32,631 nt of DNA from Pseudomonadota bacterium (lineage in GTDB: Bacteria > Desulfobacterota > Desulfobulbia > Desulfobulbales > SURF-16). Made by a program: the position numbers and the translations under genes. The notes beneath the pieces are model-generated. The model was not told the origin of the DNA and searched no databases. It worked only from the letters and a program-made list of their open reading frames with translations. The stretch is taken from NCBI GenBank assembly GCA_018816555.1, contig JAHIVT010000094.1, forward strand, positions 1 through 32,631, in the 5' to 3' direction. Shown piece by piece: positions 1-32,631 of this stretch (positions within the stretch are counted from its first letter, which is position 1; every line of letters starts with the position of its first letter).

Positions 1-112
1 TAAAACAGACTATTTGGCCAATGGTTATCTTTTTTAAGGCAAATTGCCGGCTTGTGAGCCGATTTTTCCAATCTGAACTCCTCAGCCGGCATAAAAACTC
101 ACTTCTTGACGG

Positions 113-904
113 TCAGCTTTGATCGTCCGGGAGCAGCTGCAAGGTGTCACTGAAAGAATTGCTTGTTGAAAAGTGAATTCTTGCGCTCGTTTCTTTTTTG
201 TTGATGATGTAGTTTGCTATGAATTTTTCTGAGTCGATTTCTTTGCAACTTATACGGTCTTTTTCAAAATGTATCCTTAGGAGGTCAGTGTCAACAACTG
301 ATATAAGATTGAAATTGTAAATTGATTTTTCTCGTTTTCTACTGTCCAGTAGGTGAGTCTCGTACCACTGTGATTTCATTAGTGATACAACAGAGTTGAA
401 AATTGCTGTGTCATTTTGAGGACTACCGTTTGTTTTACTCATCTCCTGAAATGCAAATATATGTTTGGATGGATTAAAAATATTCTCGAACAAATTAACA
501 TCTGAATTAACATATTCATTCTGCCAATCCCAATTTTCAATCATATATTTCAGAATTGGATCATTTGACCACATTCTAATAGGATGCCAATTTGTATTTG
601 GGTCTTTAGTATTTTTTTCTTTTGATAATAATGCCCAGAGTTTATCTTTGCTTTTCTTACAACTAATCAAAAGCGCTGTGTAGATAAGGCATTCGTCGGT
701 TTCCTTCGCTCGATAAGCTACAATATCTATTTCTCTTGCAGCTCCTTTAACATCATCAATGTAGTATTTATTATTTATAACTATCCATCCGTTATCTTGT
801 AGGATGCTAGAAATTTTAAACTCAAGTTCAAATCCGGTTTTTCTCACCCCATCAATGTATTTTTCTGGATTCATGTCCGAATTTTCTTCAGATTTAGGTG
901 GCAT
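113..904 (-). CDS. Orphan protein with degenerate PD-(D/E)XK nuclease-like N-terminal domain
   Basis: A 263-aa protein not recognised as a named family. Residues 20-95 have the layout of a restriction-endonuclease-like fold: a helix with acidic residues (GFELEFK, 24-30), a strand with REID (57-60), then a hydrophobic strand ending ISCKKS (80-85) and a KLW helix. The usual E-x-K is S-C-K here, so catalysis is uncertain. The C-terminal half has no motif I recognise. The gene is clearly more AT-rich than the core genes, which suggests transfer. The ATG at 904 has no clear ribosome site; ATG at 874 is an alternative start. It sits alone left of the phage-type genes. The fold assignment is inference from motif spacing only. 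It could be an orphan restriction or phage-defence protein. Confidence 0.55.
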   Translation of the reverse strand: MPPKSEENSDMNPEKYIDGVRKTGFELEFKISSILQDNGWIVINNKYYIDDVKGAAREIDIVAYRAKETDECLIYTALLISCKKSKDKLWALLSKEKNTKDPNTNWHPIRMWSNDPILKYMIENWDWQNEYVNSDVNLFENIFNPSKHIFAFQEMSKTNGSPQNDTAIFNSVVSLMKSQWYETHLLDSRKREKSIYNFNLISVVDTDLLRIHFEKDRISCKEIDSEKFIANYIINKKETSARIHFSTSNSFSDTLQLLPDDQS

Positions 905-1196
905 AACAAGTTATTATCAAATTTCTTAATATCTACTCCAACCTAACATCCTTGACAATAAAATATAGGGAATTCTGCCCATTTCCAACCCAATATCATT
1001 CATCAGGGAATATAACCGGAAACATGATAATAACACCCTGTAAAATGCATTGGTAATATCAACCGTTTCTGCAAAACCATAAGTTTACTCCTGAGTAACC
1101 TTCAATCGGGTAGCTGCCAGATTTGATCGGAACTAAAAATTGAATTTTGTCAGATTGAATGTAGGTTTCTACAAATTATGGCAATCAAAATAAATC
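905..1196. other. AT-rich intergenic stretch, no gene seen
   Basis: This AT-rich gap separates the orphan nuclease-like gene from the phage-type genes. I see no convincing ORF, RNA gene, strong hairpin or attachment repeat in it. It probably contains the promoter of the leftward gene that starts at 904, but no clean -35/-10 pair stands out. Confidence 0.5.
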
Positions 1197-1517
1197 TCAT
1201 GTCTTGTGCAATGAAAAATTAAATTTGCGCTTGCCGCCTTTAAAAAGGGTTCCGTAGAAACTTCCATCAGGTTGGGGGACAACGGTGTCAACGATGTCTC
1301 GGAAAAAATCATCGTTTTTTTCATGGTCATAGATCAACTTGAAGCCTAGATCGCTTGCCATGGGTTCGATATGAAAATATCCGCCGGTGATTCCTTTTGC
1401 TTCGTTGTGGCCTTCATGTCCGCTGATAACCTTGTGGTCATCCAGCAGATTAAGAAGAGGGGCCAAAGGTCCATAGCAAACGACTTTTCATTTTCCTTCC
1501 AATTTTTCAGCAATCAT
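1197..1517 (-). pseudogene. Small phage-type ORF interrupted by an in-frame TGA at codon 10
   Basis: Read from the ATG at 1517, the frame is open for 106 codons except for a TGA at 1488-1490 (codon 10). The ATG overlaps the end of the upstream zinc-ribbon gene, the usual arrangement for translational coupling in phage operons. The sequence before the stop (MIAEKLEGK) runs smoothly into the sequence after it (KVVCYGPLAP...). Later residues include HKVISGHEGHNEAKGITGG. A single TGG-to-TGA change would explain the interruption. Selenocysteine or TGA read-through is possible but unsupported. Internal restart at the TTG at 1466 would give 89 aa. The product is unrecognised. Confidence 0.5.
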
Positions 1518-1683
1518 AATTCACCCTTTTCACCTCCAGGGGCATTTCCTCACGGCAGACCGGGCATGTCGCCCTGGTAAGAACAAGGTAAGTGGTATAA
1601 GGGATGTCCCACCAAATACCGCATGCGCCGCATTTTATGTGCGCCATTGCCTCCAGACTGACCTTGTGCTGTTGCTCGTTCAT
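1507..1683 (-). CDS. 58-aa zinc-ribbon protein in phage-type cluster
   Basis: A short gene encoding 58 residues. It carries two Cys-x-x-Cys pairs (CGAC at 18-21 and CPVC at 40-43), the layout of a zinc ribbon, with IWWDIPYTTY between them. It resembles small Com-like or zinc-finger proteins of Mu-type and other phages, but I cannot assign a family. It starts 4 bases after the stop of the upstream 90-aa membrane gene and overlaps the following ORF by 11 bases, so it is probably part of one leftward operon. The zinc-binding role is inferred from the cysteines. Confidence 0.55.
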   Translation of the reverse strand: MNEQQHKVSLEAMAHIKCGACGIWWDIPYTTYLVLTRATCPVCREEMPLEVKRVNYDC

Positions 1684-1687
1684 GGTG

Positions 1688-1960
1688 CTATCCGCCGAGT
1701 TTCAGTTTGAGTCCCGCAATAAACGCGGCCAGCATCATGGCGACCAGCACAATGGGGATGGCAAAAATCCCCTTGTCGGTGAATTTCCGGAGACCATCTG
1801 AAAACCTGAGCGACATCCGGAACTGCTCGACCTCTTTCGGGTTGTCGACATCAACCCCTAAAATGGCGAATGTCTGCCTGACAGCCTCTTTTGCTGCCGC
1901 CTCGGCATAGTCGCATTTCTGGCGGCAATCTGGTCCGTCATACTTTTGGCAATCATTCAT
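1688..1960 (-). CDS. Small phage-type membrane protein
   Basis: A 90-aa protein with a cysteine-bearing N-terminus (MNDCQKYDGPDCRQKC), an amphipathic middle rich in AAAKEAVRQTF and LGVDVDNPKEVEQFR, and one C-terminal membrane span (about 64-83: GIFAIPIVLVAMMLAAFIAG). Small proteins of this design (a helix with VRQTF..LGVDVDNP followed by one C-terminal span) are familiar beside phage tail genes, but their function is not known to me. It lies directly upstream of the zinc-ribbon gene with 4 bases between them. Confidence 0.55.
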   Translation of the reverse strand: MNDCQKYDGPDCRQKCDYAEAAAKEAVRQTFAILGVDVDNPKEVEQFRMSLRFSDGLRKFTDKGIFAIPIVLVAMMLAAFIAGLKLKLGG

Positions 1961-2010
1961 AGCTTCACCGTGTTAAGCAGTGGAGACATCGCCGCTTTCA
2001 GATAAGAGTT

Positions 2011-2373
2011 TCATGTCGTCGCCGGCTTATTTTTAAAGTTGTTGACAGAAACAAAGAACTCCTCCGCATGCTCGACCCCGTCTCCAAGGTTTGGATCATT
2101 ATAAACCCAGGTAACGGTCAACAGCCTGGTAGCCACCTCATCAGACTCGGAAACCTCAGAATCTGCAGCGGTGATAGGAATCGTCACCGGATTTGCCGGA
2201 ATAACTGATTCAGCACTCCTCTCGTTAATAGGCGTGCCGTTTTTATCACTCAATCTGTAGGTGATTGAGGTAATGCCGCCGGAATCAACGGCAGCACCAT
2301 CCGTATCCTTGACGGTCAGCTTGATTCCGGCGCTGGATGAATCGTTAAGCGCTTTCGGGATTCTCGTTGCCAT
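2011..2373 (-). CDS. Phage-type structural or accessory protein, 120 aa
   Basis: A 120-aa soluble protein, predicted mostly beta (TSITYRLSDKNGTPI, RLLTVTWVYNDPN, AEEFFVSVNNF). It has no cysteine and no membrane span, and starts MATRIPKALNDSS. The pattern suits small Ig-like or head-tail accessory proteins of phages, but no family is recognised. It follows the frameshifted tail-type gene by 11 bases on the same strand, so it is probably in the same leftward operon. The function is unknown; the phage origin is inferred from neighbours. Confidence 0.5.
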   Translation of the reverse strand: MATRIPKALNDSSSAGIKLTVKDTDGAAVDSGGITSITYRLSDKNGTPINERSAESVIPANPVTIPITAADSEVSESDEVATRLLTVTWVYNDPNLGDGVEHAEEFFVSVNNFKNKPATT

Positions 2374-2384
2374 TTCATTACCTA

Positions 2385-2739
2385 TCAGTCGGAAAGTGAC
2401 AAAGTTGTGCCGCTGGCCAGCAGTTTGTACTGTCCCTGTGCGGCAAAGACTTCATTGGTCACGGCATCAGAACCGTGGAAAGTCCCGCCAGTTTCCGCCG
2501 TCCAAATACCCGACATACATGACCGTGCAGGCAGGGACATCAAAGGTGACATCGGCATTAAGCGCCCTGGCCCCGGCTGCTGCGGCATTAAAAGTCACCG
2601 CCTTCCTCGCGTATGCCGGGGAACCGCCAGTAACCTCATTTGTTCCTGTCGCGCCGGGATCGCCGTTATGGAGCGAGGCATAAGCAACGGTAAGGGCGTC
2701 CAGCATCGTGTTTTTTGCAGCATTTACAAAAGAACCCAT
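2385..2739 (-). pseudogene. Phage tail-type gene broken by a single-base frameshift
   Basis: From the ATG at 2739, preceded by GAGGAG, the frame reads MGSFVNAAKNTMLDAL..ASLHNGDPGATGTNEVTGG and matches the N-terminal pattern of a small phage tail-fibre-associated protein (DALTVAYASLHTxDPG). After TVMYVG the frame is lost. The expected continuation (IWTAETGGTFHGSDAVTNEVFAAQ...) lies in the next frame and ends cleanly at 2385. One extra G in the GGG run at 2509-2511 accounts for the shift. Without it the protein would be 117 aa. I see no slippery heptamer or reason for programmed shifting, so decay or a sequencing error is the simplest reading. Confidence 0.6.
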
Positions 2740-2750
2740 AACAAAACTCC

Positions 2751-3713
2751 TCAAATGACTTCATAGGTTATTGTGGCCCGCAGAACCTCATAACTTACTG
2801 AAGCCTGCAGAACTTCATAGCTCACTGACGCCTGCAGGACTTCGGCTGTTACCGAGCCCCACTTAAAGGCATTGGTGAGATTGTTCCCGGTTGCGGTAAT
2901 CGTGCCGGTTGCTGAGACAGGAGCAGATGAGCAAGCAATTTTCTCCCCGGCAGATTCCACCGACCCGATTCCGGTTAATTCGGTTGGCGGCCCCCTGGCG
3001 ATCTTATAGCCACTTGCCGTTACAGTTGCGGTCCCGACCACTGGCGCGGCTGATTCCGGGGTTTCCGTAACAACTTCCCCGGCCGTCCTGATCGTTCCAG
3101 TACAAGCCAATGGAGCAAAAGAAATCGCAATTTTCTGCCCCGCTGCTGTAATTGTCGCAGTAGCGGCAAGAGAGGCTGCTTCCGTTGCCGTCTCTACTGA
3201 GTGACCCAAGGCATCGATTACGCCGGTACAGCTCACCGGCGTTGCTTCACTGGAAATTTTCTGTCCTGTTGCCGTAACATAACCAATGGAGACAATTACG
3301 GGCGAATGCAAAGCCCAAGTTATTTTTTGCCCGGAAGCGGAGGACGTGCCAGTCGCGATCAGCGGGGCAATAGAAGAAGAAATCTTTTGCCCCGCTGCAG
3401 CAGTATCAGCAATTACCGACAATGAAGCCGATGAGGCCGTTATCTTATAGCCGCTTGCCGTTACAGTTGCGGATCCGGAAACAGGGGCGGCAGATTGGCC
3501 GGCACTGACCGGTTCGCCGGATGCGGTGATGGAGCCTGCGCCAGAAAGTGAAACCGTGGATTCAGCAATCTTGTTTCCTGCAGAAACAATAGAGCCTGTG
3601 GATAAAATGGGGGATGCGGAGGATGAAACCTTTTGCCCGGTGGTGGAAATAGAAGCAATGCCGGCAATCGGAGCGGAGGATGAAGATATTTCGCTAACAG
3701 GCTCGCCTGCGGC
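2751..3713 (-). CDS. Repeat-rich phage virion-type protein, probably 5'-truncated
   Basis: The frame is open for 336 aa from an ATG at 3761. It consists of about 14 imperfect repeats of 20-23 residues with the pattern xITAxGQKIxSSxAPLxxTG, followed by short tandem units ending in EVLQASVSY, EVLQASVSY and EVLRATITY. C-terminal units of this EVL type occur in phage virion proteins. The first 16 codons (3714-3761) run antisense to conserved integrase codons, so that start is probably accidental and the original 5' end appears lost at about 3713. Near-identical 30-bp DNA repeats at about 3004-3034 and 3443-3473 show recent unit copying. It lies upstream of the frameshifted tail gene. The role is inferred. 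Confidence 0.5.
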   Translation of the reverse strand, partial: AAGEPVSEISSSSAPIAGIASISTTGQKVSSSASPILSTGSIVSAGNKIAESTVSLSGAGSITASGEPVSAGQSAAPVSGSATVTASGYKITASSASLSVIADTAAAGQKISSSIAPLIATGTSSASGQKITWALHSPVIVSIGYVTATGQKISSEATPVSCTGVIDALGHSVETATEAASLAATATITAAGQKIAISFAPLACTGTIRTAGEVVTETPESAAPVVGTATVTASGYKIARGPPTELTGIGSVESAGEKIACSSAPVSATGTITATGNNLTNAFKWGSVTAEVLQASVSYEVLQASVSYEVLRATITYEVI

Positions 3714-3948
3714 ATCGATGAAAACTGCCTGGGCAACGGCAAAAAGATTGGCCGGCATCAAACGACGACTGCGACCCTATGACCTGAGACACGCCTTTGC
3801 CACCCCCCTGCTTGACAAGGGAGCCGACCTGAAATCCGTGTCCGAAATGCTCGGACACAAATCAATTGAAACAACCCTGAAAGTCTACCAGCACACCTCA
3901 AAAGAGCTGCACCGCCTTTCAATCGATAAGCTGCCGAATCTTGGCTAA
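3714..3948 (+). pseudogene. 3' remnant of a tyrosine recombinase (phage integrase)
   Basis: The translated fragment KTAWATAKRLAGI..RPYDLRHAFAT..LGHKS..KVYQHTS is the C-terminal end of a lambda-type integrase. It keeps the DLRH arginine, the LGH histidine and the final tyrosine. The first catalytic arginine, the lysine and the whole N-terminal half are missing. Upstream of about 3714 the frame becomes the antisense of the phage repeat gene, so the boundary is a recombination joint. It ends 66 bases from tRNA-Pro, the expected place for an integrase next to its attachment site. It cannot be functional. Confidence 0.75.
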
Positions 3949-4014
3949 TACATTAGCCAATTAGCCGACATTTTCCAGGATTGAAAAGGAAAGATAAGTA
4001 TTTGATTTTATGAA

Positions 4015-4091
4015 TGGTCGGGACGAGAGGATTTGAACCTCCGACCCTAGCGTCCCGAACGCTATGCTCTACCAGGCTGAGCCACGTCCCG
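4015..4091 (-). tRNA. tRNA-Pro (anticodon CGG)
   Basis: The minus strand folds as a complete 77-nt tRNA: acceptor CGGGACG pairing with CGTCCCG, anticodon stem TAGCG/CGCTA around the loop TTCGGGA, a T-arm with GGTTCAAATCC, and an encoded CCA at 4015-4017. The anticodon CGG reads proline codon CCG. The integrase remnant lies just beyond its 3' end, so it probably served as a phage attachment site. No second copy of its 3' end was seen in this window. Confidence 0.93.
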
Positions 4092-4108
4092 ACCCGGACA
4101 GACAGAAT

Positions 4109-4150
4109 AAAGACGCGGAGAAATACGATTAAATTTCTCCGCGTCTTTTT
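4109..4150. terminator. Bidirectional hairpin terminator between hup and tRNA-Pro
   Basis: Two perfect 16-base inverted arms (4109-4124 and 4133-4148) surround an 8-base loop, with T-rich tracts on both sides. It most likely ends the leftward hup transcript. It also insulates the tRNA gene from hup. Confidence 0.8.
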
Positions 4151-4246
4151 GTAATGATTATGACGACATGCTGAATAAACTGAACCGGAATGGTACCCGG
4201 TTGTATATATCGAATGTGAATTGGCGCTGCCTACTTCATCAACAAT

Positions 4247-4519
4247 TTATTTAACAGCTTCAGCAAGTTTACTTCCAGCTTTAAAGCGTGCAACCTTTCT
4301 TGAAGGAATCTTAATGGTGGCACCGGTCTGGGGGTTTCTACCCTGCCGTGCAGCACGGGCGGAGACAGAAAAAGTGCCAAAACCAACCAGGGTCACTTTG
4401 TCTCCTTTTGCCAGGGCATCAGTCACTGCATCAAGAAAAGCGGTTAATGACTTCTCCGCAGCGGCCTTGCTGATCCCCGCAGCAGAAGCCATGCTTTCAA
4501 CCAATTCACTCTTATTCAT
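4247..4519 (-). CDS. hup: DNA-binding protein HU (chromosomal copy)
   Basis: A 90-aa HU/IHF-family protein of normal length. It begins MNKSELVESMA and carries the signature VGFGTFSVSARAARQGRNPQTG (about 47-68) that forms the start of the DNA-binding arms. The arm includes the IKIPSRK stretch, and the end is FKAGSKLAEAVK. As a dimer it bends DNA and compacts the nucleoid. A GGAGGA ribosome site precedes the ATG. A promoter candidate lies upstream and a strong hairpin downstream, so it is probably a single-gene transcript. A second HU gene lies in the mobile element at 25062, about 65-70% similar by eye. Confidence 0.95.
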   Translation of the reverse strand: MNKSELVESMASAAGISKAAAEKSLTAFLDAVTDALAKGDKVTLVGFGTFSVSARAARQGRNPQTGATIKIPSRKVARFKAGSKLAEAVK

Positions 4520-4575
4520 AATCCTTCCTCCTCACTAATAACTTTATAGATGAATCTAACACGAACGTTAGTGCC

Positions 4576-4604
4576 GATTTAACCAAACACTATTAGATTG
4601 TCAA
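4576..4604 (-). promoter_or_regulatory. Candidate sigma-70 promoter for hup
   Basis: On the minus strand a perfect TTGACA (4599-4604) is followed after 17 bases by TAAATC (4576-4581), a weak -10 match. It lies about 60 bases upstream of the hup start codon. A near palindrome containing AACGTT sits just downstream of the -10 and could be a regulatory site. Confidence 0.45.
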
Positions 4605-4644
4605 ACAAAAAAAATCACTGTATTTCGCAAAAAAATACTCAATA

Positions 4645-5463
4645 TCATTTCAAAATACTCGGTCGCTCAGAAAGTTCAAGAAAAACTTTGGTATAATTGA
4701 GTTTTGCGAAAAATTTTACCACTTCGTCCCGCAAACAACTTTCAAGCAACTTCTCGCTATCCCCTTGAGATAGCGAAATAAAAACTGATTTGCCATCAAG
4801 TCTTACTCGACAGCCGAAAAAACCGATGGTCTCGAGAAAATTTTCCGCGAATGCCACATCCCGCAGCAGTTCCGGCGTAATAGCCACCCCGCCTGCAATA
4901 CGGGTAGCCAGACAGGATTCCGAAGGGAGATTCCAACAGGCAAGCTGAAATTCTCGACACAGGGAACGTATATCCCCTTTCGTCAAGCCGGCCTCAACCA
5001 GCGGGGTCTGCACCCCAAGCTCCCTGACAGCCCGCAGACCGGGACGGTCCTGTCCGAGATCATCAAGATTGGTCCCGTCTAAAAGTTTATACTCAGAAGA
5101 AAGCAGAGACGTCAAGTAACTATATATTTTCTTTTTGCAATGATAGCAGCGCAAATCGCTGTTTGCCGTGAATTCAGGCCAGGACAAGGGATCAAGATCG
5201 ACAATCTGCAACGCACAGTCCAGCTCATGACAGGTCTGCCTGACCTTTTCCAGCACCCGATGCTTCTGCAGCGGAGAACGAACATAAAAGGCCAGACAAT
5301 CCCCGCCATACGCCTCTACGGCTGCCTTGAGCAGCAAGGTGCTGTCCACGCCGCCGGAAAATGCCACTGCCCCATGACTTGCTCTTTTGAGCACAGCCAC
5401 GAGGCAATGGTATTTTTCCATTAATTGCAGGGGAAAAACGGATCTGTCCTCAGGGCAAACCAT
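4645..5463 (-). CDS. larE: LarE-family ATP-dependent sulfur transferase
   Basis: A 272-aa member of the LarE/PP-loop ATPase family. LarE adenylates a carboxylate and inserts sulfur while making the nickel-pincer nucleotide cofactor of lactate racemase-type enzymes. Visible features are the PP-loop SGGVDS at 36-41, RCYHCK with C106 and C109, and the conserved PSESCLATR with C184. The CxxC plus one further Cys is the pattern of LarE proteins thought to hold a [4Fe-4S] cluster, rather than those that sacrifice a single cysteine. It starts 5 bases after the stop of the homocysteine-biosynthesis gene, so the two are surely cotranscribed. No larA, larB or larC is in the window. Its real partner could therefore be another sulfur pathway. 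Confidence 0.85.
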   Translation of the reverse strand: MVCPEDRSVFPLQLMEKYHCLVAVLKRASHGAVAFSGGVDSTLLLKAAVEAYGGDCLAFYVRSPLQKHRVLEKVRQTCHELDCALQIVDLDPLSWPEFTANSDLRCYHCKKKIYSYLTSLLSSEYKLLDGTNLDDLGQDRPGLRAVRELGVQTPLVEAGLTKGDIRSLCREFQLACWNLPSESCLATRIAGGVAITPELLRDVAFAENFLETIGFFGCRVRLDGKSVFISLSQGDSEKLLESCLRDEVVKFFAKLNYTKVFLELSERPSILK

Positions 5464-5468
5464 CCTGA

Positions 5469-6638
5469 TTATTTGTCAGGCAAAGTCTGTACCGGCTTTT
5501 CAATGAGGAAATCACCCTTTTCGATCCATCCTTTCAAGGTAAGCGCAATCTCCCGCGCCCGAACAAAACTCGACAACGGGGCGGTGGGGACATCCTTGCC
5601 GTTTACCACAATATGCCCGCTTTTGAGCTGGGCATAGGTAACCTCACCATAATTGCGCTTCACGCCATGGGAATAATCATAGGAGTAATCAACTACCTGG
5701 GTGACGAGCTCGGCGTCGGAAACGCCGGTGTGGCGTGCCATATCCTCATTGAGAATGGGAATGGGAATGCCTATGCCCACGGCGAGGGTTGCACCATAAC
5801 CCTGCATACTGATACCTTTCAGCCACCGGTTGCTCATCTGCTTCATGTCGCCGTAGACCATGAGGGTGCCGGACGGTCTACAGGGCGTACCGTTTTCCAG
5901 CCGGAGGGCACCGGGATTATGCTGGGTGCCGTGCCAGCCGACATAACCGATGCCGCCGCCCAGAAAGATACGGGTGCCGATGCCGATGGTCTTAAAGTAA
6001 GGGTCATTGAGCAGGGGGCTCAACTCGCCGGCACTGCAAAAATTGGCATTTTTGCCATCTGGCCGCAGCGTTCCCATGTAAGTGTAAATCGTCTTATTGG
6101 ACAGATTGACGGCACAGTTATAATTCTGATAGCAGTTCCTGGGATTCATCAGCAGGGCATAGGGCAGATCCTGCAGGGTGACCTCCTTTTCAATGCCCTT
6201 GTTCGGATAACAATCCGTACCGTAGGCCACCGCCCTCAGATGAATCTTCTTGCCGGCCACCAAATCCTCAAGCACATGGCCGCCGCCATAGCGAAATTCA
6301 CCGGGAAAGACCTTGTTCAACGGATCGTCTTCCGCAAGTTCCGCCGCCCCGATATAGACATCCACGGCGGCAAGGCCGGCATAGGCAGGAACATCATTAA
6401 GCCATACCTTGGACGCCTTGATGGTCGGCTGGGAATGGCCGAAGTTAATAAAGGCCCCGGAGGAACACATGGGGGAAAAGGTGCCGGTGGTGACCACATC
6501 CACCTTTCTAGCCGCATCTTCGGGCCCATGCTCGCGGACAATGCCGACCATCTCCTCGGCCGTCACCACCACCGCTTCGCCAGACTTGATTCTGGCATTT
6601 ATTTCATCGTAGGTCTTCTGAACCTTCCACTCACTCAT
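5469..6638 (-). CDS. Homocysteine biosynthesis protein (DUF39/HcyBio family)
   Basis: A 389-aa protein of the DUF39 family. Genetic work in methanogens and sulfate reducers places the family in making homocysteine from aspartate semialdehyde with sulfide-derived sulfur. Recognisable blocks are VTTGTFSPMCSSGAFINFGH, AYGTDCYPNKG, LMNPRNCYQNYNCAVN, and the glycine-rich GIGTRIFLGGGIGYVGWHGTQH. The ATG at 6638 is preferred because GAGG precedes it by 9 bases and MSEWKVQKTYDEIN is a normal family start; an upstream TTG in frame is less likely. It lies between the CBS-ACT gene (11 bases upstream) and larE (5 bases downstream). Unlike some homologues, no CBS or ferredoxin domain is fused to it. Confidence 0.85.
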   Translation of the reverse strand: MSEWKVQKTYDEINARIKSGEAVVVTAEEMVGIVREHGPEDAARKVDVVTTGTFSPMCSSGAFINFGHSQPTIKASKVWLNDVPAYAGLAAVDVYIGAAELAEDDPLNKVFPGEFRYGGGHVLEDLVAGKKIHLRAVAYGTDCYPNKGIEKEVTLQDLPYALLMNPRNCYQNYNCAVNLSNKTIYTYMGTLRPDGKNANFCSAGELSPLLNDPYFKTIGIGTRIFLGGGIGYVGWHGTQHNPGALRLENGTPCRPSGTLMVYGDMKQMSNRWLKGISMQGYGATLAVGIGIPIPILNEDMARHTGVSDAELVTQVVDYSYDYSHGVKRNYGEVTYAQLKSGHIVVNGKDVPTAPLSSFVRAREIALTLKGWIEKGDFLIEKPVQTLPDK

Positions 6639-6649
6639 GCAATCAAACC

Positions 6650-7249
6650 TCACTCCATCACGGAGACAACTTTATGACCGGCCTCTTCCAACGCCTCGAC
6701 AATCGGGGCAGGATCACATTTTTCCAGTCTGAAATAATGGACTTTGCGCCTGGCGGCATGACTTTCAATGGCAACACTGATAATCTCGCCGCCGCGTTCA
6801 TTTATGACGCGGGTTACGTCCTCAAGGCCGCTCTTCTTATCAACCACCACATCAATTCTGGTTGAGGCCTTGAACAGGCCGAGTACCTCGATAAAGGCGG
6901 AAAGCAGATCCGACGCCGTGATGATGCCGACCAGTTTTTTCTTGTCAAGAACGGGCAACCCCCCGATTTTGTAATCATGAATGAGTCGCGCCGCCGTTTC
7001 AATGCTGGCATTGGCATTAACCGTAATGGGGTTCAACACCATCACCTGATGAACCGGTATGTCTTCCACCATTGACGGGAAAGAAAACTGCCGCAAATCG
7101 CTTTCAGTAATAAATCCAACCAACTGCTCATCCTCAACAACCGGCAGATGTCTGATGGAGTACTTCTTCATCAGCTCCGATGCCTCCTGCAGAAGTGCGG
7201 TTCTGTGGATGGTCTTCGGATCGGGTTTCATCCAGTTCTTTATTTTCAT
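6650..7249 (-). CDS. CBS-CBS-ACT domain protein (AcuB-like regulator)
   Basis: A 199-aa protein with two CBS domains (about 1-60 with RHLPVVEDEQLVGFITESDL, and about 70-125 with GGLPVLDKKKLVGIITASDL) followed by an ACT-like domain (about 130-198, starting RIDVVVDKKSGLEDVTRVI). CBS pairs bind adenosyl ligands and ACT domains bind amino acids. This would fit ligand control of the homocysteine gene that follows, although that link is inference. The ATG is preceded by AGGA. It is the first gene of the leftward three-gene cluster. The family resembles AcuB, but no acetoin genes are near, so that name would mislead. Confidence 0.85.
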   Translation of the reverse strand: MKIKNWMKPDPKTIHRTALLQEASELMKKYSIRHLPVVEDEQLVGFITESDLRQFSFPSMVEDIPVHQVMVLNPITVNANASIETAARLIHDYKIGGLPVLDKKKLVGIITASDLLSAFIEVLGLFKASTRIDVVVDKKSGLEDVTRVINERGGEIISVAIESHAARRKVHYFRLEKCDPAPIVEALEEAGHKVVSVME

Positions 7250-7522
7250 AGCGATTCCTACCTTATGCCTGACAACTTCCCCATACGGTTCCTTCTCTGA
7301 GAAGGAACAAAGTGATGCAGTAAAGGGAAATGATATTAACCCTAGAATACTTTTAATATTTTTTCAAGTTAGAAGAAACTGTGAAAAGGGCTGTGAATTT
7401 TGCAGGATATTTCATTTTTTCTTTTCATATCTGCCAATTTGCATTAATAATGCTCATTCTATCATCAAAATTGAGCCCCAGTGCATAAAAAAACGGGACA
7501 ACTACAAATAAATTCAGAAAAA

Positions 7523-8632
7523 ATGCAGACTATGGCCACAGACAACCAGGCACCCCTCATCAATGTGCGCAACCGTATTGATACCATTGATGATACCATA
7601 TTAAAACTATTAAAGGAAAGGCTGAAATGCGCCCACGAAATCGGCCAACTGAAATCCAAAGAAAACAGGGCAAAATGGGATCCACTGCGAGAACGGCAGA
7701 TATACGACAGGCTGATCCGGGACAACAACAGTGAATTTCCCCAGGAGGCCCTTTACAGCATTTACCACGAGATCATCACCACCTGCCGACTCTCCCAGAA
7801 ACCGGTTGAGGTGGCTTATCTGGGACCCCAGGCTACCTTTTCCCATCTCGCCGCGGTAAAGTATTTCGGCCATTCGGCTGATTATCGGCCCATTGAAACC
7901 ATCGAGGATATCTTCTACGAGGTGGAGCGCGGCAGGGTGCAATACGGCATTGTCCCGCTTGAGAATTCCATAGAGGGATCAGTTACTTCCAGCCTGGACG
8001 CCTTCATGAAATGCAAGGTGAAGATCTGCGGTGAAGAATACCTTAATATCACCCATAATCTGGTCAACTTTTCCGGGGATGTCAATGATATCAAACTCAT
8101 TGTCTCCCATTCGCAACCACTCGCCCAATGCCGCCAGTGGCTGCGCAAACATCTGCCGGACGTACCCACCCAGTCGGTTTTCAGCACCGGCCAGGCGGCC
8201 CAGATGGCCCACGATGACCACTCCGTTGCCGCCATCGCCAGCTCCCTGGCCATCAAAACCTACCAACTGCAGGTCGTTGTCAAGGGGATCGAGGACTACC
8301 GGGGCAACACCACGAGATTTGTGCTGATCGGCAAACAGTCTCCCTCCAAAAGCGGCCGGGACAAGACCTCCCTGCTGCTGGGATTGCTAGACCGGCCGGG
8401 TGCCTTAAATGACACTCTGGCCATTCTGGCCCGCCGTAACATCAACCTGACCAGAATCGAATCCCGGCCGGTTAAAGGTGAGCCCGGCAAATATCTCTTC
8501 TTTATCGACATGCTCGGTCATTATATGGACGGCGTACTGGTCGAGGCAAGCGAACGACTGCAGGAAAGCTGCTCCTATTTCGAATGGCTCGGCTCCTATC
8601 CCCAGGCCCGGCAATCAACCGCCAATCCGTGA
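7523..8632 (+). CDS. pheA: Bifunctional chorismate mutase / prephenate dehydratase
   Basis: P-protein of phenylalanine biosynthesis. It rearranges chorismate to prephenate and then decarboxylates/dehydrates it to phenylpyruvate. From the chosen ATG the protein is 369 aa. It has an AroQ-type mutase domain (about 8-90, VRNRIDTIDDTILKLLKERL), a dehydratase domain starting VAYLGPQATFSHLAA (about 97) with PLENSIEGSV and GNTTRFVLIG, and a C-terminal ACT domain (about 290-360) with GALNDTLAILARRNINLTRIESRP, the feedback site for phenylalanine. An upstream GTG at 7481 would add 14 residues. No start has a good ribosome site, so the exact start is uncertain. The 3' end overlaps moaA, which is on the opposite strand, by 18 bases. 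Confidence 0.93.
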   Translation: MQTMATDNQAPLINVRNRIDTIDDTILKLLKERLKCAHEIGQLKSKENRAKWDPLRERQIYDRLIRDNNSEFPQEALYSIYHEIITTCRLSQKPVEVAYLGPQATFSHLAAVKYFGHSADYRPIETIEDIFYEVERGRVQYGIVPLENSIEGSVTSSLDAFMKCKVKICGEEYLNITHNLVNFSGDVNDIKLIVSHSQPLAQCRQWLRKHLPDVPTQSVFSTGQAAQMAHDDHSVAAIASSLAIKTYQLQVVVKGIEDYRGNTTRFVLIGKQSPSKSGRDKTSLLLGLLDRPGALNDTLAILARRNINLTRIESRPVKGEPGKYLFFIDMLGHYMDGVLVEASERLQESCSYFEWLGSYPQARQSTANP

Positions 8633-9679
8633 CATCTGTCCGTGGCAGTTGAAACCCTCTTTTTCAAACAGGTTATGGCTTTTCGGCTTATCTAGGATAG
8701 TCTGCACCAGGGCTTTTTTCACATCATCGTCGCTGCCGCCGGTCCGGAGGATCACTTTCAGATCTGTTTCCTTATCGGACAGAAGACATGAACGCAGTTT
8801 CCCTTCCGAGGTCAGACGCAAACGGTTGCACTGATCACAGAACTTATGACTGATGGGGCTGATAAAGCCCACTGATCCCCTGTCCTCCACCGCCTGTCTG
8901 AACCGGTAAATACGGGCAGGGCCGTCCATGCGGGCGGTCTCCACCGGCACCAGTTCCCCAAGGACACTGATCCGTTCCTTGATTTCTTCCGAGGAGATAT
9001 ATCTCTCCTCACCCCAGATGGTGGCGTCACCGATGGGCATGAATTCAATAAAGCGCACCTGCAGTGCATGGGTCAGGGAAAGCCTGGCAAAATCGACCAA
9101 CTCGTCGTCGTTGATGCCGCGCAGGGCTACCATATTGAGCTTCACAGGCGAAAACCCCAGGGACTGCGCCAGATTGATGCCCTGCCACACTTGTTCAAAG
9201 CGATCGGCCCCGGTGATTTTGGCAAACCGTTCTCTCTGCATGGTATCGAGGCTGATATTGAGCTTTCTGATGCCGGCGTCAAAGAGATCCGCCGCATACT
9301 TTGCCAGCATGACACCGTTGGTGGTCAGACGGATATCGTCCAGACCGTCAATGGCTGCCAGCCGCCGGATAAAGGAGATGATGTTTTTGCGCACCAACGG
9401 CTCGCCGCCGGTGAGACGCACCTTGCGGATACCAAGCTTCACGGCAAGTTTGATAACCCGCAGCAGCTCTTCGTAGTTCAGCAGCTCGCTGCAGGGCAGT
9501 TTATCCCCGATTTCCCTGGGTGTGCAGTAAATACACCGCAGATTGCACTGATCGGTCACAGACACCCGCAGATAGGAAATGGAGCGGGAAAAGAGATCGA
9601 CAAGCTGTCCGCTTTCCACCAGATTTTCCAAGGATTTTTCTTGTTGTTTTTGCGTAATTTCAGGAGTAATTTTTGTCAT
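8615..9679 (-). CDS. moaA: GTP 3',8-cyclase MoaA
   Basis: A 354-aa radical-SAM enzyme for the first step of molybdenum cofactor synthesis, converting GTP to the 3',8-cyclo intermediate. It has the N-terminal cluster motif CNLRCIYC (C45, C49, C52), the SAM-binding LTGGEPL, and a second cluster motif CDQCNRLRLTSEGKLRSC near the C-terminus. It ends in the functional double glycine (RIGG). The N-terminus is about 25 residues longer than in many homologues. The gene is divergent from tsaD with 55 bases between them and convergent with pheA. No other moa genes are nearby. Confidence 0.95.
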   Translation of the reverse strand: MTKITPEITQKQQEKSLENLVESGQLVDLFSRSISYLRVSVTDQCNLRCIYCTPREIGDKLPCSELLNYEELLRVIKLAVKLGIRKVRLTGGEPLVRKNIISFIRRLAAIDGLDDIRLTTNGVMLAKYAADLFDAGIRKLNISLDTMQRERFAKITGADRFEQVWQGINLAQSLGFSPVKLNMVALRGINDDELVDFARLSLTHALQVRFIEFMPIGDATIWGEERYISSEEIKERISVLGELVPVETARMDGPARIYRFRQAVEDRGSVGFISPISHKFCDQCNRLRLTSEGKLRSCLLSDKETDLKVILRTGGSDDDVKKALVQTILDKPKSHNLFEKEGFNCHGQMSRIGG

Positions 9680-9734
9680 AATATGTCACAATGCCAATTT
9701 TTTCCGCCCCGGTCATGTGCTGTGAGGTGGAGTT

Positions 9735-10802
9735 TTGACAGCCTCTTTTAAAATCTTGCTGATGATTATCCTAGGAATAGAAAGTTCATGCGATGAAACT
9801 GCCGCCGCAGTGATGGAAGACGACAAACGTCTGCTGGCGAATGTTATTAATTCGCAAATCGATCTCCATTGCATATACGGCGGCGTTGTGCCGGAACTTG
9901 CCTCCCGCAAGCATCTGGAGGATATATATCCTGTTGTTGAGCAGGCCCTGCAGCAGGCGGACATCACCCTTGACCAGGTGGACGGTCTGGCCATCACCCA
10001 GGGCCCCGGACTTATCGGCTCACTGCTTGTCGGACTTTCATTTGCCAAGGCCCTGTCTCTGGTCAAAAAAATACCCTATGTAGGGGTAGACCACATGGCA
10101 GGCCATCTTGTTTCTGTTTTTCTCGGGGAAAACAAACCTGAGTTCCCCTATATTGCCCTGATCGCCTCCGGCGGCCACTCCTCCATCTTCCATGTAACAG
10201 ACTACTTTCATTACAGACTGCTGGGCAGAACACGGGATGATGCGGCGGGCGAAGCCTTTGATAAGGTGGCGAAAATTCTTGACCTCCCCTATCCGGGCGG
10301 TCCTATCATCTCGGAATTATCGAAAAACGGCGACCCTGAGGCCATCAGTTTTCCCAGGTCCTGGCTGGACCCGGACAGCCTTGATTTCAGTTTTAGCGGT
10401 ATCAAAACGTCTGTTGCCAATTACGTCAAGCAAAATCAGCAATTGATCGCAAACGGTAACGAAAAGAGACGGTCAACAACTGAGACGGCTAACATCTGCG
10501 CCTCTTTTCAGGAGGCGGTTGTGGACGTGCTGGCGGGCAAGACCATGAAGGCCGCCCGCAACCTCAATGTGAAAACCGTTGTCCTGGCCGGAGGGGTCGC
10601 CGCCAACCCCAGACTGCGGGAAGTTTTCCGGCAGCAAGGCGACAGAGAAGGATTTGCGGTGTACATGCCGCCGCAGAAATTCTGCACCGACAATGCGGCG
10701 ATGATCGCCCTGGCCGGATATCATCTCTTCCGGCAACAGGCGGCCGTCACCACTCTTGATATGGACGTCTATTCGCGCAGCAGGCTTACGGAACTTGCAT
10801 GA
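9735..10802 (+). CDS. tsaD: tRNA N6-threonylcarbamoyladenosine transferase TsaD
   Basis: TsaD transfers the threonylcarbamoyl group to A37 of ANN-reading tRNAs, together with TsaB and TsaE. It is an ASKHA-fold protein with LGIESSCDETAAAV at the N-terminus, the metal-binding HMAGH, GPGLIGSLLVGLSFAKAL, and VLAGGVAANPRLR toward the end. Two starts are possible. TTG at 9735 (355 aa) has a strong AGGTGGAG ribosome site just upstream. ATG at 9762 (346 aa) gives the usual family start MIILGIE but has no visible ribosome site. The TTG may be the real initiator with a 9-residue extension. The stop overlaps the next ATG (ATGA). Confidence 0.95.
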   Translation: MTASFKILLMIILGIESSCDETAAAVMEDDKRLLANVINSQIDLHCIYGGVVPELASRKHLEDIYPVVEQALQQADITLDQVDGLAITQGPGLIGSLLVGLSFAKALSLVKKIPYVGVDHMAGHLVSVFLGENKPEFPYIALIASGGHSSIFHVTDYFHYRLLGRTRDDAAGEAFDKVAKILDLPYPGGPIISELSKNGDPEAISFPRSWLDPDSLDFSFSGIKTSVANYVKQNQQLIANGNEKRRSTTETANICASFQEAVVDVLAGKTMKAARNLNVKTVVLAGGVAANPRLREVFRQQGDREGFAVYMPPQKFCTDNAAMIALAGYHLFRQQAAVTTLDMDVYSRSRLTELA

Positions 10803-11341
10803 ACATGCGTTTTTTCAGATACTATTACCTGCGCTTCATCCGCCTGCAGGGAGATCCAAAGGAGATCGCCAGAGGTATCGCACTTGGCATCTTTATCGGC
10901 ATCACCCCCACCATCCCCCTGCATACCCTGCTGATCCTGCTGCTCGCCATTTTCCTGCGGGCCAGCAAACTTGCCGGCCTGCTGGCCAGCTGCGTGGTGA
11001 GCAATCCCCTGACCTTCTTCTTTCAATATTATCTTTCCTGGCGGCTCGGGACCTGGCTCACCCCATACACCCTTTCCTGGGAGCGCATTCATGAAATAAT
11101 GGCCATCATTTCCGGCCATATCGGCTTTAAGAAGACCCTGGCCGAACTGAGCAAACTCGGCTGGGAGTCCATTGCCGTCATGCTGGTCGGCGGCGCGGTG
11201 CTGGCCCTTCCCTTTGCGGTGGCCGGCTACTTCCTCTCCCTTTACTTTTACAAAAGGCTGCGCCAGAAACGCTTTAAACAACGCGCAGAAAACTACGAAT
11301 TTTATGAGCCTCCAGTCAATAAAAGACATACTCAAGAGTGA
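10799..11341 (+). CDS. DUF2062 membrane protein
   Basis: A 180-aa inner-membrane protein of the DUF2062 family. It begins with a basic stretch (MNMRFFRYYYLRFIRLQG) and the family hallmark GDPKEIARGIALGIFIGITPTIPLHT. Membrane spans lie at about 27-48, 53-75 (LAGLLASCVVSNPLTFFFQYYL) and 130-152. The function is unknown. It overlaps tsaD by 4 bases and its own end overlaps the rsmA start by 38 bases, so all three are translated from one transcript. Confidence 0.85.
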   Translation: MNMRFFRYYYLRFIRLQGDPKEIARGIALGIFIGITPTIPLHTLLILLLAIFLRASKLAGLLASCVVSNPLTFFFQYYLSWRLGTWLTPYTLSWERIHEIMAIISGHIGFKKTLAELSKLGWESIAVMLVGGAVLALPFAVAGYFLSLYFYKRLRQKRFKQRAENYEFYEPPVNKRHTQE

Positions 11342-12164
11342 AAAACTGGCCCCATCAAAAAAACGGGGCCAGAACTTTCTCATCCACCGGCAGACCGCGG
11401 CGACAATTGTCGCACTTTCCGGGGTCACAGCCGACGACACCGTGGTGGAACTGGGGGTGGGCCTCGGCACCCTGACCGGACCCCTGGCTGAAAAAGTCAG
11501 CAAGGTGATCGGCCTGGAGATCGACTCGGGCATCATTGACTGGCAGATGACCAGCGGCAATCTGGCCGACAACGTGCAACTCATCCATCAGGACCTGCTG
11601 AAGGCCGACTTTCCCGACCTGGCCGCGCAATGCGGCGGCCGGCTGAAGATTCTGGCCAATCTGCCCTATTCCATCTCCAATCCTCTGCTCTTCAAGCTGC
11701 TGGACAATCGCCGGGTGATGGAATGGGCGGTGCTGATGCTGCAAAAGGAAGTGGCAATGCGGCTGATTGCCGTCCCCGGCACCAAGGAGTACGGCATCAT
11801 CTCGGTACTGTTGGCAGGCGCGGCCACCGTGACCCAGCTGCTCAACGTCGGACCCGGCCAGTTCCATCCCCGGCCCAAGGTGGATTCCGTGGTGGTCAAG
11901 ATCACCTTCCATCCAGCCCCGGAGAGTGCCGCTCTGCTGCCGGCCCATGATGAAGCTCTGCTGCGCAAGGTGGTGCGAAGCGCCTTCCAGCAACGCCGCA
12001 AAACCCTGCTGAACTCCCTCTCCGCCTCGCCTTTCATCACCTTTAACAAGGAAACCTGCCGCGCTGCTCTGCTTGCAGCAGGAATTGAACCGACCACCCG
12101 GGCCGAGCGTCTGACCATCGAGGACTTCGTTGTCCTGACCCGAGAGCTGGCTAAGGTTGCTTAA
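11304..12164 (+). CDS. rsmA: 16S rRNA dimethyladenosine transferase RsmA/KsgA
   Basis: RsmA dimethylates the two adjacent adenosines in the 3' hairpin of 16S rRNA. From the ATG at 11304 it is 286 aa, starting MSLQSIKDILKSEKLAPSKK then RGQNFLI. SAM-binding VVELGVGLGTLTGPL and the catalytic NLPYSIS are present, and the C-terminal helical domain ends in AERLTIEDFVVL. A longer in-frame start at 11172 would lie deep in the upstream DUF2062 gene and lacks family similarity, so it was rejected. Overlap with DUF2062 suggests coupled translation. Confidence 0.93.
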   Translation: MSLQSIKDILKSEKLAPSKKRGQNFLIHRQTAATIVALSGVTADDTVVELGVGLGTLTGPLAEKVSKVIGLEIDSGIIDWQMTSGNLADNVQLIHQDLLKADFPDLAAQCGGRLKILANLPYSISNPLLFKLLDNRRVMEWAVLMLQKEVAMRLIAVPGTKEYGIISVLLAGAATVTQLLNVGPGQFHPRPKVDSVVVKITFHPAPESAALLPAHDEALLRKVVRSAFQQRRKTLLNSLSASPFITFNKETCRAALLAAGIEPTTRAERLTIEDFVVLTRELAKVA

Positions 12165-12176
12165 CAGGTAACAATC

Positions 12177-13337
12177 ATGCAGAGCTTTGTCTTATATAAT
12201 CCGACAAAAATAATTTTCGGCACTGATACGGTCAAAGAGATCGGCCCGGAAACAGCAGCCCTGGGCCGTAAAATTCTGCTGGTCTTCGGCAAAAGCAGCA
12301 TCAAAAGAAACGGCATATATGAGCAGGTTGTCGCCTCGCTCGCCGGGGCAGGGCTTGAGATCATCGATCATGGCGGGGTGGTGTCCAACCCGCATCTCAG
12401 CCATGTTCGGGCAGGAATCGACAAGGCCAGAAAAAATGCGGTGCAGGCAATCGTGGCGGTGGGGGGCGGCAGCGTGATTGACAGCGCCAAGGCCATTTCC
12501 GCCGGGGCCCTGGTGGACCATGATGTCTGGCAGTTTTTCAAGGGCAAGAAGAGCATCAGAAAGACCCTGCCCCTCACCTGCGTCCTCACCCTGGCCGCCG
12601 CCGGTTCTGAAATGAACGGCGGCATGGTGCTCACCAATGAGGAAACCAGACAGAAGTTCGGCGTAGGCAACCGGCTGCTCTGCCCCAAAGTCTCCATCCT
12701 CGATCCCACCCTCACCTTTACCGTTCCTCCGGATTATACCGCCTTTGGGGCGGTTGATGCCATTGCCCATATCCTGGAATTCTACTTCACCACCCGGGAC
12801 CAGTCCACCCCGGTGCAGGATCGCTTCATGGAAGGGCTGGTGTTAACTATTATGGAAAGCTGCGACAGGGTGCTGCGCGACCCCCTTGATTATCAAGGCA
12901 GGGCTGATCTCATGTGGTCCGCCACCCTGGCCTTGAACGGCTGGACCGCTGCCGGCCTGGGCATGGTGGGATTTCCCATGCATATGATCGAGCACTCCCT
13001 GAGCGCCCTGTATAATATCGCCCACGGAGCAGGGCTCTCCATCGTCATGCCTGCCTGGATGCGCTGTCAGGCCCGGCTTCGCCCCGCTAAATTCATCCAG
13101 TTCGGCCAACGGGTTTTTGCACTATCCGGCAATGATGAAGCCTGTGCCATGGAAGGGATCAAACGACTGGAAGACTGGTTTATCAGCGTCAAAAGTCCGA
13201 CGACTCTCAGTCAGGCCGGTATTGCCGCTGAAGACATTCCTGTTATAGCCGAAAACGCCTTAGCCCTGGCCAAAATCTGGCGGTTAAATGAGTACAATAA
13301 GGATATCATCATGGAAATCCTTGCTGCCTGTTGTTAA
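12177..13337 (+). CDS. Iron-containing alcohol dehydrogenase (YqhD/BdhA-like)
   Basis: A 386-aa NAD(P)H-dependent group III alcohol dehydrogenase. It has the nucleotide-binding VAVGGGSVIDSAKAI (93-107) and the metal ligands D194, H198, H269 and H283, in the blocks FGAVDAIAHILE and MHMIEHSLSALYNIAHGAG. The spacing of these ligands matches the YqhD/butanol dehydrogenase branch. The substrate cannot be told from sequence; aldehydes or short alcohols are likely. It starts 12 bases after rsmA, so it is probably the last gene of the tsaD transcript. Confidence 0.92.
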   Translation: MQSFVLYNPTKIIFGTDTVKEIGPETAALGRKILLVFGKSSIKRNGIYEQVVASLAGAGLEIIDHGGVVSNPHLSHVRAGIDKARKNAVQAIVAVGGGSVIDSAKAISAGALVDHDVWQFFKGKKSIRKTLPLTCVLTLAAAGSEMNGGMVLTNEETRQKFGVGNRLLCPKVSILDPTLTFTVPPDYTAFGAVDAIAHILEFYFTTRDQSTPVQDRFMEGLVLTIMESCDRVLRDPLDYQGRADLMWSATLALNGWTAAGLGMVGFPMHMIEHSLSALYNIAHGAGLSIVMPAWMRCQARLRPAKFIQFGQRVFALSGNDEACAMEGIKRLEDWFISVKSPTTLSQAGIAAEDIPVIAENALALAKIWRLNEYNKDIIMEILAACC

Positions 13338-13749
13338 AACCCTGGAATAAAATATGGCCGTCCGGATGCCAGAGACGGCATGAGGAGCAGTAGCAAAATC
13401 CTCCAAAATGGAGCTGCTATTTCGTTACGGCTCCTAAAAAAATCAATTCAATTCTTTCCTTTTTTTCATTTTTTAGGTAAAGGAATTTTGACTGTCTCAT
13501 GAAAGGACTCTCAACCACCGCACAAGGCAAGATAATTTCTTGATTTATCCTCATGAAAATTCGATGCCTGCACTTTTTTAAGCCATAATTTTGATTTTTA
13601 GCAAAAGATCATTACATTATCTTTGGAAAACAAAACAACTTCGTTTCAGATTGACTGTCTCGAAAAAAACCTCTCGACAGCCGTACAGTGCATGATTAGT
13701 TATTGATTTATCGTCACCAAAATTCGGCGTCAGGACTTTTCACCCTTGT
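13338..13749. other. Intergenic region with hairpins and a diverged direct repeat
   Basis: No gene is seen here. Just after the dehydrogenase there is a GCCGTC/GACGGC hairpin (13357-13379). Next come nested alternative stems at 13384-13434: AGCAG/CTGCT enclosing CTCC/GGAG, or GGAGC/GCTCC. None is followed by a clear T-tract on the plus strand. Further right is a pair of related 90-base units, listed separately. Confidence 0.5.
13493..13743. repeat. Two diverged direct copies of a roughly 90-bp unit
   Basis: Units at about 13493-13580 and 13653-13743 align over their whole length: both open with GACTGTCTC, share TTGATTTATC in the middle, then AAAATTCG, and end with a GC...CACTTTT/GGACTTTT block. 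By eye about 70% of bases match. Offset between copies is 160 bases. The second copy ends at the start of the following small gene. It could be a dispersed intergenic repeat or a duplicated regulatory region. Confidence 0.6.
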
Positions 13750-14124
13750 ATGGGCATAAATACGAAGCCATCAAAATTCACCATCAGCAAAGCAAAAAAT
13801 ATGAAGCTAAAAGACGACGAATTCCTTTATGAACATGCAGTACAGAAAATGCGGAAGGAAATCGCCAAGGGAAAAACCTTTGCCCAGGCCTGCGAGATAT
13901 TGCAGGAACTCGAAGAAAATCTCCGACCGCTTATCCAGGATGATTTCCTGAAGATCATTGTTGCCGAACAACATTTCGGTCAGGGCAGGGGCATTGATGA
14001 CGTAGCCCTATTCCTTGATCTTCCCTATGAGACGGTGGAAGCCTCCAGGGAGAGGATCATGACCGAATTCGACGAACTTTTTTCCGGTCAATTATCACCC
14101 TATCTCAGCAAGACGACCCACTAG
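13750..14124 (+). CDS. Conserved-looking small helical protein upstream of DUF166 gene
   Basis: Up to 124 aa. It is unrecognised, soluble, charged and mostly helical (YEHAVQKMRKEIAKGKTFAQACEI, LEENLRPLIQDDFLKIIVAEQHF), with no cysteine or membrane span. Two starts are possible: ATG at 13750, and ATG at 13801 giving 107 aa from MKLKDDEFLYEHAV. Neither has a good ribosome site, but the second begins at the more structured part. It ends 15 bases before the DUF166 gene, so the two are probably cotranscribed. The function is unknown. Confidence 0.6.
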   Translation: MGINTKPSKFTISKAKNMKLKDDEFLYEHAVQKMRKEIAKGKTFAQACEILQELEENLRPLIQDDFLKIIVAEQHFGQGRGIDDVALFLDLPYETVEASRERIMTEFDELFSGQLSPYLSKTTH

Positions 14125-14139
14125 CATTGCCATCTTCGC

Positions 14140-14760
14140 ATGGATGAAATCATCGTCTTTCAGCAGGCCGCATCCGGCGAGGTAAAAATCAACGGCATCC
14201 GGCAATACGGCTCAGGCCTCATTATCAGTAAAGTTTTTGATCTGCCCGCCCAACTTCCTGACTTCATTGATAACCCTGAGGAATACTTCAGGGAAGATTT
14301 CACCACTGATCTGGTGCTCAGCTTTCTCAAACACCCTGATCTGCTTGATCATCTGGCCAGGCTCTGCCGGGAAAAGAACATCCCCCTCATCGCCTCGGGC
14401 AGCAAAAACGAGGCAGCCATCACCCCGTTCACCTGCTGCTCCCTGGGAAGACTGCCGGGGCTCGGGCAATACGGTGCACAATTCGGCATTCCCGAATATG
14501 AGGTGGAGGTCAGGGAGAATAAAATCTGCAGAATAGAGGTAAGGCGGGGTGCTTCCTGCGGGGCAAGCTGGGAACTCATCCCCAGAATTGTCGGCCTGTC
14601 ACCGGAGATGGCGCTGGAGTCCATTGCCAGGGAGGCGCAATATCTCTGCGCCGCCGATCCGAGCAATTTTGATCCGATTACCGGCAAAAGCGCCCTGCAC
14701 GTGGCCGGCAATGTCCATGAAAAGGCCCTCAGGCTGGCACTGGAAAGGCTGAAAGATTAG
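14140..14760 (+). CDS. DUF166 family protein
   Basis: A 206-aa protein of the DUF166 family, which is found in archaea and Desulfobacterota and has no firmly known function. Family blocks visible are TPFTCCSL (about 88-95), GASCGASWELIP (about 137-148) and LCAADPSNFDPITGKSALHVAGNVH (about 168-192). The conserved cysteines (two adjacent, one in GASCGAS, one in LCA) suggest metal or cluster binding; that is inference. It follows the small helical protein at 13750. Confidence 0.75.
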   Translation: MDEIIVFQQAASGEVKINGIRQYGSGLIISKVFDLPAQLPDFIDNPEEYFREDFTTDLVLSFLKHPDLLDHLARLCREKNIPLIASGSKNEAAITPFTCCSLGRLPGLGQYGAQFGIPEYEVEVRENKICRIEVRRGASCGASWELIPRIVGLSPEMALESIAREAQYLCAADPSNFDPITGKSALHVAGNVHEKALRLALERLKD

Positions 14761-14772
14761 ACAGGTTTGCTG

Positions 14773-16035
14773 CTATTTTTCCGGCTCACGCCAGATTTTT
14801 GCCCCCACGGCCGACAACTTGCCCACCAGATCATCGTATCCCCTGTCAAGATGATAGACCCGGGAAATCTCGGTTAATCCACGAGCTGCAAGACCTGCGA
14901 TGACAAGCGAGGCGCTGGCGCGCAGGTCGGTGGCCATCACCTGGGCGCCGTCCAGTTTGCCAAGCCCCTTGACAATGGCCTTGCCGCCATCCACCATGAT
15001 ATCCGCCCCCATCCTGCGCAGTTCAGCCACATGCATGAAGCGGTTTTCAAAGATATTCTCATGGATAACGCTCAGTCCCTCGGTCATGGTCATCAGCGCC
15101 ATGATCTGGGCCTGCAGGTCCGTGGGAAATCCAGGGTAAGGCATTGTTTTGATATCAATATTTTTCAGCGGTCCTGAACGGATCACCCGGATACTCCTCT
15201 CCCCCGCCTCCAGATAGATACCGCAGTTGCGCAGCTTTTCAAAAAGCGACGGCAGATGGGCTGGATTACAGTTGGTCAGAGTCACATCGCCGCCGGCCGC
15301 GCCCACGGCAATAAGAAAGGTGCCGGTCTCGATACGGTCGGGGATGATGGCAACCTCAGCGGGTTTCAGTTCCTTTACCCCATACACAATCAAGCGGTCG
15401 GTGTCGCGGCCTTCGATTTTTGCTCCCATGCCGGTCAGCATGTCAATCAAATTGGCAATTTCCGGCTCTTTGGCTGCATTTTTGATGATCGTGGTTCCTT
15501 CGGCAAGAACGGCGGCCATCAGGATATTTTCGGTACCGGTGACCGAGGGGATATCAAAATATACCGTGTTGCCCCGCAGACCGCCGCAAACCTTGGCATC
15601 CACATATCCCTGTTCCAGCTCAAGCTGGGCTCCGAGCTTCTGCAGACCCTGCATATGAAAATCAATGGGGCGAGCGCCAATGGCGCAGCCTCCGGGCAGG
15701 GAAACCCGAGCCCGGCCCAGCCGGGAAAGAAGCGGCCCTAAAACCAGCACCGAGGCCCGCATGGTTTTCACCAGCTCATAGGATGCCTCATACTCGGTGA
15801 TATTGTCGGAATTGATCTTCAGTGTATGCTTATCAATTCTCTCCCAGGTGGCGCCAAGGGTGACGAGAAGCTGCAAAATCGTCCTGATGTCACGCAACTC
15901 CGGCACATTATAGATGGTATGGGTTCCCGGACAGAGCAGGGTTGCGGCAATGATGGGCAGTGCGCCGTTTTTGGCCCCGCTGATCTTGATTTCACCCTGC
16001 AGGCTTCTGCCGCCTTCGATTAAAATTTTATCCAT
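14773..16035 (-). CDS. murA: UDP-N-acetylglucosamine 1-carboxyvinyltransferase MurA
   Basis: A 420-aa enzyme for the first committed step of peptidoglycan synthesis, transferring enolpyruvate from PEP to UDP-GlcNAc. K22 and N23 (AKNGALP) bind substrate. The catalytic, fosfomycin-target cysteine is C117 in [10 protein letters not shown], so the usual fosfomycin-sensitive form is predicted. Length and start are typical of the family. Its ATG overlaps the prmC stop by one base (TAATG). It is the last gene of the rho-rpmE-prfA-prmC-murA series. Confidence 0.95.
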
Positions 16036-16892
16036 TATGACCGCCTTGCATGAAATATCCTGGGAAGTCCTGCATAATCTTCGTATACAGTGAGCCCGTC
16101 AAATTCTGAAAATGATGAAAAAAGATCCATGACGAAAGGTGACTGATCCGCGCCGATTTCCATAAAAAAACGGCCGCCCGGCTTGAGAACGGCTGCAACC
16201 TCACCGGCAAACCGGGCAATCACATCCCCTCCTCCCTGCCCGCCATCCAGGGCAAGCCTGGGTTCAAACAGGCTCACCTCGGGCTGCAGATCAACAAAGG
16301 TCTCCCGGGCCACGTAAGGTGGGTTTGTCACCACCAGATCAAAAAGAGGTTTCTTGCGGATACCTGCCAGCCAGTCGGAAGAAATAAAGGATACCCGGTC
16401 CAGCACGCCATGTCTTGCGGCATTTTTTCTGGCCACTGCCTGGGCGGCGGAAGAGATATCAAGGCTGCAGACCAAGGCATCGGGCAGTTCAAGGGCCAGC
16501 ACAATGGCAATGACCCCGCTGCCTGTGCCCATATCCAGCACCCGGCCGGACGGTTCCTGGCTCTCCCCCTTCAGCACCTGCAGCACGATCTCCAGCAGGA
16601 GTTCAGTTTCCGGACGGGGAATCAACACATCCTTGTTGACATAAAACGGCAGGGACCAGAATTCCTGTTCGCCCAGAATATAGGCCAGTGGTTCCCTGGT
16701 CAGACGGCGGCTGAGATGACGTTCAAAATCGTCGATAACCGAGTCCGACAGCTGTTCATTATGGAGGAAAACCTGGGCTCGGGAAAGATTAAGCAGATGC
16801 CCCAGCAGCAGAGAGGACTCTATTTCCGCATCCTCGATATCCGCTTCTCTGAGGCGGGTAACCCCGCTCTGATAAAGTTCCCGCGCCTTCAT
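16035..16892 (-). CDS. prmC: Peptide chain release factor N5-glutamine methyltransferase PrmC
   Basis: A 285-aa SAM-dependent methyltransferase that methylates the glutamine of the GGQ motif in release factors. It has an N-terminal helical domain (1-75), SAM motif [16 protein letters not shown] (about 118-133) and catalytic NPPYVARE (about 190). It lies downstream of prfA, whose product is its substrate, with a 132-base gap, and is coupled to murA. Confidence 0.93.
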
Positions 16893-17024
16893 GACAGTCT
16901 GCGCCCTTCACAGCAGAGACAGGAAGCTTGATGATCGGTTGAGCGACAGCCATGAGCCATGAGATCAATTGATGTTGTGATGAGGTAAAAGGGGCAATGT
17001 GTTGTGAAAAACAGCATCGGATAA

Positions 17025-18092
17025 TTATTGAACAGTTTTCAGGGCCTCGGCCTGGTAATGAGCCATTAAAGGCTCAATCACACAGTTGAGCTTGCCGAGC
17101 ATGATATCCTCAAGCCGATAAAGGGTCAGATTGATCCGGTGATCCGTCAGCCGTCCCTGGGGGAAATTATAGGTGCGGATGCGTTCACTCCTGTCACCGC
17201 TGCCGACCTGGCTTTTGCGCTCTTCCGAGATGCGGTCATGCTGCTCCTGTTCCATCTGGTCAAACAGGCGCGCCCGCAGGACCTTCAGGGCCTTGGCCTT
17301 GTTTTTATGCTGGGATTTTTCATCCTGACAGGTGACGACCAGGCCGGTGGGCAGGTGGGTGACGCGGACCGCGGAATCAGTGGTGTTGACACTCTGACCG
17401 CCTGGGCCCGATGATCGGAAAACATCGAAACGAAGCTCATTGGGGTCGATATGCAGCTCCACTTCCTCGGCCTCGGGCAGCACGGCTACCGTAACCGCCG
17501 AGGTATGAATTCTTCCCTGTGCCTCGGTTTCCGGCACACGCTGCACCCGATGGACACCTGATTCATATTTGAGCTGACTGTAAACCTGATCACCGCTGAT
17601 CAAAACGATGATCTCTTTAAAGCCGCCGATGCCGATGGGGTTGCTGCTCATCACCTCAACCTTCCAGCCCTGCAATTCGGCGTATTTCGAATACATGCGG
17701 ATCAGGTCGCTGACAAAAAGGGCGGCCTCATCGCCGCCGGTACCCGCCCTGATTTCAAGCAAAGTATTTTTGTCATCGTTGGGATCCTTGGGCAGCAACA
17801 TGATGCGCAGCTCTTTCTCGAGCGCTTTTGCTTTGTTGCCCAGCTCCGCAACTTCACTGCGGGCGAGCTCCCTCATCTCCTCATCCTCTTCCTGCTGAAA
17901 AAGCTCCTGGCTTTCCGCCAGTTCCTGTTTCACCCGCTTGAACTTCGCGTAAAGTCCATCGATCTTGACCACGCGGGAATGCTCCCTGGCGACTTTGCTG
18001 TACTCACTCTGGTTGGCGAGCACAGCAGGATCGGAAAGCATCCCCTCAAGTTCAAGAAGCTTATCGTGAATATTTTCAAACTTGGCGAACAT
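17025..18092 (-). CDS. prfA: Peptide chain release factor 1
   Basis: A 355-aa class I release factor. The GGQ motif is at 231-233 ([18 protein letters not shown]), and the RF1-type P-x-T codon-reading motif is PET at 187-189 in [16 protein letters not shown]. The region [17 protein letters not shown] also marks RF1 rather than RF2. It terminates at UAA and UAG. The start and length are normal. It is 30 bases downstream of rpmE. Confidence 0.95.
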
Positions 18093-18122
18093 GGGGGACC
18101 GGAAGAAGAAAAGAAAAGAGAA

Positions 18123-18332
18123 TTATTTTTTGAGAGTCTTTCCGTATTTTTTCAGGAATTTTTCTACCCGGCCGGCGGTATCGATAAGTTTCTGCTTTCC
18201 GGTGAAAAACGGATGACAGGCGGAACAGATCTCCACTCTCATTTCTTTATTAACACTGCCGATGGGAAATTCGGCGCCGCAGGCGCAGACGGCATTGATC
18301 TTCTGGTAGTCGGGATGGATATCTTTTTTCAT
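18123..18332 (-). CDS. rpmE: 50S ribosomal protein L31 (zinc-binding type)
   Basis: A 69-aa L31. The start ATG at 18332 is chosen because GGAGG lies 7 bases upstream and [10 protein letters not shown] is the family start; an upstream extension to 18437 lacks similarity. Cysteines C16, C18, C36 and C39 (CAC and CSAC) make it the zinc-containing form, which can act as a zinc reserve. It lies between rho and prfA, as in many proteobacteria. Confidence 0.95.
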
Positions 18333-18493
18333 GGCAAACCTCCAAAACTTTAGATGCAATCTTATTTCAGCCGGCACATCGGTGTTCAGTACATACCGGC
18401 AAATTCTATAGGGCAAGCAGAGTATTATATACCACAAGCAATTTTTTGCAATATTTTATCATGCAAGTGATGAAGGATTCCCCATGGAAACAA

Positions 18494-19750
18494 TCAGCAA
18501 TTCATCATTTCGAAAAATTCCTGATTGTTTTTGGTCCCCTTCATCTTATCAAGGAGAAATTCCATGGCATCCGCCGATTTCATGTTGGACAGAAGCTTGC
18601 GCAGGATCCAGGAGCGGTTGATCACATCCGGGGCGAGCAGGAGTTCCTCCTTCCTGGTACCGGAACGGTTGATATCCATGGCCGGGAACAGACGTCTGTC
18701 CGCCATCTTACGATCCAGCACGATCTCCATGTTGCCGGTGCCCTTGAACTCCTCAAAAATGACCTCATCCATGCGGCTGCCGGTTTCAACCAGGGCGGAG
18801 GCGATGATTGACAGACTGCCACCCTCCTCAATATTACGGGCCGCGCCGAAAAAGCGTTTTGGACGGTGCAGGGCGTTGGAGTCCACACCACCGGAGAGAA
18901 TCTTGCCGCTGGAAGGCATGACGGTGTTGTACGCCCTAGCCAGACGGGTCAGGCTGTCAAGCAGGATTACCACGTCGAACTTATGCTCAACCAGGCGCTT
19001 TGCCTTGTGCAGAACCATCTCGGCAACCTGAATGTGACGCTGGGGCGGCTCATCAAAGGTGGAGCTGATGACCTCGGCCTTAACGCTTCTGGCCATGTCG
19101 GTGACCTCTTCAGGCCGCTCGTCAATGAGCAGAACAATGAGGATAATCTCTTTATGATTTTTAATGATGCTGTTTGCTATGTCTTTAATAAGTACCGTTT
19201 TTCCGGTACGGGGCGGTGCCACAATCAGACCGCGCTGGCCTTTGCCGATGGGCGACATGAGATCCATCATCCGCATGGAATAATTATCCGGTGCCCGCTC
19301 AAGGACAATCCGTTCTTCAGGATGCAGGGGGGTGAGGTTGGCGAAGATGGTCTTATTCTTGGCGTTTTCCGGTGGCTGGAAGTTGACGCTGTCAACTTTC
19401 AGCAGGGCGAAATAACGTTCACCCTCCTTGGGAGAGCGTACCAACCCCTCGACACTGTCGCCGGTGCGGAGGTTTAAACGACGAATCTGAGAGGGAGAAA
19501 CATAAATATCATCAGGACCGGGCAGGTAATTAAAATCCGGTGAGCGAAGAAACCCGAAGCCGTCAGGCAGCACTTCAAGCACTCCGTTTCCTCTGACCAC
19601 ACCATTTTTTTCCATCTCTTTGGTTTTGGTCTGGATAATCGCAAAGATCAATTCCTGCTTGCGCATAGCGCTGAAACCTTCAACCCCCAACTCTTTTGCA
19701 AGTTTGGTCAGCTCATTGATCTTCATTACTTTTAGATCACTTAAATTCAT
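18494..19750 (-). CDS. rho: Transcription termination factor Rho
   Basis: A 418-aa hexameric RNA helicase. It has an N-terminal SAP-like domain (1-47, [21 protein letters not shown]), a cold-shock-type RNA-binding domain with DGFGFLR (63-69), Walker A PPRTGKT (179-185), and the Rho signature [14 protein letters not shown] followed by Walker [18 protein letters not shown]. The length is normal and no insertion is present. A long AT-rich leader precedes it, in keeping with the autogenous control common for rho. Confidence 0.96.
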
Positions 19751-20166
19751 CTGCCTCTTTTTCTCCTCAACTCAGGTTATTATTGAACAACAATTTAAAA
19801 CACGACATCCATTCCCGGATGGACCTGGACTAAATAAAGAATGCGACTCAGGGGACTATCACTTTTCTCAGCTAGTGGAACAACAGGATTGCAATGCCAG
19901 ACACAATATTTTCGAACAGCGTATTATTCCGTTAATTTCTCGAACAATGTTTATTAAAGATATATAGGGTATATTGGGTATGCTTGACTTATAAGGATTT
20001 GCTTGATTTCAAATGAAATAATAAATTTGATTCGGCTATCATAATCATATGATAACAGGATGATTTATGAGTTAAACGATTTTGTTGCTGTCGATATTTG
20101 GGAAGGATCAGGGAATTTGTAAATTGATAAAGATATGATGTATTTCTCGCATACTGTCAAGATTTT
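19751..20166. other. Long AT-rich leader between coaE and rho
   Basis: About 416 bases with no credible gene. The sequence is AT-rich, with runs such as GATATATAGGGTATATTGGG and several short internal similarities. It probably contains the rho promoter at its right end and a long untranslated leader, a possible site of Rho autoregulation. No known riboswitch was recognised. Confidence 0.5.
20132..20160 (-). promoter_or_regulatory. Candidate promoter for rho
   Basis: On the minus strand a perfect TTGACA (20155-20160) is followed after 17 bases by CATATC (20132-20137), a weak -10 match. It lies immediately after the coaE stop. If used, rho would have an RNA leader of about 370 bases. Confidence 0.4.
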
Positions 20167-20793
20167 TTAATTAATCCTTTCATTTTCCCCCCACAAAATG
20201 CCCCCCAGATGCAGTAGCTGCATGGATGTATCCACCCAACTGCCACTATTATCGATAACATGGCCGGCAAGCAAAGCCTTTTTCAGTAAAGGCCACTGGG
20301 TCGCAATGGAATCTTTCGCCTCATCTGCGGAAATCTGATCCCGCTTCATGAGCCGGGCAACACATTTTTCCCATGGGGCATATACTACGATGACCCGCGT
20401 ATACATATCCTGCCAGTTTGCCTCAAAAAGAAGCGGTACTTCTATGAGAAAAAACTTCCGTCCATATTCCCGCGCCTCATGGCGGATTTTTTCGAGGAGT
20501 TTACGCTGGACAAGGGGATGAACCTGATCGTTGATCTGCTGACGCAACGACGCGTCGCTAAACAGGGCCTTCCTGAGAAGACGCTTATCAATGGTCTGGT
20601 CCTGCCGGACAAAAGCGCTGTCCAATGCCGCGATCAACCGCCAGTACTCCTGGCCCGGTTGCAATAACTCATGGACAACCGCATCGGCGTTCAGACAGGT
20701 GACAGAAAACCGGCGGCACAAAAATCGGGCAACAGAGCTTTTCCCGGACCCCATGCCTCCTGTTATCGCCGTCAGCGCATACGTATCAGCCAA
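20167..20793 (-). CDS. coaE: Dephospho-CoA kinase
   Basis: CoaE phosphorylates dephospho-CoA, the last step of coenzyme A synthesis. I place the start at the TTG at 20793, preceded by GAGGAGAAGAGG, giving 208 aa, a normal length. The P-loop GGMGSGKSS then falls at residues 12-20. FFLIEVPLLFEANW and the VIVVYAPWEKCVARLMKRD block are also family features. A longer frame to an ATG at 20916 exists, but its extra 41 codons lie inside a REP-like palindromic repeat and are unlikely to be coding. It is the gene upstream of rho. Confidence 0.9.
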   Translation of the reverse strand: MADTYALTAITGGMGSGKSSVARFLCRRFSVTCLNADAVVHELLQPGQEYWRLIAALDSAFVRQDQTIDKRLLRKALFSDASLRQQINDQVHPLVQRKLLEKIRHEAREYGRKFFLIEVPLLFEANWQDMYTRVIVVYAPWEKCVARLMKRDQISADEAKDSIATQWPLLKKALLAGHVIDNSGSWVDTSMQLLHLGGILWGENERIN

Positions 20794-21120
20794 CCTCTTC
20801 TCCTCATTCCGTAGCAGAAGCGGGCCATGCCCGCGACCTTTGGCTTTGCAAAACACCTTTATCGCGGGCATGGCCCGCTCCGCGAGACTTTCATAGCAGC
20901 GAGGCGGCGTCATCATTGCGACTTAGGGGTTAAGCCGGCATGACGTCACAGATAAACGGTATTTTATAAAACTTTTGCTGTCGTATAGAGTTCGCTACTG
21001 TTCGTAACAAAATTGGGCAAAATGTGTAAACAATGGCGCATTGTCGACAACAGTGGTAATCTCTGAAAGCAAGAAAAAACCATCAACCTCATCAACCCAC
21101 AAACCCGCAAGGAAGCACAA
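20794..21120. other. Intergenic region with REP-like hairpin and repeat fragment
   Basis: It contains the perfect REP-like inverted repeat (listed separately). At 20934-20976 it also holds a segment that resembles 22091-22130 (GACGTCACAGATAAACGG against GACGGCACAGATAAACGA). An AAGGAAG ribosome site for the following zinc-ribbon ORF sits at its right end. No gene was recognised. Confidence 0.5.
20820..20878. repeat. REP-like perfect inverted repeat
   Basis: Two perfectly complementary 17-base arms (20820-20836, GCGGGCCATGCCCGCGA; 20862-20878) are separated by 25 bases. Each arm is itself nearly palindromic around CAT. The sequence resembles REP/RAYT-type palindromes known from many proteobacteria. 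No second copy was seen in the window. Confidence 0.75.
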
Positions 21121-21354
21121 ATGGCAGACGCCCCGGAACTGACCCTGCAGTGTATTTACTGCAGCGGCAAAGCAGAACTCACAGGCCGCTGAAGCAATGC
21201 CAAGGTAATCTGCACGGAGTGCGGAATGCAGACGCCGGTTGCCACCTACCAGGACCAGATCGAGCAATGGCGGAACAGGGTTTACGATTTTCTCGCCTGT
21301 CACCAGCCGGCCTGTCCTGACTCATCCACCAAGAAGGGGAAAAAGCTGCTTTAG
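21121..21354 (+). pseudogene. Lar-like zinc-ribbon ORF with an in-frame TGA
   Basis: From the ATG at 21121, with an AAGGAAG ribosome site, the frame reads MADAPELTLQCIYCSGKAEL..., meets TGA at codon 24 (21190-21192), then continues SNAKVICTECGMQTPVATYQDQIEQWRNR and ends at TAG 21354. The two CxxC pairs (C11/C14, C31/C34), the TP after the second pair, and the terminal E..IEQWRNR match the Lar-type restriction-alleviation zinc-ribbon family. The stop sits between the two zinc knuckles where families often have a polar or aromatic residue. A TGG-to-TGA mutation is the simplest reading. The 3' end overlaps marC (opposite strand) by 33 bases. Confidence 0.6.
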
Positions 21355-21957
21355 ACCGTTGGCAATAAATTCAACGCCAATGGCGGCCATGAAAAGCCCC
21401 ATGATCCTGGTGAAAACATTGATGCCGGTTTTTCCCAGCACCTTGGCCATCACGGGCGCCATGCGGAAACAGAGCCAGGTCAGCAGGGCCAGCAATACTA
21501 TCCCGGCCAGCAGGATAACATAATGCAGGGTGGAGGAGTAGCGCTGGGCGTATAAAATTACCGTACTGATCGCGCCTGGACCGGCCAGCAGGGGCGTGCC
21601 CAGGGGGACGACTCCGCCGGTCTCCCGGTCGGCGAACATTTCCTCTTCCGTCTGTTTGACCTGACTCACCCTGGCATGCAGCATGGAAATAGCCATGAGC
21701 AGAATGAGAATCCCGCCGCCCACCCTGAACGAACCAACGGTTACGCCAAAAAAATCCAGCACAGACTCACCGCTGAAAAGAACAACGGTTAGAATGACCG
21801 CCACGGAAACAGCAGCCATGGTCCCGGTTTTCCTGCGTTCCTCATCGCGCTGCTCAGCGGTCAGGTTGATGAAGATCGGAATGGCCCCCACCGGATTGAC
21901 AATAGCCAGAAGAGCGGCAAAAAATTTCAGATATTCGTTCCAGCTTCCTGTTTCCAT
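21322..21957 (-). CDS. MarC family (UPF0056) inner-membrane protein
   Basis: A 211-aa six-span membrane protein of the MarC/UPF0056 family. Family hallmarks are FFAALLAIVNPVGAIPIF near the N-terminus and PLGTPLLAGPGAISTVILYAQ in the middle, followed by a last span with RIMGLFMAAIGVEFIANGL. Transport of small molecules has been proposed, but the function is not established. It appears monocistronic. The 3' end overlaps the zinc-ribbon pseudogene on the other strand. Confidence 0.9.
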   Translation of the reverse strand: METGSWNEYLKFFAALLAIVNPVGAIPIFINLTAEQRDEERRKTGTMAAVSVAVILTVVLFSGESVLDFFGVTVGSFRVGGGILILLMAISMLHARVSQVKQTEEEMFADRETGGVVPLGTPLLAGPGAISTVILYAQRYSSTLHYVILLAGIVLLALLTWLCFRMAPVMAKVLGKTGINVFTRIMGLFMAAIGVEFIANGLKQLFPLLGG

Positions 21958-22261
21958 TGGTCCTGTCTCATTCCCCGCATTAGGGACTCGTCAATTGTCG
22001 ATATGCCGCTTAGCAAGTCTTGAAAAGATCGTCATTACGGTATGTTTTTAACCGGAATCCAGCTCCTCCGCCGGATACAGCAAGAACACTGCTGGCCTGA
22101 CGGCACAGATAAACGATACTTTTACAACTTCTAAGTCCCTGCAGTTTTCCCTGCCATATGCTCAACAAATCGGCAAGGCGATATCTGTTCACAGCCCCCG
22201 CAGAGGCGGCAAAAACACCGTTAACATTTAACAGGGCAAAATCATCACCACCCGGATCCCA
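21958..22261. other. Intergenic region with a degraded CGTCATTCCGG-type repeat
   Basis: No gene is seen. The stretch 22031-22103 has the layout of a common bacterial intergenic repeat: GTCATTACGG, then CCGGAATCCAGCTCCTCCG, then CCGGATACAG and GGCCTGACGG. Ends are partly complementary, so the RNA could fold into a long hairpin. Confidence 0.5.
22031..22103. repeat. Degraded intergenic palindromic repeat (CGTCATTCCGG family)
   Basis: GTCATTACGG at the left, CCGGAATCCAGC in the middle and GGCCTGACGG at the right match the order of blocks in a widespread intergenic repeat. Related fragments lie at 20934-20976 and 23045-23082. Confidence 0.5.
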
Positions 22262-22870
22262 TCAGGCATCCTTCTGCTTGCCGCCCTCGATAATACCGGC
22301 GGTCATGACAAACTGCATGGCCTTTTCCAGGGGCACGTCAACCGGCTCCAGGGCGGACAGCGGCACAAGGGCCGTGTATCCGCCGATCTGGTAGCTCAGC
22401 GGGATATAGACCGCCACCCGTTCATCACTGAGACTTTCACCGAGAAAAGAGAGATCATGCCGGGTCACAAAGCCGATAAGTTTGATCCCTGACTCCCCCA
22501 ACTTCACCGTGACCACCTGGCGCGGTCCTTTTTCTTTGCCCCTGGACAAAAAGGTGAGAAAATCTCGCACTGCCCGGTAGATACTCTTGATCAAAGGAAC
22601 CCGATATATGAGTCCCTCGACCCATTCCATCACCTTGCGGGCGAAAAAGTTCTCCATCATCAGGCCGACAATAGAGATAATGATCACCCCGGCCACAAAA
22701 CCCATTCCCGGCCAGTACCAGCCCACGGGAAAAATAAACTTCAGCACACCACCCAGAACATGCTCCGCCGTGGTCATCAGCCAGACGAGGAGATAAAGGG
22801 TCGCGGTAATCGGCAGAACAGCTATCAGACCGGTGAGAATTATTTTTTTAATTTTTTTGTAATAACTCAT
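22262..22870 (-). CDS. DUF502 family membrane protein
   Basis: A 202-aa inner-membrane protein of the DUF502 family. The ATG at 22870 is chosen (MSYYKKIKKIILTG, with GTGGA upstream) over a GTG four codons earlier. There are two spans (about 10-33 LTGLIAVLPITATLYLLVWLM and about 55-75 MGFVAGVIIISIVGLM), then the family blocks VPLIKSIYRAVRDF, GFVTRHD and VYIPLSYQIGGYTALVP. The function is unknown. It is probably single. Confidence 0.85.
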   Translation of the reverse strand: MSYYKKIKKIILTGLIAVLPITATLYLLVWLMTTAEHVLGGVLKFIFPVGWYWPGMGFVAGVIIISIVGLMMENFFARKVMEWVEGLIYRVPLIKSIYRAVRDFLTFLSRGKEKGPRQVVTVKLGESGIKLIGFVTRHDLSFLGESLSDERVAVYIPLSYQIGGYTALVPLSALEPVDVPLEKAMQFVMTAGIIEGGKQKDA

Positions 22871-23509
22871 AAAAAGTTCCACTCAAACAATATATTAGAA
22901 AACAAAGATGCAAAAAAAGCCGATCATTCGAACATGCAACTATGGTCATTGCCTGCAAGTGCCGACCGACCGATCATCAACCATACATCGCCCCTCACAC
23001 GAGACGTCATTGCAGCAGACGCAGCGCGTCCTCATCACAACGAGCGTCATTCCGGGCAAACGCAGCGCGACCAGGAATCCAGCCATTTCTTGCGAATGTC
23101 CCTGCAATGTGAACGGAAAATGACATGACAGGACCATCATGATTGCAAACCTAAGGCTGCCGAGAATCAATGGGCCGGCGATTGCTCTATTATAATCCCA
23201 ATATCTGTTGTTGAGAGAAATTATTTTCCGCTCCAGTTTATTTGCCAACAGACTGCGGGAAAATTACTGAACAGAATAGAATGGTCCCACTGTTCGGAGA
23301 TTCCAGGCAAACTGACAATTACAGCGGAAACAGGCAGCAATCATTGGCCTGAATGTGGAAGAATGCTTGCAGTGAGAGGGGAATTAGTGTAAAAAAGGCA
23401 GAAATTTCCACCGGAAATAAGTCACATTACACTCTTATCCGGTGATCGGCAACAGTTGGCACAGCGCCGGCAACACGCCGCTGCGAAAAAGCTGGAAATT
23501 ATCTCAAAA
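22871..23509. other. 639-base gene-free region with short intergenic repeats
   Basis: No credible gene on either strand. Two tandem related units lie at about 22999-23032 and 23040-23072 (ACGAGACGTCATTGCAG...ACGCAGCGCGTCC and ACGAGCGTCATTCCGGG...ACGCAGCGCGACC). The second runs into CCAGGAATCCAG. The right half (23250-23500) is unremarkable sequence leading up to tRNA-Arg, with a small TTTCCACCGGAAA palindrome. Confidence 0.55.
22999..23082. repeat. Two tandem related units of an intergenic repeat
   Basis: Units share ACGAG, CGTCATT and ACGCAGCGCG and are offset by about 41 bases. The second also carries the CATTCCGGG / CCAGGAATCC inverted block seen in the 22031 repeat. Confidence 0.5.
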
Positions 23510-23585
23510 GCCCCCGTAGCTCAGTGGATAGAGCACAGGATTCCTAATCCTGGTGCCGCAGGTCCGATTCCTGCCGGGGGCACCA
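23510..23585 (+). tRNA. tRNA-Arg (anticodon CCT)
   Basis: A complete 76-nt cloverleaf: acceptor GCCCCCG/CGGGGGC, D-arm with AGCTCAGTGGATAGAGC, anticodon stem CAGGA/TCCTG around the loop TTCCTAA, T-arm with GGTCCGATTCC, and an encoded CCA at 23583-23585. It reads AGG codons. The integrase genes lie immediately downstream, so the 3' half is probably the attachment site of the element. Confidence 0.95.
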
Positions 23586-23594
23586 AGCAAATAC

Positions 23595-23637
23595 AGGCCG
23601 AAACCGCTTATACCTAGCGGTTTCGGCCTTTTTATTT
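23595..23637 (+). terminator. Rho-independent terminator after tRNA-Arg
   Basis: A perfect 14-base inverted repeat (23595-23608 and 23616-23629) with a 7-base loop is followed by TTTTTATTTT. It ends the tRNA transcript and separates it from the integrase region. Confidence 0.9.
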
Positions 23638-23697
23638 TCCCTTGATTTTTATCCCTGCTTAGCATAAATTAACAGAAAAGAGCATCATTTTGCAAAA

Positions 23698-23723
23698 AAT
23701 TCCGTCCAAAAATTCCGTCCAAA
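23698..23723 (+). repeat. Exact tandem 13-bp duplication ahead of the arm-domain gene
   Basis: AATTCCGTCCAAA occurs twice, head to tail, between the tRNA-Arg terminator and the ATG at 23729. The position suits integrase arm-type binding sites or an operator for the small DNA-binding protein that follows; that role is inference. Confidence 0.6.
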
Positions 23724-23728
23724 AAATC

Positions 23729-23989
23729 ATGGGTCATATCAAAAAAATTAAACGAAAAAAAGGAACCGTTTATAGGGCTGAAGTTAGGCGCAGAGGCCAC
23801 CAATATACTTCAAAGACATTCAGTAAACTTACTGAGGCAAGAGAGTGGTCCAAGCGAATGGAAAAGATGCTGAAGTTGTTGTCCAATTCATCAAGCGATA
23901 AGAGGGTATCTCTTCTGGAAGACGAGATCGAGCAACTCAAGAAAGAAATTAAGCGGATAAAAGAGGGATCTCCGGAAATCAACAATTAG
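23729..23989 (+). CDS. Stand-alone integrase arm-binding-domain protein with coiled-coil tail
   Basis: From the ATG at 23729 it is 86 aa. Residues 1-47 (MGHIKKIKRKKGTVYRAEVR...TFSKLTEAREWSKRME) closely parallel the first 47 residues of the integrase encoded next (IRTVKRKKGTIYKAEIR...TFDRLSEAQRWVEDTE). This is the N-terminal arm DNA-binding domain of tyrosine recombinases. There is no catalytic domain; instead a heptad-like helix VSLLEDEIEQLKKEIKRIKE follows. It could be an excisionase-like or competing regulator of integration, or a fossil of an older integrase. A TTG at 23690 would add 13 residues encoded by the 13-bp tandem repeat. It ends 14 bases before the integrase. Confidence 0.6.
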   Translation: MGHIKKIKRKKGTVYRAEVRRRGHQYTSKTFSKLTEAREWSKRMEKMLKLLSNSSSDKRVSLLEDEIEQLKKEIKRIKEGSPEINN

Positions 23990-24003
23990 TGTGATCATGT
24001 GTT

Positions 24004-25053
24004 ATGGCCTACATAAGAACCGTTAAGAGAAAAAAAGGAACCATTTACAAGGCTGAAATCAGGCTCCATGGCCACCCTCCCCTTTACCAGACCTTTGACC
24101 GCCTGTCTGAAGCCCAGCGTTGGGTCGAGGATACCGAAGCAACCCTGCGTTCCGGGGGGTACATCGGCGACACTCCGCTGGATGACATGGCCTTCGGCAA
24201 GGCGCTTGACAGATATGAGCTGGAAGTTTCGAGTCAGAAAAGACCCAATACACGATCAAGAGAAATAACCTCAGCCAATACACTGAGAATTTTTTTTGCC
24301 GGCTTGAGCCTCAAAGAAATCACTCCGGCCCGGGTTGCCGCCTTCCGAGATAAACGGCTGAAAACCGTGGGGCCGTCCACCATCCAGAAGGACCTCGCCC
24401 TGCTCTCCCATCTCTTTACCATCGCCAGAACGGAATGGGCAATGGAAGTAAACAACCCGGTTGCCTCCATCAGAAAACCCGCCAAACCTGACGGCAGGTT
24501 GCGCCTGCTAAGCAAAAATGAGGCAAGACACCTGCTGGAAATCTGCAAAAAAAGCCGGAACGGAAAACTCTACCCATATGTACAGCTTCTGCTCCATACT
24601 GGCATGCGGCCATCTGAAGCCGCAGGCCTCATTTGGGGCCAGGTAGATATCGATGCGCGCATTATCGACCTGACCATCACCAAAACCAAACCCCGCCGAG
24701 TTCCTTTAACCATCATGGCTATTGAAATACTACTTCAAATCATGCCGGAACAGTGGGATAAAAGTTTACCGGTTTTCCTCCCGCTAAAAATCTCATCAAC
24801 CATCAGGAGGAGGCCGAATCTGTTTTTTCGCCGTGCTTTCGACAATGCCGTCAAAAAGGCCAAAATCGAGAACTTTCACATGCACGACCTGCGTCATACC
24901 GCAGCCAGCTATTTATTGATGGCCGGAGTAGACCTCCGGACACTGGCGGACATCCTGGGACATTCCACCATGCAGATGGTGCAGCGCTACACCCATCTTC
25001 TGGACGACCACAAACTGAAAGCTGTTGATCGTATCGAAGGGCTTGGCCTCTAA
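24004..25053 (+). CDS. int: Tyrosine recombinase (site-specific integrase)
   Basis: A 349-aa, full-length lambda-family integrase. It has an N-terminal arm-binding domain (1-50), a SAM-like core-binding domain (about 60-155) and a C-terminal catalytic domain. Catalytic residues are all present: R202 (TGMRPSEA), probable K227, H294 and R297 (HDLRH), H320 (LGHS) and Y329 (RYTHL). It should act at the 3' end of the adjacent tRNA-Arg gene. The convergent HU gene ends 8 bases from its stop. It looks functional, so the element may still be mobile. Confidence 0.92.
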   Translation: MAYIRTVKRKKGTIYKAEIRLHGHPPLYQTFDRLSEAQRWVEDTEATLRSGGYIGDTPLDDMAFGKALDRYELEVSSQKRPNTRSREITSANTLRIFFAGLSLKEITPARVAAFRDKRLKTVGPSTIQKDLALLSHLFTIARTEWAMEVNNPVASIRKPAKPDGRLRLLSKNEARHLLEICKKSRNGKLYPYVQLLLHTGMRPSEAAGLIWGQVDIDARIIDLTITKTKPRRVPLTIMAIEILLQIMPEQWDKSLPVFLPLKISSTIRRRPNLFFRRAFDNAVKKAKIENFHMHDLRHTAASYLLMAGVDLRTLADILGHSTMQMVQRYTHLLDDHKLKAVDRIEGLGL

Positions 25054-25061
25054 ACCCTCGG

Positions 25062-25334
25062 TTACTTCAACGAATCAGTGAATTTACTGCCGGCCTTAAA
25101 TTTTACTGCTTTCTTGGCAGGAATCTTGATTTTCTTGCCGGTCTGGGGATTGCGGCCCTCACGGGCGGCCCGTTCGGATACGGAAAATGTCCCGAAACCG
25201 ATAAGGGTTACTTTATCCCCTGCTGCCACGGCATCCTCGATGGCGCCCAAGACGCTGTCCAATGCCTTCTCGGCTGCTGCTTTGCTCAGTTCACAATCTT
25301 TAGCCACTTTTCCTACCAGATCACCTTTATTCAT
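25062..25334 (-). CDS. hup: DNA-binding protein HU (element-encoded copy)
   Basis: A 90-aa HU-family protein. The ATG at 25334 is chosen because GGAGGG lies 6 bases upstream and MNKGDLVGKVA is the family start; a longer frame to 25406 has no similarity. It has the arm signature IGFGTFSVSERAAREGRNPQTG and KIKIPAKKAVKFKAGS. Being beside the integrase, it may help build the recombination complex, as HU or IHF does for other integrases. That is inference. Confidence 0.93.
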   Translation of the reverse strand: MNKGDLVGKVAKDCELSKAAAEKALDSVLGAIEDAVAAGDKVTLIGFGTFSVSERAAREGRNPQTGKKIKIPAKKAVKFKAGSKFTDSLK

Positions 25335-25421
25335 GCGCCCTCCTGTCTGAGTTTGTGAGATGTTTTCATCTGAAAAACCGTACCATTGCTCAGATAGCAA
25401 AACCATGTCGCTCTTGCAAGA

Positions 25422-25772
25422 TTATTCTGCATCTGCTGCTTGGCCCGTTTTCATGAATTCACTGATTTCACGGGGCGTATAATAACGAAACCGTATCCGC
25501 TTGCTGAGTTTGGCCGTGTAGTCGGAAAAGGCCATGACAATTTCCCGGCCTTCCATCATCAACTCTTCGCCCTCCTCGTGTGAGATGCCGTCCATCTCGC
25601 CGAGTCTTGCCTTGAAATGGGCATATGCCATGTCGAACTGGCGCAGGATGTTGAAGAGCGTCGAACCCAGCGGCGAATTTATCTTCAGAACCCGGGAACC
25701 CCGCTCCTTGACCATGTTGATCTTCTTTTCCTGGATCTCCTGCCAGGTCGGTCTGACTTCTTTTTTCTCCAT
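25422..25772 (-). CDS. Hypothetical 116-aa protein of the element
   Basis: Unrecognised. It is a soluble, helical, charged protein beginning MEKKEVRPTWQEIQEKK, with INSPLGSTLFNILRQFDMAYAHFK in the middle and RIRFRYYTPREISEFMKTG near the end. There is no cysteine and no signal. It follows the membrane-protein gene by 20 bases on the same strand and precedes the HU gene, so these probably form one leftward transcript. It may belong to the transfer module, given its position. Confidence 0.6.
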   Translation of the reverse strand: MEKKEVRPTWQEIQEKKINMVKERGSRVLKINSPLGSTLFNILRQFDMAYAHFKARLGEMDGISHEEGEELMMEGREIVMAFSDYTAKLSKRIRFRYYTPREISEFMKTGQAADAE

Positions 25773-25792
25773 CGTCTTTCTCCCTCACGTAG

Positions 25793-26512
25793 TTATGCGG
25801 AAATACGCTTCGCGTTTCTCTTGAGCCGGTGCCGGTGCCACAGGTCCAGGAAATACACTGACCCATACGGAAAAATGGCTGCCACCACCATGAGCATGGC
25901 GCTCTCGCCTGCCACCGGCAGCAGATGCGGCTTGATTTCGAAGAACCCGTAATATATTTTCTCCGCCCTGGACCCACAATGAGTGGCCACCTTCCAGATA
26001 TTTTCCGGCGTGCTGACCCGAAACAGGATGAGATACACCACATAAACCAGAAAGGCCTTGAGCAGCAGGGACATGGCCCGGCCCATGAGCAGCGAGTTGA
26101 TTCCTTTGCGGGTGATGTTGCCGACATAGTAGCGACTGATGTAGCTGCACATTACGGTGTTGATGATCAGGGCGAGATAGGGGATGCCGCCGAACAGGAT
26201 ATGGCTCATGGTATCGAGTCGCTGAAAGACAAAGGGAAAGAGATAGAAATGAAAGACCGGAAAGAGCAGCACCAGGGCCAGCCCCTCGTGAAAGCCGCTT
26301 TTCATGCCGATCTTGAAGAAATCCAGGGTCCGTTCCAGTGTGAGAAATTCAGCCGGGATATTCTGGCCCTTGCTCTCGATCACATAAAATTGCTGGATCT
26401 CTGAGATGGCGCTGAGTAGGTCCTTCGGTTTATAGATCCTGCCATTATCGGTTGTGATGATCTGGGCGTTGGTATCGTTTGCGCTTTTACCGCCGTCCCG
26501 TCCCCGTGCCAT
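25793..26512 (-). CDS. Multi-pass membrane protein of the element
   Basis: A 239-aa protein with a soluble N-terminus (1-70, ITTDNGRIYKPKDLLSAISEIQQFYVIES) and about four membrane spans, near 76-96, 105-125, 143-165 and 203-225. It is unrecognised. The membrane-embedded design and the neighbours fit a part of a conjugative or related transfer apparatus, but no family evidence supports a specific role. A GGGGGAAAA stretch precedes the ATG. The next gene upstream, on the opposite strand, is the Fic gene. Confidence 0.6.
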   Translation of the reverse strand: MARGRDGGKSANDTNAQIITTDNGRIYKPKDLLSAISEIQQFYVIESKGQNIPAEFLTLERTLDFFKIGMKSGFHEGLALVLLFPVFHFYLFPFVFQRLDTMSHILFGGIPYLALIINTVMCSYISRYYVGNITRKGINSLLMGRAMSLLLKAFLVYVVYLILFRVSTPENIWKVATHCGSRAEKIYYGFFEIKPHLLPVAGESAMLMVVAAIFPYGSVYFLDLWHRHRLKRNAKRISA

Positions 26513-26763
26513 TTTTCCCCCTGAACTTGCAGTATTTTTTGAAAAAAATCGTTAATAATCTAAATGCTCTTTCATGCAGGTATGACTGAAGTGCATGAGG
26601 TGCCTCACAGTTTAGGAGGGGATACCACCACTGAATATTTGCAAAAATCGGTATGCGCAAGATAATAAAACTACCGGTTAAGGAGGAAGGTTTGGAGTAA
26701 TTCGGCGGTGTGCAAATTGCGCCACCTAAAGCGGCGCGATATTAATTTACGCCAAAAAGATAA

Positions 26764-26800
26764 TTATTATGGCGCAATTTCAACAATCGCGCCATAATAA
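26764..26800. promoter_or_regulatory. Perfect 12-bp inverted repeat before the Fic gene (probable operator)
   Basis: TTATTATGGCGC (26764-26775) and GCGCCATAATAA (26789-26800) are exact inverse copies separated by 13 bases, ending 6 bases before the Fic ATG. GCGCC cores recur upstream (about 26717-26738). This is the layout of an autoregulatory site for the winged-helix domain encoded by the gene itself. Confidence 0.7.
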
Positions 26801-26806
26801 CATATT

Positions 26807-28201
26807 ATGCCGAAACGTATTTCCCAAAGTGAACTTGATACTATTTTAGAAGCGGTTGCCACTTTCCCAAGAGGCGCCGGAATCGAGGAGATTCAAGGTG
26901 TACTTGGCGGTAAAGTGCCGCGCCGCACCTTGCAACGTCGCTTGGCGCTGCTTGTCGAGCGAAAGCTGTTAATAGTAGATGGTCGAGCCCGGGCAAGCTG
27001 CTATCGCCTGCCGGTTGCCACCGGTGAGCCTTTCGCAATGCGAGATAACCAAAAGATTGCAGGGCGCGAAGAAGTCTACCTTCCAATATCTACGGAAGGA
27101 GAGGCCATCAAACAGTCAGTTCGCCAGCCGATCCAGAACCGTCATCCTGTTGGCTATAATCGGACTTTTCTTGACTCGTATCAACCGAACGACACCTTCT
27201 ATCTTACATCCGAAATTCGGCAGAGACTTCATGAGATGGGGGGCTCAGCGGAAGACCAACGACCGGCTGGGACCTATGCACGGAAAATTTTCAGTCGATT
27301 ATTAATTGATCTCTCCTGGAACTCCAGCCGCCTGGAAGGTAATACCTACTCGTTACTCGAAACCGAGCGGTTACTGGAACAGGGAGAAGCGGCCGAAGGC
27401 AAAGACGCGCTGGAAACGCAAATGGTCCTGAACCACAAAGCCGCCATAGAGCTTTTGGTGGAACAGGCTGACGAGGTAGGATTCAACAGTTACACTATCC
27501 TCAATCTGCATGCCCTGCTGTCAGATAATCTTCTGGCAGATCCACAAGCATGTGGCCGGTTACGAGCAATCCCCGTCGGAATTGGCGGGACGGTTTATCA
27601 TCCTTTGGAAGTGCCGCAACTTATCGACGAATGCTTTCGGCAGATTCTGGCTACGGCAAGCGAGATTGTGAACCCATTTGAACAGGCATTTTTTGTTATG
27701 GTTCACTTGCCATATCTGCAACCATTCGAGGATGTCAATAAGCGTGTCTCGCGGCTCGCTGCAAATATACCACTCATCCGAGGCAATCTCAGCCCCCTGT
27801 CATTCGTGGATGTGCCCGACCGGGCATACATTGACGGGACAGTGGCGGTTTACGAACTGAACCGTGTCGAATTGCTGCGTGATGTCTTTGTCTGGGCCTA
27901 CCAGCGATCATGTGCCCGTTACTCCGCCATCCGGCAGTCTCTTGGCGATCCAGATCCGTTCAAATTGAAATATCGGACCCAGATAAAAGATTTCGTGTCA
28001 GCGGTGGTAAGAGATTGCATGGACAAGCGAACGGCAGTTGGCTGGATAGCCAGGAAGGCTCAGGCAGAAATTCCAGCTTATGATCGCAATCGTTTCATTG
28101 AAATAGTTGAAACAGAGTTGAGCAGTCTGCATGAGGGAAATTTCGCGCGCTACCAGTTGCGACCTGTGCAATTTAAGAATTGGAGACAGAGCTGGCGATA
28201 A
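26807..28201 (+). CDS. Winged-helix Fic-domain protein with degenerate Fic motif
   Basis: A 464-aa protein. Residues 1-70 form a winged-helix DNA-binding domain (VPRRTLQRRLALLVERKLL). A Fic-type domain follows at about 130-330. NSSRLEGN (172-179) is the (S/T)xxxE(G/N) inhibitory helix motif on the N-terminal side. At the expected active site the sequence is LQPFEDVNKRVSR (304-316) where active Fic enzymes have HPFxxGNGR. The catalytic histidine is Gln305 and the motif glycine is Val310. AMP transfer is therefore doubtful, and the protein may act mainly as a regulator or use another chemistry. It lies alone on the plus strand between leftward element genes, with a perfect palindrome at its start. 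Confidence 0.85.
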   Translation: MPKRISQSELDTILEAVATFPRGAGIEEIQGVLGGKVPRRTLQRRLALLVERKLLIVDGRARASCYRLPVATGEPFAMRDNQKIAGREEVYLPISTEGEAIKQSVRQPIQNRHPVGYNRTFLDSYQPNDTFYLTSEIRQRLHEMGGSAEDQRPAGTYARKIFSRLLIDLSWNSSRLEGNTYSLLETERLLEQGEAAEGKDALETQMVLNHKAAIELLVEQADEVGFNSYTILNLHALLSDNLLADPQACGRLRAIPVGIGGTVYHPLEVPQLIDECFRQILATASEIVNPFEQAFFVMVHLPYLQPFEDVNKRVSRLAANIPLIRGNLSPLSFVDVPDRAYIDGTVAVYELNRVELLRDVFVWAYQRSCARYSAIRQSLGDPDPFKLKYRTQIKDFVSAVVRDCMDKRTAVGWIARKAQAEIPAYDRNRFIEIVETELSSLHEGNFARYQLRPVQFKNWRQSWR

Positions 28202-28246
28202 AAAACGAGTCACCTCAAGAACAAGCCAGGACTCAAGGCAATCTCT

Positions 28247-29749
28247 CTATAACGGACTCAGGACGGATCCTTCATTGCCGAGAAACGGTTCGACTTTCTG
28301 GATATTGCGCAGCGTTTCGGATTTCCTCTGCTCCATCTCGGCAATGGAGCCGAAGGCCTCGGCGTGGAACGGGGTGTAATAGCCCTTGACGCTCTTGCCG
28401 ATTTTTTTGGTGACGGTAAAATATCCGCCAAAGAAATTGTCCTTGATCAGGCCCCTGGCGATCACGTCATGTTCACCACGGAGGTGATGGACAATGGTGA
28501 ACAACACCTGCCGCATGGTCGGATCGTTCTGGGCCATGGCGGCAATATCCATGCATCCTGCCCGCTCCGCCTGCTTTCTGGCCACTTCCTCAAGCACCTT
28601 GACCTGAAAATAGACAATGCCGTCCGCCATGGAAAAGCCCAGGAACCTGCGTCCGAACATCTTGTTGATGAATGGTTTCAGCTCAGCCAGAAAGAGGGCG
28701 GCATCGAACCAGGCCGAGATATCCAGCAGTTTAGGGACTTCGGGGGCATCCTTTCCCTGTCCGGCAACGCAACTCTCACCAAATATATCCGCCTGGGCCT
28801 GCCAGGCCGCAGCTGCTTTATCCGTAGTGACCTGTCGGGCTGGTTCTGGTGCGGAAGAGGCCGTTACAGCTTTATCATTTCCCGCATCTTGCTGCTGGGC
28901 CAATGCCTCAGAACTTTTTTGCGGGATTGATTCCGTGATGCTTTCCTGCTGGTCAACAACTTCTTCCAGCTCTTTTTGTCTGGCGAGCTGGTCGGCCTTT
29001 TTGAGCGTTTTGCCGAGCAACCCTTCGGGCATCTTGTGGTGCAGCTTGATGGCTCGCAGGATTTCTTCCTTCTTGGCCAGATCCTTGAAGCCGACTATCC
29101 CGGCCAAAGGTCGGCCCGCGGCCAGGGGATGCTCACCCAGGGAATAGAGATAGCCGCGCATGGATTCGAGTTTCCCCAGGTCATGGGCCAGGGCGGCCAC
29201 CATGGTGTCGGGGATCACATGCCAGGCCTCGCTGGCCGAGAGCAGCCGCACCACCTGTTCGGCCACGTTCAGGGAGTGCTCAAGCAGGGTCGTTTTGGCT
29301 AGGATCCGGTAGGTGTTTTCATCCCAGCTTCCCTCCACATCGCCGCTCATATTGACCACGGACGGGCAATTGCCTTCCCGGTCGAGCATCTGCAGGATCC
29401 GGCCACACACCGCCTTGTGCAGGGGGAATTTCGCAAACCAGGCCCACTGCCTGATATTCTCCATGAAGGCCGCAGCCCGTGGATGGTGAAGATCAAGGGA
29501 TTCCTCTTGCACGGCGATGAGCTGGTCATCCCGCCACAGGGGAGCAAGTTCCGAGATATGGATTGTCTTGGAGCCCTCCTTGGTCCACAGGGCCGACAGA
29601 TCGCGCAGTGAGATCTCCCGTACCACTGGTTCCTTTTTCCTGCCACCTGCCAACACGACAATCGCAACCAACGCCAGCAATCCCGACACCCCGATCAACA
29701 GGCGGCTCCAGGTGATCGCCGCCAGCCAGTGCTCAAGCCCATGCATCAA
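28247..29749 (-). CDS. Membrane-anchored HD-domain protein, TraI/MobH-like
   Basis: A 500-aa protein. One membrane anchor (about 16-35) is followed by a cytoplasmic part with an HD phosphohydrolase-type domain: H158 (LLEHSL), H189-D190 (ALAHDLGK), H207, H237-H238 (KLHHKMPEG) and D253. A low-complexity linker (about 265-330) leads to a C-terminal domain (FINKMFGRRFLGFSMADGIVYFQ..). The arrangement resembles the TraI_2/MobH group of integrative elements, where the HD domain belongs to the relaxase. Whether it nicks DNA cannot be told. It overlaps the ATPase gene by 4 bases (ATGA) and is the last gene of the operon. Confidence 0.7.
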   Translation of the reverse strand: MMHGLEHWLAAITWSRLLIGVSGLLALVAIVVLAGGRKKEPVVREISLRDLSALWTKEGSKTIHISELAPLWRDDQLIAVQEESLDLHHPRAAAFMENIRQWAWFAKFPLHKAVCGRILQMLDREGNCPSVVNMSGDVEGSWDENTYRILAKTTLLEHSLNVAEQVVRLLSASEAWHVIPDTMVAALAHDLGKLESMRGYLYSLGEHPLAAGRPLAGIVGFKDLAKKEEILRAIKLHHKMPEGLLGKTLKKADQLARQKELEEVVDQQESITESIPQKSSEALAQQQDAGNDKAVTASSAPEPARQVTTDKAAAAWQAQADIFGESCVAGQGKDAPEVPKLLDISAWFDAALFLAELKPFINKMFGRRFLGFSMADGIVYFQVKVLEEVARKQAERAGCMDIAAMAQNDPTMRQVLFTIVHHLRGEHDVIARGLIKDNFFGGYFTVTKKIGKSVKGYYTPFHAEAFGSIAEMEQRKSETLRNIQKVEPFLGNEGSVLSPL

Positions 29750-31113
29750 CGACCACCGGCACCCGGATACGTCCCGGCCATCTTCTCCAAGGCCAGATCC
29801 GGGAACCTCACCTTGAGCGCCCCTTCGCTTACGGTGGCGGTCTTTCCCTTGTAGGTGCCGGAATAGGTGTTCAGGAACAGTTCACGGGGCGCCATGTTCA
29901 ACACCTCGGTGTGCTTGATCCTGACCTCTTCGGTCTCCCGGATCGACAGGCCGCCGCCCAGTGAGATGATCGGCGAGAAACGGCGCTCCTCGCCGAGATG
30001 CTCGGAGACGTAGCTGGCCGTGGTGGCATCCGGCACCCGCATGAAGAGTTTGGTGTTGCAATTGTCGAGGATGGTGTTGGCCCGGTCATCGCCCACCTCG
30101 GCATACAACTGGCTGATGGACTGGCAGTAACCGTGGATGAAGACTCCGGCCCCGCCGGCCTTGGCGAACAGATCCTCGATGCCCTGGTACAAGACCGACT
30201 GGGCCTCGTCGATGTGCAGGACCAGCGAGGGAGTGACATTTCTGCCGCTGGAATAGACCCGGCCGACAAAGGCCTGGATCATGGAGATAATGACCTTGCC
30301 CGCCGTGTAGGCGGCCCGCTTGGTAAGTAATGATCCAAGCTGCACCACCAGGATGATACCCTTGCCCAGCTCAAGGCGCTTGATGAAACGGTTTTCATCC
30401 GCCTTGCCGATAATCTTGCCGACATTGCCCGAGGTCAATTCAGTAAGCGCCACCCGGAGCGAGCTGGCCACCTTGGAGTAATAATCCGCCGGGGTGGAGA
30501 GGATCTTCTGGATATCCCGGGAAAGCTGCTCCGCCTCCGGGGTGTTGATATAATCGATTTTTTCCTTGAGCTTTTCAAGGTCCTGATGGCTGATATGGTT
30601 CTTGATGTCATTAAGATTAAACGATGGCGTCGTGCCGGCCACCTCGGCCAGCATAATCAGGGCCTGGACCACGACCAGACTCACCTCATAGGCCACCCCG
30701 AAGAAATACGGCTCCCGGCCCACCGCTACCCCGGCGGTGATATGGCCCACCAGCTCTTCCGGCATGTAGTACGAGGAGAGGGGATCAAGGATGGCGCTGT
30801 ACTGCGGGAAGATGGGTGTAACCAGCATCAGATCGTGATGGCGGCCGGTGTCTATGGCGAGCTGGGTGATTTTTGAAAACAGGTCAATATCGCCTTTGGG
30901 GTCGATGGCCACCACGGAATAGCCCTTGCGGATGTCCTGTTCAATGATGTGCTCCATGACCCTGGTCTTGCCCACCCGGGTGGTGCCGAAACACCAGAAA
31001 TGGCCCTTCCGGTAACTGTCCGGAAAGCCCAGATCCAGAACTGTATGGGGATAATCGAGATGGACCCCGGTGCCGATATGGGTCCAGGGTTCTTTTGCTT
31101 TGCGTTTGGCCAT
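29746..31113 (-). CDS. VirD4/TraG/TraD-type ATPase (coupling protein)
   Basis: A 455-aa P-loop ATPase. Walker A is GTTRVGKT (43-50), followed by VVAIDPKGDIDLF. Walker B is LVLHIDEAQSVL in the second half. The C-terminal part has HGYCQSISQLYAEVGDDRANTILDNCNTKLFMRV, the TraG/TraD signature of enzymes that feed DNA into a secretion channel. It lacks the usual N-terminal membrane spans. The HD protein made next does have a membrane anchor and could supply it. Both ends overlap neighbours (TAATG upstream, ATGA downstream). Confidence 0.85.
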   Translation of the reverse strand: MAKRKAKEPWTHIGTGVHLDYPHTVLDLGFPDSYRKGHFWCFGTTRVGKTRVMEHIIEQDIRKGYSVVAIDPKGDIDLFSKITQLAIDTGRHHDLMLVTPIFPQYSAILDPLSSYYMPEELVGHITAGVAVGREPYFFGVAYEVSLVVVQALIMLAEVAGTTPSFNLNDIKNHISHQDLEKLKEKIDYINTPEAEQLSRDIQKILSTPADYYSKVASSLRVALTELTSGNVGKIIGKADENRFIKRLELGKGIILVVQLGSLLTKRAAYTAGKVIISMIQAFVGRVYSSGRNVTPSLVLHIDEAQSVLYQGIEDLFAKAGGAGVFIHGYCQSISQLYAEVGDDRANTILDNCNTKLFMRVPDATTASYVSEHLGEERRFSPIISLGGGLSIRETEEVRIKHTEVLNMAPRELFLNTYSGTYKGKTATVSEGALKVRFPDLALEKMAGTYPGAGGR

Positions 31114-31859
31114 TATTCGCCGGGCATGGACTTGACAATATTTACCTGGATCCGCTCTTTCAGTTCCCGGTCCACCGCGATGATCGCTGACTTCGGCAGA
31201 CGACCGGTACTGAAAACGATACTCTTATGTCCCACATAACGTTTGAGGCAGTGGATCTTGACCTTTTCCGCATCAGGCCCAAGCTGACTGCGAAGCAGGG
31301 TTTCGACCAGGGTCTTGGACACCCGGTCCACCACCACCTTGAGACGTGGGGTGCCGTTCAGCAAAACCGGCTCCACCCGGCGCAGATGAAAGGCCCGTTT
31401 CCGGCCGATGGCGAAATCACCTGAGTGCCGCTCATGCAGCCCGATCCGGTTTACGGGACAGATTGCCGTCAGCCGTTCACCGGCAATGACCTCGGTTTCG
31501 ACATAGAGATTCTGCTCGGCATCGCAGGCGGTTATCTCGCCCCACAACAGCTCTTTCTCAAAGTATTTATAGCGGGCGGTCTGCTTGAGCACCGCTGCCT
31601 TGGCCAGATTCGTCTCAAGCTGCCTCTTGAGCGTCCCCCGGCCTTTGATCTCCGATAGTTCGACGAGGCGCTGCATGACCACCCCGCCTGATTGGTTGTA
31701 GGCCACGGCCTCCAGCCGCAGATCATCACGGAAAAAGACCATCACCGGAAGTCGATACCATTGGGAGAGCCGGAGGGCAAATAGGGCCTCGATCTCCGCC
31801 ATGACCTCGGCCTTGGTGAGTGCGTATTCGATTGTAAATGAGGCTATGATTTCCTGCAT
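31113..31859 (-). CDS. Possible NusA-like protein (NTD-S1-KH1 layout) of the element
   Basis: A 248-aa protein, first gene of the operon. Its layout parallels the first half of NusA: an N-terminal domain (about 10-55, ALTKAEVMAEIEALFALRLSQ), a long helix (75-100), an S1-like barrel (about 103-165, ELLWGEITACD...VNRIGLHERHSGDFAIGRK), then RRVEPVLLNGTPRLKVVVDR like NusA's S1-to-KH joint, and VEKVKIHCL-type KH1 strands with FSTGRLPKSA where NusA has its GxxG loop. The second KH domain and acidic tails are absent. The resemblance is by eye only. If true it suggests an element-specific antitermination or RNA-binding factor. An alternative is an unrelated ICE protein. Confidence 0.5.
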   Translation of the reverse strand: MQEIIASFTIEYALTKAEVMAEIEALFALRLSQWYRLPVMVFFRDDLRLEAVAYNQSGGVVMQRLVELSEIKGRGTLKRQLETNLAKAAVLKQTARYKYFEKELLWGEITACDAEQNLYVETEVIAGERLTAICPVNRIGLHERHSGDFAIGRKRAFHLRRVEPVLLNGTPRLKVVVDRVSKTLVETLLRSQLGPDAEKVKIHCLKRYVGHKSIVFSTGRLPKSAIIAVDRELKERIQVNIVKSMPGE

Positions 31860-32066
31860 AATGTTGTTATTCAGGTGTCCAGTATCAAAAAAGGAGAATT
31901 CTTTAGGTCTATATGCTCTTTTCTATGGGGGGGACTTTCTTATAATGGCGAGTTTCCCGCTTTTCTATGATTTCGTGTCTTGGCGGAGAAAATGATGTAA
32001 TTACAAGATGAAAGTTGTAAATTACGGAGTAAGAATAGTTTGGAAATATCGTGACTTTTTTCAAGA
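31860..32066. promoter_or_regulatory. AT-rich divergent promoter region
   Basis: About 207 AT-rich bases between the leftward three-gene operon and the rightward kinase-like gene. It should hold both promoters. No distinct -35/-10 pair or operator could be fixed by eye. A 23-codon ORF at 32008 (MKVVNYGVRIVWKYRD) is not convincing. Confidence 0.4.
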
Positions 32067-32258
32067 ATGGATATGTTGACTTTTTGGGACCATAAAGTTG
32101 TTAGAATTGGTAGTTGGAAGAAATCACTCAATGCGGAATTTTCACTTAACTATCTGTCCAAATTCTCCAGACCGGCTCGGTTAACACAATTGATCCTGCG
32201 AATCGAGTTGAAAGATGCTCTCACATTGAAAAGCGGAAAAATAATCAACAATGAGTAA
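32067..32258 (+). CDS. Small ORF overlapping the kinase-like gene
   Basis: 63 codons (MDMLTFWDHKVVRIGSW...), basic and unrecognised. The main support is that its stop (TAA at 32256-32258) overlaps the ATG of the kinase-like gene at 32251, which suggests coupled translation. No strong ribosome site precedes it, and base composition is AT-rich like the surrounding region. It may be a small partner protein or just an upstream leader ORF. Confidence 0.4.
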   Translation: MDMLTFWDHKVVRIGSWKKSLNAEFSLNYLSKFSRPARLTQLILRIELKDALTLKSGKIINNE

Positions 32259-32631
32259 GAATTACCTTGGGCGATTGCCGGAGAACGACCCTTTGCACGG
32301 TTATCTTCAGTATGATATCCAGCCATTGATTAACGGCTCGACAGGCCATGCGACATACCGGGTTTTCGGGCTACATGGATCTAATGATGTTTACCTGTAT
32401 GAGGACAGACACACCGGGGTGAAGGTCGTTGGCAAGTTCTTTCTTTCGTCGCGGAAATGGGACTCGAAGAAGGCTTTCTCGCGCTTGACGAGCGAATTCA
32501 ACAATCTCTGCCTTATGCGTGATTACGGGATGGAGGGCTATCCTCACCACGTTGTCAGACCGTTGGGGCGCAACTATTCGCTGAGCGCCCTATTGGTCAC
32601 TGAATATTGCGAAGGCGAACTGCTCAGTGAA
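32251..32631 (+). CDS. Protein-kinase-like gene, 5' part (cut by window end)
   Basis: 127 codons are present and the gene runs off the window. The sequence fits the N-lobe of a protein-kinase or phosphotransferase fold: VYLYEDRHTGVKVVGKFF with a candidate ATP-binding lysine at K62, a helix with E82 (RLTSEFNNLCLM), then VRPLGRNYSLSALLVTEYCEGELL resembling the strand and hinge (TEYCEG at 117-122). The catalytic loop and metal site would lie beyond the window, so activity cannot be judged. It is cargo next to the transfer-type operon and could be part of a defence or signalling system; that is inference. Confidence 0.6.
   Translation, partial: MSKNYLGRLPENDPLHGYLQYDIQPLINGSTGHATYRVFGLHGSNDVYLYEDRHTGVKVVGKFFLSSRKWDSKKAFSRLTSEFNNLCLMRDYGMEGYPHHVVRPLGRNYSLSALLVTEYCEGELLSE

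Follow-up and report, generated by a model that had tools for sequence, protein, structure and literature searches.

The window, meaning the whole stretch of 32,631 nucleotides that was analysed, carries on its minus strand three overlapping open reading frames, referred to here as A, B and C. Gene A (31113..31859; 248 residues) encodes a predicted NusA paralogue, gene B (29746..31113; 455 residues) a TraD/VirD4-type coupling ATPase recognised by its profile matches, and gene C (28247..29749) a candidate relaxase of 500 residues if translated from a TTG at 29749, or 499 residues from an ATG at 29746, made up of an N-terminal anchor, an HD domain, a low-confidence linker and a C-terminal domain. 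An ORF check of the window showed that A and B overlap in TAATG, as a sequence-only reading of this DNA had stated; the second junction, given there as ATGA, is in fact TTGATG, in which gene B, ending in TGA, overlaps gene C by one base if C starts at the ATG, or by four if it starts at the TTG.

The tight operon proposed in that reading is confirmed as real and conserved. A, B and C are adjacent in 62 of the 67 relatives' loci in which both flanks are visible, which argues for linkage beyond chance, and the prospect that the three genes would lie apart in most relatives was not borne out. Of 74 loci long enough to show it, 71 have C after the coupling gene, and A is also linked to B and C on five of seven plasmids of other groups. 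The linkage of A is with the coupling genes rather than with the T4SS operon, the T4SS genes lying elsewhere in the element. No inverted repeats of at least 8 bases that could mark an oriT were found upstream of A, either in the window copy or in the copy on contig C69.

Two further minus-strand genes belong to the same module: gene D (25793..26512; 239 residues), a membrane protein found after C in 26 of 35 loci, and gene E (25422..25772; 116 residues), which has no family and is present in 25 of 35, both counts covering loci whose sequence continues for 5 kb or more past C. Synteny with MobH plasmids had suggested D as a DUF4400 protein, an idea dropped for lack of a profile match. An HU-like gene, named by eye (25062..25406, minus strand), recurs near E, and a Fic-domain gene on the plus strand between C and D (26807..28201; Pfam Fic 4.2e-9) is regarded as cargo outside the module.

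Beyond these genes, on the plus strand, lie a tyrosine integrase gene (24004..25053; Pfam Phage_integrase 1.5e-30) and a tRNA-Arg(CCT) gene (23510..23585, by tRNA gene call), which is the integration site and whose end is covered by one copy of a 46-bp attachment repeat (23541..23586); an Rfam search over 23400-32631 returned nothing besides the tRNA. The second copy of the repeat (G000:C153:15450-15495) adjoins TrfA-like (replication), sigma-like and F-type T4SS genes typical of this kind of element, in the end-region of a contig that is separate from, and not physically joined to, the window. There are no T4SS genes within the window itself. Using an HMM, TraH was detected in 15 of 16 operon-carrying genomes, including this one (on C147/C38 and C162), in which T4SS copies equal operon copies, two and two, and a closed chromosome holds a complete-looking F-type T4SS in the operon region; TraH apart, T4SS gene names, like those of HU and SSB, were assigned by eye. 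Around the two elements of genome G001, no direct repeats of at least 18 bp and more than 30 kb apart were found, so the ends of these elements are not defined. The operon probably belongs to an ICE that carries an F-type T4SS and sits in tRNA-Arg(CCT); its excision and transfer are predicted.

The earlier suggestion that the first protein looks like half of NusA is well supported, with the NTD, S1 and a partial KH1 recovered by profile and predicted fold. A has no Pfam family match, and none of 41 A-family members is matched by the NusA_N profile. Its predicted model (pLDDT 93) matches NusA over the full length in Foldseek searches, where the best 11 matches are NusA (best E 2e-14) and the one not assigned to NusA among the 12 at E<=1e-3 is 6xav_G (2.2e-4). 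Aligned with 4mtn, the model gives a VIA Z of 16.0 with an rmsd of 4.1 and 226 aligned, and its fold has the NTD-S1-KH1 order of NusA. The structural alignments with NusA start at residue 1, so that the NTD, which is the RNA-polymerase-binding part of NusA, is kept in the predicted fold. The GxxG loop of KH is present in 0 of 41 aligned A rows versus 14 of 14 NusA rows, and KH2 is absent, as A ends at 248 residues, inside KH1; the loss of both suggests that canonical NusA RNA binding is reduced in A. Across 247 genomes the weaker matches of an A profile are seven host NusA genes, and the host's own NusA is present beside the element-borne A.

Profile searches likewise bear out the TraG/TraD motifs reported for the ATPase. 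B matches TraG-D_C above its cut-off (8.8e-17) and SXT_TraD (TIGR03743) with an E-value of 2.4e-51, the latter at 175 bits and so below the curated cut-off of 366. TIGR03743 aligns with B only from position 167 of its 636 profile positions onwards, which indicates that the N-terminal membrane region is absent from B. The original claim that B has no membrane spans therefore holds for this region and not for a crude hydropathy scan, which flags one hydrophobic segment in the ATPase body (residues 136-162) and does so in 47 of 54 relatives. Applied to four TraD proteins of known identity, the same scan picked up N-terminal segments in just one, so the statement rests on the missing N-terminal region rather than on the scan. 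Judged by its profile matches, B belongs with the TraD-type coupling ATPases but lacks their N-terminal membrane domain.

C was correctly described as an HD protein with one membrane anchor. Pfam HD matches it at 3.8e-6 and matches all 44 family members, and the hydropathy scan places a single, N-terminal membrane segment at residues 9-38, also found in 55 of 57 relatives. All 44 rows and all seven plasmid homologues keep H189 and D190 of the HD motif, and H158 of the HD site is kept in 43 of the 44 rows. The proposed TraI/MobH-like character stands in so far as an HD enzyme occupies the same position, with mobH and traD adjacent in several plasmids just as C adjoins the coupling gene, but fails on the 3H motif and the TraI_2 profile. 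The MOBH 3H motif (PASExHHH), which a loose pattern picks out in each of the 15 distinct MobH proteins that were retrieved for alignment, is absent from the C family, in which HHH strings occur in only 3 of 44 rows, at the later HH pair. The TraI_2 profile (PF07514) matches none of 44 family members. Of the profiles named for checking the three proteins, TraG-D_C was matched and TraI_2 and NusA_N were not. C as a MobH member was therefore ruled out, and the likeness of the HD domains is kept as a lead.

In profile comparison the HD domain of C matches that of MobH more closely (E 9.9e-9) than it matches the HD groups of hosts (about 7e-6); the match to a longer MobH alignment is not significant, the C-terminal domain has no profile match to MobH (E 0.57), and in a plain HMM search MobH scored below several host HD proteins. 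TraI_2_C (PF07515) matched in none of 247 genomes and in none of the control genomes either, so no absence can be read from it. Seven of eight genomes that bear the element have TraI_2 matches, and in four of these the cut-off is exceeded once neighbouring pieces are added; the matches span only 28-56 positions of the profile, within frames of 341-363 residues, and among those listed none lies at the operon. PF03432 and PF08751 have no match in a closed genome holding two operon copies. MOB-suite reports no relaxase on six of seven plasmids carrying C. Four plasmids on which mobH is annotated are also typed by it as non-mobilizable; since annotated MobH is missed as well, its silence on the C plasmids is weak evidence. 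As read from its conserved residues, C is a membrane-anchored HD metal enzyme in the position of the MOBH relaxase and without the 3H motif.

The explanation that we favour, and consider probable as a whole, is that A, B and C together with D and E form a module for DNA processing and coupling within an ICE that has an F-type T4SS. It builds on the gene linkage, the predicted NusA fold of A, the family to which the ATPase B belongs, the anchor and conserved HD site of C, and the att repeat, all of which we take as observed. The integrase would excise the element first, after which C would act on the transfer strand by nicking it or processing it in another way, a relaxase role that we rate at slightly under an even chance. 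Having no N-terminal membrane domain of its own, B might dock on C or D, which is conceivable though somewhat doubtful, and would then pass the strand on to the T4SS. A, for its part, may travel with RNA polymerase, with the nascent transcript or with both, serving the transfer genes as an elongation or antitermination factor specific to the element; we hold this to be its likeliest role, with chances not far short of balanced.

A different protein of the element, perhaps a core protein, could be the relaxase and carry out the nicking, with C serving as an accessory nuclease or signalling phosphodiesterase. The missing 3H motif fits this alternative, as does the nearest fold of C, the exonuclease YhaM (VIA Z 15.9, from a list filled by the HD domain), Foldseek having returned no match at E<=0.001; several core proteins have no family, and the relaxase scan covered core proteins, not cargo. 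Yet none of the 13 distinct core proteins scanned belongs to a known relaxase family, the coupling gene precedes C in almost all loci with room, and the HD site is invariant, so that we regard an accessory C as a serious option that falls somewhat below even odds. For A, the corresponding alternative is that it is no longer a transcription factor and that its S1/KH fold acts as an adaptor for ssDNA or RNA in the relaxosome or coupling complex, passing substrate to B. Its tie to B and C, kept on plasmids of other groups and apart from the T4SS genes, and the loss of GxxG and KH2 would suit such an adaptor, whereas the retention of the RNA-polymerase-binding NTD in a fold that aligns with NusA from residue 1 speaks against it; we rate this as the less likely reading of A.

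Far less probable is the minimal or reduced transfer unit envisaged from the sequence, without a T4SS of its own. The window by itself would allow it, but the second att repeat adjoins T4SS genes and the T4SS and operon copies match in number; a reduced element was ruled out on the att repeat and the T4SS genes towards the element's other end. The same reading had weighed a known ICE family, in place of any NusA match, as a way in which it might fail; the operon does belong to an ICE, and the NusA fold match is strong. MADS defence systems comprise mad1-mad8, and hits of the PADLOC mad8 model to B (5.8e-14) and of Cas3-HD to C (4.6e-5) raise the possibility that A-B-C is such a system instead of a transfer module. 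This is hardly credible, as B fits TraD models far better, B alone of six window proteins scanned is matched by a mad model, and D and E follow C in most loci with room.

A NusA relative is an unexpected partner for DNA-transfer machinery, and the literature searched yielded no report of a NusA paralogue linked to a coupling protein or to conjugation. One locked to a coupling protein would tie the transcription-elongation machinery to conjugation, which raises the testable question of how a conjugative element ties gene expression to its own DNA processing. Should C prove to be a relaxase, self-transmissible elements would be among those now typed as non-mobilizable. A bolder proposal, to which we give a minority chance, is that the locus represents a new class of conjugative DNA-processing module. 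Its HD relaxase family would lack 3H, its TraD motor would have no N-terminal membrane domain of its own, and its NusA paralogue would couple DNA transfer to transcription or to RNA polymerase bound to the transcript. Such a class would extend across Desulfobacterota, Nitrospirota and Campylobacterota and escape the relaxase typing now in use.

Among known systems, cellular NusA shares the NTD-S1-KH1 fold order with A, which differs in its length of 248 residues, its lack of GxxG, KH2 and a NusA_N match, and its encoding by a mobile element. According to PMC7819879 and PMC8955417, the NusG paralogue ActX and ConAn of pLS20 are elongation-type factors encoded, like A, in transfer or pilus operons; they are not NusA paralogues, and A is a candidate antitermination factor. 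In MOBH elements (SXT/R391-like ICEs, IncHI and IncC plasmids and the gonococcal genetic island), a TraD-type coupling protein adjoins an HD-domain protein and the T4SS is F-type, as here, and MOBH proteins have an HD domain, a disordered middle and a globular C-terminal domain, according to PMC12857230, a layout similar to the HD domain, linker and C-terminal domain of C. The order is mobH-traD in those elements, whereas here the coupling gene comes before the HD gene, and the present module lacks 3H, a TraI_2 match and the N-terminal membrane region of the coupling protein and has a NusA paralogue added. The same A-B-C order is found on two plasmids, pPRO1 of Pelobacter propionicus and pSD of Geobacter anodireducens, which are typed MPF_F with no typed relaxase; apart from being plasmids, they differ in their greater divergence (C 22-27% identical) and in a lytic transglycosylase gene before A.

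An ORF check found the three genes on the minus strand where the sequence-only reading had put them, with A at 31113-31859, B at 29746-31113 and C at 28247-29749. A and B overlap in TAATG, as that reading had it, but its ATGA between B and C is in fact TTGATG, with C starting at ATG 29746 or TTG 29749. Among relatives, 36 of 49 A-B junctions and 43 of 59 B-C junctions have their nearest start at a gap of −4 or −1, counts that are biased towards overlap as the script picked the start codon closest to the stop. Profile searches place A upstream of B in 66 of the 71 loci with room (all except L066, L070, L071, L073 and L078) and C after B in 71 of the 74 with room (all except L066, L078 and L081). 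Of the 67 loci that can be seen on both sides of B, 62 have both neighbours; the genes are found together rather than apart. The A and C profiles used for these linkage counts were built from those same loci.

A is a NusA paralogue. It has no Pfam family of its own, and no family appears in more than one of 41 relatives; a profile of these relatives searched against PDB sequences returned NusA chains in all top ten places (E 0.0027-0.36). With the AlphaFold2 model (pLDDT 93.2, pTM 0.81), Foldseek gave 12 hits at E≤1e-3 (best 2.0e-14), eleven of which are NusA by title, length or profile ranking, the twelfth being chain 6xav_G, and VIA returned 4mtn (Z 16.0, rmsd 4.1, 226 aligned) and 1hh2 (Z 13.5), with a ribosomal S1 chain as best non-NusA row (Z 10.0, 83 aligned). 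Aligned to 14 host-type NusA proteins by hhalign, A scores a probability of 92 and E 5.9e-7, compared with E 0.08-0.85 for unrelated profile pairs. Over 247 genomes of the phylum, the A profile has two strong matches in the window's own genome and clear ones in four others; seven weak matches (E 4e-5 to 8e-4) are host NusA genes, and the host genome has its own separate NusA on contig C86. The description of A as half of NusA is borne out, in that the NTD, S1 and first part of KH1 are kept and KH2 is gone. NusA carries G-x-K/R-G in 14/14 rows, whereas none of the 41 A rows has a GxxG after residue 200.

B has the proposed TraG/TraD character and is a TraD-type coupling ATPase (TraG-D_C, 8.8e-17). 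Its SXT_TraD match (E 2.4e-51) scores 175 bits, below the cut-off of 366, and the alignment starts at profile position 167, the N-terminal membrane region being missing. The anchor of C is present in 55 of 57 relatives, and C or the membrane protein D (25793-26512) could supply the membrane link of B.

A scan of genome contigs with B, limited to the best 80 stretches, gave at least 78 loci, mostly from Desulfobulbaceae and often two or three per genome, with others labelled Nitrospirae, Syntrophaceae, Campylobacterales and Thermodesulfobacterium; a few MAG loci carry labels suggestive of mis-binning. In the 35 loci that extend 5 kb or more past C, D (~238 aa) follows C in 26, E (25422-25772 in the window; ~120 aa) in 25, and 11 of them have an integrase within 9 kb, ten of these with a tRNA 100-450 bases past the integrase (none was called in L008). 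Variable cargo lies upstream of A, joined in many loci by a divergent set encoding a RecE/Cas4-like exonuclease, SSB (by eye), DUF6094, RadC, a SNF2-type helicase and DUF932. Cargo in the window comprises a Fic-domain gene between C and D (26807-28201) and the start of a gene truncated by the contig end (32251-32631), kinase-like by eye and with no Pfam match; other cargo genes follow C in the second A-B-C copy of this genome. A 79-nt noncoding element is conserved upstream of the divergent recombination genes in several relatives (L045:9120-9197; L044:9039-9117; L048:9029-9105; L075:9037-9114; L083:9085-9163; L033:3318-3392) and was looked for in the window but not found there. This possible operator or oriT has an inverted repeat that varies on both arms by eye (ACTTAA/TTAAGT, ACTTGA/TCAAGT).

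A-B-C belongs to an ICE. A tyrosine integrase gene comes after a tRNA-Arg(CCT) gene in the window (23510-23585); the integrase may be split at a 99-aa ORF before it (23690-23989) that by eye resembles the N-terminal part of related integrases. A 46-bp repeat of the tRNA end (23541-23586) has a second copy on contig C153 of the same genome (15450-15495), where ARAGORN calls no tRNA. The element side of that copy carries relatives of a TrfA-type replication protein and a weakly sigma-like protein, names taken over from relatives in the closed Desulfopila chromosome (G001), and of a related element's T4SS genes. Contigs C147 and C38 carry further T4SS genes, each with a part of TraH, a second T4SS set lies on C162 and the second A-B-C copy on C69; the genome therefore holds two copies of the operon and two of the T4SS. 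From the 46-bp repeat and the Desulfopila gene order, we infer that the window belongs to one element together with C153, C147 and C38. Of 16 operon-carrying genomes, 15 have TraH (PF06122), G008 being the exception and the genome of L017 standing outside this count. The two A-B-C copies on the Desulfopila chromosome are ~33 kb and ~47 kb away from a TraH gene. Along the second region, by eye and clusters, a complete F-type T4SS is followed by a cargo island, then by recombination genes and then by A-B-C-D-E. The island (G001:C1:4324591-4351695), between T4SS and recombination genes, consists of large genes and is defence-island-like by eye.

This anatomy supports an order in which the integrase would excise the element, C would act on DNA at the membrane, B would pump the DNA and the F-type T4SS would export it, with A made together with B and C. 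For A we favour a role in transcription, as its model keeps the NusA NTD fold and known antitermination systems sit in transfer or pilus operons: the conAn system heads its transfer operon (PMC8955417), and ActX, whose function is not known, lies within pilus operons (PMC7819879). A somewhat less likely alternative, supported by how closely A is linked to B and C and by the loss of GxxG, is that A serves as a single-stranded DNA/RNA adaptor in the relaxosome or coupling complex. Among the matches listed, which covered few subscription papers, no report was found tying a NusA-like protein or NusA paralogue to ICE, conjugation, coupling proteins or mobile elements, nor was one found among those listed for plasmid names or for Desulfobulb-, ICE and relaxase topics.

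Regarding a relaxase, no such family was found among 13 core proteins of one element (ten scanned with Pfam, ten with NCBIfam, seven with both), the scan being confined to core proteins. Neither PF03432 nor PF08751 has a match in the closed Desulfopila genome, and TraI_2 has a single one (28 positions, 20 bits). In a set of ten genomes, two matched PF03432 and two matched TrwC, the latter below its cut-off; the PF03432 match in the window's genome is on C137, a separate element with TrwB-type coupling matches on the same contig. Homologues of C occur on seven plasmid records, of which MOB-suite assigned one (Aliarcobacter) to MOBV and called the other six non-mobilizable; its silence on these is weak evidence alone because it also called four plasmids with annotated mobH non-mobilizable. 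A is present on five of the seven, directly before B on the Geobacter and Pelobacter plasmids (137 and 120 bits) and another one or two genes away upstream on those of Nitrosophilus, C. iguaniorum and C. upsaliensis (45, 37 and 33 bits, computed over 13 proteins only), and absent from the two upstream genes tested in Desulfosarcina and the one in Aliarcobacter. These plasmid proteins have no NusA HMM match of their own (E 0.13 or worse). B is directly preceded by an additional gene for an HD-domain phosphohydrolase (L143:17755-18336; L229:2581-3141) on two plasmids of Campylobacterota, where A lies another two genes upstream. The whole of pCIG1485E encodes an F-type T4SS and has no feature annotated as relaxase, many features being hypothetical.

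C is an HD metal enzyme. H189, D190, K193, H207, H237, H238, A252 and D253 are invariant in 44/44 rows and all seven plasmid homologues, and H158 is present in 43/44 rows and all seven. Its model (mean pLDDT 80.7) consists of the anchor, the HD domain, a low-confidence linker (~290-334) and a C-terminal domain, and the fold is closest to the nuclease YhaM (VIA Z 15.9, rmsd 4.5, 170 aligned). By profile, the HD domain appears modestly nearer to that of ICE-type MobH (E 9.9e-9) than to the two best host-genome HD groups (7.6e-6 and 7e-6) or to the best-scoring of the single host HD proteins tried (6e-6). The match to a second, full-length and more divergent MobH alignment was not significant, MobH scored below several host HD proteins in a plain HMM search, and profile comparison found no match between the C-terminal domains. 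MOBH requires a 3H motif (PMC12857230), which C lacks; of the TraI/MobH-like character first proposed for C, a modest likeness of the HD domain remains as a lead.
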